Positions 1-64,000 of a stretch of 64,000 bases of DNA are shown here, one piece after another (position 1 is the stretch's first letter; each line of letters opens with the position of its first letter). Where the stretch lies: NCBI RefSeq assembly GCF_024228675.1, contig NZ_CP100461.1, forward strand, positions 1,736,001 to 1,800,000. Reading direction: 5' to 3'. The position numbers and the translations under genes are program-made. This DNA is from Salinigranum marinum (GTDB lineage Archaea; Halobacteriota; Halobacteria; Halobacteriales; Haloferacaceae). Below the pieces are notes generated by a model, which searched no databases, was not told the origin of the DNA, and saw nothing but the letters and a program-made list of their open reading frames with translations.

Positions 1-56
1 TGAACGCGAGAACGCGAGAGCGCGAGCGATCGCCGAACGGGCGCGGTGGTCGGTCG

Positions 57-1571
57 TCAGAACAGCGCGGCCGCGGAGGCCTGCGCCGTCTCGACGACGG
101 GACCGAACGCCGGGAGGAGTAGGAGAGTTCCGATCGCCGCGGCCATCACGGCGACGTACAGCCCCAGCGGCCGCGAGCCGAGTTCGACCGTTCCCACGGG
201 GTCTTCGATCCACATCGCCTTCACGACGCGGGAGTAGTAGAACAGCGACAGCGCACTGTTCACCGCACCCACGGCGGCGAGCCACCAGAAGCCACCCTCG
301 ATCGCCGAGTAAAACAGCGCGTACTTCGAGAGGAAGCCGCCGAACGGCGGGAGGCCGGCGAGCGAGAACATGAAGACGGTCATGGCGAGACAGGCCATCG
401 GGGCCTGCGTCGACAGCCCGTTGAGGTCCTCGAACGTCCGCCCGAGCTCCCAGTGTTCGGTCATGGCGATGAAGAGGAACGCCCCGGTGTTCATGAAGCC
501 GTAGACGAGGAGGTGCGCCATCGACGCGCCGATGACGTCACCGTTCGGTCCCCCGCCCGAGAGGGCGGCGAGGCCGATGAGCGCGTAGCCCGCGTGCCCG
601 ATCGACGAGTACGCCAGCATGCGCTTGACGTTCTCCTGCGTCGCGGCGGCGAAGTTGCCGAGCGTCATCGTGACGACGGCCAGCACTGCGAACGCGAGCG
701 GCCAGTCGATCCCCATCGGCACCAGCTCGCCCACGGGGAACGCGACCGTGAAGACGCGGAAGGCGACGGCGAAGCCGGCGGCCTTCGACGCCGACGAGAG
801 GAAGCCCGAGATGGGTGCGGGTGCGCCCTCGTACGCCTCCGGTGCCCAGAAGTGGAACGGGACGGAGGCGGTCTTAAACGCGAAGCCGCCGAGGATCATG
901 AAGACGCCGATGCCGGCGACGCCGACCATGCCGGTCGCCTCCGCCAGGCCGGCAGCGACGTCCCCGAGGACGAGCGTCCCGGTCGCCGCGTACACCAGCG
1001 AGATGCCGAAGGCGAACACCGCCGACGACACCGCGCCGATGAGGAAGTACTTGAGGCTCGCTTCGACGCTCCCCCGGTTGCGCTTGAGGAACGCGACGAG
1101 CGCGTACGACGGGAGCGAGGCGAGTTCGAGCGAGACGAACGCCGTCGCCAGCGAGTTCGAGGCGGCCATCAGGGCCATCCCCGTCGCGGCGAACAGCACG
1201 AGCGAGTAGAACTCGCCCTGGTACGCCTCGCCTTTGAGGTAGTCGACCGAGGCGACGACGACCAGCGCCGTGACGGAGGCGAAGATGAGCTGGAAGAACA
1301 GCGCCATTCCGTCGACGACGAGGGAGGCACCGAACAGCTCGATCGCGCCGCCGGTGGCGGGTTGGCCGGTACCGGCGACGAGGAGCCAGCCGGCGAGGCC
1401 GAACGACACCAGCGAGCCGATCGTCGCCACGGCCGCCAACAGCGTGCTGTTGGACGAGTCGGGGTCAATCGTGTCTACCAGCAACAGGACGAGCGCCGTC
1501 GCCGCCAGGGCGAGGATCGGTGCGGTGGCGGTCCAGTCGGGCAGCGACGCTTGGAGCGCGAGGTCGTACAT
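57..1571 (-). CDS. nuoN: NADH dehydrogenase-like complex subunit N
   Basis: Antiporter-like membrane subunit of respiratory complex I, thought to form one proton channel of the membrane arm. The 504-residue protein is almost entirely hydrophobic, with about 14 membrane segments, and carries the family block with helix-breaking proline and buried lysine (TASVPFHFWAPEAYEGAPAP, near residue 240). It is the last gene of the nuo operon: its start at 1571 abuts the nuoM stop at 1572. The final residues run into a short 3' flank with no recognisable gene. The assignment to N rather than L or M rests on position, length and sequence. Confidence 0.95.
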   Translation of the reverse strand: MYDLALQASLPDWTATAPILALAATALVLLLVDTIDPDSSNSTLLAAVATIGSLVSFGLAGWLLVAGTGQPATGGAIELFGASLVVDGMALFFQLIFASVTALVVVASVDYLKGEAYQGEFYSLVLFAATGMALMAASNSLATAFVSLELASLPSYALVAFLKRNRGSVEASLKYFLIGAVSSAVFAFGISLVYAATGTLVLGDVAAGLAEATGMVGVAGIGVFMILGGFAFKTASVPFHFWAPEAYEGAPAPISGFLSSASKAAGFAVAFRVFTVAFPVGELVPMGIDWPLAFAVLAVVTMTLGNFAAATQENVKRMLAYSSIGHAGYALIGLAALSGGGPNGDVIGASMAHLLVYGFMNTGAFLFIAMTEHWELGRTFEDLNGLSTQAPMACLAMTVFMFSLAGLPPFGGFLSKYALFYSAIEGGFWWLAAVGAVNSALSLFYYSRVVKAMWIEDPVGTVELGSRPLGLYVAVMAAAIGTLLLLPAFGPVVETAQASAAALF

Positions 1572-3095
1572 CTACGAGACACCTCCCAGGATGGGATTGA
1601 CGGCGTCCTGGATCATCCCGAAGAACAGGTCGGGAGCCACGCCCAGGACGATGATGAGCGCGAGCAGTACCGCCAGCGGCGCGACGTCGTGGACGGGCGC
1701 TTCCGTGATATCGTACTCGCCGTCGAACCGGAACGGCCCGAAGAGCGTCCGCTGCATCGCAAACAGCAGGTAGCCCGCGACGATGACGATGCCGAACATC
1801 GCCGCCGCGGTAAAGAGCGGCATGCCCGCGAAGGTGGTCGACTCGAACGAGCCCTTGAAGATGAAGAACTCGCCCGCGAAGCCGGCCATCAGCGGCAGGC
1901 CCATGTAGGCGAACGCGCCGGCGACGAAGATGCCCGCGGTGACGGGCATCCGGTCGGCGATGCCGGACATGTCGCCGACCATCCGGGTGTGGGTCGTGTT
2001 GTAGACGACGCCGACGGTCATGAACATCAGCCCCGAGATGAGGCCGTGGGCGACCATCTGGAACGTCGCGCCGCCGACGCCGTACGTCGTGTACGCGATG
2101 AGCCCGAGGATGACGTAGCCCATCGACGACACGGACGAGTACGCGACGATGCGCTTGAGGTCCTCCTGGGCCAGCGCGAGCATCGCGCCGTAGATCACGC
2201 TGACGACCGCGAGGATCGCGATCGGCACCGCCAGCTGGACGGCGACCTCCGGGAGCATCGTGAAGTTGAACCGCAAGAGGGCGTACGTGCCCATCTTCAG
2301 GAGGACGCCCGCCAGCATCACCGACACCGGCGTCGGAGCCTCGACGTGGGCGTCGGGCAGCCAGGTGTGTAGGGGTGCGACGGGCACCTTCACCGCGAAG
2401 CCGACGAACATCGCCACGAACGCGGCGGTGGCGAGCGTCGGCGCGGGGATGCCGAACAGCGAGCCGAGTTCGTCCGCCCGAAGCGCCATCGCGATCTCGG
2501 GCAGCCGGGTCGACCCGATCGAGTCACCCAGCCCGAACACCAAGGCGATGAAGCCGATGAACATCGCCAGCGAGGCGACGTTCGTGTAGACGAAGAACTT
2601 GATCGCGGCGTACTTCCGCCGCGGGCCGCCCCAGACGCCGACGAGGAAGTACATCGGGACGAGGACGGCCTCCCAGAAGACGAACCAGACGAAGAAGTCA
2701 AGCGCCGTGAAGACGCCGATGAGGTTCGCCTCCATGAACAGCATCAAGCCGTAAAATTGGCTCTGACGTTCGGCGATCGGCGTCCACGCCGAGACGATCG
2801 CCAGCGAGGTGAGGATCGTCGTCAGTACCACCAGCGGCAGGGAGATGCCGTCGACGCCGACGAACCAGTGGAGGTCGAACCCGCCGAGCGTGAACCACAC
2901 GATGTCGGTCTCGAACGCGATCGAGCCGTCCATGAGGGCGTTGCCGCTCGCGTCGAACCGCGACCACATCCAGAGGCTCCCGACGACGGGTGCCAGACTG
3001 AGCGCGAACGCCAGGCGTCCGGCGTACTCGTCCGGGGCGACCATCACGGCGAGCGCGGCGACGAACGTGAACGCGAGTAGAGCTTCGATAATCAT
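1572..3095 (-). CDS. nuoM: NADH dehydrogenase-like complex subunit M
   Basis: Second antiporter-like subunit of the complex I membrane arm (507 aa, about 14 membrane segments). The signature VKVPVAPLHTWLPDAHVEAP, near residue 235, is the conserved proton-antiporter motif of the NuoL/M/N family, and the length matches bacterial NuoM. The ATG overlaps the end of nuoL by 4 nt (ATGA), so translation is probably coupled. It acts with NuoL and NuoN to move protons (or possibly sodium) when the quinone site turns over. Confidence 0.96.
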   Translation of the reverse strand: MIIEALLAFTFVAALAVMVAPDEYAGRLAFALSLAPVVGSLWMWSRFDASGNALMDGSIAFETDIVWFTLGGFDLHWFVGVDGISLPLVVLTTILTSLAIVSAWTPIAERQSQFYGLMLFMEANLIGVFTALDFFVWFVFWEAVLVPMYFLVGVWGGPRRKYAAIKFFVYTNVASLAMFIGFIALVFGLGDSIGSTRLPEIAMALRADELGSLFGIPAPTLATAAFVAMFVGFAVKVPVAPLHTWLPDAHVEAPTPVSVMLAGVLLKMGTYALLRFNFTMLPEVAVQLAVPIAILAVVSVIYGAMLALAQEDLKRIVAYSSVSSMGYVILGLIAYTTYGVGGATFQMVAHGLISGLMFMTVGVVYNTTHTRMVGDMSGIADRMPVTAGIFVAGAFAYMGLPLMAGFAGEFFIFKGSFESTTFAGMPLFTAAAMFGIVIVAGYLLFAMQRTLFGPFRFDGEYDITEAPVHDVAPLAVLLALIIVLGVAPDLFFGMIQDAVNPILGGVS

Positions 3096-5110
3096 GCGAA
3101 CCAGCCTCCCATCAGACCGAAGACGACGAGCAGCGCCGTCAGCCCCAGCGTGAGCAACACGGCGTAGTTAGAGACGACACCGGTCTGGATGCGGCGTATC
3201 CGCGACCCCGCGACGAGGCTCACGGAGGAGACGCCGTTGACGACGCCGTCGACGACGCCTTGGTCGAACTTGTCGGCGACCCGGGCAATGGGTCGAACGA
3301 CCTCTTCGGCCAGCCAGACCTGGTACTCGTCCTGGTAGTAGTTGTTGTACAGGAGCGTCTTGACGTTCCCGAGCTTGTCGGTGTGTTCGACCGGCTCGGG
3401 CACGTTGTACAGCTTGAACGCGAGCCCTGCACCGGCGAGCGCCAGTCCGAGCGAGACGGCCGCGCCGATCGCCACCGTCGCCGCCTCACCGCCGATGTAC
3501 GACGACGAGTATGGAAGGACGTCGCCGTAGTGGTGAGCGGTGAGCGACTCGAAGCCACCGTCGAGCCACTGGTGGAGGAAGTCGATGCCGCCGACCCCGA
3601 GCAGTTTCTCGATCGGCACCATGTTGACGACGCCCGCGACGACCGCGAGCGTCCCCAAGACGCCCAGGGGTGCTTTCACGTTCCAGCGGACGCCGTGGGG
3701 ATCGCGTGCCGTCTCCGTCCGCGGCTCACCGTGGAAGGTCAAGAAGACCATCCGGAAGGTGTAGAAGCCGGTGAAGAAGACGGCGAGAAGCCCCATCGCG
3801 TACGCCAACAGGAGGATCGGCGAGCCGCCCAATCCGTGGATGAGCGTCTCGTACAGCACCTCGTCCTTCGACCAGAAGCCCGAGAACGGGAAGATGCCCG
3901 CGAGCGCGAGCGAGCCGGCGAGGAAGGTGTAGTAGGTGACGGGCATCCGATCCTTGAGCCCGCCCATGTCCCACATGTTCTCGTTGTGGTGCATGGCGAT
4001 GATGACGGAGCCGGCACCCAAGAACAGGAGCGCCTTGAAGAAGGCGTGGGTCATCAGGTGGAAGGTCGCGGCGACGTAGCCGCCCGCGCCCAGCCCGAGC
4101 ATCATGTAGCCGTACTGTGAGATTGTCGAGTACGCGAGCACCTGCTTGATCTCGCGCTTGACGACGCCCATCGTCGCCGCCACCAAGGCGGTGAAGCCGC
4201 CGATGAGGGCGATGATCGCGAGCGCCGTCGGCGAGACGGCGTAGAAGCCGTACATGCGCGCGACGAGGTAGACGCCGGCGGCGACCATCGTCGCGGCGTG
4301 GATCAGCGCGGAGACGGGCGTCGGGCCCTCCATGGCGTCCGGGAGCCACGTGTGGAGGGGGAACTGCGCGGACTTGCCGATGACGCCCCCGAGAACGAGC
4401 AGGCCGACGATCGTGAACCACGTCATCGGGTCGAAGCCGAACGTGTTCACGCTCGCCTCGCCCGCGATCGCCTGTTCGGCGAGGACGGGGAACGACCCCT
4501 CGCCCGCGAACGCGGCGGTGCCGAACGTCGCGAAGACGGCGACGACACCGACGAGGAAGAAGTAGTCACCGAAGCGGGTGACTAAGAACGCCTTCTTCGC
4601 CGCCGACGGCGGGCCGGCCTCGCGGAACCAGAAGCCGATGAGCAGGTACGAGCACAGCCCGACGAGCTCGAAGAACATGAACGCCATCAGCAGGTTGTTG
4701 CTGACGACGAAGCCGAGCATGCTCGCGGTGAAGAGGCCGAGCGCGGCGTAGTATCTGGGGAGCCCCGTCTCGCCCTCGTCGTTCATGTAGCCGAGGCTGA
4801 ACACGTGGACGAGGAACGCGACCAGCGAGACGATGACGAGCATCATCGCCGCGAGCGGGTCGATGAGGAGCCCGAACGTGAGGTCGACCGCCTCTAGCCC
4901 CTCGGCCCACGTGTAGATCGTCTCGTTGTACGCCCCACCACCGGCGACCGACAGCACCGTCGCGACGGAGAGCAGAAGCGATCCTCCGGTCGCCGCGATT
5001 CCCGCGAACGCCCCGCCCTTCGGCATGTACCGCCCGGCGAACAGGGCGATGACGAACGAGAAGAACGGCAGGAGGACGATGGCCGGCGCGAAGTCGAGTA
5101 TTCCCGCCAT
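3092..5110 (-). CDS. nuoL: NADH dehydrogenase-like complex subunit L
   Basis: Largest membrane subunit of complex I (672 aa). The antiporter motif SAQFPLHTWLPDAMEGPTPV is present, and the protein continues past the antiporter core with a C-terminal part ending in a final membrane helix (residues about 640-670), as expected for the lateral helix and anchor of NuoL. It starts 1 nt after the nuoK stop and overlaps nuoM by 4 nt. Nothing is missing compared with usual family length. Confidence 0.96.
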   Translation of the reverse strand: MAGILDFAPAIVLLPFFSFVIALFAGRYMPKGGAFAGIAATGGSLLLSVATVLSVAGGGAYNETIYTWAEGLEAVDLTFGLLIDPLAAMMLVIVSLVAFLVHVFSLGYMNDEGETGLPRYYAALGLFTASMLGFVVSNNLLMAFMFFELVGLCSYLLIGFWFREAGPPSAAKKAFLVTRFGDYFFLVGVVAVFATFGTAAFAGEGSFPVLAEQAIAGEASVNTFGFDPMTWFTIVGLLVLGGVIGKSAQFPLHTWLPDAMEGPTPVSALIHAATMVAAGVYLVARMYGFYAVSPTALAIIALIGGFTALVAATMGVVKREIKQVLAYSTISQYGYMMLGLGAGGYVAATFHLMTHAFFKALLFLGAGSVIIAMHHNENMWDMGGLKDRMPVTYYTFLAGSLALAGIFPFSGFWSKDEVLYETLIHGLGGSPILLLAYAMGLLAVFFTGFYTFRMVFLTFHGEPRTETARDPHGVRWNVKAPLGVLGTLAVVAGVVNMVPIEKLLGVGGIDFLHQWLDGGFESLTAHHYGDVLPYSSSYIGGEAATVAIGAAVSLGLALAGAGLAFKLYNVPEPVEHTDKLGNVKTLLYNNYYQDEYQVWLAEEVVRPIARVADKFDQGVVDGVVNGVSSVSLVAGSRIRRIQTGVVSNYAVLLTLGLTALLVVFGLMGGWFA

Positions 5111-5111
5111 C

Positions 5112-5414
5112 TTACCACCTCATACTCTTCGGGACGGTCACGTCGACGTCGTTGAAGTTGCGGTACAGGACGAGGATGATGCCGATACCGACCGCCACCT
5201 CGGCGGCGGCGAGCGCCATCGTGAACAGCCCGAACGTCTGCCCCGTGACGTTCCCCCAGAACTGCGAGAACGCGACGAGGTTGATGTTCGCGGCGTTCAG
5301 CATCAACTCGACCGACATCAAGAACAAAAGCGCGTTGCGCTTCGTCAGGATGCCGAACAGGCCGATACAGAACACCGCCCCCGCGAGCAGCAGATACCAC
5401 TGCGGCGGGACCAT
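5112..5414 (-). CDS. nuoK: NADH dehydrogenase-like complex subunit K
   Basis: Small three-helix membrane subunit of complex I (100 aa, normal for NuoK). The conserved membrane glutamate lies in LFLMSVELMLNAANINLVAF (second helix, near residue 36), a residue needed for proton transfer in the family. It sits between nuoJ2, whose stop shares one base with the nuoK start, and nuoL. Confidence 0.95.
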   Translation of the reverse strand: MVPPQWYLLLAGAVFCIGLFGILTKRNALLFLMSVELMLNAANINLVAFSQFWGNVTGQTFGLFTMALAAAEVAVGIGIILVLYRNFNDVDVTVPKSMRW

Positions 5415-5800
5415 CAGCGGTCACCTCCAGTGTCTGCGTCCCCGTCGGCGTCGTCACCGAGGACGGCGCGTTTCAGCTCCCTGCCGCCGTCCGTGAGCAG
5501 CGAGACCGTCTCGCCGTCGGACTCGCGCCGCGCGAGGATGATCGCCCCGTCGATCGCCGCGTCGAGCGCGATGGCGATGATGAGGAAGGCGACGAGGAAC
5601 GACTCCGCGGGCACGGAGCCGAAGTCGAGGTTGAACATCGCGTAGCCGATGCTCGCGGTGATGTTCGCGTCCGCCGGGAAGCCCTGTGGGGCCGGGAATT
5701 CGGCGCTCAGGAACGCGACGGCCATCACGACGAACAGCGCGAGCGCCGCGACGCCCGGTACGAGATGCGATCCGAGGTCCAACTCTGGTTTGGTCGTCAT
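5414..5800 (-). CDS. nuoJ2: NADH dehydrogenase-like complex subunit J, C-terminal part
   Basis: Second half of NuoJ (128 aa). Bacterial NuoJ is a single protein of about 160-180 aa with five helices; here it is split into J1 (93 aa) and J2. This product has an N-terminal helix (about residues 13-32), another around residues 65-85, and a charged C-terminus with several Asp and Arg. The split is common in haloarchaea, so it is not a recent frameshift: the two frames overlap by 4 nt in ATGA style and each has its own start. Confidence 0.88.
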   Translation of the reverse strand: MTTKPELDLGSHLVPGVAALALFVVMAVAFLSAEFPAPQGFPADANITASIGYAMFNLDFGSVPAESFLVAFLIIAIALDAAIDGAIILARRESDGETVSLLTDGGRELKRAVLGDDADGDADTGGDR

Positions 5801-6078
5801 GTGCGACTCACCTCCGGTTCGTCCGGTTCTGTCTCCGTCCGCGTCAGCATCACGGCGAACGTGATGAGGATGAGAACCCCGCCGACGTAGACGAGGATCT
5901 GCATCGCGGCGAGGAACTCCGCTTGTAACATCACGTAGTGCACCGCGACGCTCAGAAGCGCCGCCCCGAGCAGGAGTGCGGAGTGCCAGACGTCCCGCAC
6001 GAGGACGACGCCCAGACTGCTCCCCACGGTCACGAGGGCGAACAGCAGGAACGCGGCCAGTTCATAAACGGTAGCCAT
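5797..6078 (-). CDS. nuoJ1: NADH dehydrogenase-like complex subunit J, N-terminal part
   Basis: First half of NuoJ (93 aa, three membrane helices). The segment FLAAMQILVYVGGVLILITF is the conserved NuoJ block that contributes the flexible helix of the membrane arm. A good ribosome binding site (AGGAG, 8 nt before the ATG) is visible, unlike most genes of this operon, because a 55-nt gap separates it from nuoI and coupling by overlap is not available. Confidence 0.92.
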   Translation of the reverse strand: MATVYELAAFLLFALVTVGSSLGVVLVRDVWHSALLLGAALLSVAVHYVMLQAEFLAAMQILVYVGGVLILITFAVMLTRTETEPDEPEVSRT

Positions 6079-6133
6079 TGTGTGTGTCTCCTTGTGGGTA
6101 CCCTTTGAAGATTTCGAGAACGGTCCGCGACGG

Positions 6134-6595
6134 TTACTGGTAGTCGACCTCGCCGTCGCTCTCGCCGACCCACGCGTTTCGATCGGGATTGCGCTCGTTG
6201 AGCGGGTCCATCCCCTTGTACCAGGGGACGTTCTTCAGTTGCTCTTTGTTGTAAACGAACTCGTTTTTCGTGTCCGCGGTGAACTCGAAGTTCTGCGTGA
6301 GCAGGATCGCGTCGACGGGGCAGACCTCCTCGCACAGGCGGCAGTAGATGCACTGGCCGATGTGGAGGTTGTACTCCTCGCCGTTTCGCTGGTCGTCCGT
6401 CACGATCTGGATGGTGTCGTTCGGACAGACGTTCTCACACTGCCGGCACCAGATGCACCGCTCCTGTGAGAACTTGTGGACGCCCCTGAACCGGGGGCTC
6501 ACCTCGGGCGCGACGTCCGGATACTCGACCGTGAACGTCTGCCCGTCCAGCGCGTGTTTCATCGTCGTCGCCATTCCCTTGAGTAGTCCGATCAT
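6134..6595 (-). CDS. nuoI: NADH dehydrogenase-like complex subunit I (two 4Fe-4S ferredoxin)
   Basis: Ferredoxin-type subunit of 153 aa that passes electrons through two 4Fe-4S clusters in the peripheral arm. Both motifs are complete: CIWCRQCENVCPND and CIYCRLCEEVCPVD. The open frame continues upstream to 6748 inside nuoH, but homology starts at the ATG at 6595, which lies 2 nt after the nuoH stop, so I use that start. Since nuoEFG are absent, this subunit may sit close to where an external electron donor docks. Confidence 0.95.
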   Translation of the reverse strand: MIGLLKGMATTMKHALDGQTFTVEYPDVAPEVSPRFRGVHKFSQERCIWCRQCENVCPNDTIQIVTDDQRNGEEYNLHIGQCIYCRLCEEVCPVDAILLTQNFEFTADTKNEFVYNKEQLKNVPWYKGMDPLNERNPDRNAWVGESDGEVDYQ

Positions 6596-6597
6596 GA

Positions 6598-7668
6598 TTA
6601 CGCGATCACTCCCACGATGATGGCCGTGAGCGCCAGGTTCGCGAAGGAGAGCACGAGCATCCCCTTCCAGCCGATCTCGATGAGCTGGTCGATCCGCACG
6701 CGGGGCACCGCCGACCGGCACCACTGCGTGAACAGGAAGAACGCCCACATCTTGATGATCATCCAGACGAAGCCCGGCAGGACCGGTCCGGCCGGCCCCC
6801 CGAGGAAGAGCACGGCAACGAGCGCGCCGCCGAGGAAGATGTGGATGAACTCGCCCAGGTAGAAGAGCACGAAGTACACCGATGAGTACTCCGTCTGGTA
6901 CCCGGCGACGATCTCGGTCGGCGCTTCCGGGATGTCGAACGGGTTACGGCCGATCTCGGCCATGTTCGCCGCCATGAACAGCACGAACGCGAACGGGTTG
7001 ACGAACGCGAACCAGCTCGGGATCGACACACCCGCCACGGTCACGAGGGGCTCGGTCTGGGCGGCGACAATGCCGCTCATCTGGAGCGTCCCGGTGAAGA
7101 GCACGACCGACGCGGCCGTGACGATGAGGGGGATCTCGTAGGCGATGTTCTGCGCGATCGACCGGAGCCCGCCGAGGAGCGAGTACTTGTTGTTCGACGC
7201 GTAGCCGGCCATCACGAGCCCCAGCGAGGCGATCGACGCGGCCGCGAAGGCGAACGCCAGCCCCGTCTCGGGGTCCGCCAACTGGATGCCGGAGCCGAGC
7301 GGGATGACGGCGAAGCCCAACAGCGCCGAGAACGGTAGGACGATGGGTGCGAGGTCCCACGCCGGCCGGTCGACCCCTTCGGGGACGATCAGTTCCTTCG
7401 AGAGGAGTCGCACGGCGTCCGCGACGATGATGAGCAGGCCGAACGGCCCGATGCGGTTGACCGCGATTCGGTCGGTGAAGGCCGCGGTGATCTTCCGCTT
7501 GGCCCACGGCCCCGCGACCGCCGTCATCGTGAGCATCAGGTTCGCGATAATGAACGCGCCGATGAGCCCGCCGACGACCGCACCGGCGATCCCGTCGAGC
7601 CCGATGAGCCGGGCGATGGCGTCGGGCAGGGGCGCGCTCGACTGCAAGAGCGGGGGCGCTGGCATCAC
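6598..7668 (-). CDS. nuoH: NADH dehydrogenase-like complex subunit H
   Basis: Membrane subunit (356 aa, about 8-9 helices) that joins the two arms and helps form the quinone chamber. Conserved features include [21 protein letters not shown] near residue 75 and [20 protein letters not shown] near residue 235, both NuoH family blocks with the acidic residues that line the quinone entry. It overlaps nuoCD by 4 nt and is followed 2 nt later by nuoI. Confidence 0.96.
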
Positions 7669-9338
7669 CGATCCACCTCACCGAGCACGATGTCGAGGCT
7701 CCCGAGCGAGGCGATCATGTCGGGGATGTACTCGCCCTCACTCATCTCGGGAAGCGTCTGGAGGTTCGAGAAGCACGGCGAGCGGATCTTGAAGCGCGCG
7801 GGCTTGTCGGTGCCGTCGGCGCGCATGTAGATGCCGAGTTCGCCCTTCGCACCCTCGACGGCGCGGTAGATCTCGGTGTCGTCCTCGGGCCGCAGGGTCC
7901 GCGGAACGTTCGCCTGGATGTTCCGCTCCTCTTCGGGCCAGTCCTCCAGCAGGTCGACGCACTGTTCGATGATCTTCGCCGACTCCTCGACCTCCCGGAG
8001 GCGGACCAGCAGTCGGGAGTAGTTGTCACAGCCGTCCTCGGTGACGACGTCCCAGTCGAGTTCATCGTAGTAGCCGTAGGGGTCGTCGCGGCGGAGGTCG
8101 TAGTCGACACCCGATCCGCGGGCGACCGGCCCGGTCGCACCGTAGGACTTGGCGACCTCCGGAGGGAGGACGCCCGTGTTGACGGTACGGACCTGGAGGA
8201 TCTCGTTCGCGGAGATGAGGTCGTGGTACTCCTCCAGCGACTCGGGGAGTTCGTCGAGGAACGACCGGATCTTGTCGAAGAACTCCTCGCGGGGCTCGGG
8301 GAGGTCCCAGACGACGCCGCCGAGGCGGAAGTAGTTGAACATCAGTCGCTGGCCCGTGAGGTCTTCGAGGATGTTCTGGGTCTTCTCGCGGTCGCGGACG
8401 GCGTACATGAAGATGGCCGTGAAGTCGCCGTACACGTCCAGCGCGAACGTTCCCACGGCAAGCATGTGCGCGGCGATGCGGCACAGTTCCGCGCCGAGGG
8501 TCCGGATGATCTGTGCGTACTCCGGCACCTCGATGTCCGCCATGTCCTCCGCCGCGCGCGCGTACGCCCATTCGTTGAGCAGGCCCGCCGAGATGTAGTC
8601 CCAGCGGTCGGGGTACGGCATGATCTGATACCGGTATGTTCCCTGCTGACAGAGCTGCTCCTCACACCGGTGGAGGTAGCCGATGTCGGACTCCAGATCG
8701 GCGATCTGCTCGCCGTCGAGCGTCGTCTTCACGTGGAGCACGCCGTGAGTCGCCGGATGGTGCGGGCCGATGTTGACGAACATCGTGTTGCCCTCGTCGT
8801 CGGTGTGGTCCTCCTGGAGCGGGTTGGCGTGCTCTTTGAGCGTGACGATCTGGGGACGGTCCTGGTCGTAGTCGAGCGAGAGCGGGTGGCCCTGCCACGT
8901 CTCGGGGAGGAGGATCCGTCGGAGGTCGGGGTGACCCTCGTACTCGATCCCTACCAGATCGTAAGCCTCCCGCTCGTGCCAGTCCGCGGTCCGGAACACG
9001 GGTTCGGCGGTCTGGCTCTTCGGGGCGTCCTTCGACGTGGGAACGACCACGCTCACCTCCCGGGTCCGGTCGTCGTACGAGGTGAGGTGGTAGATCGACT
9101 CGTAGCGGTCCTCGTATTCCTGGCTCGTCACGCACGAGAGGTGGTCGAAACCAGCCTCGTCGCGCAGGCGGAAGAGCACGTCCTGGACCGCGTCCGGGCG
9201 GATCTCGAACCCCGGCGCGTTGAGGTGGTCGTCACGGGCGAGCACGTCGTCGCCCAGCAGCGCTTCGAGTTCGTCGCCCGTGGTCGGGAGCGTCTCCTCG
9301 ACGAGCTCCGGTTCCGGTTCCGGTTCTTCGAGGCTCAT
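7665..9338 (-). CDS. nuoCD: NADH dehydrogenase-like complex fused subunit C/D
   Basis: Fusion of NuoC (roughly residues 10-165) and NuoD (roughly 180-557) in a 557-aa protein. The NuoC part carries the 30-kDa signature around [20 protein letters not shown]. The NuoD part starts near [19 protein letters not shown] and includes the block around [19 protein letters not shown]; it is the 49-kDa homologue that forms the quinone pocket. The fusion is known from haloarchaea and some bacteria. The ATG shares one base with the nuoB stop (TAATG). Confidence 0.95.
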
Positions 9339-10039
9339 TACGGCGAGTCACCCCAGTTGTATCGCATGACGAGGTCGTCCTCGTCGATCTCCTCGGCGAG
9401 CTGGTCGACGATCTCGTCGCGCTCCAAGTCGCCGAACTGCTCCAGTTCGTACGGCTTCACGGTCACCGGCGAGGACTCGCCGTTGGCGATGCGCTCTTGC
9501 AGTTTGGCGACGCCGTACACCAGCGCCTCGGGCCGCGGCGGGCAGCCGGGGACGTGGATGTCGACCGGGATGACCTCCTCGGCACCCTTGACGACGTTGT
9601 ACCCCTCCTGGAACGGCCCCCCGGAGATGGTACACGAGCCCATGCCGATGACGAACTTCGGCTCGGGCATCTGGTCGTAGACGCGCTTCATGCGCGGGGC
9701 GAACTTCGAGACGATCGTTCCGGGGACGATGATGACGTCGGCCTGCCGCGGCGACGCGCGGGGCACACCGGCACCGAAGCGGTCGAGGTCGTGCTTGACG
9801 GCGTAGGTGTGCATCATCTCGATGCTGCAGCAGGCGATGCCGAACTGCAGCATGAACATCGACGACCCGCGGACCCAGTTCATGAACTGGTCGAACTTGG
9901 TGAGGATGAACGGCGAGGAGCCGAACGCCTCCCGCAGGGTCGAATTGAAACGGCTGTCCGCGCCGGCCATCCGGGCGTCGCGCGTCTCGGTCTGTACTTG
10001 CGTGTCGTCTGTTACGAACGGTTTGTTGTCGCTACTCAT
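9338..10039 (-). CDS. nuoB: NADH dehydrogenase-like complex subunit B
   Basis: Subunit (233 aa) that holds the terminal cluster N2 and hands electrons to quinone. The ligands are visible: the tandem cysteines in [14 protein letters not shown], one in [10 protein letters not shown] and one in [10 protein letters not shown]. The frame is open upstream to 10216, but that part overlaps nuoA and reads as an Arg-rich shadow. The ATG at 10039 overlaps the nuoA stop by 4 nt and starts MSSDNKPFV, so I use it. The first 50 residues before the conserved core are acidic and probably flexible. Confidence 0.95.
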
Positions 10040-10449
10040 GCTTCCCTCTCGGTTTTCCGGCGGCTGGCACGCGGGCTCTTGACCCACTTGACGGCTCCGT
10101 TGCGCCACGCCCACACGAGACCGACGACGAGGACGCCGATGAAGACGAACATCGGCAGCAACACCGTCGACAGGCTCGCACCCTGTTCGAGCGCGGACCG
10201 GTAGATGACGGTCCACGGGAGGATGAGAACGGTCTCGATGTCGAACACGACGAACAGCAGCGCGACCATGTAGTACTGAATGTTGAACTGGACGCGCGCC
10301 GTCCCGGTGGGGACTTCACCGCTCTCGTAGGTGGCGCTCTTGCCTTGTTCGGGCACCGTGGGGCGCAGTAGCGCCGACACCGCCATCATCCCGACGGGGA
10401 TGCCGACGCCGACGAGGCCCAACGCGCCGATTGCTATCCAATCGTTCAT
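10036..10449 (-). CDS. nuoA: NADH dehydrogenase-like complex subunit A
   Basis: First gene of the operon: a 137-aa membrane subunit with three helices. The family block YESGEVPTGTARVQFNIQYY, followed by FDIETVLILPW, is complete and contains the acidic residues near the quinone chamber. A ribosome binding site (AGGAG) lies about 9 nt before the ATG, and a TATA-like box is about 44 nt upstream, giving a short leader. Confidence 0.95.
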   Translation of the reverse strand: MNDWIAIGALGLVGVGIPVGMMAVSALLRPTVPEQGKSATYESGEVPTGTARVQFNIQYYMVALLFVVFDIETVLILPWTVIYRSALEQGASLSTVLLPMFVFIGVLVVGLVWAWRNGAVKWVKSPRASRRKTEREA

Positions 10450-10458
10450 ACGGGATTC

Positions 10459-10498
10459 TCCTATCGTCCGTCGCTTAGAACACCACCACTATAAGCGT
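10459..10498 (-). promoter_or_regulatory. Promoter and ribosome binding site of the nuo operon
   Basis: Read on the minus strand, GCTTATAG (about 10496-10489) resembles a haloarchaeal TATA box, and AGGAG (10463-10459) is a Shine-Dalgarno sequence 9 nt before the nuoA ATG. A start site about 26 nt after the TATA box would give a leader near 18 nt. No other convincing promoter is visible within the 10.4 kb; the 55-nt nuoI-nuoJ1 gap is the only place with room for an internal element. Confidence 0.6.
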
Positions 10499-10618
10499 TG
10501 ATTTGTGCTCTGGCGTGCCCGAAAAAGCGATTCGTCCGGAAACGCCGGCCGAGCGGGTCGCTGTGAGTGCCTGTGGTAGCAAACCACACGTGAGCGGGTC
10601 GGACGCGGCCGATCCCGG

Positions 10619-11239
10619 TTACGCGTCGTCGTGTCGCTCGCGGAAGCCCGCGAGGCCCAGGTCGTGGAGTTCCCGGGAGACGTCCGCGACCCCCGCCTTC
10701 TGGGAGTCGTGGAACGCCACGAGCCGGTCTCGGACCTCGTCGTGTTCGCGCGCGAGGGTCTGGGCGGCCGACAGCGCCGCGTTGAACGACTTGCCCGCGT
10801 CTACCGCGGTAATAGGCGCTCCCGTCGGCATGCCGATGACGGAGTCGACGGACTTCTCCTGGACGGGGACGCCGACGACTGGAACGGGAAAGGCGATCGA
10901 GGCGGTCATGTTCGGCAGGTCCGCGCTCTTCCCGCCCGCGCCGGCGACGATCACGTCGAGTCCGCGTGCCTCGGCGGTGTCGGCGTACGCGTACATCAGG
11001 TCCGGCGTGCGGTGGGCGGAGACGACGTAGCTCTCGAAGGTGAACCGCTCCTCGGGCGGGGTCGAGAAGTCGGTCTGTTCGGCGAAGCCGAGCTCGAAGA
11101 GCGCCTCGTACGCGCCCGCCATCACGGGGAGGTCCGAGTCCGACCCCATGATGATCCCCACGTCGGGCGTCCCCCGTGAGGGGCGGTCCTGTGCGGCTTC
11201 GTCGCGCAGTCGGTCGATGAGGTCGCGTTCGTCGGTCAT
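10619..11239 (-). CDS. purE: N5-carboxyaminoimidazole ribonucleotide mutase (class I PurE)
   Basis: Purine biosynthesis enzyme that converts N5-CAIR to CAIR. The 206-aa product has the class I signature: GIIMGSDSDLPVM near the N-terminus, the catalytic histidine block YVVSAHRTPDLMYAYA, and AGAGGKSADLPNM. The C-terminal 45 residues are longer than in bacterial PurE (about 165 aa) and are largely helical and charged. The start at 11239 lies 2 nt after the purK stop, which marks a purK-purE operon; the frame upstream of it is antisense-like shadow over purK. Confidence 0.95.
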   Translation of the reverse strand: MTDERDLIDRLRDEAAQDRPSRGTPDVGIIMGSDSDLPVMAGAYEALFELGFAEQTDFSTPPEERFTFESYVVSAHRTPDLMYAYADTAEARGLDVIVAGAGGKSADLPNMTASIAFPVPVVGVPVQEKSVDSVIGMPTGAPITAVDAGKSFNAALSAAQTLAREHDEVRDRLVAFHDSQKAGVADVSRELHDLGLAGFRERHDDA

Positions 11240-11241
11240 GG

Positions 11242-12438
11242 TCAGTGGAAGTCGAGGCCGTCGCGGGTTTCTCGCGCGCGTTTCAGGAGACGATCGATCT
11301 CCTCCTCCTCGTCGCCGGCGTCGCCCACGAGGGTCAGATGGCCCATCTTTCGGAGCGGCCGAACCTCGTGTTTGCCGTACCAGTGGAGCGCGGCTCCGGG
11401 TTCGGAGAGGACGACGTCGACGTTCCCCAGTCGAGCCGCCCTTGGTGCATCGACCGTCCCGAGGACGTTGGCCGACACCGTCGGCGAGCGGAGTCGTGTC
11501 GCGCCCAGCGGCCACCCCAGGACGGCGCGGACGTGCTGTTCGAACTGCGAGGAGACCGCGCCCTCGATGGTCCAGTGTCCCGAGTTGTGCGGCCGCGGGG
11601 CGACCTCGTTCACCAGGATCTCCCCGTCGGCCTCGAACAGCTCGATGCCGTAGACGCCGCGGCCCTCCAGGAGATCGAGCACCTCGCGGGCCACTTCTTC
11701 GGCGCGCTCGGTCACGGCGTCGGTCGTGCGCGCGGGGACGACCGTCTCCCGGAGGATCTCCGCCTCGTGGACGTTCTCGCCGACGGGGAACGTCCGGATC
11801 TCCTCGCGGCCGACGGCGCCGATGACCGACAGTTCGCGGTCGAAGTCGACGAACGCCTCGGCCATCGCGTCCCCTCCAAGGGATTCGAGCGCCGCGGCCG
11901 CCTCGTCGGCGTCGTGGACGGGGACGTTGCCGCGGCCGTCGTAGCCGCCGCGGCGCGCCTTCAGCATGACGCCGCCGAACTCGTTCGTACACGATTCGAG
12001 GTCCGAGACGGTATCGACCCGGCGGAACGGAGGGACGGGGATCCCCGCCTCCTCGAACGTCCGCTTCTGCCGGAGCTTGTCCTCGATGACGCGGAGCGTG
12101 TCGGGCGATGGGTGGACGGGGACGCCGGCCGCCTCGCTCACCTCGTCGAGGAGGTCGGGGTCGGCGAGTTCGATCTCGTACGTGAGCAGGTCACAGCGGG
12201 CGGCGAGTTCGGCCACGCCCTCGGGGTCGTCGAACGAGCCGACGACCTGGTCGGCGGCGACCGACGCGGGGCAGTCGGGCGTGGGGTCGAGCACGACGAC
12301 GTGGACGCCCAGCGGGGCCGCGGCCTCCGCCAGCATCCGACCGAGCTGTCCCCCGCCGACGACGCCGAGCGTCGGCCCGGGCACCGTTGGCGAGTCGGAG
12401 TCGAGTGTCACGCGCGGGAGTCGTGTACGTCGGTGCAT
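11242..12438 (-). CDS. purK: N5-carboxyaminoimidazole ribonucleotide synthase (PurK)
   Basis: ATP-grasp ligase that carboxylates AIR to N5-CAIR, the substrate of PurE encoded next to it. The protein (398 aa from this start) opens its fold with GPTLGVVGGGQLGRMLAEAA and shows ATP-grasp segments KARRGGYDGRGN and ELFEADGEILVNEVAPRPHN. I chose the ATG at 12438 because a Shine-Dalgarno-like GAGGTGG sits 8 nt upstream. A GTG ten codons inside, starting VTLDSDSPTVPG, fits homologues equally well, so the first residues are uncertain. Confidence 0.94.
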   Translation of the reverse strand: MHRRTRLPRVTLDSDSPTVPGPTLGVVGGGQLGRMLAEAAAPLGVHVVVLDPTPDCPASVAADQVVGSFDDPEGVAELAARCDLLTYEIELADPDLLDEVSEAAGVPVHPSPDTLRVIEDKLRQKRTFEEAGIPVPPFRRVDTVSDLESCTNEFGGVMLKARRGGYDGRGNVPVHDADEAAAALESLGGDAMAEAFVDFDRELSVIGAVGREEIRTFPVGENVHEAEILRETVVPARTTDAVTERAEEVAREVLDLLEGRGVYGIELFEADGEILVNEVAPRPHNSGHWTIEGAVSSQFEQHVRAVLGWPLGATRLRSPTVSANVLGTVDAPRAARLGNVDVVLSEPGAALHWYGKHEVRPLRKMGHLTLVGDAGDEEEEIDRLLKRARETRDGLDFH

Positions 12439-12547
12439 AAGAGTTGCCACCTCGGGCGGCCGAGTAGACACGAACGTGCAGACCCCGGCAGCCGTCGGCC
12501 GAACGGCCGTCGCGAGTGTCCGTGTCGGTATCGTGTCGATCGGGTGC

Positions 12548-13765
12548 TCACGCGTGGTCGCGCTCCGATCCGCGCAGGCGCGCCACTCCGAGGCCGACCG
12601 CAGCGGCGGCGGCCACGACCGCGGCGGCACCGAACACTCCGCGGAGGCCGACGACCGGGACCAGCGGGCCGAACAGGAGCGGCGAGAGGAACTGTCCCGT
12701 GTAGCCGAACGACGCGACGTAGGAGCTGAACTGGCCCTGACGGTCCGGCGGCGCGAATGCCTCAACCCAGGCGAACGTCGACGGGAACACCAGCCCCACA
12801 CCGAGCCCCGCGAGGACGACCGGGAGGACGGACGCGACGGCACTCGCGGCCACGGTCGCGGCCCCGAAGCCGACGGCCCAGAGACAGAGCGCGGCGAACA
12901 CGAGCGTCGACCGATCGACGCGGCGCACCAGTCGGTCGTACCCCGCGGCCGCGACGCCGCCGGCGACGCCGTTGGCGGCCAGGTAGAGGCTGATCGCGAA
13001 CGACGACGACACGCCGACGCCGGGGAGAAACTGCGGGTAGAACACGACGACCACGTACAGGAGCGCGTTCGCGCCGAAGTAGAGCAGGTACACCGCGAGG
13101 AGCGCCGGTCGACGGCGGAACACGGCCAGGGTCGCCGCCAGGCGGTCGCGGAGCCCCGGCGCGCGAGCGCCGTCCGCGACCGCGTCGGCGTCGGTTCCCC
13201 GGTCGGTGTGGGTCTCCGGAATCGTCGCGGCGGCGACGAGCCCGAGCGGGAGGGCGACGAGATACACCCCGAACGGGAGGTTCCACGCGACCGTGCCGGC
13301 CGTGCCGCCGACGAGCGGCCAGACCGCGGCCCCGGCGCTGTTCGCACTGCTCCGGTAGCCCAGCGCCCGCTCCATCTCCCGGCCCTCGTACAGGTCGTAG
13401 ATGAGCACCGTCACGGCGGTGTACACCGCGGCGGTCCCGAGCCCGAGGACGGCCCGCGAGGCCAAAAGCGGGAGGAAGCTGTCGACGACGAGCCCCGCAC
13501 CGCCCCCGAGGCCGTAGACGGCGAGCCCGCCGACGAACGGCCGGCGGGGGCCGAGGCGGTCGACGAGCACCCCCATCAGCGGACTCGCCAGGACGATCAC
13601 CCCGCCGTGGGTGGTGATGATGAGCCCGGCCGCGGCCCCGGAGACGCCGAGTTCGTCGCGGATCTGCGGGACGATCGGACCCAGGATCGCCCCGGCCATG
13701 ACCGTCAGTGTCGCCGCCGCGACCAGGACCCAGAGGGAGCGCCGCCGCACCGTCGCAGTTGCCAC
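12548..13765 (-). CDS. Major facilitator superfamily transporter
   Basis: Membrane carrier of 405 aa with about 12 predicted helices. The loop between helices 2 and 3 carries the MFS signature, GVLVDRLGPRRPFVGG, near residue 65, and helix 5 region resembles drug/proton antiporters (DHA1 type). The central loop near residues 190-205 is acidic, with THTDRGTDADAV. It lies between the agl23-like gene (87 nt upstream) and purK, on the same strand. The substrate cannot be told from sequence. Confidence 0.88.
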   Translation of the reverse strand: MATATVRRRSLWVLVAAATLTVMAGAILGPIVPQIRDELGVSGAAAGLIITTHGGVIVLASPLMGVLVDRLGPRRPFVGGLAVYGLGGGAGLVVDSFLPLLASRAVLGLGTAAVYTAVTVLIYDLYEGREMERALGYRSSANSAGAAVWPLVGGTAGTVAWNLPFGVYLVALPLGLVAAATIPETHTDRGTDADAVADGARAPGLRDRLAATLAVFRRRPALLAVYLLYFGANALLYVVVVFYPQFLPGVGVSSSFAISLYLAANGVAGGVAAAGYDRLVRRVDRSTLVFAALCLWAVGFGAATVAASAVASVLPVVLAGLGVGLVFPSTFAWVEAFAPPDRQGQFSSYVASFGYTGQFLSPLLFGPLVPVVGLRGVFGAAAVVAAAAAVGLGVARLRGSERDHA

Positions 13766-13852
13766 TGGCGGCGCTTCGGTCGTCTCGGCTTTCGGGGTTA
13801 CGGTTCGGAGCCGTCGGTCGGACGGCTCTCGTCCCGGACACCCGTCGACCGA

Positions 13853-15607
13853 TCAGGCGTCGGGTGCCGACCGCTGGGCACGCTGGAGCGCCTCCTCGTC
13901 GACGAAGACGACGACGTGTTCGCCCCAGAGCTTGAACGCGTGTTCGCGGGCCGTGTACCCCTCCAGGTGGGGCGCGAGTTCGTCACGGTCCCAGTCGTGG
14001 GCGACGACGACCGGCGGCGGGTTCGCGAGCGCCTCCCCGGTCGGCGTGTCGGGGTCCGTCGAGGTGACCTCCGCGCCGTACAGTTCGAGATACCACGGGA
14101 ACGGGAGGCGGGAGTGCCAGGCCGGACCGCCCGGCGGCGGGGTGTCGGCGGAGGACTCGTTCGAGACGTACAGTTCGACCGAGTCGCCGCCGGGCGTCGT
14201 CGTGCCGTAGAAGAGCACGTCCGTCCCCTCGTTGGCCTCGACCACGGTCCGGACGTCCGCGAGCGACCACCTGAGGTCGTTGCCGGGCTGGGCCCACTGG
14301 AGCACCTCCTTGTCGGCCTCTTCGGTCGAGTTCCAGTACGCCGCGTTCGCCCCGACCACGCCGCCGACGGCCGCCAGGAGCAACAGCGCCGCGAGGCCGG
14401 TGGAGACGGCGTCGTCCTGGGCGAAGGCGTCGCGCCCCGCACGGACGACGAACGCGACGCCGACCGCCGCGGGGACGGCGAAGGGGACGACCGCGTGGAC
14501 GGCGGCCCAGGGCGCCTGGATGTCGGTCGCCAGCGGGTAGCCGACGACGCTGGCGAGCCCCCAGTAGGTCGCGAAGGCGACCAGCGGGCGGAATCCGGGC
14601 GTCTCGGGGGAGTACCGGTCCGTCACCGCACCGATCAGGCCGAACGCGAGCACGACCGGCGCGCCGTACGCGAGCGTCTCGAGGTAGTCGTACAGGTAGG
14701 GGAGGTAGTCGTGGTCCTGGTGACTGCCGTCGACCCAGGTGCCGTAGAAGCGTTCGGCCGGCTCGATCGTGCCGGCTTCGACGACGCCCGGGAGCGCCGC
14801 GGGGTTCGAGAGCGCCCCCCAGAGGTCGGGCCGGGGGGCGTAGAAGAACACCACGACCGCGAAGAAGGCCGCGACGGCACCGACCGTGTACGCGCCCGTC
14901 CGCAGGAGGGCACGCTCGAACGTCGGGCCCTGGACGCGGAGCCAGCGGTACGCCGCGGTGGGCCACGTCTCGGCGAGGACGTCGCCGAGTCGCGTCCCCG
15001 CGCGCGTCTCGCGGACGAGTCGGTGATCGAGGACGAGCGCGGTCGCGCCGAGGAAACAGAGCACGTACAGCAGGGCGTTCTCCTTCGTCGTGAAGGCGAG
15101 GCCGAACGCGGCTCCCGCGGCGACGAGGTAGCCGAGTCGACGCGTCGTCAGGAGTCGGAGGAGACAGCCGAGCGCGACGAGTGAAAAGGCCGCGACGAGG
15201 ACGTCGTTGCGCATGAACCGCGAGTAGTACACCAGCAGGGGGTTCAACGCGAGCAGCGCGCCGAGCGCCACGACCTCGTCGTCGCGGAGGTAGTCGCGGA
15301 AGAGCCACGCCGCCAAGGGTAAGAGGCCGCCGACGACGGCCACGGGGAGCCGCGCCGCGAAGTCGGAGGCGGGAAGCAGGGCGAACAGGTAGTCGTTGAC
15401 GATGGGGAGGAACGGGCCGTGGACGATCGGACGGTACGAGTGGATCCCCGTCTCGCCGTAGCGGAGGATCCAGTAGCCGACACGACCCTCGTCCCAGTGC
15501 ATCACGCGGCCGCCGAGGGAGACGACGCGGAGGAGGAGGGAAAGCAGGGTGATCCCCAAGAGGGCGAGGAAGGTCCGGGACGCGAGCGGCCCCTCGTCGG
15601 TACGCAT
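13853..15607 (-). CDS. Agl23-like GT-C fold membrane glycosyltransferase family protein
   Basis: Polytopic membrane protein of 584 aa with about 11-12 helices and a soluble C-terminal part. The first outer loop has HWDEGR (residues 37-42), the Asp-Glu signature of GT-C enzymes that use polyprenyl-phosphate sugars. RFMRNDVLVAAFSLVALG and the long loop around 250-320 match the archaeal family described as flippase activity-associated protein Agl23, which is linked to N-glycosylation and resembles dolichyl-phosphate-mannose transferases. No other agl genes lie nearby. A TATA-like element 26 nt before the ATG implies a leaderless transcript. Confidence 0.8.
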   Translation of the reverse strand: MRTDEGPLASRTFLALLGITLLSLLLRVVSLGGRVMHWDEGRVGYWILRYGETGIHSYRPIVHGPFLPIVNDYLFALLPASDFAARLPVAVVGGLLPLAAWLFRDYLRDDEVVALGALLALNPLLVYYSRFMRNDVLVAAFSLVALGCLLRLLTTRRLGYLVAAGAAFGLAFTTKENALLYVLCFLGATALVLDHRLVRETRAGTRLGDVLAETWPTAAYRWLRVQGPTFERALLRTGAYTVGAVAAFFAVVVFFYAPRPDLWGALSNPAALPGVVEAGTIEPAERFYGTWVDGSHQDHDYLPYLYDYLETLAYGAPVVLAFGLIGAVTDRYSPETPGFRPLVAFATYWGLASVVGYPLATDIQAPWAAVHAVVPFAVPAAVGVAFVVRAGRDAFAQDDAVSTGLAALLLLAAVGGVVGANAAYWNSTEEADKEVLQWAQPGNDLRWSLADVRTVVEANEGTDVLFYGTTTPGGDSVELYVSNESSADTPPPGGPAWHSRLPFPWYLELYGAEVTSTDPDTPTGEALANPPPVVVAHDWDRDELAPHLEGYTAREHAFKLWGEHVVVFVDEEALQRAQRSAPDA

Positions 15608-15628
15608 GAGTCGTAGTCGGGGGCCCGT

Positions 15629-15637
15629 GGATTACAA
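15629..15637 (-). promoter_or_regulatory. Core promoter of the agl23-like gene
   Basis: On the minus strand, TTGTAATCC is centred about 26 nt before the ATG at 15607, the spacing expected for a leaderless haloarchaeal transcript. The tandem repeat array begins 3 bp further upstream, so its first copy occupies the BRE and activator/repressor zone of this promoter. Confidence 0.45.
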
Positions 15638-15639
15638 CT

Positions 15640-15795
15640 CTTGTGTTACGTGTCGGATGTGACGGCTTGTGTTACGTGTCGGATGTGACGGCTTGTGTTA
15701 CGTGTCGGATGTGACGGCTTGTGTTACGTGTCGGATGTGACGGCTTGTGTTACGTGTCGGATGTGACGGCTTGTGTTACGTGTCGGACGTGACGG
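15640..15795. repeat. Six-copy 26-bp tandem repeat
   Basis: Six head-to-tail copies of a 26-bp unit begin at 15640, 15666, 15692, 15718, 15744 and 15770. The unit starts CTTGTGTTACGTGTCGG and ends ATGTGACGG. The first five copies are identical; the sixth has one change (GGACGT for GGATGT). There are no spacers, so this is not a CRISPR array. The array lies between two divergent promoters, that of the agl23-like gene (which it touches) and that of the alcohol dehydrogenase 110 bp away. The 26-bp period is about 2.5 helical turns. Confidence 0.98.
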
Positions 15796-15905
15796 CTGTC
15801 CCGTCCGTGACCCGGGTCCGGCGGCGGACCGGACGACGACCGCTCCGAAGCCCACGGCTCGTGTCTCCCGCGGTGACTGTCAGGCGACGTATCAAATACA
15901 TCATC

Positions 15906-15915
15906 ATTTATAATG
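15906..15915 (+). promoter_or_regulatory. Core promoter of the zinc alcohol dehydrogenase gene
   Basis: ATTTATAATG, in an otherwise GC-rich stretch, is centred about 29 nt before the ATG at 15940. This is a strong TATA box, with the start site predicted within a few bases of the ATG, so the mRNA is probably leaderless. An AT-rich run (ATCAAATACATCATC) directly precedes it. Confidence 0.65.
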
Positions 15916-15939
15916 GGGTACGTGCTACCGGTACGTGCA

Positions 15940-17013
15940 ATGAGAGCAGCAGTGTACCACGGGCAGAAGGACGTCCGGATCGAGGACGTCGAGCCGGGAG
16001 TCGTCGGCCCAGCGCAGGTACGGGTCGACGTAGAGACGTGTGGGATCTGCGGGACCGACCTCCACGAGTACGCCGCGGGCCCGATCTTCATTCCGGGCGA
16101 CGACCCGCACCCGGTCTCCGGGGAGCAGTTGCCCGTCACCATGGGCCACGAGTTCAGCGGCGTCGTGAGCGAGGTGGGCGAGGGCGTGACGTCGCTCGCC
16201 GAGGGTGACGCGGTCGCGATCAACCCTATCCTCTGTTGTGGCGAGTGCCGCCAGTGCGTCGAGGGGAACTACCACATCTGCGACTCGATCGGCTTCGTCG
16301 GCCTGTCGGGCGGCGGCGGGGGCTTCTCCGAGAGCGTCGTCGTCGACGAACACCAGGCCGTCCCCCTGGTCGAAGGCGTCCCCATCGAACACGGCGCGCT
16401 GGTCGAACCGCTGGCCGTCGGCCTGCACGCGGTCCGGCGTGCGGGCGTGCAGGCGGGCGATTCAGTCGCCGTCTTCGGCAGCGGCCCAATCGGCCTGTCG
16501 GTCATCCAGTCGGCGCGAGCGGCGGGCGCGGGGGATATCATCGTCTCCGAGCCGCGACCGGCACGCCGCGAACTGGCGACCGAATCGGGGGCGACGACGC
16601 TCATCGACCCGACCGAGACGGATGCCGTCGAGGAGGTCCGCGAACATACGGGCGGGGGTGCCGACCAGACGTTCGAGGTCGCGGGCATCGAGACGACGTA
16701 CAAACAGTCGATCCAGGCGACGCGTCCGCACGGGACGACGACTATCGTCAGCATCTTCGAGGAGGAAGCGAGTTCGCACCCGATCGACCTCGTGCTCGGC
16801 GAACGGACCATCACCGGGACGCTCGCGTACCTCGGGGGGCCGCGCTCGGCCGAGGAGTACGGCATGGTCATCGACATGCTCGCCAGCGGGGCGCTCGACG
16901 TCGACCCGCTGATCACGGCCCGCATCGACCTCGACGAGATCGTCGACCGCGGCTTCGAGTCGCTGTTGGACCCCGACAGCGACCAGGTGAAGATCCTCGT
17001 CACCCCTCGGTAA
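15940..17013 (+). CDS. Zinc-dependent alcohol/2,3-butanediol dehydrogenase family protein
   Basis: Medium-chain dehydrogenase of 357 aa. Catalytic zinc ligands are Cys34 (in TCGICGTDLHEY) and His70-Glu71 (in MGHEFSG); four structural zinc cysteines lie in ILCCGECRQCVEGNYHIC (100, 103, 106, 114). The Rossmann segment VAVFGSGPIGLSVIQSARAA binds NAD(P). The sequence is closest to the 2,3-butanediol/threonine dehydrogenase branch, but the substrate cannot be read from it. The ATG at 15940 is chosen over an in-frame ATG at 15913, which lies inside the TATA box. Confidence 0.88.
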   Translation: MRAAVYHGQKDVRIEDVEPGVVGPAQVRVDVETCGICGTDLHEYAAGPIFIPGDDPHPVSGEQLPVTMGHEFSGVVSEVGEGVTSLAEGDAVAINPILCCGECRQCVEGNYHICDSIGFVGLSGGGGGFSESVVVDEHQAVPLVEGVPIEHGALVEPLAVGLHAVRRAGVQAGDSVAVFGSGPIGLSVIQSARAAGAGDIIVSEPRPARRELATESGATTLIDPTETDAVEEVREHTGGGADQTFEVAGIETTYKQSIQATRPHGTTTIVSIFEEEASSHPIDLVLGERTITGTLAYLGGPRSAEEYGMVIDMLASGALDVDPLITARIDLDEIVDRGFESLLDPDSDQVKILVTPR

Positions 17014-17043
17014 CGGCCCGCTGACGCCCCGGTAACGGCCCGC
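17008..17043. repeat. 14-bp direct repeat carrying the stop codon
   Basis: CGGTAACGGCCCGC occurs at 17008-17021 and again at 17030-17043. The first copy contains the TAA stop of the dehydrogenase. The offset of 22 bp suggests a small slippage duplication just after the gene. Confidence 0.9.
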
Positions 17044-17192
17044 GACGGGGCCGATCGGAGGGGACGAGCGGTCCTGCCGAACGGCCCTGTCGGTCTGTCC
17101 GACCGACCGGGCCGGCCGAACGACGCGTGAGGCGGGGCGGTGTGGCCGTCCCGGGACGATACCTCTTTTACCCACCCGCCGGACCCACGGAT

Positions 17193-17597
17193 ATGACCCA
17201 ACTGGGACTGGTCGTCGCGCGGTTCAACGAGTCGGTGACGGGGCCGATGGAGCAACAGGCCCGCGACGCCGCCGCCGAGCGCGACGCCGAGATCGTCGAG
17301 ACGATCCACGTGCCCGGGAGCTACGACACGCCGCTGGCGGCCGACCGGCTCGCCCGCCGGTCGGACGTCGACGCCGTCGCGGTCCTCGGGGCGGTCGTCA
17401 CCGGCGACACCGACCACGACCGCGTGATCGCCGACGCGACCGCGCAGGGGCTGACCCAGGTGAGCCTCGACCGGGACACGCCCGTCCTGTTCGGCGTCTC
17501 GGGACCGGGGATGAGCGGGGCCGAGGCGCGCGAGCGCGTCGAGAAAGGAGCGGAAGCGGTATACGCCGCCGTCGAAATGGTGGAGGCACTAGCATGA
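17193..17597 (+). CDS. ribH: 6,7-dimethyl-8-ribityllumazine synthase
   Basis: Penultimate enzyme of riboflavin synthesis (134 aa, normal for a haloarchaeal RibH). It starts LGLVVARFNESVTG, has the phosphate-binding and substrate segment VPGSYDTPLAADRLA, and the catalytic loop LGAVVTGDTDHDRVIAD with the active-site histidine. FGVSGPG replaces the bacterial FGVLT motif. The ATG at 17193 follows a TATA-like TACCTCTTTTACC about 28 nt upstream, so a leaderless transcript is likely; the in-frame start at 17127 is too early. The stop overlaps the next ATG by 4 nt. Confidence 0.93.
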   Translation: MTQLGLVVARFNESVTGPMEQQARDAAAERDAEIVETIHVPGSYDTPLAADRLARRSDVDAVAVLGAVVTGDTDHDRVIADATAQGLTQVSLDRDTPVLFGVSGPGMSGAEARERVEKGAEAVYAAVEMVEALA

Positions 17598-18757
17598 CGC
17601 ACGAATTCGACTTCGCGGCACGCGTCGGCCGGGTCGAGCCGAGCGCGACGCTCGCCATCTCGAACCTCGCCTCGGAACTCGAAGCGCAGGGGAAAGACGT
17701 CGTCGACCTCTCGGTCGGCGAACCCGACTTCCCCACCCCCGACAACGTTATCCAGGCCGGCAAGGACGCGATCGACGCGGGCCACACGGGCTACACCTCC
17801 TCCAACGGGATCCCCGAACTCCGCGAGGCGATCGCCGCGAAACTGGAGGGCAACGGCGTCCCCTGTTCGTCGGAGAACGTCGTCGTCACGCCCGGCGGCA
17901 AGCAGGGGCTGTTCGAGGTCATCCAGACCGTCGTCGACGATGGGGACGAGGTCGTCCTCCTCGATCCGGCGTGGGTCTCCTACGAGGCGATGGTGAAGCT
18001 CGCTGGCGGCTCCCTCTCCCGGGTGGACCTCTCGCCGTACGGCTTCCAGCTCGAACCCGCCCTCGACGACCTTTCCCGAGCAGTGGGCGACGACACCGAA
18101 CTCCTGATCGTGAACTCGCCGTCGAACCCCACGGGGGCCGTCTTCAGCGACGCCGCGCTCGAAGGCGTCCGCGACCTGGCGGTCGAACACGACATCGCCG
18201 TGATCTCAGACGAGATCTACGAGCGAATCGCCTACGGCGTCGAGCCGACCTCCCTCGGGTCGTTAGATGGAATGGAAGACCGCACGATCACGCTCAACGG
18301 CTTCTCGAAGGCCTTCTCCATGACGGGCTGGCGGCTCGGCTACTACGCCGCGCCCGAGGAACTCGTCTCCCAAGCTGGAAAGATCCACTCGCACTCCGTG
18401 TCGTGCGCCGTCAACTTCGTCCAGCACGCGGGCGTCGAGGCGCTGTCGGAGCGGACGGATTCGACGGTAACGGAGATGCGTGACTCCTTCCGCGACCGCC
18501 GCGACATGCTGCTCGACCTCTTCGACGACCACGGCGTCGAGGTGCCGTACCCCGACGGCGCGTTCTACATGATGCCGAAGTTCGCCGACGACGGCGACGA
18601 CCAACGGTGGTGTGAGGACGCGCTCGAACAGGCGCAGGTCGCGACGGTACCGGGAAGCGCATTCGGCGCGCCCGGGTACGCCCGCATCTCCTACGCCGCC
18701 AGCGAGGAGCGCCTCCGCGAGGCGGTCGACCGCCTCGCCGACGCGGACCTCATCTGA
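17594..18757 (+). CDS. Class I/II pyridoxal-phosphate aminotransferase
   Basis: Fold-type I aminotransferase of 387 aa. The Schiff-base lysine is about residue 239 in NGFSKAFSMTGWRLGYY, and the N-terminal VDLSVGEPDFPTPDNV and TGYTSSNGIPELREAIA are hallmarks of the aspartate/aromatic aminotransferase subgroup (AspC/AraT-like). It overlaps ribH by 4 nt (ATGA), so the two are translated together. No pathway link between the two products is obvious. The amino acid specificity cannot be assigned. Confidence 0.92.
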   Translation: MTHEFDFAARVGRVEPSATLAISNLASELEAQGKDVVDLSVGEPDFPTPDNVIQAGKDAIDAGHTGYTSSNGIPELREAIAAKLEGNGVPCSSENVVVTPGGKQGLFEVIQTVVDDGDEVVLLDPAWVSYEAMVKLAGGSLSRVDLSPYGFQLEPALDDLSRAVGDDTELLIVNSPSNPTGAVFSDAALEGVRDLAVEHDIAVISDEIYERIAYGVEPTSLGSLDGMEDRTITLNGFSKAFSMTGWRLGYYAAPEELVSQAGKIHSHSVSCAVNFVQHAGVEALSERTDSTVTEMRDSFRDRRDMLLDLFDDHGVEVPYPDGAFYMMPKFADDGDDQRWCEDALEQAQVATVPGSAFGAPGYARISYAASEERLREAVDRLADADLI

Positions 18758-18775
18758 ACCCGCCGCCTCGACTGC

Positions 18776-20074
18776 TCACGCCGGCCACACCCTGAGGGCG
18801 TTCGCTCGCCCCGCGGCGACGACGACGCCCGCCGGCCCCGTGACGGCACAGAGGTTCGACGTCAGTCGTCCGCCGAGCGGGACGCGCCACGCCTCCACGA
18901 CGCCTCCCCCGTCGCCGTCGAGCCGTCGCAATCCGACCAGTTCCCGCTGCGGATCGTCGGGCACCAGCAGTTCCATCGAGCCGTCGCCGTCGAGATCACC
19001 CGCGACCGCGTTGTCGAGGGTCCGCGACCCGATGGCGTGCGTCGAGTAGCCGCGCAGGGAGGCGACGAGGTCGAGCCGGCCGTCGCGGACGCGGTAGAAC
19101 TCCGCCGTTCCCCCGACGTGTGGCGTCTTCACTGCCGCCAGTTCGGTCTCGCCACCGGGGCCGAACGGCGCGACCGCGAGCTGATGTCGCCACCGGAAGC
19201 CCGAGCCGACGGCCACTCCCTCCGTCGCGTCGCCCGCCGCCGAGAGCGCGACCAGCCGCGCCCCCCGCTCCGCGTCACTCGCCGTCACGACCACCTCGCG
19301 CTCGCCGTCGTCGTCCACGTCGGCGACGATGGGAGCGATCCCCTCGACGACGCCCGACGGCGGGGCGAGCGTGGCTTCGAGGCCGCCGGCGGGGTCGAGG
19401 ACAGCGATCGAAGCGGCCTCCAGTTCGTCGCCGAGGACGCCGTGGGCGTACTCGCGCGTGCGGGACGCGAGCACGTACAGCCGTCCGGCCGCGCACAGCC
19501 GTCCGGCCGCGCGCACGATCCGCGCGTCGGGGAGCGCATCCACGTCGGCGTTCTCCCCGGCCGGGAGTCGGACCGCGCCGTCGGGCGTGACCGAGGCCCA
19601 CCCACCCGTCGTCGGGACGGCGTGGGTGAGCGGCGAGCCGATCACGGGCGCGAGCACGGGCTCCGACGCGCCGACGAGGAGCGGCGGTCCCGGCGGGGCG
19701 TCGAGGTCGTGATCGAGCACAGAGACGTCGCCGTCGACGACCGAGAGGACGCGCGCGCCGCCGGCGGTGACGACGGCGAGGCGGACTCCGTCCTCCCACG
19801 GTACGCCGACGACCCACTCGGGCTTCGCGTCGAGCCCGACGTCGACGGGATCGGCGCGGGGGAGCGAGCCGCGACCGTCGATGAGCCGGTTCCCGTCGGG
19901 GCGGAGATGCGTGTAGCCGAGCGGGGCGTCGCCGGGCGGCGGGGGCGGCGAGTCCGTCCCGACAGCCGGCGTCGGCGGGGGATCGGTCCGGCCGTCGGGC
20001 GCGAGCGGGGCGGCACAGCCGGCGAGCGCGCCGGCCAGGCCGAGACCGGAAGCGAGGAACGTCCGTCGGAACAC
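18776..20074 (-). CDS. Tat-exported lipoprotein with DxDxDG repeats
   Basis: Predicted surface lipoprotein of 432 aa. The N-terminus MFRRTFLASGLGLAGALAGC has twin arginines, a hydrophobic core and a lipobox ending in Cys20, so Tat export and lipid anchoring are likely. After a Pro/Asp-rich linker (residues 21-50), the rest is beta-rich and contains DVDDDGEREVVV and DLDGDGSMELLV, calcium-loop signatures of FG-GAP/VCBS-type propellers. A short internal duplication gives AAGRLCAAGRL. The gene converges on the aminotransferase. The role is unknown; a binding propeller is an inference. Confidence 0.75.
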   Translation of the reverse strand: MFRRTFLASGLGLAGALAGCAAPLAPDGRTDPPPTPAVGTDSPPPPPGDAPLGYTHLRPDGNRLIDGRGSLPRADPVDVGLDAKPEWVVGVPWEDGVRLAVVTAGGARVLSVVDGDVSVLDHDLDAPPGPPLLVGASEPVLAPVIGSPLTHAVPTTGGWASVTPDGAVRLPAGENADVDALPDARIVRAAGRLCAAGRLYVLASRTREYAHGVLGDELEAASIAVLDPAGGLEATLAPPSGVVEGIAPIVADVDDDGEREVVVTASDAERGARLVALSAAGDATEGVAVGSGFRWRHQLAVAPFGPGGETELAAVKTPHVGGTAEFYRVRDGRLDLVASLRGYSTHAIGSRTLDNAVAGDLDGDGSMELLVPDDPQRELVGLRRLDGDGGGVVEAWRVPLGGRLTSNLCAVTGPAGVVVAAGRANALRVWPA

Positions 20075-20191
20075 ACCGGACCGTCGGACGGGGCGGGCGT
20101 AAACTCACCGCGGGTGGGCGGGGCGTTCGACCACCGGTGACCGATCCGGCGCGGAGAGTTTTTATCACGTCACGGCTCCAGAACCGAACGA

Positions 20192-22093
20192 ATGCGCGTC
20201 AGCGACCTGCCGCTCCCCGACGAGGTCATCGCCCACCACGAGTCGGAGGGGATCACCGAACTCTATCCGCCGCAGGCGGCGGCCGTCGAGGCCGGCATCA
20301 CAGGGGGGACGAACGTCGTCGTCGCGGTCCCCACGGCGAGCGGGAAGACGTTCGTCGCCGAACTCGCGATGCTCACCGCCGGCGGACCGGCGCTGTACAT
20401 CGTTCCCCTTCGCGCGCTCGCACGCGAGAAGTACGAGACGTTCTCGGAGGTACCCGGCGTGGACGTGGGGATCGCGACGGGCGACCTCGGCTCCGCCGAG
20501 GAGTTGGGGGGGTCCGACGTCGTCGTGGCCACCGCCGAGAAAGTGGACTCCGCGATCAGAAGCGGGGCGTCGTGGGTCGACGACCTCGCCTGCGTTGTCG
20601 TCGACGAGGTCCACCTCCTCGGCTCGCAGGGGCGAGGGCCGACGCTGGAGGTGACGATGGCGACCCTCGGGCGGCGTGCGCCCGACGTCCAGATCGTGGC
20701 GCTCTCCGCCACCGTCGCCAACCCCGAGGAGATCGCCGAGTGGCTCGACGCGGAGCTCGTCCGGAGTCGCTGGCGGCCGGTCGACCTCAGGACGGGCGTC
20801 TGCGCCGGGGGACGCGTCGACTTCGACGACGGGTCGACGCTCGCCGTCGCGGTCGACGCCGAGGCAGACGATCGAGGCGTCGGGACGGCGACGACGGTCG
20901 AGCTCGTTCGAGGGGCGATCGACGACGGCGGGCAGTGTCTCGCGTTCGTCCGTTCGCGCCGGGAGGCCGAGACGCTGGCCGCCCGACTCGCCGAGGAGTC
21001 GGTCGGGGCGGCGAGCGCCGTGGCCGCCGACGTGCGGGACGCGGGCGGAACGGACACCGGGCGGCGGCTCGCCGACTGTGTCGAGGGGAGCGTCGCCTTC
21101 CACCACGCGGGGCTCCGTTCGGAACACCGCGCGATCGTCGAGAACGCCTTCCGCGACCGCCGCCTGAAGTGTATCTGTGCGACGCCGACGCTCGCGGCGG
21201 GGGTGAACGTCCCCGCCCGCCGGGTCGTGATCCGCGATCAGCAACGCTACACCGGGTCGGGGATGGAGTGGCTTCCGGTCCTGGAAGTCCACCAGATGTG
21301 CGGCCGCGCGGGCCGACCCCACCTCGACCCCTACGGCGAGGCGGTGCTCGTCGCCGGCGACGCCGACCGCGAGGAACTCGAATCGAGATACGTCGGGGCC
21401 GCGCCCGAGGCCGTCGAGTCGCAACTGGCCGACCGCGAGGCGCTCCGGACGCACGTGCTCGCCATCGTCGCCTCGGGCTTCGCCGAGTCGCGCGGGGGCG
21501 TGCTCGACGTCCTCGACGCGACCTTCTACGCCCACGGCAGACCCGAGGAGAGCCTCGCGGGGCTCGTCGACGACGTGGTGTCGGATCTGGTCGCCTGGGA
21601 GATGCTCACCACCGGGGAGGGGCTGGCCGCGACCGAACTCGGCACCGCGGTCTCCCGGCAGTACGTCGCGCCGCGGACGGGCGCGCGGATCGTCGACGGA
21701 CTCCGGACGATGCGCGGGATGGAGCGCGTGACGGGGCTGACGGCGCTCGAAATCGTCTGCGACACGCCGGACATGCACGGCACCTACCTCGGCAACCGCG
21801 AACGCGCAGCGATGTACCAGTACGCCCGGAGCCACGCCGACGAGTTCACCACGTCGATGGGCGAGACGGAGACGTTCGAGCGCTGGCTGGAGGCGGTGAA
21901 GACGGCCCGGATCCTGCTGGAGTGGGCCGACGGGGCCTCGACAGACGACCTCGTCGAGCAGTACCGCATCGGCCCGGGCGACCTCGAATCCCGCGTCGAG
22001 CGCGCGGAGTGGCTCCTCGGGGCGGCCGCCGCCGTCGCGGCCGTCCTCGACGCGGACGGTTCGGCGTTCCGCGAGGTTCGCGACCGGCTCTGA
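20192..22093 (+). CDS. Superfamily 2 DNA helicase, Hel308-like (short form)
   Basis: ATP-dependent helicase of 633 aa. Motifs in order: Q-like LYPPQAAAVEAG, motif I PTASGKT (47-53), motif II DEVH (138-141), motif III LSATVAN, motif IV CLAFVRSRREAE, motif V ATPTLAAGVNVPARRVV and motif VI QMCGRAGRP. The C-terminal half resembles the winged-helix and ratchet domains of Hel308. Archaeal Hel308 usually exceeds 700 aa, so the last domain is shortened; this may be the second, shorter haloarchaeal paralogue. GTTTTTATC about 29 nt before the ATG marks a leaderless promoter. Confidence 0.88.
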   Translation: MRVSDLPLPDEVIAHHESEGITELYPPQAAAVEAGITGGTNVVVAVPTASGKTFVAELAMLTAGGPALYIVPLRALAREKYETFSEVPGVDVGIATGDLGSAEELGGSDVVVATAEKVDSAIRSGASWVDDLACVVVDEVHLLGSQGRGPTLEVTMATLGRRAPDVQIVALSATVANPEEIAEWLDAELVRSRWRPVDLRTGVCAGGRVDFDDGSTLAVAVDAEADDRGVGTATTVELVRGAIDDGGQCLAFVRSRREAETLAARLAEESVGAASAVAADVRDAGGTDTGRRLADCVEGSVAFHHAGLRSEHRAIVENAFRDRRLKCICATPTLAAGVNVPARRVVIRDQQRYTGSGMEWLPVLEVHQMCGRAGRPHLDPYGEAVLVAGDADREELESRYVGAAPEAVESQLADREALRTHVLAIVASGFAESRGGVLDVLDATFYAHGRPEESLAGLVDDVVSDLVAWEMLTTGEGLAATELGTAVSRQYVAPRTGARIVDGLRTMRGMERVTGLTALEIVCDTPDMHGTYLGNRERAAMYQYARSHADEFTTSMGETETFERWLEAVKTARILLEWADGASTDDLVEQYRIGPGDLESRVERAEWLLGAAAAVAAVLDADGSAFREVRDRL

Positions 22094-22153
22094 GGCCGGC
22101 GCGTCGGTGTCAGAGAGGCAAGAGTTTACTCCCCGACAGCCGTCCCCGCGGAC

Positions 22154-23074
22154 GTGCTCGCCGAGGTCGCCCTCTTCGTCGTCGGACTTGCCGCCCTCGT
22201 CGTCGGGTCGGACCGCGCCGTCACGGCCGCGGCGGAGGTCGCCCGGTACTACGGCGTGTCGTCGTTTTTCATCGGCGTCACGCTCATCTCCGTCGGGACC
22301 TCGGTCCCCGAGATGGTGACGTCGGTGTACGGCGCGTGGTACGGCGCGGGCGACATCGTCGTCGGCAACATCGTCGGCTCCGAGACCTCCCAGATCACGC
22401 TCGCGATCGGCATCGTCGCGCTGCTGTCGCCGATCGTCGCCGAGCGGCGGAACGTCATGATCTACGGCGGCGCGATGACGCTCGCGATGGTCGTCATGCT
22501 GCTCACGCTTGACGACGGCGTGATCCAGCGCTCGGAGGGGTTCTTGATGATGTTGGCGTACGTCAACTTCGTCTACACGCTGTACACCAACGAGGGCGGG
22601 ACGGAGATCGCCCAGGAGGTCGTCGACGAGGCCGAACCGCCCGAGCGGGCGCTCCCGTGGATCGTCGGCGGCCTTGCGCTGGTGGCCGTCGGCGGGCAGT
22701 TGCTCGTGACGAACGGGATCGCGCTCGCGCGGATCGTCGGCGTCTCGGAGTACCTCGTCGGGATCCTCACCGGCCTCGGGACGACCACCCCGGAGATCTT
22801 CGTCGCGGGGATCGCCGCCCGCCGCGGGTCGAGCGGGATCTCGGTCGGGTCGATCCTCGGGAGCAACATCACCGATCCGGTGTTCTCGCTCGGCATCGGC
22901 GCGCTCGTCGCCGACGTCGTCGTCACCGATCTCGATTCGGTCATCCCGTCGGCGACGTACATGCTGGTCGCATCGCTCGTCGTACTGGGGCTGTTCTACT
23001 GGCGGCGCGGGATCGACCGTCGGACGGCCGTGGTGTGTCTCGGTCTGTATCTGCCGACGTTCCTGTTCGTGTGA
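22154..23074 (+). CDS. Sodium/calcium exchanger family (CaCA) membrane protein
   Basis: Cation antiporter-like protein of 306 aa with about ten membrane helices. Both inverted alpha repeats are present: GTSVPEMVTSVYGAWYGAG followed by GNIVGS, and GTTTPEIFVAGIAARRGSSG followed by GSILGSNITDP. Each carries the acidic residue and the GNxxGS-type loop of the ion site, as in YrbG and the Methanocaldococcus exchanger. The start is GTG at 22154, 60 nt after the helicase stop, so co-transcription is possible. Ion specificity is not determinable. Confidence 0.9.
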   Translation: MLAEVALFVVGLAALVVGSDRAVTAAAEVARYYGVSSFFIGVTLISVGTSVPEMVTSVYGAWYGAGDIVVGNIVGSETSQITLAIGIVALLSPIVAERRNVMIYGGAMTLAMVVMLLTLDDGVIQRSEGFLMMLAYVNFVYTLYTNEGGTEIAQEVVDEAEPPERALPWIVGGLALVAVGGQLLVTNGIALARIVGVSEYLVGILTGLGTTTPEIFVAGIAARRGSSGISVGSILGSNITDPVFSLGIGALVADVVVTDLDSVIPSATYMLVASLVVLGLFYWRRGIDRRTAVVCLGLYLPTFLFV

Positions 23075-23156
23075 CGTCGGCGCTCATGTCGTGTGGCTCG
23101 CGGTCGGTCGCCGTCGCTCGTCATCGCCACGCCATCGACGGGTGTGCAGATCGGAG

Positions 23157-23235
23157 CGACGACAGTGGGTGGAACCGGGCGACGACAGTGGGCGGAATCG
23201 GGCGACGACAGTGGGCGGAATCGGGCGACGACAGT
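23157..23235. repeat. 23-bp tandem repeat, 3.4 copies
   Basis: Three full units at 23157-23179, 23180-23202 and 23203-23225 and a 10-bp partial unit at 23226-23235. The unit begins CGACGACAGTGGGCGG. Copies 2 and 3 are identical and copy 1 differs at two positions. It lies in the 336-bp gap between two converging genes (stops at 23074 and 23411); I see no gene or clear terminator in the rest of the gap. Confidence 0.95.
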
Positions 23236-23410
23236 CCCCAGGGCGGTGAGACCACGGGCCTCCCCCAGCCGATTCGCGCTCTCGCTCCCTGCGGACGCTC
23301 GTGCGCTCATCCCTCGCACGAGCGTCCCCGCGGCACGGCGGCCGCGGGGGCCGCGCGCCACCGCACACACCGGCAACCGCTCCAGTCGGTGCCGGCCCGC
23401 TTCGAGTCCG

Positions 23411-24358
23411 TCAGGGCTCCTCCCACGGCCTCGTGGTGCCCTCGCCGAACAGTTCGCGCATCAGCGTGACGATGCTCTCGGGCGGGAACTGGCCGCGCTC
23501 GGTGACGATCGCGTCGACGTATCTCGGGGGCGTCACGTCGAACGCCGGGTTGACCACCTTGGGGTCGCCGATCCGCTCTCGATGCGTCGCGTCGATCACC
23601 TCCTCGGTGTCGCGGAGTTCGATGTCGACGGTGTGGCCCGTGAGCGTCGCCGGGTGGAGCTTCAGCGTCTGGGCGGCGACCATCACCGGCGTGCCGCGGT
23701 CGCGGGCGTTGACCGCCAGCCCCGAGGTCCCGATCTTGTTGATGACGCTCCCGTCGGCGGCGATGGAGTCCGCGCCCACGAGCACGTGGTCGACGTCGTT
23801 GAGGTAGTGTCGCGCCGCGCTGTCGACGACGAGCGTCACCGGGACGCCCATCGCGTCGAGTTCCTCGGCCGTGATGTGCCCCTGGTTCCGCGGGCGGGTC
23901 TCCTTGACGATCGCCTCCAGCGCCTTGCCCTGGTCGACGGCGCTTTCGACGCACGCGAGCGCGTCCGTCGAGTGGCAGTGGGTCATCACGACGTCGCCGT
24001 CGCGGAGCCGGTTCGCACCGACCTGTCCGAGGTCGGACTGCGCGCGGTCGAGTCGAACACAGAAGTCGTCGGCGGTTCGCTCGACCGATGCGTGGAGTTC
24101 CTCGACGGTCTCGCCCGCCAGTCCGTGGAGGACGTACCGGAGGGCGTTCGGGAGGCTCACCGCCGTCGGGCGCGTGGCGAAGAGAAGCCGCGCCGCCGCC
24201 CGAAGCTCTGCGCGGAACTCCTCCGGGCTGTCGGCGTCGCTCGCCCGTGCCTGTGTCCGGAGCGCGCGCGCGGCGGCGTCCGCGATGGCCGCCGCGCCAC
24301 GCGTCTCCATGGTGTCGATGGCCGCGGCCGTCTCGCGCACCTCCTCGTGGACGTCCAT
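23411..24358 (-). CDS. Ribose 1,5-bisphosphate isomerase (eIF2B-alpha family)
   Basis: Isomerase of 315 aa that converts ribose 1,5-bisphosphate to ribulose 1,5-bisphosphate in archaeal nucleotide degradation. It belongs to the eIF2B alpha/MtnA fold; family marks are VMTHCHSTDALACVESAVDQ, ETRPRNQG, and GADSIAADGSVINKIGTSG. A typical MtnA would show a different N-terminus, and the nearby nucleotide phosphorylase (25215-26693) supports the R15P isomerase reading. The ATG at 24358 is used; the in-frame extension to 24448 crosses the divergent promoter region. Confidence 0.87.
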   Translation of the reverse strand: MDVHEEVRETAAAIDTMETRGAAAIADAAARALRTQARASDADSPEEFRAELRAAARLLFATRPTAVSLPNALRYVLHGLAGETVEELHASVERTADDFCVRLDRAQSDLGQVGANRLRDGDVVMTHCHSTDALACVESAVDQGKALEAIVKETRPRNQGHITAEELDAMGVPVTLVVDSAARHYLNDVDHVLVGADSIAADGSVINKIGTSGLAVNARDRGTPVMVAAQTLKLHPATLTGHTVDIELRDTEEVIDATHRERIGDPKVVNPAFDVTPPRYVDAIVTERGQFPPESIVTLMRELFGEGTTRPWEEP

Positions 24359-24486
24359 GTGGGGACGTTTCACGCCACGAGGGAAAAACGAGGTGGCGCG
24401 TATCCTGTACGGAGACGGGGCCCAGGAATCCACGGAACTGAGAACCACGAGACGTGTTTATCGACCGTCGACGCGAGTGAGTACTC

Positions 24487-25182
24487 ATGGAGATCACGCC
24501 CTCACGGACCGTCAGCAGACTCGGGTTCTGGTCGGCCCTCTTCGCCGCGCTGTTCAGCGTGAGCTACGTCGTCGCGCAGGTCGCCGAGTGGCTCGGGCTG
24601 TTGGGCTCGGCGGGTGGCCCGGAGAGCACGAGCACTCCCCTCGGGCTCGTCGTGCTCCTCACCCCGTCGCTGTTCCTCGGAACGGCCTTTGCGATCCTCA
24701 TGGTCAGCGTCCACTACTACGCGCCCGACGACCGGAAGATCTGGAGCCACCTCGGGGTCGTGTTCGCGACGATCTACGCCGTGTTGATCAGCATCAACTA
24801 CTACGTCCAGCTCACCTTCGTCCTCCCCCGGCTGCTCGACGGCACCGCCGAGAGCGTCCGACTCCAGCCGTTCCTCTTCGTTCCGTTCGACTCGTTCCTC
24901 TACTCGGTTGATCTCCTCGGATACAGCTTCATGAGCCTCGCCACGCTGTTCGCCGCGTTCGTCTTCACGGGTCCGGGGATCGAACGGGCGGTTCGTCTGT
25001 TCCTGATCGCGAACGGGCTCGTGCTCCCGTTCCTCGCGCTCCAGATCTACTACCCTCCGTTGATCTGGATCGCCTCCGTGTGGGCGGTCACGTTCCCCGG
25101 CGCGACGATCGCGCTCGCCGTCCTCTTCCGGCGGGCCGCACGTGCGACACCGGAGGCGACGGTGACCCCTGTGACCGGGTGA
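24487..25182 (+). CDS. Six-helix membrane protein of unknown function
   Basis: Hydrophobic 231-aa protein with about six membrane segments (roughly residues 13-38, 52-72, 85-107, 130-155, 165-190, 195-217). Aromatic and charged residues between helices include VHYYAPDDRKIW and NYYVQLTFVLPRLL. I do not recognise the family. A TATA box (GTTTATCGA) 27 nt before the ATG indicates a leaderless transcript diverging from the isomerase gene; it converges on the nucleotide phosphorylase gene and may belong to the same local context only by chance. Confidence 0.8.
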   Translation: MEITPSRTVSRLGFWSALFAALFSVSYVVAQVAEWLGLLGSAGGPESTSTPLGLVVLLTPSLFLGTAFAILMVSVHYYAPDDRKIWSHLGVVFATIYAVLISINYYVQLTFVLPRLLDGTAESVRLQPFLFVPFDSFLYSVDLLGYSFMSLATLFAAFVFTGPGIERAVRLFLIANGLVLPFLALQIYYPPLIWIASVWAVTFPGATIALAVLFRRAARATPEATVTPVTG

Positions 25183-25214
25183 CGGCTCGCCGCGACCTGC
25201 TCGCGGACCTCACG

Positions 25215-26693
25215 TCACACCCGTTCGACGAGCGTCTCCTGTGCGCCGCGAACGCGGACCGCCTCGCTCCGGTCGACGAGTGACTCCGCGTCGTCGAGTT
25301 TGGCTGGCACCTCCGCGTGCACGGTAAACAGCGGCTCCCCGGTCTCGACCGCGTCGCCGACGCGGCAGTGGAGGTCGAGACCGGCACCCGCGTCCTTCGG
25401 TGCCCCCGCGCGGCGAGCGACGTCGTTGACGAGGCGGTTGTCGACGTGGGTGACGACGCCCGACCGGTCGGCGTGGACGACGCGCGTGTGTCGGCCAACG
25501 GAGAGGTCTCCCGGCGTGACCTCCGGGTCGCCCCCTTGGGCGGCGACGATGCGCTGGAACCGCTCGCGCGCCGCCCCCGAGTCGAGGAGGGCGGTCGCGT
25601 CGGCGTCGACGCTGCAACAGTCGAACAGCAGGTCGGCGAGTCGGACGCTCTTCAGCCGGAGGTCCGCCGGACCGGCACCGTCGAGCGTCTCCAGGACGTC
25701 GCGCGCTTCCAGCACGGGGCCGACGCCGCGCCCGATCGGCTGTGAACCGCGGGTGATCGCACACTCGACGGTCAGACCGATGTGTTCGGCGACGCGGCGG
25801 ACGTCAGTCGCGAACTCGCGCGCGGCGGCGAGGCTCTCGACTTTCGCCCCCTCGCCGTAGGGGATGTCGACGACGACGTGGGTCGACCCCGCGCTCTTCT
25901 TCTTCGAGAGGACCGACGCGATGAGTTGGCCGGGCGGGTCCAGCGAGAGCGGCGTCTCCGCGCGGATGATCTTGTCGTCGACGGGCGAGAGGTTCACCGC
26001 GCCGCCCCAGACGAGACACGCGCCCGCCTCGTCGACGATCCGCTCGACGCCGGCGCGGGAGAACGCCACGTCGCAGAACACCTCCATCGTGTCGGCGGTC
26101 CCCGCGGCGGAGGTCACGGCGCGCGAGGAGGTCTTCGGCACCGTCAGCCCCGCGGCCGCGACGAGCGGGACCAACACGGGGGTGACGCGGTTGCCGGCGA
26201 CGCCGCCGATGGAGTGCTTGTCCGCGACGACGTCTCGCTCCCACGTGATCACCTCGCCGGCGGCCGTCATCCGCTCCGTGAGATGCATCGTCTCCGCCAG
26301 CGAGAGCCCGTTGGCGTACACCGCCGCGACGTACGCGCCGAGTTCTACGTCCGCGAGCCGTTCCTCGGTGATGTCGCGGACGATCCGCTCGAACTCCTCG
26401 CCGTCGAGCTCGATGTCGTCGAGCTTCTTGCGGATGTACCGCACTGACGCCGGCGTCGGGGCCAGCGAGACGTCGACCGGTCCCGTCACGTCGGTGAGCC
26501 GTCGCGTCGTGCCGACCACTCCTGGCGAGACGAGTTCGTCCGTGAGTTCGACGATGGCGACTGTCGTCCCGTCGTCGGTAGCGAGGTGAACCCGATCGAG
26601 CGGGTGCGCGCCGAGTTCGGCCGCGTCACGCTCGTTCAATAGGACGGTCGGCGACCGGGAGGCGATGTCGACCGGTTCGACGTCGAGCTGCAT
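25215..26693 (-). CDS. deoA: NMP (AMP/GMP) phosphorylase
   Basis: Archaeal nucleoside-5'-monophosphate phosphorylase of 492 aa, which releases a base and ribose 1,5-bisphosphate. It has the N-terminal domain missing from bacterial thymidine phosphorylases (residues 1-85), then the DeoA core with DKHSIGGVAGNRVTPVLVPL and VPKTSSRAVTSAAGTADTME. Its product is the substrate of the isomerase at 23411-24358. In some haloarchaea, as I recall, the preferred substrate is GMP and the pathway avoids Rubisco. I use the ATG at 26693; the open frame continues upstream only as a shadow of the thioredoxin gene. Confidence 0.92.
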   Translation of the reverse strand: MQLDVEPVDIASRSPTVLLNERDAAELGAHPLDRVHLATDDGTTVAIVELTDELVSPGVVGTTRRLTDVTGPVDVSLAPTPASVRYIRKKLDDIELDGEEFERIVRDITEERLADVELGAYVAAVYANGLSLAETMHLTERMTAAGEVITWERDVVADKHSIGGVAGNRVTPVLVPLVAAAGLTVPKTSSRAVTSAAGTADTMEVFCDVAFSRAGVERIVDEAGACLVWGGAVNLSPVDDKIIRAETPLSLDPPGQLIASVLSKKKSAGSTHVVVDIPYGEGAKVESLAAAREFATDVRRVAEHIGLTVECAITRGSQPIGRGVGPVLEARDVLETLDGAGPADLRLKSVRLADLLFDCCSVDADATALLDSGAARERFQRIVAAQGGDPEVTPGDLSVGRHTRVVHADRSGVVTHVDNRLVNDVARRAGAPKDAGAGLDLHCRVGDAVETGEPLFTVHAEVPAKLDDAESLVDRSEAVRVRGAQETLVERV

Positions 26694-26733
26694 ACGCCCC
26701 CGATCACGTGTCACGGGGTTAACTGTGTCCGCG

Positions 26734-27162
26734 TCAGCCGGCGTACTGCGAGACGAGCGACGCGAGGGACCCCTGATCGCGCACCCCGACGACGCGTTCG
26801 ACCGGCTCCCCATCGCAAAAGAGGAGCAACGTCGGCACGCCCTGGACGCGGTACTGTGAGGCGAGTCCCTGATGCGTGTCGATGTCCACTTTCGCGACCG
26901 CCGCGGGCGAGTCACGAGCGAGGCCGGCGACCGCCGGTTCGAGCATCTTGCACGGCCCACACCAGTCGGCGTAGAAATCGACGAGGACGACGCCGTGGGT
27001 CGAGACGATCTCCGAGAGATGCGACTCGCTCTCGACGTGGATCGGCTCCGTCGGCGTCTCCGGTGTGCCGGCGACGTCGTCGGGTTCGCCCGCCGCGAGG
27101 CGACGTTCGAGCCGTTCGCGCTTTCGCTGCCGGATCTCGTCCAGTTCCTCCGAATCGGACAT
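26734..27162 (-). CDS. Thioredoxin with charged N-terminal extension
   Basis: Disulfide reductase of 142 aa. The active site is DWCGPCK, with Cys68 and Cys71; DFYADWCGPC and GVPTLLLF (with the cis-proline) are diagnostic. The first 40 residues, including EIRQRKRERLERRL, form a charged helix absent from bacterial thioredoxin, seen in some haloarchaeal members. GTTAAGCG about 27 nt before the ATG is a probable TATA box for a leaderless transcript. The downstream nucleotide phosphorylase starts 40 nt later on the same strand and may be read from the same message. Confidence 0.93.
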   Translation of the reverse strand: MSDSEELDEIRQRKRERLERRLAAGEPDDVAGTPETPTEPIHVESESHLSEIVSTHGVVLVDFYADWCGPCKMLEPAVAGLARDSPAAVAKVDIDTHQGLASQYRVQGVPTLLLFCDGEPVERVVGVRDQGSLASLVSQYAG

Positions 27163-27320
27163 GGCCGGGTGTACTCGGCGACGACGCTTAACGGTTTTGC
27201 GCGTCTATGACAACACTACGGGGCGATATCGGTCTCGGGAGCGACCGGACAGAGACGAGAAGAGACGAACGAGCGCGGCCGTGGCCGAGCGAGTGCACCG
27301 GAGAGCGGACCGCCCACGCC

Positions 27321-27614
27321 TCAGTCGGAGTACAGCGAGTAGGTGATGACCGCAAAGCCGATGAGCGTGAGCACCGCGTCGATGAGGACGCCGAACGCGA
27401 GCGAGATGTCGAGCAGTGCGTCGAGCACCCCCGCGAGCAGTGCGCCGAACGTGATGATGCCGAAGCCGATGGCGAGCGCACGGAGCGAGCCCTCGCCCGT
27501 GTTCCGGTACGCCTTGTAGCTGAAGTAGGTGATGAGTCCGCCGAGGACGAGGATCGCCGTCTTCACCGCGACGATGAGCGACACCACCGCCGGAGAGGCC
27601 GCCGTGTGGACCAT
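27321..27614 (-). CDS. Small three-helix membrane protein paired with a wHTH regulator
   Basis: Membrane protein of 97 aa with three hydrophobic segments (about 10-30, 45-67, 73-93) and a charged first loop (SYKAYRNTGEGSLR). It belongs to a small haloarchaeal family that I recall as DUF7521. Its ATG shares one base with the stop of the upstream regulator gene, so the two are coupled. Pairs of this type recur in haloarchaea and suggest a membrane-linked transcription switch, but the signal is unknown. Confidence 0.8.
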   Translation of the reverse strand: MVHTAASPAVVSLIVAVKTAILVLGGLITYFSYKAYRNTGEGSLRALAIGFGIITFGALLAGVLDALLDISLAFGVLIDAVLTLIGFAVITYSLYSD

Positions 27615-27988
27615 TACGTCTCCCTCCGGACCTTCGACCAGATGTCCGCCAGCCGTTCGTCGGGTGCCCGTCCGGCGCCTTCGATCTCCACCTCGAAGTC
27701 GCGCTCCTCGGTGAGCAGGACGCGAACGGCGTCGAAGGAGACCTCGTACGTGGTGGCGTGGTGGCCGTCGGCGCGGATTGCGGTCCCCTCGGTGAGGAGC
27801 GACGCGTCGGTCAACAGATCGAGTTTCCGATACGTCGTCGACAGCGGGATCTCACAGCTTTCGGATATCTCGCTCGCGGTCATTGGTTCTTCGAGTCCTC
27901 TGATGATCGTTCTCGCGTCCGCGTCGTCGAGCGCGTCGAGGACGGACTGCAACTCGTCTGGTTCCTCGTCCGAGCGGTCGCGAGCCAT
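27614..27988 (-). CDS. Winged helix-turn-helix transcriptional regulator
   Basis: DNA-binding protein of 124 aa. The helix-turn-helix spans MTASEISESCEIPLSTTYRK (about residues 36-55), followed by the wing and a C-terminal segment with EVEIEGAGRAPDERLADIW. The ArsR/MarR-like fold fits. An in-frame GTG at 28012 is listed as a longer start, but it lies inside a TATA box (TTATAAGTG); the ATG at 27988, 27 nt after that box, fits a leaderless transcript, so I use it. The gene is coupled to the membrane protein gene that follows. Confidence 0.85.
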   Translation of the reverse strand: MARDRSDEEPDELQSVLDALDDADARTIIRGLEEPMTASEISESCEIPLSTTYRKLDLLTDASLLTEGTAIRADGHHATTYEVSFDAVRVLLTEERDFEVEIEGAGRAPDERLADIWSKVRRET

Positions 27989-28067
27989 TACGAAGCCGTC
28001 CGCATCGGTCACTTATAACGTTCGGGGGTTCCGGTACGGCGAAAGCGCACCGATGTCGGCCGGACGC

Positions 28068-29405
28068 TCAGGTGTCCCCTCCCCCGTCGTCCGACGACCG
28101 GGTCGACGCCGCGTCCGGTCGCTCGTACGCGCCGTCGCGTCGCAACCGCCCCGCGGCGGCGAGGACGTCCGGGGTTCGGCAGACGCCGTCGGCACCCGTG
28201 ACCTGTGGGACGGTGCAGTTGTTACAGCTCGCACAGACGACGCTCGTCTCGGACGCCGCGTCGAGCAGCCGCGCGGGGAGCCGCGGCTCGGCGTAGAAGG
28301 GCCTCCCCATCCCGACCATGTCGCACGACCGACCGAGGAGACGGTCGATCTCACCGCGGGTTCGGATGCCGCCTTCGGCGAGGACGGGGATGTCGACGAC
28401 GCGGCGGACCGCGCGGCAGACCCCCGCGTTCCAGGCGGGCTCGAAGTCGTAGACGAGCGATTCGAGCCAGTTGCCGAGGGCGACGAGCCCCGCACGGAGT
28501 CTGCCCCCGAAGGCAGCGGCGTAGCCGTCGCGGAAGCGGTCGTCGCGCCACGCCGTCTCGGGGAACGCGCCGCGGACGATACTCGCGTCCCAGAACACGG
28601 AGCCAGTGACCGGGACGAGCGCGTCGTAGCCGTAGTCGGCGAGTCGGCGGCAGACGTGGACGGCCTCGCGGTCGGTGATGTGGGCGACGCCCGGCGGGGC
28701 CTCGGTTTCGGCGGGCACCTTCGTCATGAGGGGGACGTCGCCGGCTCGCTCGCGGATCTCGTCGTGGACGACCTCGAGAAAGCGCACCCCGTCGGCGAAC
28801 TCGTCGTCGCGCCGGTTGTAAAACGGCGAGAGGAACTGGTGGACGATCCCCATGTTCGCGCCGGCGAGGTGGATCGCGTCGTAGCCGGCGTCGGCGGCGT
28901 AGCCGGCCGCACGCCCGAAGTCGGCCGCGAGGTCGTACACCTCGTCGGTCGACATGACGACGGGATCGTACGCGAGGAACCCGAGACGGTCCAGCAGTCG
29001 GAGCAGCCGGGGGAGCGGCGACACCGCCAACTGCTGGTAGTCCGCGTGCTTCGCCCGAAAGCCGGCGTGCCACGTCTCCATGCTCCGGAGCCCCCCGTGT
29101 TCGAGCTGGATCGCGATCGTCGAGCCGTGGTCGTGGATCGCGTCGGTGAGCCGGGAGAGCCGAGAGACGAACGCCGGGTCGTCGACGTACGTCATGTTCG
29201 GCGCGGCACAGCCGCCGGGGCCGCGGACGATGGTCGCCCCCTGGCAGACCAGCCCCGCGCCCGCCGCCGCGGCGGGTTCGAGGTGCGAGACGAGCGCGTC
29301 GACCGCACCGTCGCCGTTGCCGGCACACTCCAGCAGGGGTGCACGGTAGAGGCGGTTGGGGACGGTGAGACCGCCGATGTCGAGCGGGTCCTCGAGTCGG
29401 ACCAT
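28068..29405 (-). CDS. NADH:flavin oxidoreductase, old yellow enzyme family
   Basis: FMN-dependent oxidoreductase with a TIM barrel (445 aa). It opens with GGLTVPNRLYRAPLLECAGN, carries the substrate-side block IAIQLEHGG and AGYDAIHLAGANMGIVHQFL, with FLSPFYNRRDD, and FMN phosphate binding near VLAEGGIRTRGEI and GMGRPFYAEP. The C-terminal CASCNNC may bind an iron-sulfur cluster as in 2,4-dienoyl-CoA reductases, though the extra FAD domain is absent. The last 30 residues are Arg/Asp rich and look disordered. Start ATG at 29405. Substrate unknown. Confidence 0.87.
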   Translation of the reverse strand: MVRLEDPLDIGGLTVPNRLYRAPLLECAGNGDGAVDALVSHLEPAAAAGAGLVCQGATIVRGPGGCAAPNMTYVDDPAFVSRLSRLTDAIHDHGSTIAIQLEHGGLRSMETWHAGFRAKHADYQQLAVSPLPRLLRLLDRLGFLAYDPVVMSTDEVYDLAADFGRAAGYAADAGYDAIHLAGANMGIVHQFLSPFYNRRDDEFADGVRFLEVVHDEIRERAGDVPLMTKVPAETEAPPGVAHITDREAVHVCRRLADYGYDALVPVTGSVFWDASIVRGAFPETAWRDDRFRDGYAAAFGGRLRAGLVALGNWLESLVYDFEPAWNAGVCRAVRRVVDIPVLAEGGIRTRGEIDRLLGRSCDMVGMGRPFYAEPRLPARLLDAASETSVVCASCNNCTVPQVTGADGVCRTPDVLAAAGRLRRDGAYERPDAASTRSSDDGGGDT

Positions 29406-29926
29406 ACCGTCGTGAGGGTCCGGAGTGGCAAAACCTCGGGGGGCTCGATCGCGTGTGTGAGTACGTCGAGACTCGGCGTCGAAACGATCGCGTCGCTCGG
29501 GTGCGGTGCTCCCAAGACGGTCGGGATCGCGCCGGTCGACCGGAGTACGGACTTCGGTCGGAGTCGGGTTCTGCGAGTCTCGGCACACAACTGCGAAGTG
29601 GTGTTCCATGCGTCTCGACGCGGTGAGCGGAACCGCACAGTCCCCGATGCGCGGCGAGACGTCTCGGCTCTCCCCAGCCGGGTCACTCGCGGACGGAGCC
29701 GCGAGCAGGCCCCTCGTACGGGTCACTCGGTTGGGTCCCCTCACCGCGTTCCTGCGCGCCGCCAGCCCTCGCGGGGAAGTGGACGAGACGTGAGGCGACT
29801 CGGTTGGCGAACGGAGGCACGATCCACACACGAGACGGGTGTGCCGTCGCGTCGCGGCCCGTCCCGTGACCGGCATCAGATCACGCGACGGAGTGGCTGC
29901 CCCATCGTACAAGAAGGTCCGTGGCG
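29406..29926. other. Gene-poor interval upstream of an oxidoreductase gene
   Basis: The 521 bp between the flavin oxidoreductase start and the carbonic anhydrase remnant hold no frame with haloarchaeal protein character: the short frames are Arg/Ser rich and lack conserved motifs. Base composition is somewhat lower in GC than the flanking genes. The carbonic anhydrase reads toward this interval, so any terminator would lie near 29900, but I see no clear hairpin. Confidence 0.5.
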
Positions 29927-30535
29927 TCAGCCCTGCCGCTCGCTGATCTCCTCGGCGATCCGCCCGTTCGGCCGGCGGAGTTCGCCGGACTCGACCTCGT
30001 ACACGTAGCCCGAGATCGTGACGTCGTCGGGGAGGAGTTCGTGCGCCTCCAGGTAGGCGACCTGTGCGGCGCAGGCCTCGTCGATATCGTCCGTCATCCG
30101 GACCTACTCCGCGACCGAGGCGTCGCCGATCGTCAGTTCGGGGAGCGCCGGGTCGAGGTCCACGTCGTCGAGGTCGCCTGCCTGCGCTTCGAGCCCCGCG
30201 ACGACGTCCTCGTCGGCGGCGCTCATCATCCCGCAGTCGGTGTGGTTGACGACGATGATCTCCTCCGTGTCGAAGAAGTTCGTCGTGAGCGCGGCGCTCC
30301 GGATCACGTCGTCCGTCACCTTTCCGCCCGCGTTGCGGTAGATCTGTGCGTCGCCGAGTTCGAGTCCGAGCGCCGACTCGACGGGGATCCGCTCGTCCAT
30401 GCAGGCGACGACGAGCAGGTTCTCGTCCGTCGGGATCCCCTCACGGCGACGGCGCGCCCAGTTCTCGCGGTCGTCGACGCGGTCGTCGACGTACTCGTGG
30501 ACGCGGTCGTAGTCGTGGTCGTGGTCTTCGAGCAT
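29927..30535 (-). pseudogene. Beta-class carbonic anhydrase interrupted by an in-frame TAG
   Basis: The frame from the ATG at 30535 gives 143 residues of a beta-carbonic anhydrase. Zinc ligands Cys45 (ACMDERI), His98 and Cys101 (NHTDCGMM) and the Asp47-Arg49 dyad are intact. A TAG at 30106-30104 stops it after GDASVAE. The same frame then continues for 58 more residues (VRMTDDIDEACAAQVAYLEA onward) to a TGA at 29929-29927, and these look like the normal family C-terminus. TGG to TAG, giving Trp to stop, is the simplest explanation. The loss would remove the last helices. Read-through or restart at the ATG at 30097 is possible; sequencing error cannot be excluded. Confidence 0.85.
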
Positions 30536-30649
30536 CGCATGGGGGTACGGGGAGGAAGCGCCCAACGCTTCGCGTCCCTGCAAGAGCAACCGATTGACCC
30601 AGACGGCGGCAGTACTTGTTGCCTCGACGCGAGCACGACCCCGCCGCGG

Positions 30650-30916
30650 CTACCACGACACCGGATCGGTGCCGGGGGCCGCGTCGACAGCGGCGCTATC
30701 GTCGCGTCCGTCGTGTCGTGAGCCGACCTGGCCGTGGGTGTGGTGGTAAAATCGGACGTGAGGGGTTCCCTCGTACGAGACGGGTTCGAAACAGACCCGA
30801 CGGTACCGTTCGTTGTCGAGCAGGTTCACCATGAGGCCCGCGTCGTGCCGGGAGACCGACTCGTAGGCGGTCTCACACACCGGGCAGACGGCGGGCGCGT
30901 CCTCGGGGACGTCCAT
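30650..30916 (-). CDS. Small zinc-finger-like protein
   Basis: Protein of 88 aa with one CPVC pair near residue 11 (AVCPVCETAYESVSRHDAG) and a conserved-looking stretch VNLLDNERYRRVCFEPV and YHHTHGQ, which adds a further Cys and two His residues that could complete a metal site. I recall similar small proteins in many haloarchaea but no known role. The last 25 residues are Asp/Ala rich. It lies 32 nt downstream of the macro-domain gene on the same strand and is probably co-transcribed with it. Confidence 0.75.
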   Translation of the reverse strand: MDVPEDAPAVCPVCETAYESVSRHDAGLMVNLLDNERYRRVCFEPVSYEGTPHVRFYHHTHGQVGSRHDGRDDSAAVDAAPGTDPVSW

Positions 30917-30948
30917 CGGCGACTCCTGAGGACCGGGACGGCAAAAGG

Positions 30949-31455
30949 CTACTCCCGGACCGCGTCCGCGACCCCCCGGATCGTCTCGTACTCGGCATTG
31001 CTGTAGGCGATGAACCGGACGTCCGAGAGCGACGACGGCTGGAACCCGTGGATGGTCTCGCAGATGATGCGGGCTCCCTCGGCGAGGTCGAAACCCGCGA
31101 CGCCACAGCCGAGCGCGGGGACGACGAGCGACGAACAGCCGCGTTCGTCGGCGGCCGCGAGCGCGTTTCGCGTGGCGTCGCGGATGCTCTCGGCGGTCGC
31201 TCGTCCGTCGCCGTAGTGGAGCATCGCGGCGGCGTGGACGACGTAGTCGGCGTCGAGGTCGTACGCGTCCGTCACCGCGACCGCGCCGAGGTCGATCGGC
31301 CCCATCGAGACGGCCGCCGCGTCGAGTTCCTCCCCGGCGGCACGGCGCAGCGCGCCGGCGACGCCCGAGCCCATCCGGAGACTGGTCCCGGCCGCATTGA
31401 CGAGGGCGTCGGCGGACTGTGTGGCGATGTCTCCCTGGACGACGGTGAACTCCAT
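30949..31455 (-). CDS. Macro domain protein (ADP-ribose binding)
   Basis: Single macro domain of 168 aa. The sequence follows the fold closely: FTVVQGDIATQSADALVNAA (strand and adenine-pocket Asp), GVAGALRRAAG for the ribose loop, VVHAAAM, and LVVPALGCGVAGFDLAEGAR for the diphosphate loop. These proteins bind or hydrolyse ADP-ribose, O-acetyl-ADP-ribose or related compounds. The start at 31455 matches the fold; the in-frame extension to 31575 adds an Arg/Pro-rich segment. A weak TATA-like CTTTTGTC sits about 27 nt upstream. Confidence 0.93.
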   Translation of the reverse strand: MEFTVVQGDIATQSADALVNAAGTSLRMGSGVAGALRRAAGEELDAAAVSMGPIDLGAVAVTDAYDLDADYVVHAAAMLHYGDGRATAESIRDATRNALAAADERGCSSLVVPALGCGVAGFDLAEGARIICETIHGFQPSSLSDVRFIAYSNAEYETIRGVADAVRE

Positions 31456-31774
31456 GTGCGACTCGTCGATCGCGTTCGACAAAAGCCTCCTCCGGTCGGG
31501 ACTGTCGTCTCCCCGGAGCGGTGTCGGCGTCGAGTAGAAGGGGACGCTCCGTGCAAGGGTGGGTATGGCGTGCACGGGATCGGCACGAAGCCGCGTCGTC
31601 CCCGCGGTTCTGTCGTTCGGAATCCGTTAAATTTCTTCTGTTCTGCACTGCCGGGGGAGCGAACGGATCGCTGGCGACGCGCGGGAGAAGTCGGCTGGAC
31701 CGACGCGTGCCGACGCCGGCCGCGGACGACCGCGAGACGGGGAGTTCAAGGCGGGGCCGTCCGTCGCTCGCGGC
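31456..31774. other. Intergenic region with divergent promoters
   Basis: This 319-bp stretch separates the macro-domain gene (minus) from the CopD-like gene (plus). An AT-rich element CCGTTAAATTTC near 31624 looks like a TATA box, but no ATG follows at leaderless distance. GAGTTCAAGG, about 29 nt before the ATG at 31775, is a weaker candidate for the plus-strand gene. I see no convincing protein frame. Confidence 0.45.
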
Positions 31775-32221
31775 ATGGCTCTCGTCGACACTGCGCTCGC
31801 GACGGTACACCTGTTGGTCGGTGCCCTCTGGGTCGGAAGCGTCGGCTTCTTCGCCGCGGCCGTCCTCCCCATGGCTCGCTCCGGCGGGCTGAACGCCGGC
31901 CCGCTCGAATCGATGGAGACCGCGTTGACCCGGTGGTCGCGGCTCGCCGCGGTCGTCATGTTGGCGTCGGGCGGCCACCTCGCGGCCACCGGCTACACGT
32001 TCGGGACGCTCGCGTCGACGACGAACGGCAACCTCGTCGTCGCGATGGTCGTCCTCTGGCTCGCGCTCACCGGACTCGTCGAGGTCGGCGGGAGCCGCCT
32101 CCGCGATGGCGTCGGGCAGAAGAAAGTCCGCGAACCGGCGGCCGCCGCGCTCGGTCTCTACCGGGGAGCGGCGGTCGTCGGCGTGCTCCTGTTCGTCACC
32201 GCCGGCGCGATCGTGACCTGA
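31775..32221 (+). CDS. CopD-like four-helix membrane protein
   Basis: Membrane protein of 148 aa with four segments (about 8-32, 55-75, 87-105, 125-147). It opens with TVHLLVGALWVGSVGFFAAA, a motif of CopD/DUF2269-type proteins in which the His and Trp lie in the first helix, and a second His occurs in ASGGHLAATGY. Members have been linked to copper handling or heme binding, but without a CopC neighbour here the role is uncertain. The transcript is probably leaderless. Confidence 0.7.
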   Translation: MALVDTALATVHLLVGALWVGSVGFFAAAVLPMARSGGLNAGPLESMETALTRWSRLAAVVMLASGGHLAATGYTFGTLASTTNGNLVVAMVVLWLALTGLVEVGGSRLRDGVGQKKVREPAAAALGLYRGAAVVGVLLFVTAGAIVT

Positions 32222-32279
32222 GCGCCCGTCGCCCACCCCGTCTCGGGAGTGCTCTGTATCTCCCCCGAGAGAATAGATA

Positions 32280-32320
32280 GAACCGCAGCACAATATATAA
32301 TATATACGATACGTTTAACA
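32280..32320 (+). promoter_or_regulatory. AT-rich promoter region of the small-ORF/phosphoesterase operon
   Basis: A 30-bp AT-rich run with ACAATATATAATATATACG (32289-32307) stands out from the GC-rich background, and ACGTTTAAC follows at 32310. Either could be the TATA box for the ATG at 32346; the second is about 31 nt before it. The dyad-rich TATATAATATATA stretch could also be bound by a regulator. Confidence 0.5.
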
Positions 32321-32345
32321 GGCAGACTGCCGCCAGTGACGAACG

Positions 32346-32468
32346 ATGACGGGTGACGACGAGCGACGAGTCCCTCCGCTCCGTATCGAACTCTGTGCCG
32401 AGACGGGACGCATCCGGGTCCACCGGGAGACGCCACTGGGAACGTACACGGAGACGGTGAATCGATGA
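32346..32468 (+). CDS. 40-aa protein translationally coupled to a phosphoesterase
   Basis: A 40-codon frame encodes MTGDDERRVPPLRIELCAET and ends ETVNR; it carries one Cys and is mixed in charge. Support for its reality: it directly follows the strongest AT-rich promoter in the area, and its TGA overlaps the next gene's ATG as ATGA (32465-32468), the same coupling used between the two genes that follow. Without it, the phosphoesterase gene would have a leader of about 120 nt without ribosome binding site. Function unknown; it could also serve only as a leader peptide. Confidence 0.65.
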   Translation: MTGDDERRVPPLRIELCAETGRIRVHRETPLGTYTETVNR

Positions 32469-33448
32469 GGACGGCCACCGACCACGACGTCGGCCCGGTG
32501 TTCGCCAGGCTGTCGCGCCCGCGCCCCGAGGCGCCCACGCGACTGTTCGTCGTCTCGGATCCACACCTGTCGTCGACGGAGTCGGGGACGTGGAAGGTGT
32601 ACCACCGGACCGAGAGCCGGCTTCGGGCGGCGGTCGACACCGCAGACGACCTCGGCGTCGACGCCGTCATCCTCCTCGGCGACCTGACGTGCGACGGCCG
32701 CGAGGCGGAGTACGCCCTCGCCGACGAGGTGCTCGCCGACCTGTCGGCCCCGCTCGTCGCGGTTCCGGGCAACCACGACGTGCCGAAGCGGTGGGACGAC
32801 TACGTCGCCCCGACCGCCGCCGAATTCGGCGAACGCTACGGCCTCGGGCCGTACCCGTTCCACGCGAGGGTGGGTGGGCTCGACCTCCTCTGTCTCGACA
32901 CGGCGAGTGCGGGTGGCCGCCTCACGCACACCCACGAGGGGGAACTGAGCGCGGCGGCGCTCGACTGGCTTCGCCGGACCGTCACCCGCGTCGACACTCC
33001 CGTCGTAGTGGCCCACCACACGCTGTTTCACCCCCGCGACCACGTCGGGCCGTTCCCCGACGGCGACTTCTACCAGTTCCGCAACGCCCGGGCCGTCCAC
33101 GAGGTGCTCGCCGAGCGCGGCGGCGTCCTCACCCTCTCGGGGCACCTCCACCTCCCGACGACGACGGCACGCGGCGGCGTCCGCGAGGTCGTCGCGCCCG
33201 CCACCTGCTCGTTCCCGCCGTCCGGGCTACTGATCGACTCCGGGCCTACCGGAACGACCGTCAGGTTGGTCCCGCTCGCCGGGCGGCAGGGGATGGCCGA
33301 GGCGTACGTCCGCGCTGACGCCGGGAACGCCCACGGCCAGGGGGTCGCGGCTTACGCCGACCGCGGGCTCCTGTCCGACGTTCCGCAGGCCGACGAACGC
33401 GTCGATGCCGTCGGCGCTGACGTGCCGGAGGCGTTGCGGTGGCGATGA
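32465..33448 (+). CDS. Calcineurin-like metallophosphoesterase
   Basis: Dinuclear-metal phosphoesterase of 327 aa. All five family blocks are visible: VSDPHLS (Asp32, His34), GDLT (Asp73), GNHD (103-105), VVAHHTLFHP, and SGHLHLP. Best resemblance is to cyclic-nucleotide phosphodiesterase-like members (CpdA/Icc type), but the substrate is not readable. About 70 C-terminal residues beyond the core are specific to this lineage. The ATG overlaps the 40-aa ORF and its stop overlaps the next gene, both as ATGA, so three products are made from a coupled unit. Confidence 0.88.
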   Translation: MRTATDHDVGPVFARLSRPRPEAPTRLFVVSDPHLSSTESGTWKVYHRTESRLRAAVDTADDLGVDAVILLGDLTCDGREAEYALADEVLADLSAPLVAVPGNHDVPKRWDDYVAPTAAEFGERYGLGPYPFHARVGGLDLLCLDTASAGGRLTHTHEGELSAAALDWLRRTVTRVDTPVVVAHHTLFHPRDHVGPFPDGDFYQFRNARAVHEVLAERGGVLTLSGHLHLPTTTARGGVREVVAPATCSFPPSGLLIDSGPTGTTVRLVPLAGRQGMAEAYVRADAGNAHGQGVAAYADRGLLSDVPQADERVDAVGADVPEALRWR

Positions 33449-34221
33449 CGCTGGCGGCGGCACGGCGGGCCGTCGACCGTGAGCGACGCGTCTGCGTCGC
33501 CGAACGCGAGGCCTTCCGGTCGTTCCGCACCGCCGTCGCCCGACTCGACGGCGGCTCCGACGCTCCGGTCGAGCCCTCGACGGCGCGGGGTGGGCGGGCG
33601 GCCGTGACCACGGCCCGCACGCTCGGCGTCCCGGCGGGGCAGCCGGCCGACGCGAGTGATGGCTGTAGGTCGGTCCGCGACGCGTACCGTCGCTCCGTCC
33701 TGGCCGCCGACCACGTCGGCGACGACGAGACGCTGACGGAGCACGTGGCGGCGGAGCTGGGCGCGGACCTGGCACGGCGCGTCCAGACTGGCCCGATGAC
33801 GCCCGATCTCCGGCAGGCACTTGTCGACCGGACCGGCGTCGCGATCCGCGCACGCGAGTCGTTCGTCGAACTGCTCGGTCGCGAGGCCGACTCCGTCGAC
33901 GCCGTCGACGGGACCTGTCGCCGGCTTCGGTCGCGGATCGACCGAGCGCGTTCGTGGGAGCGGGCAGCCGCCGGCGTCCCACTCGACGCGGCGTTCGAGG
34001 CGTGGTCGGAACTCGACCGGATCGAGACGCACCTCGACGAGGTCGCCACCGACCGGCAGGCGACACTCGCGCGACACCGCCGCTCGTTCGCGGTGGTCGA
34101 CGACGACGTCACGAGCTACCTGTACGGCTGTCGACCGGGCCTCGCGACGATCGCGTCGCTCGGCCAGCGCGTCACCGACGGTCGCCGGGCGATCGCGGAC
34201 GGGGTCGGGCGGGCGGAGTAA
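33445..34221 (+). CDS. Haloarchaeal coiled-coil protein of unknown function
   Basis: Soluble, largely helical protein of 258 aa rich in Arg, Asp and Ala, with no membrane segment. Helical stretches such as LAAARRAVDRERRVCVAERE and LDRIETHLDEVATDRQATLA suggest coiled coils. I recall similar proteins as DUF7260, often beside metallophosphoesterases. The ATG at 33445 overlaps the phosphoesterase stop (ATGA); an in-frame GTG two codons upstream is less likely. Conserved coupling hints that the two proteins act together, but the role is unknown. Confidence 0.75.
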   Translation: MTLAAARRAVDRERRVCVAEREAFRSFRTAVARLDGGSDAPVEPSTARGGRAAVTTARTLGVPAGQPADASDGCRSVRDAYRRSVLAADHVGDDETLTEHVAAELGADLARRVQTGPMTPDLRQALVDRTGVAIRARESFVELLGREADSVDAVDGTCRRLRSRIDRARSWERAAAGVPLDAAFEAWSELDRIETHLDEVATDRQATLARHRRSFAVVDDDVTSYLYGCRPGLATIASLGQRVTDGRRAIADGVGRAE

Positions 34222-34240
34222 CTCGGCCGGGCGGAGTAAC
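34210..34240. repeat. 13-bp direct repeat duplicating the stop context
   Basis: CGGGCGGAGTAAC occurs at 34210-34222, where it contains the TAA of the preceding gene, and again 18 bp later at 34228-34240. Because 18 is a multiple of three, the second copy would supply another in-frame stop. Confidence 0.9.
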
Positions 34241-34374
34241 CACACCTGACCGAACGACCGGTGCCCGACACCAGGCGATACGCGACCCGGAGACCGCACC
34301 TTCTTACTGCACGGTCTCGGATGGGAGGACATGAGACCGGCTTCGCCGCGAACGCCCTCCGTCAGTCGCTCCCG

Positions 34375-34836
34375 ATGACCAGCCTCAACCCGCGCGTCCG
34401 GCTCGTCTGGGCCGCCCGATCGGTCGTCAGCGCCGCGATTCTCGGCGTCGTCCTCGCGCTTGCCGCGCGGGTCGCCCCCTTCGTCCCCGAGTGGGTCTCG
34501 GTCGGGCTGGCGGGCGGCGTCCTCGTCGTCGGCGTCGTCCACGCGGTGCTCAGATACCGGTCGTGGCAGTACGAGGTGCGCGACGACGCCATCTACCTCG
34601 AACGAGGGGTGCTCACCCACGTTCGGACCGTGGTCCCGTTCGTCCGTATCCAGCACGTCGACTCCTCCCGCGGCCCGGTCGAACGGGCCGTCGGGCTGGG
34701 CCGCGTCGTCATCTACACGGCCGGATCACGGGGGGCGGACGTGACCGTCCCGGGGTTGACGCCGGCGAGCGCGGACGATCTGCGCGAACGGCTGAAGCGA
34801 CTGGCGATCCGTGCGGAGGGCGACGACGCTGTATAG
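34375..34836 (+). CDS. PH domain (YdbS-type) membrane protein
   Basis: Membrane protein of 153 aa with two N-terminal helices (about 10-33 and 38-58) followed by one bacterial pleckstrin-homology-like domain (DUF304, bPH2): YEVRDDAIYLERGVLTHVRT, VPFVRIQHVDSSRGPVERAVGLG. It pairs with the larger gene that follows immediately (stop TAG, then ATG). The pair resembles bacterial ydbS-ydbT, connected with the cell envelope, though the role in archaea is unknown. The start is uncertain: an ATG at 34321 would add 18 residues, but a TATA-like TTCTTACT at 34301 places it before the likely transcript start. Confidence 0.8.
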   Translation: MTSLNPRVRLVWAARSVVSAAILGVVLALAARVAPFVPEWVSVGLAGGVLVVGVVHAVLRYRSWQYEVRDDAIYLERGVLTHVRTVVPFVRIQHVDSSRGPVERAVGLGRVVIYTAGSRGADVTVPGLTPASADDLRERLKRLAIRAEGDDAV

Positions 34837-36723
34837 ATGAAGCTCTCACCCCTTTCGGTCCCGTACCGCATCCTCGAACGCGGCGGGAGCCTCCTCGTCG
34901 CCGCGGTGTTCCTCGTCTTCTCCGGTGGGTCGTTCCTCGGCGGCGTGGCCGGGCCGCTGACACTCGTCGCGCTCCTCGGCGTCGGCGTGCTCGCGCTCGT
35001 CGCCTACCAGGTGGCGTACTACCAGCGGTACGAGTACGAACTCACGGCCGACACGTTCGACATCAGATCGGGCGTCTTCGCCCGCCGCGAGCGCGAGATT
35101 CCGTTACGAAGGATCCAGAACGTCGACATCTCGCGTAACGTCGTCCAGCGGGTGCTCGGCATTGCCCTCGTCGACCTCGAAACCGCGGGCGGGAGCGAGA
35201 CGGAGGCCTCCCTCAGGTTCGTCTCGTTCGAGGAGGCCAAACGGCTCCAGCGCGAGGTCCCACGGATGAAACGCGGCGTCGACCCCGACGCCGACCGCGA
35301 GGCCGAACCCGAGCCCGCGACGGAGCTGTTCGCGCTCTCGGACCGCGAGCTCACCCTCGTCGGGCTGTTGTCGTTCGACGTCCGCGTCCCCGGCGTCCTC
35401 GCGCTGTTGCTCTCGGGGTCGGTGCCGGTCGTCTCCTCGTTCCTGCCGCGCGGCGGGGCGGTCGCGCTCGTCGGCTTCGTACTCCTCGTCGTGGCGGGCG
35501 TCGTGCTCTTCTCGTGGGCCGCGGGGGCGGTCGCCGCCGTCGTCAACTACTATGGCTTCCACCTTGTGCGCGCGGGGGACGAACTCCAGTACGAGCGCGG
35601 ACTGCTCCAGCGGTACGACGGCTCGATCCCGCTGGAGAAGGTCCAGACGCTCACGGTCGAAGACACCCCCCTGAAGCGGTACTTCGGCTACGCGACGCTG
35701 CTCATCGAGACGGCGGGCTACGCGCCGGGGCAGTCCTCGGGCGGCGGTCGCGGCTCGGAGGCGGCGGTCCCGCTGGCGACGCGCGACCGCGTGTTCGAGC
35801 TCGCAAACGACATCGACGCGTTCGGCGAACCCGACCTGCGGCGCCCTCCGAGACGGGTCCGTCGCCGGTACGCCGTCCGGTATCTCATCGTCGTCGGCGT
35901 CCTCACGGGCGTGCTCTTCGGCGTCGACACCGCCCTCGCCGGCGCGTTCGGGCTCGGTGGGCTCCCGTTCCCGTGGTATCTACCGCTCGGCGTGCTCGTG
36001 GCGATCCCCCCCGCGGCTCATCTCAAGTGGACCCACCGGGGGTACTGGCTCGGCGAGAGCCACGTCGTCACACGCAACGGCGTGTTGAAGCGACAGACCA
36101 AGGTGGTCCCCTACGACCGGATCCAGACGGTGATCGACACTCGCACCCCGTTCCAGCGGCGATGGAGCCTCGCGACGGTGACGATCGACACGGCCGGGTC
36201 GCTCTCGATCACCGGGGGTGACGCCGCGGCCGTCGACGTCGACGACGCGGTCGCGGACGAACTCCGCGCCGAACTCGACGAACGGCTGCGGACCGCGCTC
36301 GCAGTCCGACGGGCCCGACGGGCACGGGAAACCGACGCGGTCGCGGCCGCCGGCGACGACCACGACGGACGCGAAGCCGAGACGGGCGGAGAGTGCGACG
36401 CCGATGGCGAAGCCGGAGCCGACACCGACGGCGACCGCCGGCCGGACGGTTCAAATCCAGAGGGCCAGCCCCGCTCGGAACAAGGGCCCGACGCGCCGCA
36501 CGGAGCGGGCGACGACGGCTTCGTCTGGGGCACGCGCGACGAACCGGCGACCGACGGCTCGGACGGTGAATCGCCGGACGACGAGGGCGACACCGAAGGG
36601 TCGACGGACCCCGATTCCGCGGCCGGGACCGACCGCACGGACCCATTCGTCGGCGGGTCTGACGACGCGACTGGGGCGGAGACGCCACCCGACGAGAGCG
36701 AGGCCCGAGACGACGAACGGTGA
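34837..36723 (+). CDS. Multi-domain PH (YdbT-type) membrane protein with acidic tail
   Basis: Protein of 628 aa with three bPH2 repeats, each following membrane helices: YELTADTFDIRSGVFARRER with IPLRRIQNVDISRN (about 65-100), GDELQYERGLLQRYDGSIPL (about 248-270) and GESHVVTRNGVLKRQTKVVP (about 408-430). The repeated pattern of Arg-Ile-Gln-Asn/Thr in the domain is clear. From about residue 490 the protein is a 140-residue, strongly acidic, Gly/Asp/Glu-rich tail that is probably disordered. It starts directly after the YdbS-like stop, so both proteins are likely partners. Confidence 0.85.
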   Translation: MKLSPLSVPYRILERGGSLLVAAVFLVFSGGSFLGGVAGPLTLVALLGVGVLALVAYQVAYYQRYEYELTADTFDIRSGVFARREREIPLRRIQNVDISRNVVQRVLGIALVDLETAGGSETEASLRFVSFEEAKRLQREVPRMKRGVDPDADREAEPEPATELFALSDRELTLVGLLSFDVRVPGVLALLLSGSVPVVSSFLPRGGAVALVGFVLLVVAGVVLFSWAAGAVAAVVNYYGFHLVRAGDELQYERGLLQRYDGSIPLEKVQTLTVEDTPLKRYFGYATLLIETAGYAPGQSSGGGRGSEAAVPLATRDRVFELANDIDAFGEPDLRRPPRRVRRRYAVRYLIVVGVLTGVLFGVDTALAGAFGLGGLPFPWYLPLGVLVAIPPAAHLKWTHRGYWLGESHVVTRNGVLKRQTKVVPYDRIQTVIDTRTPFQRRWSLATVTIDTAGSLSITGGDAAAVDVDDAVADELRAELDERLRTALAVRRARRARETDAVAAAGDDHDGREAETGGECDADGEAGADTDGDRRPDGSNPEGQPRSEQGPDAPHGAGDDGFVWGTRDEPATDGSDGESPDDEGDTEGSTDPDSAAGTDRTDPFVGGSDDATGAETPPDESEARDDER

Positions 36724-36777
36724 GTCCGCCCGCGGAGCGGGAGCAGAGCTATACGAACGGGGCGTGAGAGCCCCACC

Positions 36778-37221
36778 GTGCGGGTGTACGAGACGACGAC
36801 CGCGGACTGGGAGGCGCTCGACGCCGAGACGCGAGCGGCGCTCGCGTGGACCGGCACGGCCGCGCTCCTCGTGCTCGACGGCGTCCCCCCGGAGGAGATC
36901 GACCCGATCCGGGCGTACGCGCCCCACGAGGTCGACGTCGGTCGAGGCGGCGACCAGGAGCTCGTGTTGATCTACTCCGACGGACGGCCGTCGTCGTTTC
37001 CGCACGAGTCGGGCGTCACCGTCGCCAATCTCGACACCGTGGTCGAAGACGCCCTGCGCGACGAGGAGGCGGTGTTCCTCAGGCGGCTCCGTGACGACCC
37101 TGGTTTTCGGGAGGTACTGTCGCGACACCTCTCCGCCGAGACGCGCGTGTGGCTGGTCGAGGAGTACGGCGACGACCCCGACGCGGCGGGGTACGTGCAG
37201 GAACTGCTCGATACGACGTGA
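36778..37221 (+). CDS. Acidic protein of unknown function
   Basis: Soluble protein of 147 aa with many Asp and Glu and no membrane segment. I do not recognise the family; LLVLDGVPPEEIDPIRAYAP and RVWLVEEYGDDPDAAGYVQE look structured. The start is GTG at 36778, supported by a TATA-like element (AGCTATACG) 27 nt upstream, which implies a leaderless GTG-initiated message. It follows the PH-domain gene by 54 nt but has its own promoter, and it converges on the solute-binding protein gene. Confidence 0.72.
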   Translation: MRVYETTTADWEALDAETRAALAWTGTAALLVLDGVPPEEIDPIRAYAPHEVDVGRGGDQELVLIYSDGRPSSFPHESGVTVANLDTVVEDALRDEEAVFLRRLRDDPGFREVLSRHLSAETRVWLVEEYGDDPDAAGYVQELLDTT

Positions 37222-37346
37222 GCCGACTCGCCACGACCTGGGCGGGTCGCGATCCCGACGGGCGGATCTCGACGTTCGCTGACCGGTCCGCGACGGGCGA
37301 CGCTCCCCCCGGTGAGCCGAACCGTCTCACGGAGGGAGTCACGTTC

Positions 37347-39119
37347 TCAGTCCCTTCGTCGCCGACGCCACGCGAGCGCACCGAACCCGGCGAGTGCGGC
37401 GAGCACCCCGAACCCCGGGGCGGACTCACGGCTCGTCCCCGCTCTGGTGCCGTCCTCGTTCGCGACGTCGGTTGCCCGCTCGGCGGTGGGTGTCCCCACC
37501 GAGGTGGAGCTCGTCGTGGGCTCTGACGATCCGGACCCCGTCGAACCGGAGGCGGCCCTGGTCCCGGACGATCCGGGACCCGCCGATTCGGTCCGGCCCC
37601 CTCCCGACCTCTCCGTCGGCGTCGGCGTCGAAGTCGGCGACAGGACGCTCTCTTCGATCTCCCGGAGACGCTGTTCGAGGTCGTCCATCGCTCCTTGCGG
37701 TCCCTTTCGCCGTCGGAGTGCGGCGTTCACCTCGGTCGCGATCGCGTCCGACTGTGGTGGCCAGACGCGTGTCACTGGACGTGGAACCAGGTTCTCCAGG
37801 GCAGTCTGGAGCGTATCGGCGTATCTGCCGAGGGGATCCGCCTCCCGGAACTCGTCCCGTGTGAGATCGTCCGGCACCGGAGAGACCAGCCCGTACGATT
37901 CGAACAGATGGTGTCGTACCTGCGGCGTGTGGAACGCCCGCAAGACCTCGACAGCGGCCTCTTGCTTGGCTGTCGGTGCGTTCGGGTTCACGGTCAGATG
38001 CCACCCCCCGAGTGCCGCGGGCATGCCGCCGATCTCCGGCCCGTACTTCGATTCGGCTCTACTGACCTCGTACGGAATCGGCATCACACCGAGGTCGTCA
38101 CCGAGTCGGTCCTCCGCCCCGTTGGCGTCGATCGAGTACGTCCAGTTGCGGAGCGCGATCGCCTGTCCGTCGGTGAACGACCGGTGCGATTCGTCTTCGG
38201 TGTAGTCGACGACGGCCTCCGGCGAGATCGCCGCGTATCCGTCGAGCGCGGCGTCGTCCGACGGCCCGTACATGAACGTCCGCAGCATCCGAATCGCGTC
38301 GACGACGGGTTGCTCGTCGACCGTGATCGGCCGGTCCCCGACGGGTCCGAACAGGTTCTCGTACCCACCGAAGTAGGCCCCGCCCCACGACGACATGAAA
38401 TCGACGAAGGTACAACACGCCAAGCCCTCGTACGCGGCCCCCTGCCAGAGGAACCCGTCCAGTCCGGACGCCGCCATCCCCGCCTCGACGACCGCCGAGA
38501 ACTGTTGCCAGCTCATCGAGTCGTTCGACCACCGCCGGAACTCCGAGTCGGTGTATCCCGCCTGTCTGAGTACGTCCTTTCGGTACAGGATCGTCGGGAG
38601 GTCGATGATGAGCGGCAAGCCGTACAGGGTGTCGTCGTCGTCGGATGCTGTGGACACGATCGACGACAGGTACTCCTCTCGGATACGATCCGTCAGGCTC
38701 TCGGCGAGCAACGGGTCGAGTGGCTGTAACTGTTCGCGGTCGATGAACACCGATGGCCACGGGTTGTCCATCACCATGATCGTCGGCGACGTTCTCCCCT
38801 CGCTCAGCCACCGACCGTACGTCTCGAGTGCGTCTCCCGCGTACGCCTCGTCGTCGAACTCGACCCGGATACCGGGGGGGAGCCCTCCGCCGTCGGTGAG
38901 GGCGCTGTTCAGTTCGGCCTGCCGATCCGTGAGCCACGGGGGAGCGGAGATCCGTACCGTCGTCTGGCTCTGCATCGCCGTCGCGCTTCGACGACGGCTC
39001 GCACGGGCGATAGCTCCGGTGGACGCGAAGCCGGCGACTACCGACGATACACCCACTCCTTTCAGAAACGTGCGGCGTGTCCGTCGTTCGTGCTCCAGTA
39101 CCCGAGGTCGCTGTGTCAT
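37347..39119 (-). CDS. Extracellular solute-binding protein, Tat-exported, PGF-CTERM anchored
   Basis: Family 1 ABC-type solute-binding protein of 590 aa. The N-terminus has a Tat signal, RRTRRTFLKGVG, followed by a hydrophobic stretch. The ligand domain contains GLPLIIDLPTILYRKDVLRQ and GGMPAALGGWHLTVNPNAPT. After a Ser/Thr/Gly-rich linker (about 490-560), the C-terminus is APGFGVLAALAGFGALAW followed by RRRRRD, the PGF-CTERM signal cleaved by archaeosortase, so it is fixed in the cell wall. No permease or ATPase gene is nearby. I use ATG 39119 because the frame upstream is short. Sugar binding is inference. Confidence 0.85.
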   Translation of the reverse strand: MTQRPRVLEHERRTRRTFLKGVGVSSVVAGFASTGAIARASRRRSATAMQSQTTVRISAPPWLTDRQAELNSALTDGGGLPPGIRVEFDDEAYAGDALETYGRWLSEGRTSPTIMVMDNPWPSVFIDREQLQPLDPLLAESLTDRIREEYLSSIVSTASDDDDTLYGLPLIIDLPTILYRKDVLRQAGYTDSEFRRWSNDSMSWQQFSAVVEAGMAASGLDGFLWQGAAYEGLACCTFVDFMSSWGGAYFGGYENLFGPVGDRPITVDEQPVVDAIRMLRTFMYGPSDDAALDGYAAISPEAVVDYTEDESHRSFTDGQAIALRNWTYSIDANGAEDRLGDDLGVMPIPYEVSRAESKYGPEIGGMPAALGGWHLTVNPNAPTAKQEAAVEVLRAFHTPQVRHHLFESYGLVSPVPDDLTRDEFREADPLGRYADTLQTALENLVPRPVTRVWPPQSDAIATEVNAALRRRKGPQGAMDDLEQRLREIEESVLSPTSTPTPTERSGGGRTESAGPGSSGTRAASGSTGSGSSEPTTSSTSVGTPTAERATDVANEDGTRAGTSRESAPGFGVLAALAGFGALAWRRRRRD

Positions 39120-39372
39120 GTCATATCCGATCTCCCTTCGACAGTCCAGCAACCGCCACGTATCGCTGAACCGTGCCGATCGGAACTATCTCTCGAGACA
39201 CATATTCGTTACTGCTGTCACGACCTCCGAGCGGTACGGGGGGTCGCCGCTCGTGGCTTTGTATCGACCGCGACAGGGGGTAGCGAGCGCCGTCGTCCGT
39301 GTGGGCCGAGAGTCGAGTCGGTTCGGTCACGGCCACGACACCGGTCGCTCGCCGGATGAGATCCGTATGAAT
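39120..39372. other. Interval between the solute-binding protein gene and SRP RNA
   Basis: About 250 bp with moderate GC and a few AT-rich patches (for example GGAACTATCTCTCGAGACAC near 39181). It must contain the promoter of the minus-strand solute-binding protein gene and the 3' processing/termination region of the SRP RNA, but no core element is clear enough to mark. Short frames here are shadows or noise. Confidence 0.4.
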
Positions 39373-39683
39373 GGCGGACAGCGGGATTGCCCGGCGTTCC
39401 GGCAGGGGTAGTCCCGGTTGCCTCCTCCACCCCGCAACCCGTCGAGCGGCGCACGTCCGGCGGTGGGCTGCTCACTTCCGTGCCTGACCCGATTCCACCG
39501 ACAGACCGCGATCGTCCACCCCTGCGGGTGGGAACCGCGGACCGCTGCCCCCGACGGACGAGGCTTCTCCGTCGGCTCCCGGGGCCCGTGTCGGTCTGAC
39601 CGGACGCCCCCGGGTTCGGTCCCCGCTGAAGACCTATTTCACGGGTGAGGAGCAGGGCCTAACTGCCCGACCTAGTCCACCCC
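39373..39683 (-). ncRNA. ffs: Signal recognition particle (7S) RNA
   Basis: The minus strand from about 39683 to 39373 matches the haloarchaeal 7S RNA layout. The 5' end has GGTGGACTAGGTCGGGCAGT; its GGTGGAC pairs with GTCCGCC at the 3' end (39379-39373) to form helix 1. In the S domain, the helix 8 core lies at 39489-39466: GGTCAGGCACGGAAG followed by TGAGCAGCC, the universally conserved SRP54-binding symmetric loop. Length near 311 nt agrees with archaeal 7S RNAs (about 300-310 nt). Ends are uncertain by a few bases. It is the RNA of the particle that targets membrane proteins. Confidence 0.93.
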
Positions 39684-39699
39684 TTTCTATCCTGGTGCC

Positions 39700-39708
39700 A
39701 CATAAGGG
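39700..39708 (-). promoter_or_regulatory. Promoter of the SRP RNA gene
   Basis: On the minus strand CCCTTATGTGG (about 39708-39698) looks like a TATA box, 20-26 nt before the predicted 5' end of the 7S RNA. It also lies close to the end of the neighbouring membrane protein gene (stop at 39743). Confidence 0.5.
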
Positions 39709-39742
39709 CCTTTCGGCTTGGGTCTCGCGGGTGCTCCCAGAA

Positions 39743-40150
39743 TCAGAGGACGGCGCGGGCGTACGCGCCCGCGCTCAGCGGGACGAGCGCCGAGACACCG
39801 AGGACGAGCCACCGGTGGTAACCCATCCACGCGGCGGGGAAACTGTAGACGAGTTCGGGATCGACGGCGAGCGCCCACGAGGCGGCGAGTCCGACCATCC
39901 CCAGGCCGAGCACGAGCGTGAGGCCCGCGGCGGTCACCGGATCGGTCCGGCCGCGGCGGCCCGCGAGGAAGACGACCACGGTGACGGGCGCGAGAAAGCC
40001 CGGTGCCGTCCCGCCGACCGGGCCGAACGCGTAGTAGATGCCGAGTTCGGTGCCGGGATCGGCGAGGAGCACGAACGGTGCGACGAGCGCGGCGACGCAG
40101 GCGACGCAGGCGGCACTCCCGGCGAGCGGCGCGACGTCTTCGACCTCCAT
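39743..40150 (-). CDS. Four-helix membrane protein of unknown function
   Basis: Membrane protein of 135 aa with four hydrophobic segments (about 10-32, 42-62, 70-90, 112-134). The loop after the first pair contains GRRGRTDP, and the end is VLGVSALVPLSAGAYARAVL. I do not recognise a function. The ATG at 40150 is used because GTATTAAGG lies 27 nt upstream as a TATA box; the in-frame extension to 40294 would cross that box and the promoter of the divergent thiolase gene. Confidence 0.75.
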   Translation of the reverse strand: MEVEDVAPLAGSAACVACVAALVAPFVLLADPGTELGIYYAFGPVGGTAPGFLAPVTVVVFLAGRRGRTDPVTAAGLTLVLGLGMVGLAASWALAVDPELVYSFPAAWMGYHRWLVLGVSALVPLSAGAYARAVL

Positions 40151-40274
40151 ACTCTGCCCGGGGACCTCGGCGGCCTTAATACGTCTGAAACGAGCCGCGC
40201 CGGCGACGCGGGTCGGTGAGTCCCTTCGGCCGGAGAGTGGAAAAAGGTAAGCGGGTTGGTACTCGTCGTCGGGT

Positions 40275-41426
40275 ATGGAACGCGTTGCAATCATCGGCGC
40301 ATCGATGACCCAGTTCGGGCAACGGGACGCCTGGCTCCAAGAACTCCTCGCGGAGGCGGGGATGGCCTGTCTGGACGACGCCGGCGTCTCCTCGGACGAG
40401 ATCGACCACCTCTACCTCGCGAACATGGCGAGCGGCGAGTTCGAGGGGCAGACGGGGTCGATGAACTACCTGGCGCACGACCTGGCGGCGATGCCGTCGT
40501 ACACCCAGCGGATCGACCAGACCTCTTCTTCCGGCGGTGCGGGCGTCTACGCCGCCTACCAGTCGATCGCGTCGGGCGCGAGCGAGATGACTCTCCTCGT
40601 CGGCGGCGAGAAGATGACCCACTGCTCGACCGCCGAGGCCACGGACGTCATCGCGTCGATCACCCACCGCGCGGAGTACAAACACGGGCTGACGCTCCCC
40701 TCCTTTGCGGGGCTCACCGCCCGGCTCTACCTCGACAAGTACGACGCGCCCAGGGAGTCGCTGGCGAAGGTCGCGGTGAAGAACCACAAGAACGGCGTCC
40801 ACAACCCCCACGCGCAGTTCCAGAAGGAAGTCTCCCTCGAGACCGTGCTGGAGTCGCCGATCGTCGCCGACCCCTTGCGGCTGTACGACTTCTGTCCCAT
40901 CACCGACGGCTCGGCGGCGCTGTTGTTCTGTCCCGAGTCGGTCGCCCAGGAGTACACCGACGACTATGCCGTCGTCGCGGGCGTCGGCGGCGCGACCGAC
41001 ACCCACGTCGTCCACGAGCGCGCGGACCCGACGACGATGCGCGGCGTCGTCGAGTCCTCGGAGATCGCCTACGAGATGGCCGACATGGGTCCCGACGACG
41101 TCGACGTCGCGGAACTGCACGACATGTTCACCATCCTCGAGTTCCTCCAGTCGGAGGACCTCGGCTTCTTCGAGAAGGGCGAGGGCTGGAAGGCGATCGA
41201 GGAGGGGGCGACGGAGTTGGACGGTGAGATCCCCGTCAACCCCTCGGGCGGCCTGAAGTCGAAGGGCCACCCGCTGGGCGCGTCGGGGGTCGCACAGGTG
41301 TACGAGATCTACAAACAGGTCATCGGCGACGCCGACACCCAGCAACTCGACGCGGACGTCGGCCTCGCGTGCAACGTCGGCGGCTTCGGCAACTGCGTCA
41401 TCACCACGATCCTGGAGGGTCAGTAA
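40275..41426 (+). CDS. Haloarchaeal-type beta-ketothiolase, catalytic (alpha) subunit
   Basis: Thiolase-fold protein of 383 aa that condenses acyl-CoAs, here most likely for polyester precursors. Where bacterial thiolases have a nucleophilic Cys (CASG), this protein has DQTSSSGG (Ser84-86); His282 (AELHDMF) and His332 (SKGHPLGASG) remain. A Ser-His-His triad and a separate OB-fold subunit are the marks described for the Haloferax mediterranei PhaA and BktB enzymes, and the next gene encodes such an OB-fold partner 0 nt away. Which of the two types it is cannot be decided. Confidence 0.85.
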   Translation: MERVAIIGASMTQFGQRDAWLQELLAEAGMACLDDAGVSSDEIDHLYLANMASGEFEGQTGSMNYLAHDLAAMPSYTQRIDQTSSSGGAGVYAAYQSIASGASEMTLLVGGEKMTHCSTAEATDVIASITHRAEYKHGLTLPSFAGLTARLYLDKYDAPRESLAKVAVKNHKNGVHNPHAQFQKEVSLETVLESPIVADPLRLYDFCPITDGSAALLFCPESVAQEYTDDYAVVAGVGGATDTHVVHERADPTTMRGVVESSEIAYEMADMGPDDVDVAELHDMFTILEFLQSEDLGFFEKGEGWKAIEEGATELDGEIPVNPSGGLKSKGHPLGASGVAQVYEIYKQVIGDADTQQLDADVGLACNVGGFGNCVITTILEGQ

Positions 41427-41804
41427 ATGTCCGATTCCGAGGAAAAACACGAGATGGAGGCGTACCGCTACTCCGACGGCAGCATCACCTACCCCGGTCA
41501 CCCCGTGGGTCCGGACGGTTCCGAGCCCGAGGGGACGGTCGATCTGAGCGCGTACACGGCGACGGTCGTGACGTGGACGACGTCGACCGCGACGCCGCCG
41601 GGCGTCCGCCAGCCGAACACGATCGCGATCGTCGAGTTCGACGTCGACGGCGAGCCCGTGCGAGCGATCGGGCAGGTCGACGGCGAGGTCGACATCGGCG
41701 ACGAGGTCGAAGCGGTGTACTGCGCGGAGCTCCGCGATCCCGACGCCGGCATCCGTCACCCCGACAGCCAGGAGTGGGACGGGTTCAGGTTCGAACCGGT
41801 CTGA
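41427..41804 (+). CDS. Beta-ketothiolase small (beta) subunit, DUF35/OB-fold
   Basis: OB-fold protein of 125 aa starting immediately after the thiolase stop (TAA then ATG). The C-terminal part, TATPPGVRQPNTIAIVEFDV and EPVRAIGQVDGEVDIGDEVE, has the five-strand OB pattern of DUF35 proteins that accompany archaeal thiolases. The zinc-ribbon cysteines usual in DUF35 are missing. In haloarchaeal ketothiolases this small subunit is required for the activity of the large one. The first 40 residues are charged. Confidence 0.83.
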   Translation: MSDSEEKHEMEAYRYSDGSITYPGHPVGPDGSEPEGTVDLSAYTATVVTWTTSTATPPGVRQPNTIAIVEFDVDGEPVRAIGQVDGEVDIGDEVEAVYCAELRDPDAGIRHPDSQEWDGFRFEPV

Positions 41805-41988
41805 GGCCGCGGTTCGTGCGGCGTCTCCGGGTCGGACCTGCGGTTCCAGCCGACCGAGTGAGGCGTCCCGTCGCTGACCGGGTCGGGAGCGCCGCGTGAA
41901 CGCCGGCAGGGCTGACGGGAACGGAAGTCACGAGAACCGTCGATGACGCCGATGGAAAAACAGCGATCGATGGAAACGGGCTGGTGCG

Positions 41989-42462
41989 TCAGTCCTCGGC
42001 GGGAACGGTGACGGGGCGGGCGGGCGCGTTGGGCGTCTCCAGCGCGTCGAGACAGTCCTGCACGGTGTTCGTTTCGGCACCGCGCGTGTTCGGTGCGACC
42101 GCTTCGAGGCCGTCGTCGCCGTGGACCGCGAGACACATCACGGGGAGGATGAGTTCGCGTGCGACGCCGTCGACGAACGAGTCGCGTTCGCGGACGGTGA
42201 AGAACGGGTCGATGTCGACCCCCTCGGCGGCCGCCCACGACTCGAACTCGTGGTACTGCGCGACGGCGGGCGGCGTCTCACCGTCGGTCAACCTGACGCG
42301 ACTGTTCCAGACACAGACGTCGTACCCCTCGATTAGGTCGGCGGCGTCCAGTTCGCGGAGTCTGTCGACGACGGCGTTCTGCTGGTCGTTGGCACCGAAC
42401 ATGTCCCCCCGGACGTAGAACGTGACCCGGGGTGGGTCGGCACTACTGATAGTGAAGCTCAT
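41989..42462 (-). CDS. Conserved haloarchaeal protein, possible HTH-family regulator
   Basis: Soluble protein of 157 aa with no membrane segment. FYVRGDMFGANDQQNAVVDR and YDVCVWNSRVRLTDGE are the parts I would expect to be conserved; I recall similar haloarchaeal proteins annotated as HTH-domain proteins, but no clear helix-turn-helix can be read by eye. It sits within the polyester locus, facing the thiolase pair. Start choice: ATG at 42462, with GGGGGAT 6 nt upstream; an in-frame ATG at 42486 and a TATA-like CTTTTCATAC at 42510-42501 make a short-leader alternative. Confidence 0.65.
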   Translation of the reverse strand: MSFTISSADPPRVTFYVRGDMFGANDQQNAVVDRLRELDAADLIEGYDVCVWNSRVRLTDGETPPAVAQYHEFESWAAAEGVDIDPFFTVRERDSFVDGVARELILPVMCLAVHGDDGLEAVAPNTRGAETNTVQDCLDALETPNAPARPVTVPAED

Positions 42463-42664
42463 TCTGGCATCCCCCTTCGTCTCCATTGATGACAACCAGA
42501 GTATGAAAAGGTTGTCCTGATTCCCCTTCGATGGGGCATACCTGTATAAGGATCATTAAATATTTGGTCGGGAGAAGGGCGGCACGGCCGGGCGCGGGTC
42601 CCGACGTCGGTTGCCGGGGAACCGGGTCGTCGCCGGGCCAGCGAGCGTCGGCGGCTCCGCTGGT

Positions 42665-43330
42665 TCAGGCTTCGGGCTCGGGCGCGGGGTCGATGAGCAC
42701 GACGGCCTCGCCGTCGATCACGGCCGTCTCGTCGGCGTCCTCGACGACCGTGTCGAGGCGGTAGCGGTCGTCGCCGAGGTCTTCGACGATCTCGACGACG
42801 GCCGTGAGTTCCGAGCCGATGTCGACGGGTTTGAGGAACCGGAGGTCCTGCGAGAGGTAGACCGTCATGCCGGGCAGGCGCGCGAGCGCGGAGCTGATGA
42901 GCCCGGAGACGAGCGTGCCGTGGACGATCCGGCGGCCGAAACGGGTCTCGGCGGCGAACTCGTCGTCGAGGTGGAGCCGGTTGGTGTCGCCGCTGATGGC
43001 CGCGAAGGTCAGCACCTCCTCCTCTGTGATCTGCTTCGTGAACCGGACGACGTCGCCGACGCCGAGCGCCTCGTCGGAGTCGACGGTGCGTTCCATCGAC
43101 CACGACTCGCGCGTGTACGCGACCGAGTCGATCTCGGGCTCGCGGAGCTCGGAGTCGCCGTTCCGGCCCGTCATCATCGCTCGGTTGGCCTCGGCCACGC
43201 TCGAGTACATGTGGACGAGGCTCTTCGAGAAGTGCTTCGACGACCGGAGCCACGCGGAGGTCATGCCGCGGACGGGAGCGGTCATATCCATCGAGCCGTG
43301 TTCCATGCTCCGTGCGAACGTCTGGAACAT
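42665..43330 (-). CDS. MaoC-like (R)-specific enoyl-CoA hydratase
   Basis: Hot-dog fold hydratase of 221 aa. The (R)-hydratase motif is complete: ISGDTNRLHLDDEFA, with catalytic Asp115 and His120, followed by GRRIVHGTL. Such PhaJ-type enzymes convert crotonyl-CoA and related enoyl-CoA to (R)-3-hydroxyacyl-CoA, the monomer for PhaC, which fits this locus. The first 80 residues are an extra helical region (SAWLRSSKHFSKSLVHMYSS) not found in bacterial PhaJ. Read divergently from phaR. The first ATG lies inside a 23-bp palindrome; later ATGs (residues 9, 14, 16) are possible starts. Confidence 0.85.
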   Translation of the reverse strand: MFQTFARSMEHGSMDMTAPVRGMTSAWLRSSKHFSKSLVHMYSSVAEANRAMMTGRNGDSELREPEIDSVAYTRESWSMERTVDSDEALGVGDVVRFTKQITEEEVLTFAAISGDTNRLHLDDEFAAETRFGRRIVHGTLVSGLISSALARLPGMTVYLSQDLRFLKPVDIGSELTAVVEIVEDLGDDRYRLDTVVEDADETAVIDGEAVVLIDPAPEPEA

Positions 43331-43349
43331 TCATAACAGTTGTGAATGT
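43327..43349. promoter_or_regulatory. 23-bp near-perfect palindrome at the maoC start
   Basis: Arms ACATTCATAAC (43327-43337) and GTTGTGAATGT (43339-43349) are complementary at 10 of 11 positions, with one central base. It covers the maoC start codon (43330) and the likely transcript start, and is AT-rich in GC-rich surroundings. This is the shape of an operator for a dimeric regulator; PhaR, encoded 114 bp away, is the obvious candidate but that is inference. Confidence 0.7.
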
Positions 43350-43392
43350 CGCGGGCGAGCCACGGCCGTTCTCCACGTGTCAAACCACTTGT

Positions 43393-43436
43393 TGCCATAG
43401 GATGGCATTGGATGGTTGCGATAGTAAAGCTTATCC
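43393..43436 (+). promoter_or_regulatory. phaR promoter with an upstream palindrome
   Basis: AAGCTTATCC (43427-43436) is a TATA box about 31 nt before the phaR ATG at 43463, giving a very short leader. Upstream of it, TGCCAT-AGG-ATGGCA (43393-43407) is a perfect palindrome with a 3-bp centre, placed about 25 bp before the TATA box, where a haloarchaeal activator or repressor often binds. Confidence 0.6.
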
Positions 43437-43462
43437 ACTCGTGGGGCATTGTTGAAATCGAG

Positions 43463-43771
43463 ATGACAGACGACCCGGACGATGGGACACCGATGTGGTC
43501 CCCCGCCGCGTTCGCGAAGCAGATGCAGGAAGCGTCCCAGCAGGCCACCCAGGGCCAGCAGGAGCTGTTCAAACAGTTCATGAAGGCCGGAACGGGTGGG
43601 GTGGACGGCTTCTCGCAGTTGAACGCGATGAGTATGGGCAGCGCGATGTTCAAGACGCGCGTCCAGAGCGGCGGCCGCATCTCCATCCCCGACGCCGAGC
43701 GCGAGGCGCTCGACATCGAGGAGGGCGACATCGTCCAGGCGATCGTCATCCCCGTCAAACGAAACCGGTGA
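43463..43771 (+). CDS. phaR: PHA regulator PhaR, AbrB/SpoVT domain
   Basis: Protein of 102 aa. The C-terminal 40 residues form a swapped-hairpin AbrB DNA-binding domain (VQSGGRISIPDAEREALDIE and GDIVQAIVIPV); the N-terminal part, FAKQMQEASQQATQGQQELF, is an amphipathic helix suited to granule binding. In Haloferax mediterranei a protein of this design, encoded before phaP, represses phaRP and controls granule size. The ATG at 43463 is chosen from the promoter position; an open frame continues upstream without support. phaP starts 5 nt after the stop. Confidence 0.88.
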   Translation: MTDDPDDGTPMWSPAAFAKQMQEASQQATQGQQELFKQFMKAGTGGVDGFSQLNAMSMGSAMFKTRVQSGGRISIPDAEREALDIEEGDIVQAIVIPVKRNR

Positions 43772-43776
43772 TTACC

Positions 43777-44229
43777 ATGTCCGCAAACCCCTTCAACACC
43801 ATGTTCGAGATGCAGCGCACGTACATCGAAGCCAGCCAGTCCGCGTTCGAGAGCTCCCTCAAGCTCCAGAAGGTCGCCTCAGACGCGTTCCTCGGGAGCT
43901 TCGAGTCGACGAAGTCCCTGCAGAAGCGCGGCGTCGACCTGACGAAGCGTGCGTCGCACGCCAACCTCGACGCCGTCGAAGAGGCCCTGCCCGCTGACGT
44001 CGTCGGCGACCTCCGCGCGGCCATCGACGAGCAGTACGAGGCGCTCGACGAGGTTCACGACGACGCCTGGGAGTCGTTCGAGCAGTCCGCCGAGGACGCC
44101 GTCGACTCGTACGACGAACTGACCGAGGCGCAGGCCGAGATGGTCGACGAGCTGTACGAGACGCTCATCCAGGTCAACGCCGACGCCGCCGAGGTCGCCG
44201 ACGAGGCCGCCGAAGTCGTCGAACAGTAA
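43777..44229 (+). CDS. phaP: PHA granule-associated protein (phasin) PhaP
   Basis: Phasin of 150 aa that coats polyester granules. It is entirely helical and acidic, begins NPFNTMFEMQRTYIEASQSA and contains long amphipathic stretches; bacterial-type phasin motifs are absent, but size, composition and location agree with haloarchaeal PhaP (about 150 aa). It follows phaR after 5 nt and precedes phaE by 49 nt. Probably one of the most abundant proteins on the granule. Confidence 0.88.
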   Translation: MSANPFNTMFEMQRTYIEASQSAFESSLKLQKVASDAFLGSFESTKSLQKRGVDLTKRASHANLDAVEEALPADVVGDLRAAIDEQYEALDEVHDDAWESFEQSAEDAVDSYDELTEAQAEMVDELYETLIQVNADAAEVADEAAEVVEQ

Positions 44230-44278
44230 GCCGACGACTTTTCCCACTCGCCCCGATTATTCGAGAGTATACACCCAC

Positions 44279-44818
44279 ATGACCGATATGGCTGACATGA
44301 CAGACGCAGACGCGATGGAGTCGTTCTTCGAACAGATGTCGCAGACGTACACGGACGCGATCAAACGAAACGTGGACGCCCAGGCCGCCTTCGCCGACTC
44401 CTGGATGGAGTCGATGGAGGAGGCCCTCTCCGAGGAACGGCTCGACGACGCCTCCGAGGGTGCGGTCCGCGCGTACGAGGCGTGGATGGACGCCGCGGAG
44501 GCGTCCTACGAGCGCGTCGGCGACGCGCTCGAAGGCGAAGACGTCGATCCCGAGGAGTTCCGCGACATCTGGCTCAACGCCGCGAACAAGGCGTTCAAGG
44601 AGTCGATGTCGACGACCGCGTTCGCCGCCGCGACCGGCCAGAACGTCGAGGACGTCCTCGATTTCCAAGAACAGCTGAACGAAGCCGCCGAGCAGACCCT
44701 CCACGGGATGGGCTTTGCGACAACGGGTGACGTCCGAGAGGTGGGTGAACGGCTCGTCGAGATCGAGCGTCGCCAGCACGCCATCGAGGAGAAACTCGAC
44801 CGGCTCCTAGACGAATGA
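44279..44818 (+). CDS. phaE: PHA synthase subunit PhaE
   Basis: Helical subunit of the class III polyester synthase (179 aa). It is smaller than bacterial PhaE (about 360 aa), as is normal for haloarchaea, and has the conserved C-terminal part [20 protein letters not shown] followed by [13 protein letters not shown]. It activates PhaC by forming a heteromer. The stop overlaps the phaC ATG by 4 nt. A TATA-like CGATTATTC at 44255-44263 may provide a second promoter within the cluster; in that case the ATG at 44288 rather than 44279 could be the start. Confidence 0.9.
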
Positions 44819-46218
44819 ACCCCTTCACCGCACCGTTCGAGGCGCAGCGGAAGATGCTCGAATCGTGGACCGAGGCCGTCGAGACGGCCGACGCCGCCCC
44901 CGACGGGCTCGAACGAATGGCCTCGGTGGAAGTCGGGCAGACCCCGAGTGAGGTCGTCTACGAGGAGAACAAGCTCAAACTGCTCCGCTACGACGCCGAG
45001 GCGGCCGGCATCGACCCCGAGGAGACTCACGACGTGCCGATCCTCGTCGTCTACGCGCTCATCAACCGGCCGTACATCCTCGACCTCCAGCCCGACCGGT
45101 CGGTGGTTCGCCGCCTGCTCGAGGCGGGCTTCGACGTCTACCTCATCGACTGGGGCGAGCCGTCGATGCTCGACCAGTCGCTGACGCTCGACGACTACGT
45201 CAACCGCTACGTCGACAACTGCGTCGACGTCGTCGCCGACCGCGCTGGCGTCGACGCGATCAATCTCCTGGGCTACTGCATGGGCGGGACGATGAGCGTC
45301 ATGTATGCCTCGCACCACCCCGAAAAAGTGCGGAACCTGGGCCTGATGGCCGCCGGCCTCTGCTTCGCCGGCACCGGCGGTATCCTCGAAGAGTGGGGCG
45401 ACGAGGAGTACTACTCGCCGCGCGACGTCACCGGCGCGTTCGGTAACGTCCCCGCGGAGTTCCTCGACGTCGGCTTCGCGCTCATGGACCCCGTCAACAA
45501 CTACGTCGCGAAGTACACCACGCTGTACGACAACCTCGACGACGAGGACTTCGTCCAGAACTTCGCCCGGATGGAGCGGTGGCTCTCCGACGGCATCGAT
45601 CTCGCAGGCTCGACGTACGTCCAGTTCCTCGAGGACGTCTACCAAGAGAACAAACTGTACCGGAACGAACTCGAACTCGACGGGAAACACGTCGATCTGG
45701 GCGAGATCAACATGCCCGTCCTCCAGGTCATCGGCCAGTACGACCACCTCATCCCGCCGGAGGCGTCCCGCCCGTTCAACGATCAGGTGCCGAGCGGCGA
45801 CACGACGATCATGGAGGAGTCGACCGGACACATCGGCCTGTCGGTGTCGGGCAAGTCCCACGCGAACCTCTGGCCGAACGTCGCCGAGTGGTTCGCCGAG
45901 CGCTCCGTGCTCGACGTGGACGACGCGGTCGACATCGAGATCGAGGCTCCGGACGACGAGCGCGCCGAGGAGGCCGCCGAGGCCGACACGGACGCCGGAG
46001 ACGGTGCCGACGGAGGCGAGGAGGACGCTTTCGACGACACGGACCTCGACCAGGTCCGCGGCGTCGGCCCCGCGTACGCCGAGCGGTTGCGTGAGGCGGG
46101 CGTTGGAACCGTCTCCGAACTCGCCGCGGCCGACCCCGAGACGCTCGCCGACCGCGTCGACGTCGCCCCCTCGCGGATCGCCGACTGGGTCGACCACGCG
46201 GGCGAACTCACCTCCTGA
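44815..46218 (+). CDS. phaC: PHA synthase catalytic subunit PhaC with C-terminal HhH domain
   Basis: Class III polyester synthase of 467 aa. The lipase-like box is GYCMGG with nucleophile Cys155; Asp310 ([12 protein letters not shown]) and His339 ([11 protein letters not shown]) complete the triad. From about residue 375 an acidic linker leads to a helix-hairpin-helix-like domain ([20 protein letters not shown], residues about 412-467) that bacterial PhaC lacks; C-terminal extensions are known in haloarchaeal PhaC and affect activity. It polymerises (R)-3-hydroxyacyl-CoA on granules together with PhaE. Confidence 0.94.
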
Positions 46219-46369
46219 CCCCCCGACGAAGCGACCACCGGACTGACCAGCGGCGACCCGTCCGGCGCGCACCGCTGGACCCGCACTATTATACTCCGGT
46301 TCCGAGAGTCACGAACTGTGAGCGACTGGCACGGTCCGAGCGCGGACCGGGCGCGTGCTCACTCCGACT

Positions 46370-47113
46370 ATGAAACTCGAAGACAGAACCTGTGTCATCA
46401 CGGGCGCATCGAGGGGGATCGGCCGCGGGATCGCCGAGGAGATGGCGGGCGAGGGGGCAAACGTCGTCGTCAACTATCGATCCTCGGCCGACGAAGCACG
46501 GGACGTCGTCGACACCATCCGCGACGCCGGCGGCGACGCCATCGCGGCGCAAGCCGACGTCACGGACTACGAGGCCGTCGGAGCGATGCGTGAGGAGGTC
46601 GTCGACGCCTTCGGGCCGGCGGATATCCTCATCAACAACGCCGGCATCACGAAGGACACGTCGTTCGCGCGCATGAGTCCCGAGGAGTGGAAGACGGTCA
46701 TCGACGTCAACCTCAACGGGACGTTCAACGCGACCAAGGTGTTCTTCGACGACATCAAGCAGTCGGACCAGGGGCGGCTCATCAACATCTCCTCCATCGT
46801 CGGCAAGCAGGGGAACTTCGGCCAGGCGAACTACGCGACCGCGAAGTCGGGCATCTTCGGGTTCACACGCACGATCGCCCTCGAACTCGCCCCGTCGGGG
46901 TCGACCTCCAACTCGGTCGCACCGGGCTTTACCCGCACGGATATGCTCGCGGACGTCCGTGAGGACATCCAAGAGCGTATCCTCGAAGAGATCCCGATGG
47001 GGCGCTTCGCCGAGGTTGAGGACGTCTCGCACATCGTCAAGTTCCTCGCCAGCGAGGAGGCCTCCTACATCACCGGCGAGGTCATCGACGTCAACGGAGC
47101 GATGGACCTCTGA
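46370..47113 (+). CDS. phaB: Acetoacetyl-CoA reductase (PhaB/FabG-type SDR)
   Basis: Short-chain dehydrogenase of 247 aa that reduces 3-ketoacyl-CoA to the (R)-3-hydroxy form with NADPH. The nucleotide loop is TGASRGIGRG, with NNAG further on, and the catalytic Ser-Tyr-Lys is complete (Tyr155 and Lys159 in YATAKSG). FabG and PhaB cannot be told apart by sequence alone; the place directly after phaEC decides for PhaB. The ATG at 46370 matches the family start. A TATA-like CTATTATACTCC at 46286-46297 would leave an 50-nt leader. Confidence 0.88.
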   Translation: MKLEDRTCVITGASRGIGRGIAEEMAGEGANVVVNYRSSADEARDVVDTIRDAGGDAIAAQADVTDYEAVGAMREEVVDAFGPADILINNAGITKDTSFARMSPEEWKTVIDVNLNGTFNATKVFFDDIKQSDQGRLINISSIVGKQGNFGQANYATAKSGIFGFTRTIALELAPSGSTSNSVAPGFTRTDMLADVREDIQERILEEIPMGRFAEVEDVSHIVKFLASEEASYITGEVIDVNGAMDL

Positions 47114-47238
47114 CGGACGGGACACGTCACTGTGTACCGAACGACCAAGGACGTATAATCACATACCCACAATATTAGCAATATAGGTTAGTGTCCAAGG
47201 TAAGCTTAAGTACGATCAGGTCAATCCGTTGAATAGAC

Positions 47239-47472
47239 ATGAGCCAACAACTCCTCACCCGCACTGACGGGGAGACGACCACCCTGCCGAGCGAACTCGA
47301 ATCCACGTCCTCGAAACTCGTCTACCTCTATCTCCGGACCACGGGCGAGTGCACCGTCGAAGACCTGCAGGCGTCGTTGGACATGAAGAAGATCTCGCTG
47401 TACCCGCTCCTGAAGAGCCTCTCGAAGAAGGGCCTCGTCGACTGCGAAGGCGAGACGTACTCCCTGGCCTGA
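47239..47472 (+). CDS. Small winged-helix transcriptional regulator
   Basis: DNA-binding protein of 77 aa. The helix-turn-helix region is CTVEDLQASLDMKKISLYPL followed by LKSLSKKGLVDCEGE, the pattern of TrmB/MarR-like winged helices. It has two cysteines (one in TGECTVE, one in VDCEGE) and no effector domain. AAGCTTAAGTAC at 47201-47212 may be the promoter, about 32 nt before the ATG. It lies 125 bp after phaB across an AT-rich gap, so it might regulate the polyester locus, but that is only by position. Confidence 0.85.
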   Translation: MSQQLLTRTDGETTTLPSELESTSSKLVYLYLRTTGECTVEDLQASLDMKKISLYPLLKSLSKKGLVDCEGETYSLA

Positions 47473-47481
47473 ACCGTCGGG

Positions 47482-48243
47482 TCACACCTCGTTTTCGGTT
47501 CCGTTCTCGCCGTCGCCCTCGTCGTCGGCCTCGGCGCCGTCGACCGCCGTCGACTCGCCGTGTACCTCGTCCCGTATCGACTCAAGCTCTGCGTCCACGT
47601 CGATCTCGACGCCCGCGTCGTCGCCGGCTTCGTCGTCAGAATGGTCATCGGTCTGTCGGTCGTCCGTTCGACCGGCGTCGGTCTCGTCGTCGACCGGAAT
47701 GACCACGCTTTCGCGGTCGTCCCGTCGTCCCGTTCGCGAGCGTCGCGACGCCGACTCCGCGCGCGAGGCGTCCGCGTCCCCGCGCGCCTCGGCGAGGAGC
47801 GACTCGATCTCGGCGGTGAGCCCCCGCGCGTCGCCGAGCACGTCACGGGCGACCGGGTCGGCGGGCTCTTCGGTGCCCGTGAGCGCCCGCCGGAGGTCCT
47901 CGACCGCCCGTTCGGCCCCCTGGACCACGCGTCCGTCGACGCCGTCGAACCGGTCGCCGCCGCGTCGGTCGGTGGGGAACCCGCGTTCGGGGTCGACCAG
48001 TCGGAGGACGCCACGCAGCAGTTCGAGCGACTGGATCGTCGTTTCGAGGATCGCAATGACCGTCGGAATGGTGTACTCCTCGGTGAACCGGACGACGTCG
48101 CTCCCGCGGGGCGGGTCGCGCGACCGCGGCCGTCGGCGGTCCGTTCGGGCGTCGGTGTCGATCGTGCGCTCGAGTTCGTCGAGCGTCGTGCGGAGGTCAC
48201 CGAGAAGGGCGGCGAGGTCGTCAGGGTCGCGGTCGCGGCTCAT
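47482..48243 (-). CDS. Haloarchaeal helical protein with acidic C-terminus
   Basis: Soluble protein of 253 aa. The N-terminal 135 residues are helical, with YTIPTVIAILETTIQSLELL; the remainder is Asp/Glu/Arg-rich and probably disordered. I recall a haloarchaeal family of this type as DUF7547, without known function. The ATG at 48243 is used since it gives MSRDRDPDDLAALLGDLRTT; the upstream open frame is antisense noise into the next gene. It ends 9 bp from the convergent regulator gene. Confidence 0.7.
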   Translation of the reverse strand: MSRDRDPDDLAALLGDLRTTLDELERTIDTDARTDRRRPRSRDPPRGSDVVRFTEEYTIPTVIAILETTIQSLELLRGVLRLVDPERGFPTDRRGGDRFDGVDGRVVQGAERAVEDLRRALTGTEEPADPVARDVLGDARGLTAEIESLLAEARGDADASRAESASRRSRTGRRDDRESVVIPVDDETDAGRTDDRQTDDHSDDEAGDDAGVEIDVDAELESIRDEVHGESTAVDGAEADDEGDGENGTENEV

Positions 48244-48314
48244 ACGTTCGGTTGGGGCGGCGAGGTGAAAAGCCTGAACCCTCTGCACCTCGCCAGCGTC
48301 GTTTCCGCGGGCGG

Positions 48315-49400
48315 TCACCGACTCGCGCGCCGGTACTGCGGGGGCCACGCCGCGTCGTTCCCGAGATCGCGGGCGGCGTGGTGGGCGAAGTAGGGGTCGC
48401 GGAGGTGCTCGCGGCCGAGGAGCACGACGTCGGCCCGCTCGTTCCGGACGAGCGCGTCCGCGTGGCGCGGGTTCGTGATGGCACCGACGGCCGCGACGGG
48501 CACGTCAGCATCGGTCCGAACGCGCTCGGCCAGCGGGACCTGGTAGCCCGGACCCGTGTCGGGCAGTCGCTGGTCGGGGTGGATCCCCCCACTGCTCACG
48601 TCGACGAGGTCGACGCCGAGGTCCTGCAACCGCGCCGCGAGGCGGACCGTGTCGTCGACCGTCCACGACGGTCGGTCGGGGAGCCAGTCGGTCGCAGAGA
48701 CGCGCACGAAGAGGGGTCGGTCGTCGGGCCACACCTCGCGGACCGCCGCCGTGACTTCCCGCACCAGGCGGCTGCGTCCCTCGAAGTCGCCGCCGTAGGC
48801 GTCGTCGCGACGGTTCGTGACCGGCGAGAGGAACTGGTGGAGCAAGTAGCCGTGGGCGGCGTGAACTTCGGCGACGAGGAAGCCGGCCTCGAGCGCGCGT
48901 TCGGCGGCCGCGGCGAAGTCGTCGACGACGCCGTCGATCGCAGCCCTGGAGAGCGCACGAACGGGCGCGAAGTCGCCGTCGTCGTACGGCCACGGCGTCT
49001 CGCTGGGAGCGACGATCTCCCACCCGCCCTCGTCGACGGAGACCGGCGTGGACCCCTCCCAGGGGCGGCGTTTGCTGGCCTTCCGCCCCGCGTGTGCCAG
49101 TTGGATCCCCGGGACTGATCCCTGGTCGCGGACGAACGAGACGATCCGTGCCAGCGCGTCGGCCTGTTCGTCGGTCCAGATGCCGAGGTCCTCCGGCGAG
49201 ATGCGTCCCGCGGCGGAGACAGCCGTCGCCTCGGTCATCACGAGCCCCGCCCCGCCGACGGCACGGCTCCCGAGGTGGACGAGGTGCCAGTCCGTCGCCA
49301 CGCCGTCGACGGCGGAGTACTGACACATCGGTGAAACGCCGATCCGGTTCGGAACCGTCGTCTCCCGCAGGCCGAGCGAGGAGAACAGCGAGTGAGTCAT
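48315..49400 (-). CDS. NADH:flavin oxidoreductase, YqjM-like old yellow enzyme
   Basis: FMN enzyme of 361 aa of the old yellow enzyme family, classical (YqjM/NamA) subgroup. It shows VPNRIGVSPMCQYSAVDG with the redox-tuning Cys, PGIQLAHAGRKAS, the His-His pair in EVHAAHGYLLHQFLSP, and FMN contacts in PVAAVGAITNPRHADAL. Typical substrates are activated alkenes; the natural one is unknown. A GTG one codon upstream exists, but the ATG at 49400 follows AGGGTGGG. It differs from the other family member at 28068-29405, which has a Cys cluster. Confidence 0.93.
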   Translation of the reverse strand: MTHSLFSSLGLRETTVPNRIGVSPMCQYSAVDGVATDWHLVHLGSRAVGGAGLVMTEATAVSAAGRISPEDLGIWTDEQADALARIVSFVRDQGSVPGIQLAHAGRKASKRRPWEGSTPVSVDEGGWEIVAPSETPWPYDDGDFAPVRALSRAAIDGVVDDFAAAAERALEAGFLVAEVHAAHGYLLHQFLSPVTNRRDDAYGGDFEGRSRLVREVTAAVREVWPDDRPLFVRVSATDWLPDRPSWTVDDTVRLAARLQDLGVDLVDVSSGGIHPDQRLPDTGPGYQVPLAERVRTDADVPVAAVGAITNPRHADALVRNERADVVLLGREHLRDPYFAHHAARDLGNDAAWPPQYRRASR

Positions 49401-49497
49401 CACCCACCCTTCTCCTCGGGTGCGTTACCGTTGTCGATCGCGGCGACCGATTTAGGCTGGCCAAAAAGTTATGTGCCGCAAGCGCTCACACGGCTGT

Positions 49498-49638
49498 ATG
49501 AACGGACCGGACGGAACTCGGAGCCGGAGGGTGTCGGCGGTGGAGTCTTCACCTGGGCGACTGGTGTTCACCGAAGAAGGCAACAGGGACGGGTGGATCG
49601 CGAGCGATACGACCGTCTCGCTCGACGCGTCGCGGTGA
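49498..49638 (+). CDS. 46-aa haloarchaeal small protein
   Basis: A 46-codon frame starting MNGPDGTRSRRVSAVESSPG and ending in WIASDTTVSLDASR. The pattern with a short strand region (RLVFTEEGNRDGW) resembles a family of tiny haloarchaeal proteins that I recall as DUF7331. AAAGTTATGTG, with TTATG at 49469-49473, lies 27 nt before the ATG, the exact distance of a leaderless promoter. It converges on dpsA with 23 bp between stops. Function unknown. Confidence 0.65.
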   Translation: MNGPDGTRSRRVSAVESSPGRLVFTEEGNRDGWIASDTTVSLDASR

Positions 49639-49661
49639 GTCGGTGACGGTACGCCGGCGGA

Positions 49662-50210
49662 TCAGTGCGTCGTCTCTTCGAGGACCAGCGAGTCGTCCTC
49701 GAGGTAGTGCTCGATGTGGTGGGCCGCCTCCTCGACCTCGATCAGGTTCTCCCGGAGCATGTGCGCGGTCGCGTGGTCACCGAGGTTCTGTGCGAGGTCG
49801 ACGTGGTCCCGGAGCGTCTCGATGATGTCGCCGTACATCGCCATGTCGTTCTCCAGGGAGGTCCGGATGTCGTACACGTCGCCGCCCTCGGGGTCGACGG
49901 GCGCACGCTCTTCGAGGCGCTTGCCGCCCGTGACCGGAACGCCGCCGAGCGCCTGCGCCCGCTCTGCGAGTTCGTCGGCGAACTCCTCGGCCTCCTCGGC
50001 GGCCTCGCCCAAGAAGAGGTGGAGGTCGCGGAACTCCGCCCCCTCGACGACCCAGTGATGCTTCTTCAGCTGGTGGTAGAGGACGTACGTCGCCGCGAGG
50101 TCGGTGTTGAGCGCGTCGACGAGCTGTTCGGCGCGGTCGGCGTCGATACGGAGTGCCTCGCTTCCCTCAACGGTGTCCGCGCGCTGTCGGACGGTCTCCT
50201 GTGTGCTCAT
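49662..50210 (-). CDS. dpsA: DNA-protecting ferritin DpsA
   Basis: Dps-type ferritin-like protein of 182 aa, equal to Halobacterium DpsA in length. Ferroxidase residues lie in the conserved stretch KKHHWVVEGAEFRDLHLFLG with E further on (GEAAEEAEEFADELAERAQA). Twelve copies form a shell that oxidises and stores iron and guards against peroxide. The promoter CATAAAGTG (50244-50236) is about 30 nt before the ATG. The homologous gene is induced by iron and stress in other haloarchaea. Confidence 0.95.
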   Translation of the reverse strand: MSTQETVRQRADTVEGSEALRIDADRAEQLVDALNTDLAATYVLYHQLKKHHWVVEGAEFRDLHLFLGEAAEEAEEFADELAERAQALGGVPVTGGKRLEERAPVDPEGGDVYDIRTSLENDMAMYGDIIETLRDHVDLAQNLGDHATAHMLRENLIEVEEAAHHIEHYLEDDSLVLEETTH

Positions 50211-50235
50211 TACGTCTCTTCGTTGGGCCAGAACG

Positions 50236-50244
50236 CACTTTATG
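50236..50244 (-). promoter_or_regulatory. Core promoter of dpsA
   Basis: On the minus strand, CATAAAGTG sits about 30 nt before the ATG at 50210, in an AT-rich tract (TTTTCTAAAACACAAG just upstream). A short leader or none is expected. A regulator site for iron or stress control might overlap the AT-rich tract, but none is recognisable by eye. Confidence 0.55.
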
Positions 50245-50371
50245 CTTGTGTTTTAGAAAAATTTGTTTTCGAGTGTGGAAACTAATCGTCTCGGAACCGT
50301 CGTGTCGGCGGACCGGTTGGGACACACGGTGCCGGGGACAGACAGATGTGCTCTGCTGACGTAGAGGAGAC

Positions 50372-50411
50372 GCTGGTCGGTCGTGACCAGCGCGGTGACC
50401 GCGATCACCGC
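50372..50411. repeat. Two adjacent 20-nt hairpins
   Basis: GCTGGTC-6 nt-GACCAGC (50372-50391) is directly followed by GCGGTGA-6 nt-TCACCGC (50392-50411). Both have perfect 7-bp stems with 6-nt loops and no spacing between them. They may belong to a structured RNA, a protein-binding site or a decayed mobile-element end. Confidence 0.85.
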
Positions 50412-50956
50412 GGGTTACGTCATGGGGTTCCCGCAGGGTAGGGCCGCGGTCGCCACCTCCGATCACGGTCCGAGCGCGTCGTCCTCGCACTCAATGGATA
50501 GCCACGTTACAGAAATCGGGGGCGCGAGTACGTCCGTCGGGGTGTCATCCGATCCCCCCGCTATCCCCTCCTCCCGAGGCTCGGATGACGCCCCTCCCGT
50601 CTGGAGCCGTCCCCGAGCGCACCGTGGGCTTCGCTCGCGGGATCGGCCGTCCGTCGATTGCGAATCGAGTTCGAACCGGAGGGCGCACACGTCGCGGCGA
50701 GCCGATGAGCGTGGACGCGAGTGCCGACAGTCCGCGGCGATATAATCAGTTAGCCACAACAGTGAACCTAGACAGCGATCCACCCTCACTGGGGGCACTC
50801 AACAACCACCCACTCCCGACTGCCCCCCTCGAGTGAGCGTACCGCGTCCGGTCGAGCCGCGCCACTGTTCTCCCGGGCGATCGACCCTGTCCGAACCCGG
50901 CGTCACCGAGACCGAGATGGAAACGCTCTTTTCACCGACGGACGCAGTTCCGACGT

Positions 50957-52255
50957 ATGAGCGACGGGGACGACGCTGACGACGCGAACGAGGCGGACGA
51001 GGAGCCCACCGCGGAGAGCCTCGAAGACCGCCTGACCGCCGTCGAGGAAGAACTGGACGCCGCGGAGTCCGAGGACGACCTCGACGCGGTCGAAGCGACT
51101 CTCGACGGGATCGCGGCCGACATCGAGGCCGCGGACCTCCCGGAACCCGACGAGGACGACGAGGACGCGGACGATCCGCGCGCGGACCTCGAGGCGGCGG
51201 TCGAAGAGCTTCGGACGACGCTCGACGACCAGCGCGGACCGTACGGCGAGGACATCGTCGCGGCGATCGACGACGCGAAGTCGACGATCGAGGACACCCG
51301 GTGGACCGAGCAGGGCGAGACCGAGATCGCCGACGCGGTCACCGAGTTCGTCGGGTCCGCCTCGGACACCCTCGCTGGCGACGTGTCCGCCCCCGACGGC
51401 GACGACCAGGAGGCGCTGCTGTCGGCGCTCGATGGGGTCGCCGACGCGGTCGACGCCGCCGGCTTCGGCGCCGACGAGGACGCCGAGGCGATCGCCGCGT
51501 TGCTGGAGGCGACCGACGCGCTCTCGGCCGGACTCGACGACGCCCAGGAGTGGGACGACCTCCTCGTCCACGAACAGCTCGAAGCCCAGGGCTTCTACGA
51601 CTGTCTCGGGCACTACAAGGACTACCCGCCCGAGTGGTCGGCGCTCAAAGAGTGGGAGAAGCGCGGCAACGTCGAGATGATCCTGCTCGGACTGGAGACG
51701 TTCGACTCGGGGTTCATGGAGGAGCACTGTCTCGAAGCGATCACGCGGATGGGTGACCCCGGGGCGTTCGACGAGATGCACGCCCGGGCCCAAAAGCGCG
51801 GGAAGCCCGCGATCACGGCGCTCGGGAAGATGGGCGCGGGTGCCGAAGGCGCCGTCGAGACCCTCCTCGACTACGTCGACGCCGACTCGGACGCACAGCT
51901 CCAGAAGGTGACGTTCAAGGCGCTGGGCGAGATCGGCTCCGAGGAGGCGACCCAGCCCCTCGCGGACAAGCTCGTCATGGAGAACGACAAGGTCCGGCCG
52001 TACGCCGCCCGCGCGCTCGGCCTTATCGGCGACACCCGCGCGGTGAAGCCCCTGACCGAGACGCTCGCCGACGACGACAGCGACAAGGTCCGCGCGGCCG
52101 CCGCGTGGGCGCTCCGGCAGATCGGCACCGAGTCGGCGCTGGAAGCGGCCGCCGAGTACACCGACGACCGCGTCTTCACCGTCCAGCACGAGGCCGAACT
52201 CGCGCGTGAGACGCTCGACGCCGCCGGCACCGACGCGGCCGCGACCACCGCCTGA
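50957..52255 (+). CDS. HEAT-repeat protein
   Basis: Acidic soluble protein of 432 aa. The C-terminal half (about 255-420) carries helical HEAT/PBS-lyase type repeats: ALGKMGAGAEGAVETLLDYV, KALGEIGSEEATQPLADKLV, ARALGLIGDTRAVKPLTETL and WALRQIGTESALEAAAEYT. The N-terminal 200 residues form Asp/Glu-rich helices, partly coiled coil. Such proteins act as scaffolds or bind partners; the partner is unknown. The TATA-like CTCTTTTCACC about 25 nt upstream suggests a leaderless message. Confidence 0.85.
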   Translation: MSDGDDADDANEADEEPTAESLEDRLTAVEEELDAAESEDDLDAVEATLDGIAADIEAADLPEPDEDDEDADDPRADLEAAVEELRTTLDDQRGPYGEDIVAAIDDAKSTIEDTRWTEQGETEIADAVTEFVGSASDTLAGDVSAPDGDDQEALLSALDGVADAVDAAGFGADEDAEAIAALLEATDALSAGLDDAQEWDDLLVHEQLEAQGFYDCLGHYKDYPPEWSALKEWEKRGNVEMILLGLETFDSGFMEEHCLEAITRMGDPGAFDEMHARAQKRGKPAITALGKMGAGAEGAVETLLDYVDADSDAQLQKVTFKALGEIGSEEATQPLADKLVMENDKVRPYAARALGLIGDTRAVKPLTETLADDDSDKVRAAAAWALRQIGTESALEAAAEYTDDRVFTVQHEAELARETLDAAGTDAAATTA

Positions 52256-52394
52256 CGCGTCCGGGCTCGGGGTTCTCCCCGCTCACCGTTCTGTCTCCGT
52301 CTCCGGTCCCCGTTCTCTCCCTAGTACACCCCATCTCCGTCTTGCTCCGTACCCATCCGAGAGTTCATACCGGAACACGCGGCCAGCGTGTGGC

Positions 52395-53984
52395 GTGTCC
52401 CGTACCCGCCCCAGGCTCGTCGCCGTCGCGCTCGTCGCCGTCGTCGGCACGGTCCCGGCCGCGACGGCGACCACCGACACCCCCCGGCTCGAGGTCGTCT
52501 ACCCGAACCCGCTCGCCGACGGCGACGCGGGCGAGTTCGTCGTCGTCTCTGCATCCCACGAGACCACCGTCACGCTCTCGGACGGCGAGACGCGGGTCGA
52601 GGCGCACGTCCCCGGCGGGACAGTCGCCCTCTCGTCGGCACCGACCGCGACACGCGCGCTCACCGATCACCCCGTCGTCGGGATCGAGGGACTCGAACTG
52701 GCGAACGGTGGTGAGCGACTGGTCCTGTCCGTCGACGGGACGGTCGTCGACACCGTCGTCTACGAACGAGCGCCCGATGGGGAGCGACTCGTCCGCGACG
52801 CCGACGGTCGGCGGTGGCTGCCACTCGGCTACGAGCCGCGCCCGGTCGTCGAACGCGGTGCGGCCCAGGCGACGGCGTTCGTCCTCCCCGACACGCCCGG
52901 CGTGGCCCTCGAGACACTCCGGGCCGCCGACGACCGGATCCTCCTCGCGGGGTACACCTTCACCTCCGAGCGCATCACCGGGGCACTGGTCGACGCCGCC
53001 CGGCGTGGGGTCCGGGTTCGCGTCCTCGTGGACGACGCCCCCGTCGGCGGGCTCACCACCCGCGAGGCGCGGCGGCTCGACCGACTCGCCCGGGGCGGGG
53101 TAGAAGTCCGCGTTATCGGCGGCACCGGCGCGCGCTTCTCGTACCACCACCCCAAGTACGCCGTGGTCGACCACACGGCACTCGTCCTCACGGAGAACTG
53201 GAAGCCGTCGGGGACTGGCGGCCGCTCCAGTCGGGGGTGGGGCGTCAGGGTCGACTCGCCGGCGCTCGCCGACGACCTCGCGGAGCTGTTCGCTGCGGAC
53301 ATCGCTGGGCGGGACGTCACCTCGTGGACGCGTTTTCGGCGGGGACGGGGGTTCACCGAGAGCGAGCCGCTCTCGGACCGAACGTTCCCGACGCGTCACG
53401 ACCCCGAGCGGCTCCGAACCGAGTCGATCCGACTGCTGACCGCGCCGGGCAACGCCGAGGACGCCGTCGTGGGCGTCGTCGACGGCTCCGAGGACCGCGT
53501 CGACGTGGTGCAGGTGTCGGTCGAGCGGGACCACCCGTTTCTCATCTCGGTGTTCGACGCCGCACGGCGGGGCGTCCAGGTGCGGATCCTGTTGTCGAGC
53601 GCGTGGTACGTCCGCGAGGAGAACGAAGCGACGGCCGAGTGGCTCAACCGCCGCGCCGCCGAGGAGAACCTCCCGCTGGAGGCGCGGCTCGCCCGCCCCG
53701 GGGACAGCTACGAGAAGATCCACGCCAAGGGGGTGATCGCCGACGACACGGTGCTGGTCGGAAGCCTCAATTGGAACCGCCATTCGAGTCGGGAGAACCG
53801 CGAGGTGGTCGTCGCGCTGGAGGATGAGGCGGCCGCGTACTACCGCGGGGTGTTCGAGGCGGACTGGCGCGGCGGCCAGGGGCTGGGTGGGGACGCCGGC
53901 GGACTCGTCCCGGTCGCGGCGGTTGGCGTCGTCGCGGGTGCGGTGCTCGCCTGGCGACGGTTGCGGTTCGAGGTGAGAGAGTAG
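52395..53984 (+). CDS. Exported phospholipase D-fold protein with lamin-tail domain
   Basis: Predicted secreted enzyme of 529 aa. After a signal peptide (RTRPRLVAVALVAVVGTVPA) comes a lamin-tail-like domain (LEVVYPNPLADGDAGEFVVV), then two PLD domains with HKD motifs HHPKYAVVDHT and IHAKGVIADDTVLVGSLNWN; each has HxK and a following Asp. A C-terminal membrane helix (GGLVPVAAVGVVAGAVLAWR) anchors it outside. It may act on lipids or DNA. The GTG at 52395 is used since GTTCATACC lies 29 nt upstream as a TATA box, and the frame further upstream is not signal-like. Confidence 0.85.
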   Translation: MSRTRPRLVAVALVAVVGTVPAATATTDTPRLEVVYPNPLADGDAGEFVVVSASHETTVTLSDGETRVEAHVPGGTVALSSAPTATRALTDHPVVGIEGLELANGGERLVLSVDGTVVDTVVYERAPDGERLVRDADGRRWLPLGYEPRPVVERGAAQATAFVLPDTPGVALETLRAADDRILLAGYTFTSERITGALVDAARRGVRVRVLVDDAPVGGLTTREARRLDRLARGGVEVRVIGGTGARFSYHHPKYAVVDHTALVLTENWKPSGTGGRSSRGWGVRVDSPALADDLAELFAADIAGRDVTSWTRFRRGRGFTESEPLSDRTFPTRHDPERLRTESIRLLTAPGNAEDAVVGVVDGSEDRVDVVQVSVERDHPFLISVFDAARRGVQVRILLSSAWYVREENEATAEWLNRRAAEENLPLEARLARPGDSYEKIHAKGVIADDTVLVGSLNWNRHSSRENREVVVALEDEAAAYYRGVFEADWRGGQGLGGDAGGLVPVAAVGVVAGAVLAWRRLRFEVRE

Positions 53985-54308
53985 GGTGTCGGACGTGGAC
54001 CTGGTATCGATCGAGAGGCGGTGTCGGGGAGTGTGGTGCGGATGGCGCGTGGCGTCGCGCTCCGTCTGAGCGCGACCGCGCGAGAAGGACGGGCGACCGC
54101 ACGAGCAGAGCGAGTGAGGGAACCGGCTGGGGAGGTCTTCGTGAGCGAGTGTCGCGAGCGAACGAACGGCTCGAAGCGGCTCCGCCGCTTCGGTGGCGTG
54201 GCCACATCGCGCTGGTGACTGGACTCGTTTCGCTCACTCCCGCGCATACTACGACGACACACGACCGATCAGCGTCGACGAGAGACAGAACAGCAGGACG
54301 TGTACCGA
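53985..54308. other. Intergenic region with a hairpin
   Basis: The 324 bp between two converging genes contain no credible frame. A 7-bp stem, GAAGCGG (54173-54179) with CCGCTTC (54185-54191), with a 5-nt loop stands in GCGAG-rich repeats such as GAGCGAGTGTCGCGAGCGAA; this type of GC-rich filler is common in haloarchaea. It could terminate either transcript, but no T-run follows. Confidence 0.5.
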
Positions 54309-56222
54309 CTAGTCGTCCAGCGCGGCCGTCGAGGAGAGGTCGTCGTCGATGGCGGCGTCGGCCATCTTCTCGACGAGCGAGTCGATCACGTCCTCGCGCA
54401 TCCCCTTGACGAACTTGATCGAGCCGACGACGAGGTGCCCCCCGCCGGAGACGCCACCGCCGACCACTTCGTCGTTGAGTTCGGCGACCATCTGCGGGAT
54501 GTCGAGCCGAACGCCGTCGGAGCGGAGAACGGCGAAGTCGGGGCCGTAGCCGATGGTAATGACGGGGTCGCCCGTCTCCTGCACCTTCCGGTCGTGGAGC
54601 TGGCCGGTCGTCTTCCCGGGTGCGGGGTAGGTGAAGCGGTGGGCGAAGCGGTCCAGGTCGATCCGGTACAGGTGCGCGTCGTTCGCGAGCCGTTCGTGTT
54701 CGACGTGCTGGTCGGCCGCCTCAAGCTGGCGGTCGACGTCGCGTTCGGCTCGTTCCGAAAGGAACGCGACCAGCTCCTCGTGGCGTGCGTCGTCGTCGCA
54801 GCCGACGTCGAGGACGTCGTTGACGAGCGACTGGCCGTCCGAGTAGCGGAGCCAGTGGGCGGCGTAGTCCAGCGCCTCGCCGATCGCTCCGAGGTCCTCC
54901 CGCGAGTACCCCTCGTCCTCGGCGAGCGCCACGTAGTCGGCCATCACCTCGGCCTTCGAGCGATCCGACAGGCCCGCGACGGCGGGGACGTGCCGGAGTT
55001 CCTCCGTGACCGATGGGTCGATCATCCGCGCCAGCTCGACGCACATCATCCCCGTAGTGATGCGGTAGTCCTCGCCGTGGAGGTACGGGTTGACGTGGGC
55101 GTCGAGCAACGGATCGACCGCCTCGGGGTCGGGGTGGTGGTGGTCGACGACCGCGATGGGGACGTCGTAGTGTGCGAGGTTCCGGTACGCCGGCACGTCC
55201 TCCTCGGTCGAGCCGTTGTCGAGCATGAGGAGGAGCGGAAGCTTCTGACCGTGCCGGGAGCGGCCTTCGAGCGCGAAGTTGAGGTCGCGCGTGACGTCCT
55301 CCATCTCGTAGAAGGGTGCCTTCGAGGGGAGCCGCTTGAACAGGTGCCGGGAGGCGTCGTCGTCGTCGTGGGTCCGCTCGATGAAACGCTCCAGCGCGAG
55401 TTGAACGGGCAGCGCCGCGCACATCCCGTCGCCGTCGGCGTGGTGGCGGACGCGGATCGGCCGGCCTTCGAGGACGGTCCGCCGGAGCAGGCGGGCGACG
55501 TCCTCCAGTTCGTCGTGGATCGACTCGAAGGCGGGCCAGTCGACGAACGGCTCGACCGCGTGCGGGGCCGCGCGCTCCGTCAACGCCGCCTCGATCCGCT
55601 CGCGGGCCGCGGTTTCGGCCTCGCCCGAGAGCCGGTCGAGGTCGTCGACCTCGATCTGTGCCCCACCGTCGTGCTCCTCGACGGTGCCGCTGATCCGCAC
55701 CACGTCGTCGAGTTCCACCTCGGGGTGTGCGCGGACGCCGGCCTCGGCGAACGCGGCGCAGGCGACGATCCCTGACTGGTCGACGATCCGAAAGACGGTC
55801 GGTCCGGCGGTCTGCTTGATCTGTGCGACCTCACCCTCGATGGTGGCGTTCGCACCGGTTTCGAGGTCGGTGATCGTCGTGATCGTCGGTTCGTGGTCGA
55901 CCGTCTCCGTTCGGTAGGAGTCGATGCCGGCGACTGAAAAGGAGATGTCGCCGTTGTCGCGGATCTCGTCGAGACGGACGACGAGGCGGTCGCCGACGCT
56001 GTACGAGCGGTCGAGGTTCGACTCGTGGATCAGCCCGGAGACGACGTCGGAGATGTCGACGAAGACGCCGTAGTCGACGACGCCGTTGACCACGGCGTGG
56101 TAGTAGCTTCCTTCGTCGACTTCGTCGACGGTACAGTTCGGAGCGAGATCGTAGACGGTCGGCCGCGAGTCCGAACTCGAACCCGCGTCCGCGCCGGAAT
56201 CCCCGGCGTTTTCCACAGTCAT
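54309..56222 (-). CDS. RecJ-like DHH phosphoesterase with S1 and OB domains
   Basis: Nuclease-family protein of 637 aa. Order of domains: S1 RNA-binding (about 35-105: AVVNGVVDYGVFVDISDVVS), a nucleic-acid OB fold (about 120-195), DHH domain with HHADGDGMCAA, LMLDNGSTEEDV and VVDHHHPD for the metal ions, and a DHHA1 domain with GGGVSGGGHLVVG near the C-terminus. This is the archaeal RecJ/GAN-like type; in Haloferax a gene at the matching place is called recJ3, as I recall. TAG stop. It faces the JAMM gene across a 124-bp promoter region. Confidence 0.88.
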   Translation of the reverse strand: MTVENAGDSGADAGSSSDSRPTVYDLAPNCTVDEVDEGSYYHAVVNGVVDYGVFVDISDVVSGLIHESNLDRSYSVGDRLVVRLDEIRDNGDISFSVAGIDSYRTETVDHEPTITTITDLETGANATIEGEVAQIKQTAGPTVFRIVDQSGIVACAAFAEAGVRAHPEVELDDVVRISGTVEEHDGGAQIEVDDLDRLSGEAETAARERIEAALTERAAPHAVEPFVDWPAFESIHDELEDVARLLRRTVLEGRPIRVRHHADGDGMCAALPVQLALERFIERTHDDDDASRHLFKRLPSKAPFYEMEDVTRDLNFALEGRSRHGQKLPLLLMLDNGSTEEDVPAYRNLAHYDVPIAVVDHHHPDPEAVDPLLDAHVNPYLHGEDYRITTGMMCVELARMIDPSVTEELRHVPAVAGLSDRSKAEVMADYVALAEDEGYSREDLGAIGEALDYAAHWLRYSDGQSLVNDVLDVGCDDDARHEELVAFLSERAERDVDRQLEAADQHVEHERLANDAHLYRIDLDRFAHRFTYPAPGKTTGQLHDRKVQETGDPVITIGYGPDFAVLRSDGVRLDIPQMVAELNDEVVGGGVSGGGHLVVGSIKFVKGMREDVIDSLVEKMADAAIDDDLSSTAALDD

Positions 56223-56346
56223 ACGTTGAGGTGACGGCCGCCCGGTGATAAGCGTTTCATGATCGTGTTCCCCCACGACGGCCGGAACCGACCGGCTGAC
56301 CCGGGCTACCGGAACGCTTAGAAGGGGACGCACCCGAGGTGGCCGT

Positions 56347-56817
56347 ATGCGCCTGTTCCGGTCGAGCGACGTGATCGGGATCGCCGCCGACACCCTCCGG
56401 TTCGCGCTCGAAGCCTCCCGCGAGACCCACCCCAACGAGTACATGGGCTTTCTCCGCGGCGAGGACGCGCGCGGCCTCGGGCTCGACCGCGACGGCACCG
56501 TCGTCACAGATATCCTCGTCATCCCCGGGACCGAGTCGAACCCCGTGAGCGCGACCGTCCAGACGGACATGATTCCCAACGACCGCCGCGCGGTCGGATC
56601 GGTCCACTCACACCCAAACGGCGTGCTCCGCCCGAGCGACGCCGACCTCGCGACGTTCACCCGCGGCGATGTCCACCTCATCATCGGCGCGCCGTACGAA
56701 CCCGACGACTGGCGAGCGTTCGACAGCGACGGGGATCCCACGCGGTTGCCGGTGCTCGACGTCGACCTCCCCGATCCGGGCGAGTTCTTCGACTTCACCG
56801 AGGAGGACCTCCTGTGA
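56347..56817 (+). CDS. JAMM/MPN+ metalloprotease (desampylase family)
   Basis: Zinc protease-like protein of 156 aa. The JAMM signature HxHx7SxxD is intact in [16 protein letters not shown] (His87, His89, Ser97, Asp100), with the catalytic Glu31 in HPNEYMGFL. Haloferax proteins of this family remove ubiquitin-like SAMP modifiers. The association with ribL and a recJ-like gene matches what I remember for JAMM2 rather than JAMM1, the enzyme with shown desampylase activity, so the substrate is less sure. The stop overlaps ribL by 4 nt. Confidence 0.86.
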
Positions 56818-57254
56818 CCACGGACCCGGTTCGGGTGGTCGCACAGGGGACGTTCGACATTCTCCACCCCGGTCACCTCCACTACCTCCGGGAGGCGCGG
56901 GCGATGGGCGACGAACTCCACGTCATCGTCGCCCGCCGAGAGAACGTCACCCACAAGTCGCCGCCGCTGCTCGCGGACCGCCAGCGCCGCGACATGGTCG
57001 CCGCGCTGGACGTCGTCGACGTCGCCCGTCTCGGGCATCCCGACGACATCTTCGTCCCGATCCACGAGATCGACCCCGCGGTCATCGTGCTCGGCCACGA
57101 CCAGCACCACGACGAGGAGGCGCTCCGGGCGGCGCTCGACGCGCGTGGCCTCGACTGTGAAGTGGCGCGGGCGTCGGCACGCGAGCCCGCTTACGACGAG
57201 GAATTCCTCTCGACGGGCGACATCATCGACCGGGTGCTCTCCGAGCGACGGTAG
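56814..57254 (+). CDS. ribL: Archaeal FAD synthase RibL
   Basis: Nucleotidyltransferase of 146 aa that adenylates FMN to FAD. The family motif HxGH is in [18 protein letters not shown] (His18, His21), and the second motif, ending [13 protein letters not shown], corresponds to the ISSTxIR-type segment. Archaeal RibL is air-sensitive and uses no riboflavin kinase domain, consistent with the single domain here. Overlaps the JAMM gene (ATGA). The gene uses TAG as a normal stop. Confidence 0.9.
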
Positions 57255-57407
57255 CGCGGACGAGCCGAAACCGGGCTGGTGGGGCCTCGGACGGCAAAAG
57301 GGATGCTCGGCGAATCGATCGGAGGATAAGGATTGGTCGGCTCCGACGCGACGGTCTCGCTCAATCGCCGGTCGGAGGGTGTCGTCGTGGGACGCGTCTG
57401 CGCTCGA

Positions 57408-58142
57408 TTAGCCGCTCTGGCTCGACTGCTGCTCGTCGAGCCACTCCTGGTACTCCTCTTGGGAGACGACTTCGACGGTGAAGTACATCTGCGAGTGGGC
57501 GACGCCGCAGTACTCCGTACAGTAGCCCTGGTAGGTGTCTTCCTCGTACGCGACGGTCTTGATCGTGTTCGTCGCCCCGGGCATCGCGTCCTGCTTCAGC
57601 CCGAGTTCGGGTACGGCGAAGCCGTGTATCACGTCCGTCGACGTGATCCGGAAGTAGACGTCGGTGTCCTTCGGGATCACGATCTGCGGGTTGCCCTCGA
57701 CGTTCGGGGCCGTGATGTTACCCTCTTCGGGGTACTTCATGTTCCAGCCCCACTGGTATGCCTCGGCCTCGACGACGACGTCGCCCTCACCGGGGCCGTC
57801 GTTCATGCCTTCCATGTAGGTGACGTTCGGGTTCGCGAGCACGCCGTACGAGGCGACCCCGACGAACAGGAGGACGGCCGCGGTCGCGATCGTCCACGTG
57901 ATCTCCAGGCGGCGGTTCTCCTTCGTCGGCTGCGCCTCGTCACTGCGCCGGAACCGGATCACGGTGTAGATGAGGATGGCTTCCGTGATGACGGTGATCG
58001 GAATGGCGACGTACAGCAGCTTTCCGTTGAGCTCGTTGATTAGGCCCGAGGTCGCCGACGCCTGCGCGGCGACTGGATCAGCGACCAGCGCGAGGACGAC
58101 GGCCGAGAGGAGTGCAACGAGCCCGAGTCGCGTCCGTCTCAT
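57408..58142 (-). CDS. coxB: Cytochrome c oxidase-type subunit II
   Basis: Membrane-anchored copper subunit of a heme-copper terminal oxidase (244 aa). A signal peptide and two helices (about 38-60 and 85-105) lead to a cupredoxin domain outside. The CuA site is complete: His near residue 173 (STDVIHGFAV), then CTEYCGVAHSQM with Cys208, Cys212, His216 and Met219. A subunit I gene is not in the window. The gene is divergent from the heme synthase fusion, which makes its cofactor. A TATA-like GTATTTACG lies about 30 nt upstream. Confidence 0.94.
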   Translation of the reverse strand: MRRTRLGLVALLSAVVLALVADPVAAQASATSGLINELNGKLLYVAIPITVITEAILIYTVIRFRRSDEAQPTKENRRLEITWTIATAAVLLFVGVASYGVLANPNVTYMEGMNDGPGEGDVVVEAEAYQWGWNMKYPEEGNITAPNVEGNPQIVIPKDTDVYFRITSTDVIHGFAVPELGLKQDAMPGATNTIKTVAYEEDTYQGYCTEYCGVAHSQMYFTVEVVSQEEYQEWLDEQQSSQSG

Positions 58143-58381
58143 GCTAATCGGGGGTTAGGAACTGCTACGTAAATACCTACTGACTCGATGCTCACCACCG
58201 CCGTGTCGCGTGGTTCTGCCCAGGCTCGCGAAGGAGGGGGAGCCGACGGGAGCCGATCGACGCGTCCCGGCGGACCAGCGCCGAAGCGGCGGTCGCCGCC
58301 GGCGATCCGTGGGCGATCCGTCGGTGAGTGGCGGTCCCGCGAAGCGGGGCGTCTAAGTATGCCCGTTCCCAAGACTGGCGT

Positions 58382-59839
58382 ATGTCGCGCGACGCACGCG
58401 AGTCGCGGGCGGAGGGGCGGGGACGGTACCCCGGCCTCCTCGCGGCCGCGGCCATGGCTGTCTATCTCCTGTTACTCGTCGGTGCGACGACCGCGCTGAC
58501 GGACGCGGCGTCGGCCTGCACGGCCTGGCCCGCCTGTGGCGACGGGCTCGCGCTCCCGGCGACCGCGGCGGGGTACGTCGCCCTCGGTCACCGGGTCGCC
58601 GCGGTGCTCGTCGGCCTCCTCGTCGTGGCCGTGCTCGTCGCCGCCTGGCGCGAGAGCGAGCCTCGCCGCGTCCGAGCGGCGACCACCGCGTCGGCCGCGC
58701 TCTACCCCCTCCAGGCCGGACTCGGCGCGCTCGTCGCCACCACGGAAGGCGGCGTCCTCCGGGCGGCCCACCTCGTCGTGGGGATGGCGATCTTCGGCGG
58801 GCTCGTCGCCGCGCTGGCGTGGACGCTCGAATCGCGCACCGGCGATCCGAACGACAGGCCCGCGGGCCGGCCGGACGGCCCACCGGCCGCCGACCCGGCC
58901 GGGGAGTCGGACTACGACCACGGCCCGGCCGCCGGCGACCGGCCGGAACTCCCCACCTCGCCACTGGCACGGGCGAAGACCGTCGCGTACGCCTACTTCC
59001 GGCTGACGAAGCCGCGACTGATGTGGCTGCTCTGTCTCGTCGCCTCGGCGGGGATGGCGCTCGCCGGCTCGATCCACCCGGGGCTCACCCCGCAGGTGAT
59101 GCTGGCCACGCTCGGCGGTGGCGTCCTCTCGATCGGCTCCGCGGGCACGCTGAACCACGTCTTCGAGCGCGACATCGACCGGCGGATGCAACGGACCTCC
59201 GACCGGCCGCTGGCGACCGACATCGTCCCCGTCCGGAACGCGCTCGCTTTTGCGCTCCTGCTCGGCGGGACGTCGATCGCGCTGTTCGCCTCGGTGAACC
59301 TCCTGGCGGCCGTCCTCGGGCTGGGAGCCATCGCGTTTTACGCCGTCGTCTACACGCTCCTGTTGAAACCCAACAGCGTCCAGAACACCGTCATCGGCGG
59401 GGCGGCCGGCGCGCTCCCCGCACTCATCGGCTGGGTCGCCGTCACGGGGTCGATCGGCTGGGGCGGCATCGCGCTGGCGACGGTCATCTTCCTGTGGACG
59501 CCCGCGCACTTCTACAACCTCGCCCTGGCGTACAAGGACGACTACGAGCGCGGGGGATTCCCGATGCTGCCCGTCGTCCGCGGGGAGACCGTCACGCGGA
59601 AGCATATCGTCGGCTACCTGGGCGCGACGCTGGTCGCCGCCGGCGCGCTGGCGACGATGACCGCGCTCGGCCCCGTCTACGTTCTCACGAGTGCGCTGTT
59701 CGGCGGCGTCTTCCTCTGGGCTGTCGTCCGTCTTCACTACGAGCAGAGCGAAGGGGCGGCGTTCCGCGCGTTCCACGCCTCGAACGCCTACCTCGGCGCG
59801 CTCCTCCTGGCGATCGTCGTCGACACGCTCGTCGTCTGA
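58382..59839 (+). CDS. ctaB: Heme O synthase fused to a half-size heme A synthase-like domain
   Basis: Protein of 485 aa with two parts. Residues about 15-140 form four helices with CTAWPACGDG, GHRVAAVLVG in helix 2 and RAAHLVVGMA in helix 4; this is the pattern of half a CtaA (heme A synthase), including the paired His and Cys residues. After a Pro/Asp-rich linker (150-200), residues 205-485 are a UbiA-type prenyltransferase with NHVFERDIDRRM (Asp264, Asp266) and KDDYERGGFPM: protoheme farnesyltransferase CtaB. TCTAAGTATGC about 27 nt before the ATG marks a leaderless promoter. Confidence 0.92.
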   Translation: MSRDARESRAEGRGRYPGLLAAAAMAVYLLLLVGATTALTDAASACTAWPACGDGLALPATAAGYVALGHRVAAVLVGLLVVAVLVAAWRESEPRRVRAATTASAALYPLQAGLGALVATTEGGVLRAAHLVVGMAIFGGLVAALAWTLESRTGDPNDRPAGRPDGPPAADPAGESDYDHGPAAGDRPELPTSPLARAKTVAYAYFRLTKPRLMWLLCLVASAGMALAGSIHPGLTPQVMLATLGGGVLSIGSAGTLNHVFERDIDRRMQRTSDRPLATDIVPVRNALAFALLLGGTSIALFASVNLLAAVLGLGAIAFYAVVYTLLLKPNSVQNTVIGGAAGALPALIGWVAVTGSIGWGGIALATVIFLWTPAHFYNLALAYKDDYERGGFPMLPVVRGETVTRKHIVGYLGATLVAAGALATMTALGPVYVLTSALFGGVFLWAVVRLHYEQSEGAAFRAFHASNAYLGALLLAIVVDTLVV

Positions 59840-59876
59840 TTTCGACTCCGACTGCACCCCTCACCACGCGAACCCA

Positions 59877-60584
59877 ATGTCCACCGTCACCCGAACCGAC
59901 TGGATGCCGACCCGAACGGACCTGCTCGCGGGCGCGGTCGTCCTCAACGCCGAACTGCTCGTCGTCCTCCTCTACCTGGCGGTCGAGCCCGTCGTGATCG
60001 AGTCGTGGCGGTTCATCCTCTACGGCTTCCTCTGGATCAACGCGAGCATCTACGCCGTCGCCAAGACGACGCCCGCGCAGACGACACCCCGGACGAAGCG
60101 GATCGCGCTCCTCGTCGCCGGAGGGTACTTCCTCGTCCTCGCCGTCGCGGGTGGGATCGTCGGTCCGAGCCACACTAGTCCGCTCGCGTCGCTCATCACC
60201 GACGGACACCTCCACAGCCACGGCACGGCGGCCGCGGGGAGTTTCGACCTCAGGCTCCTCCCACCGGGATGGGGGCCGGCGCTCGTCTACCAGGGGTCGT
60301 GGCTGCTCGTCATCCTCATGCCGTACAAGATCGTCGGGTACCTAGCGCTGGCGTACCTCGTGTACGCGACTGTCATCGACGCCGCCGGCACCGTCGTCTC
60401 GGGCTCGCTCGGGCTGCTCTCCTGTGTCTCGTGCACGTGGCCCGTCGTCGGCTCGCTCGTCACGAGCATCTTCGGGTCGGGCTCTGCCGTCGTCGTCGCC
60501 GCGACCACCTGGCCGTACGACATCTCGACCGTCGCGTTCCTCGCGACCGTGGCGCTGTTGACCTGGCGACCGCTCGTGCGGTGA
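59877..60584 (+). CDS. Six-helix membrane protein beside the heme synthase
   Basis: Membrane protein of 235 aa with about six helices. A loop contains DGHLHSHG, and LGLLSCVSCTWPVVGSLV has a CxxC pair at the start of a late helix; both could bind metal or heme. It starts 37 nt after ctaB, on the same strand, and is likely co-transcribed. I recall that haloarchaeal homologues (DUF7546) usually accompany oxidase genes, which hints at a role in oxidase assembly, but this is inference. Confidence 0.8.
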   Translation: MSTVTRTDWMPTRTDLLAGAVVLNAELLVVLLYLAVEPVVIESWRFILYGFLWINASIYAVAKTTPAQTTPRTKRIALLVAGGYFLVLAVAGGIVGPSHTSPLASLITDGHLHSHGTAAAGSFDLRLLPPGWGPALVYQGSWLLVILMPYKIVGYLALAYLVYATVIDAAGTVVSGSLGLLSCVSCTWPVVGSLVTSIFGSGSAVVVAATTWPYDISTVAFLATVALLTWRPLVR

Positions 60585-60722
60585 CGCCCGACAGTGTCGG
60601 TCGTGCTGACGCTCGCGAACGACGGAACGTCCGGTTCCGACGGACGTGCGAGGGTCACGGCAGTGCGGCGGTCGTGCCGCGGCGAGATAGGCCTATTTCA
60701 CGACCGCGAGTTGTCGGTACCG

Positions 60723-61205
60723 ATGGGTTCAGTCATATCCGAGACAGAGACCGAATCGGGATCGAACGTGTGGTTGAGTGCCGGCCTCGCGGGGATCGTC
60801 GGGACCGTCGTGTTCGGCGCGGTACAGATGGTGATGGGCGCGACCGGCGTCATCGCGGTCGCGATCCCGGCCCTCTACGGCGTCTCCGGACCGAACCTCC
60901 TCGCGGGGTGGGCGATCCACCTCGTCCACGGCGCGTTGCTCGGCCTGGGCTTTGGGCTCCTCGCGACCCGTCCGTCGGTCGGGCCGTACGTGGCGAGCGT
61001 CGGCTCCGCCGCGGCCGTCGGACTGGCCTACGGCCTGGTGCTCACGATCCCGACCGCGGGGATCGCCATGCCGCTGTGGCTCGCCGCCGTCGGCTTCCCG
61101 AACGCTCCGCCGCTTCCGAACCTCACGCTGATGGGCTTCGTCGGCCACGGCGTCTACGGGCTGGTGCTCGGGGCGGTCTTCCCCGTGCTGCGCGACCTGT
61201 TGTAG
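60723..61205 (+). CDS. Four-helix membrane protein of unknown function
   Basis: Membrane protein of 160 aa with about four hydrophobic segments (17-45, 52-75, 83-108, 130-155). Conserved-looking features are GWAIHLVHGALLGLGFGLLA and LMGFVGHGVYGLVLG, two related His-Gly segments that suggest an internal duplication and possible heme binding. I do not recognise the family further. The ATG at 60723 is preceded by CCTATTTCA about 30 nt upstream, a plausible promoter; the upstream open frame is not credible. Confidence 0.78.
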   Translation: MGSVISETETESGSNVWLSAGLAGIVGTVVFGAVQMVMGATGVIAVAIPALYGVSGPNLLAGWAIHLVHGALLGLGFGLLATRPSVGPYVASVGSAAAVGLAYGLVLTIPTAGIAMPLWLAAVGFPNAPPLPNLTLMGFVGHGVYGLVLGAVFPVLRDLL

Positions 61206-61271
61206 CCACGGGCTCGGCCGCGGTCGTCCGTTCCCGGACGGCTTTTGATCCCCCGTTGCGAAGCGGAGGAC

Positions 61272-61502
61272 ATGACGGCGATCGAGATCGAGTACTGCGT
61301 TCCGTGTGACTTCCTCGAACGCGCCGAGGCGATCCAGCACCAACTCCTCCAGCAGTTCGGCGAACGGATCGACTCGGCGGCACTCGTCACCGGTGACAAG
61401 GGCGTGCTTCGCGTCCGCGTCGACGGCGACGTGGTGTGGGACAAGGACGACGACGAGTACGACCTCGACGAGATCACCAGACGTACCCGCGAGTACGTCT
61501 GA
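61272..61502 (+). CDS. Rdx family (SelW/SelT-like) thioredoxin-fold protein
   Basis: Small redox protein of 76 aa. The motif CVPC (Cys9 and Cys12) in EIEYCVPCDFLERAEAI is the Cys-x-x-Cys (instead of Sec) site of SelW/SelT-type proteins, followed by the typical GVLRVRVDGDVVWDKDD. Members are thought to reduce or bind glutathione or other thiols; the haloarchaeal partner is unknown. A Shine-Dalgarno GGAGGA lies directly before the ATG, 2-7 nt upstream, closer than ideal. Next gene begins 17 nt downstream. Confidence 0.88.
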   Translation: MTAIEIEYCVPCDFLERAEAIQHQLLQQFGERIDSAALVTGDKGVLRVRVDGDVVWDKDDDEYDLDEITRRTREYV

Positions 61503-61519
61503 GGCGGGCCGACGCCGCG

Positions 61520-61933
61520 ATGAAGTCCCCGGAGCACGCGGCCATCGGAGCCGTCGTCGGAGTCGTATCCGTCTCCGTCCTCTTCCCGGCCGTGGCGTTC
61601 CCGACGAAGGCGAGCCTCTGGGTCGTCGGCGTGCTCGTTTCCGTGTTCGTCGACCTCGACCACTTCGTCATCGCGCGGGCGATGCAGGGAGACTGGACGA
61701 ACCTCCGGCGGGCGGTCTCGAACCCCCGAGTGGGATTGGTCGACCAGGAACAGGTGTTCGCCGACACCGACGAGACACGCCTGCGACAGTACCGACTCCT
61801 CTCGCACCTCCTCGTCGGCGGCGTCCTCGTCGGCGTCTGTTCGTTGGTCGACGCGCGGTTCGCGGTCTTCGTCGCCGTCCTCCTCTACGCGCACGTCGTC
61901 GCCGACCTGATTCGTGACGCCGAGGTGGCGTGA
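61520..61933 (+). CDS. Membrane protein with possible metal-binding motif
   Basis: Membrane protein of 137 aa with about four segments. DLDHFVIAR near residue 46 and LLSHLLVGG, YAHVVADLIRD near the C-terminus place Asp and His in a pattern seen in membrane-bound metal-dependent hydrolases of the YdjM type (DUF457); the N-terminal MKSPEHAAIGAVVGV fits too. It is the second gene after the Rdx gene and shares its transcript by spacing (17 nt). Substrate unknown. Confidence 0.75.
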   Translation: MKSPEHAAIGAVVGVVSVSVLFPAVAFPTKASLWVVGVLVSVFVDLDHFVIARAMQGDWTNLRRAVSNPRVGLVDQEQVFADTDETRLRQYRLLSHLLVGGVLVGVCSLVDARFAVFVAVLLYAHVVADLIRDAEVA

Positions 61934-62126
61934 GCGTCGCGCATCGTACTCGGATCGGATCCGTCTGCTGACAGCCGGTACGTCCGCTCGTGCGGCGTCG
62001 TACCGGGCACCCGCGACCCGCCGCACGTCGATCGTCAGACCACGTCTCGACGCGGGATGGATGCGTCCTCGAATAAGAAGGTCCGGGTCCGGATCCGAGG
62101 GCGGGCACGACCCGGCGTTCGTCCGC

Positions 62127-63155
62127 TCAGTGCCCCCAGCGCTGTTTCCGCTCGGGATCAGCGTACCGCGCGTTCTCGATCCGCTCGAACTGGTCGGGGG
62201 AAAGCGAGACGTCACAGGCACCGACGTTCTCGTCGAGCTGGTCGGTCGTCCGCGCGCCGACGATGGGGATACAGGTGAACGCCTCCTGCTCCATGAGCCA
62301 ACGGAGCGCGACCTGCGCGGGCGTGGCGTCGAGTTCGTCGGCCACCTGCCTGACGGCGTCGAGGACGTGCCAGCCGCGCTCGGAGAGGTAGTAGTCCGAG
62401 AAGGACTCATAGATGGTCGCGCGGGAGCCGTCCGGCGCTTTTACCTGCTTGGGATCGTCCGGGTCGGCGCGTTCGTACTTCCCCGTCAGGAAGCCGCCCG
62501 CGAGCGGCGAGTACGGGCACACCGCGAGGTCTTGATCGGCGCAGACGTCGAGGTAGTCGGCGACGTCGTCGCGGTACGCGGCGTGGAACAGCGGCTGGGT
62601 CACCTCGAACCGCTCCCAGTCGTGCAGTGTGCTCTCGCCGAGCGCCTTCATCAGCTGCCAGCCCGCCATCGTCGACGCGCCGAGGTAGTTCACCTTCCCC
62701 TCCTCGACGAGGCGCGTCAGCGTCGAGAGCGTCTCCTCGATCGGTGTCTCGTCGTCCCAGCGGTGGATGTAGTAGACGTCGAGGTAGTCGGTGCCGAGGC
62801 GGTCGAGCGTTCCCTCGATCTGCCGGCGGATGTGAGTCCGGGAGAGCCCCGATCCGTTGGGGCTCGACTCGTCGAAGCCGAAGTACACCTTCGAGGCGAG
62901 GACGTACTGGTCGCGGTCGTGGTCGGCGAGCCAGTCGCCGATCCACTCCTCGCTCGTGCCGTTGGGGTCGCCGTAGACGTTCGCGGTGTCGATGAACGTC
63001 CCCCCGTGATCGGCGAAGGCGTCGAGGAGGTCGTGCGCTTGGTCCTTCTTCGTCTCGACGACGCCGCCCGTCTCGCGCCCGAACCGCCAGGTCCCGAAGC
63101 AGAGTTCCGACACCCGTGTCCCGGTCGAGCCGAGTCGGCGGTAGTCCATGCTCAT
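62127..63155 (-). CDS. Aldo/keto reductase
   Basis: NADPH-dependent oxidoreductase with TIM barrel (342 aa). It begins DYRRLGSTGTRVSELCFGTW, has the catalytic Tyr in DTANVYGDPNG and Lys in YVLASKVYFGF, His in DVYYIHRWDD, and cofactor contacts near IPIVGARTTDQLDENV. It belongs to the general stress/YghZ-type aldo/keto reductases. Two Met codons open the frame (MSMDY); either can be the start. TTTTATCC, about 32 nt upstream, is the likely TATA box. Substrate not assigned. Confidence 0.9.
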   Translation of the reverse strand: MSMDYRRLGSTGTRVSELCFGTWRFGRETGGVVETKKDQAHDLLDAFADHGGTFIDTANVYGDPNGTSEEWIGDWLADHDRDQYVLASKVYFGFDESSPNGSGLSRTHIRRQIEGTLDRLGTDYLDVYYIHRWDDETPIEETLSTLTRLVEEGKVNYLGASTMAGWQLMKALGESTLHDWERFEVTQPLFHAAYRDDVADYLDVCADQDLAVCPYSPLAGGFLTGKYERADPDDPKQVKAPDGSRATIYESFSDYYLSERGWHVLDAVRQVADELDATPAQVALRWLMEQEAFTCIPIVGARTTDQLDENVGACDVSLSPDQFERIENARYADPERKQRWGH

Positions 63156-63287
63156 GATCGTCCGCGTCGTTCGCGGACGGAGGATAAAACCGTCGGGGTC
63201 GCGGCCGACGCGGCCGACACACGCCGGAGCGGCGGCGTGTCTGCCCCGATCCGCGGACTTATCCGGCTCCCTCCCGCCACCACCGAC

Positions 63288-64000
63288 ATGCTCAACGTCG
63301 CCTGTATCGGCCTCGGCGACCTCGGCCGGCTCGAAGCGTCGGTGCTCGACTCGCTCGACGACGTCCACCTCGTCGGCGGTGCCGACCCCGCCCCCGGCGC
63401 CCGGAACCAGTTCGAGCACGAACTCGGCCGCCCCGCCTACGAGAGCGTCGACGACCTGCTCGGGGGCGAGTCCGTCGACCTCGTCGCGATCGTCACGCCG
63501 CACACGCTCCACTACGACCAGGCCCGGGAGTGTCTCTCGCGCGACGTCCACGTCCACCTCGAGAAGCCGATGGTGACTGAGCTCGCCCACGCCGACGACC
63601 TCATCGAACGTGCGGACGCCCACGACCTCGTGCTCGCGGTCGGCTACCAGCGGCATTTCGACCCCCGCTTCCGCGAGATCAGACGGCTCGTCGACTCGGG
63701 GCGCATCGGCCGGCCGCACATGGCCGTCGGCCACCTCGAACAGGAGTGGATCCGCTGGACGCAACACCAGTGGCGGTCGAATCCCGAGCTCTCGGGCGGC
63801 GGCCAGCTGTACGACTCCGGCTCGCACCTGCTCGACGTGCTCCTGTGGACGCTCCGTGCCGACCCCGTCTCCGTCACCGCGACCGTCGACCGCCGGACGC
63901 ACGACGTCGACGTCAACAGCGCGCTCACCGTCTCGCTCGAACGCCGTGACGCCGAGGGCGTGGCGGGGGACCGTGGACGGGAGACGGCAGATCCCGACCG
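63288..64000 (+). CDS. Gfo/Idh/MocA family oxidoreductase (partial, cut by window end)
   Basis: N-terminal 237 residues of an NAD(P)-dependent sugar or inositol dehydrogenase-like protein. It has the Rossmann start LNVACIGLGDLGRLEASVLD, then VTPHTLHYDQ and the hallmark HLEKPMVTELAHADDLI with catalytic Lys; GGGQLYDSGSHLLDVLLWTL supplies the conserved Asp and His. The frame remains open to the last base. A TATA box (GACTTATCC) 27 nt before the ATG suggests a leaderless message divergent from the aldo/keto reductase gene. Confidence 0.9.
   Translation, partial: MLNVACIGLGDLGRLEASVLDSLDDVHLVGGADPAPGARNQFEHELGRPAYESVDDLLGGESVDLVAIVTPHTLHYDQARECLSRDVHVHLEKPMVTELAHADDLIERADAHDLVLAVGYQRHFDPRFREIRRLVDSGRIGRPHMAVGHLEQEWIRWTQHQWRSNPELSGGGQLYDSGSHLLDVLLWTLRADPVSVTATVDRRTHDVDVNSALTVSLERRDAEGVAGDRGRETADPD

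Follow-up and report, generated by a model that had tools for sequence, protein, structure and literature searches.

A 26-bp tandem array of Salinigranum marinum ends inside the conserved core promoter of an agl23-like gene

Introduction

Does a run of near-identical repeats set directly against an archaeal promoter serve the gene beside it, or did it merely expand there? The question is raised by a tandem array in Salinigranum marinum, lying between an agl23-like gene and a divergently transcribed dehydrogenase gene, within a window of 64,000 nucleotides (positions 1,736,001 to 1,800,000 of contig NZ_CP100461.1). A sequence-only reading of this DNA had named recent expansion or selection as the origin of the array and had suggested either a repeated operator or a variable copy number that tunes expression of a surface-glycosylation gene. 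For Agl23 of Haloarcula hispanica, the accessible part of the published work describes a putative flippase for hexose-phosphodolichol, which also moves eukaryotic lipid-linked oligosaccharide in liposomes and is linked to glycosylation (PMC11182771). Here, we compare the array with the rest of its genome, with congeners and with orthologous promoters of the family.

Results

Structure and uniqueness of the array

TRF delimited an array of 158 bp with a period of 26, 6.1 copies, 99% matches and 0 indels, whose copies run head-to-tail without spacers (Table 1). In a pattern search, identical copies were located with starts at 15640, 15666, 15692, 15718 and 15744, and the copy distal-most from agl23 was found to differ by a single base. 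Both approaches agree with the earlier description of six near-identical 26-bp copies, five identical and one a single-base variant, with nothing between them. With a unit of tens of bases (about 10-100 bp being the usual range), a head-to-tail order, high identity and no spacers, the array has the features of a minisatellite. A CRISPR array was ruled out, as the repeats lack spacers, and a hairpin or structured single strand was rejected as well, given a DNA fold z-score of +0.69 and 155 of 200 shuffles that fold equally well or better.

Table 1 Features of the agl23-dehydrogenase intergenic region and its flanking genes (window coordinates).
Feature	Position	Strand	Description and basis
agl23-like gene, TIGR03663 / PMT_2 membrane protein, 584 aa	13853..15607	-	profile matches
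TATA-like box TTGTAATC of agl23	15630..15637	-	direct reading; centred 26.5 bp before ATG; usual leaderless spacing
agl23 core promoter AACACAAGAGTTGTAA, -40 to -25, conserved	15632..15647	-	its first 8 bases also form the end of the proximal array copy
26-bp tandem array, 6.1 copies	15640..15797	.	unit CTTGTGTTACGTGTCGGATGTGACGG on + strand, CCGTCACATCCGACACGTAACACAAG in agl23 direction; TRF, pattern search, unique in genome
Variant array copy, 1 base different	15770..15795	.	pattern search
TATA-like box TTTATAAT of divergent dehydrogenase	15907..15914	+	direct reading of sequence
Zinc-binding medium-chain dehydrogenase (preferred start)	15940..17013	+	profile matches; start backed by congeners' MRAAVYxGQKDV

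Not one of 100 dinucleotide shuffles of the window gave even a single match to the array unit at up to three mismatches. At the same tolerance, a 22-base core of the unit matched the 4.91-Mb genome at these six sites only, and no match was obtained in the three congeners G001, G002 and G003. A 191-base query across the array was run against 30 genomes including its own; apart from itself, the one match was to 31 bases of G001 that correspond to the core promoter.

Flanking genes

The agl23-like gene scores 415 bits against TIGR03663 ('flippase activity-associated protein Agl23'), well above the curated cut-off of 126, and also matches Pfam PMT_2. By its profile match it is a member of the Agl23 family, in agreement with the name given to it from the sequence alone. 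Two further paralogs matching TIGR03663 are encoded in the genome, at 46% and 39% identity.

For the dehydrogenase, the ATG at 15940 is a more likely start, judging from the congeners' sequences, than the longest-ORF start at 15913. Its TATA-like box lies 109 bp from the array, in agreement with the 110 bp given earlier as the distance to this divergent promoter. In G001, the region upstream of agl23 yielded no such dehydrogenase start, and its sequence, as read, appeared to encode ribH. The dehydrogenase beside agl23 may have been gained or lost within the genus.

Anatomy of the agl23 promoter

Read directly on the minus strand, the order of elements is array, AG, TTGTAATC, 22 bp and ATG. The array thus adjoins the agl23 promoter, as had been proposed, but the gap to the TATA-like box is 2 bp instead of the 3 bp given before, with the box best read as 15630-15637. 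The TATA-like box, centred 26.5 bp before the ATG, is where leaderless genes of haloarchaea normally have it. In Haloferax volcanii, according to the accessible part of one study, 72% of transcripts are leaderless and the TATA and BRE motifs read TTWT and CGAAA, respectively (PMC4983044). The conserved agl23 element, located at -40 to -25, stands where the basal promoter of haloarchaea (BRE, TATA and leaderless start) would be expected; it differs from that pattern in that its AACACAAG/AGTTGTAA deviates from the TTWT/CGAAA consensus seen in that part of the Haloferax volcanii study (PMC4983044) and has an unusual degree of conservation for this gene.

The array unit and the core promoter share the last 8 bases of the unit only, AACACAAG, at -40 to -33, and the remaining 18 bp of the unit lack conservation. 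GTAACACAAG is present in every array copy. Both the TATA box and the start of agl23 are situated beyond one end of the array and are intact. An inverted repeat, ACAA-GAG-TTGT, spans the BRE and TATA of AACACAAGAGTTGTAA.

Conservation of the core promoter among orthologs

Searched within a 19-base pattern, AACACAAGAGTTGTAA has a single occurrence in each of the four Salinigranum genomes. Within the family it is identical at 16/16 bases in 20 of 71 distinct orthologous loci and recognisable in most others. The 73 loci aligned correspond to these 71, as L082 and L084 come from the same genomes as L027 and L029; most of them belong to genomes of the family that gave a match (83 of 148 searched), and represent part of those 83. 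Loci with a motif match of at least 11/16 were kept (65 of 73). The eight dropped were L034, L042, L044 and L046, which carry a different promoter sequence (genus g38), and L090-L093 (genus g3). Across the 65 anchored promoters, mean information content was 1.65 bits at -40 to -25, where anchoring inflates the apparent conservation of the motif itself, against 0.18 at -58 to -41 and 0.05 at -80 to -59. The drop from 1.65 to 0.18 bits leaves most of the array unit without visible constraint.

As a control, the neighbouring ribH promoter, unanchored, reached a best 16-column mean of 0.82 bits (30 loci), and GGTAGTTCTTT recurs by eye in 13 of the 30. By this measure, with agl23 anchored and ribH unanchored, the agl23 core promoter is the more conserved of the two. 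The ribH control is nonetheless conserved as well, and strong gene-specific core promoters are therefore not peculiar to agl23 in this family.

At up to two mismatches, AACACAAGAGTTGTAA gave one match per genome, at the agl23 promoter, in six of the seven genomes searched; the seventh, G055 (62% complete), gave none. A single extra match with two mismatches was found in G002, at 242867. A regulon sharing AACACAAGAGTTGTAA was rejected, since apart from that one match the agl23 promoter is the sole match per genome in these six.

Traces of duplication in relatives

Among the 65 anchored orthologous promoters, that of S. marinum is alone in repeating its own left element in full. The nearest case is G002, with a single 9/10 copy 30 bp upstream; a few other promoters have 8/10 copies that are more distant. 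The sequence of G002 also shows a partial duplication, a 15-base exact direct repeat with a period of 28, which ends in AACACA beside the core and thus at the same place as the S. marinum array. None of 2000 shuffles equalled this repeat, and a direct repeat of the same length or longer was seen in one of 63 other promoters (L050), elsewhere in the upstream region. The spacer between agl23 and the dehydrogenase measures 332 bp in S. marinum, 179 in G002 and 156 in G003; five extra units make up 130 bp of the difference between S. marinum and its congeners. From the look of the sequences, a two-copy state ancestral to S. marinum and G002 is possible, but the units differ in length (26 vs 28 bp).

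Other arrays in this genome

In 1.244 Mb of the genome (59 stretches and the window), TRF returned 60 rows at a score of at least 80, many of which have periods that are multiples of three, a feature of coding repeats. The agl23-side array is the most homogeneous in this sample among those having at least four copies. From the 60 rows, 16 arrays were picked by hand, and a crude gene-calling script put 7 of the 16 in intergenic DNA; the array of L107 reaches the end of its locus and may be coding. One intergenic array, L152:764-933 (near 3,376,000 of contig C1), comprises 6.5 copies of 26 bp (86%), and another, at 23150-23235 of the window, comprises 3.7 copies of 23 bp between convergent genes. 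TRF found neither at the homologous loci of G001, G002 and G003. Lineage-specific intergenic arrays thus arise elsewhere in this genome, and a neighbouring promoter is unnecessary for this.

A GC-rich stretch with inverted repeats at about 23228-23368 of the window has many dispersed partial matches in congeners. A query holding it gave 35 matches in G003, possibly from a dispersed repeat family.

Discussion

The array is unique in its genome, absent from three congeners, and set against a core promoter that is conserved across the family. We consider it probable that it is a recent lineage-specific minisatellite, whose proximal end happens to fall in the intact agl23 core promoter and which has at most a graded effect on expression. 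The near-identity of the copies points to expansion, as does the lack of any match in G001-G003 although all four genomes retain an intact core element, and on these grounds the earlier suggestion of a recent expansion stands. A 26-bp segment, composed of 18 bp of non-conserved upstream DNA and the first 8 bp of the conserved core promoter, would have been duplicated in tandem, presumably by replication slippage or unequal recombination, and would then have grown to six copies in this Salinigranum lineage. Homogeneous copies with a lone variant at the distal edge appear consistent with either process. As the TATA box and the start lie intact outside the array, transcription should begin as in the array-free relatives. 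Extra copies upstream of the BRE would probably matter little, any influence via the upstream DNA being graded at most, and we infer that the array has no dedicated function.

Such an array resembles prokaryotic intergenic minisatellites or VNTR loci, which likewise consist of head-to-tail, spacer-free and near-identical units of tens of bases in intergenic DNA, and are present in one species while its congeners lack them at that locus. The agl23-side array differs from them in that it ends inside a core promoter, and its copy number is known from one genome per species. Two observations run counter to a neutral expansion, namely the homogeneity of the array within the sample and the stronger conservation of the core promoter relative to the ribH control. 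In addition, the same spot is duplicated in at least two species, S. marinum and G002, and selection could be a cause.

An operator array, in which a transcription factor would bind each 26-bp unit and extra copies would increase occupancy locally and so activate or repress agl23 (perhaps also the dehydrogenase), seems unlikely to us. It would fit with an array that abuts the BRE, with GTAACACAAG in all copies and with the similar element of G002, which is present twice at a spacing of 28 bp. However, 18 of the 26 unit bases are not conserved, the spacing varies by species (26 vs 28 bp), the dyad symmetry of the unit is weak by eye, and the other orthologous promoters examined are without arrays. 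No unit-like match occurs elsewhere in the genome, which argues against a regulon. The unit is thus neither conserved beyond the core promoter in orthologs nor recurrent at other genes. Moreover, 26 bp represents a half-integral number of turns (~2.5), which places neighbouring copies on opposite helix faces and provides no argument for a cooperative operator. The sites spaced 2.5 turns apart that had been proposed are disfavoured by this geometry, by the unconserved bases and by the missing arrays.

The repeated multiplication of this strip might instead have a cause in dosage. The Salinigranum DNA just upstream of the agl23 BRE, present as six 26-bp copies here and as ~1.5 copies of 28 bp in G002, would then have been multiplied because BRE-proximal extras alter the amount of a dolichol-sugar flippase, with promoter strength set by repeat number; we regard this as quite improbable.

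Even more doubtful is a variable-number repeat that tunes or switches agl23 expression in the manner of phase variation. In its favour, recombination between copies so alike should be easy, the array sits close to the promoter, and Agl23 is tied to glycosylation in the accessible part of the Haloarcula hispanica work (PMC11182771). As in phase-variable bacterial promoters, the agl23-side repeat lies near the promoter of a surface-modification gene. In those systems, repeat number alters the spacing between core promoter elements, or between an activator and the promoter. Here, in contrast, the core elements are all on one side of the repeat, and a change by whole units leaves their spacing unaltered. 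Because BRE, TATA and start keep their mutual distances whatever the length of the array, a spacing switch of the bacterial kind does not match this arrangement. Some intergenic arrays of this genome also lie apart from promoters, and both this and the unchanged spacing weigh against the phase-variation-like tuning of the sequence-only reading. A copy number collapsed or expanded by the assembler is very improbable: at 158 bp the array is close to a short read in length, but the 4.0-Mb contig suggests long reads and the one variant copy was kept separate, and a wrong count would not change our reading of the array's nature.

Our searches on tandem repeats in haloarchaeal promoters returned, in the portions of the literature accessible to them, no case of a repeat-number-controlled archaeal promoter, and a search of the Salinigranum literature, of similarly partial coverage, returned nothing on the agl23 array locus. 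Were the array to tune agl23, an archaeon would have a promoter controlled by repeat number, acting on a gene family with ties to surface glycosylation. For now the feature appears to be of an ordinary kind, though interestingly placed, and is not a proven gene switch. The main lesson as it stands is that lineage-specific minisatellites arise in haloarchaeal intergenic DNA, where they can terminate within a core promoter and yet leave it in place.
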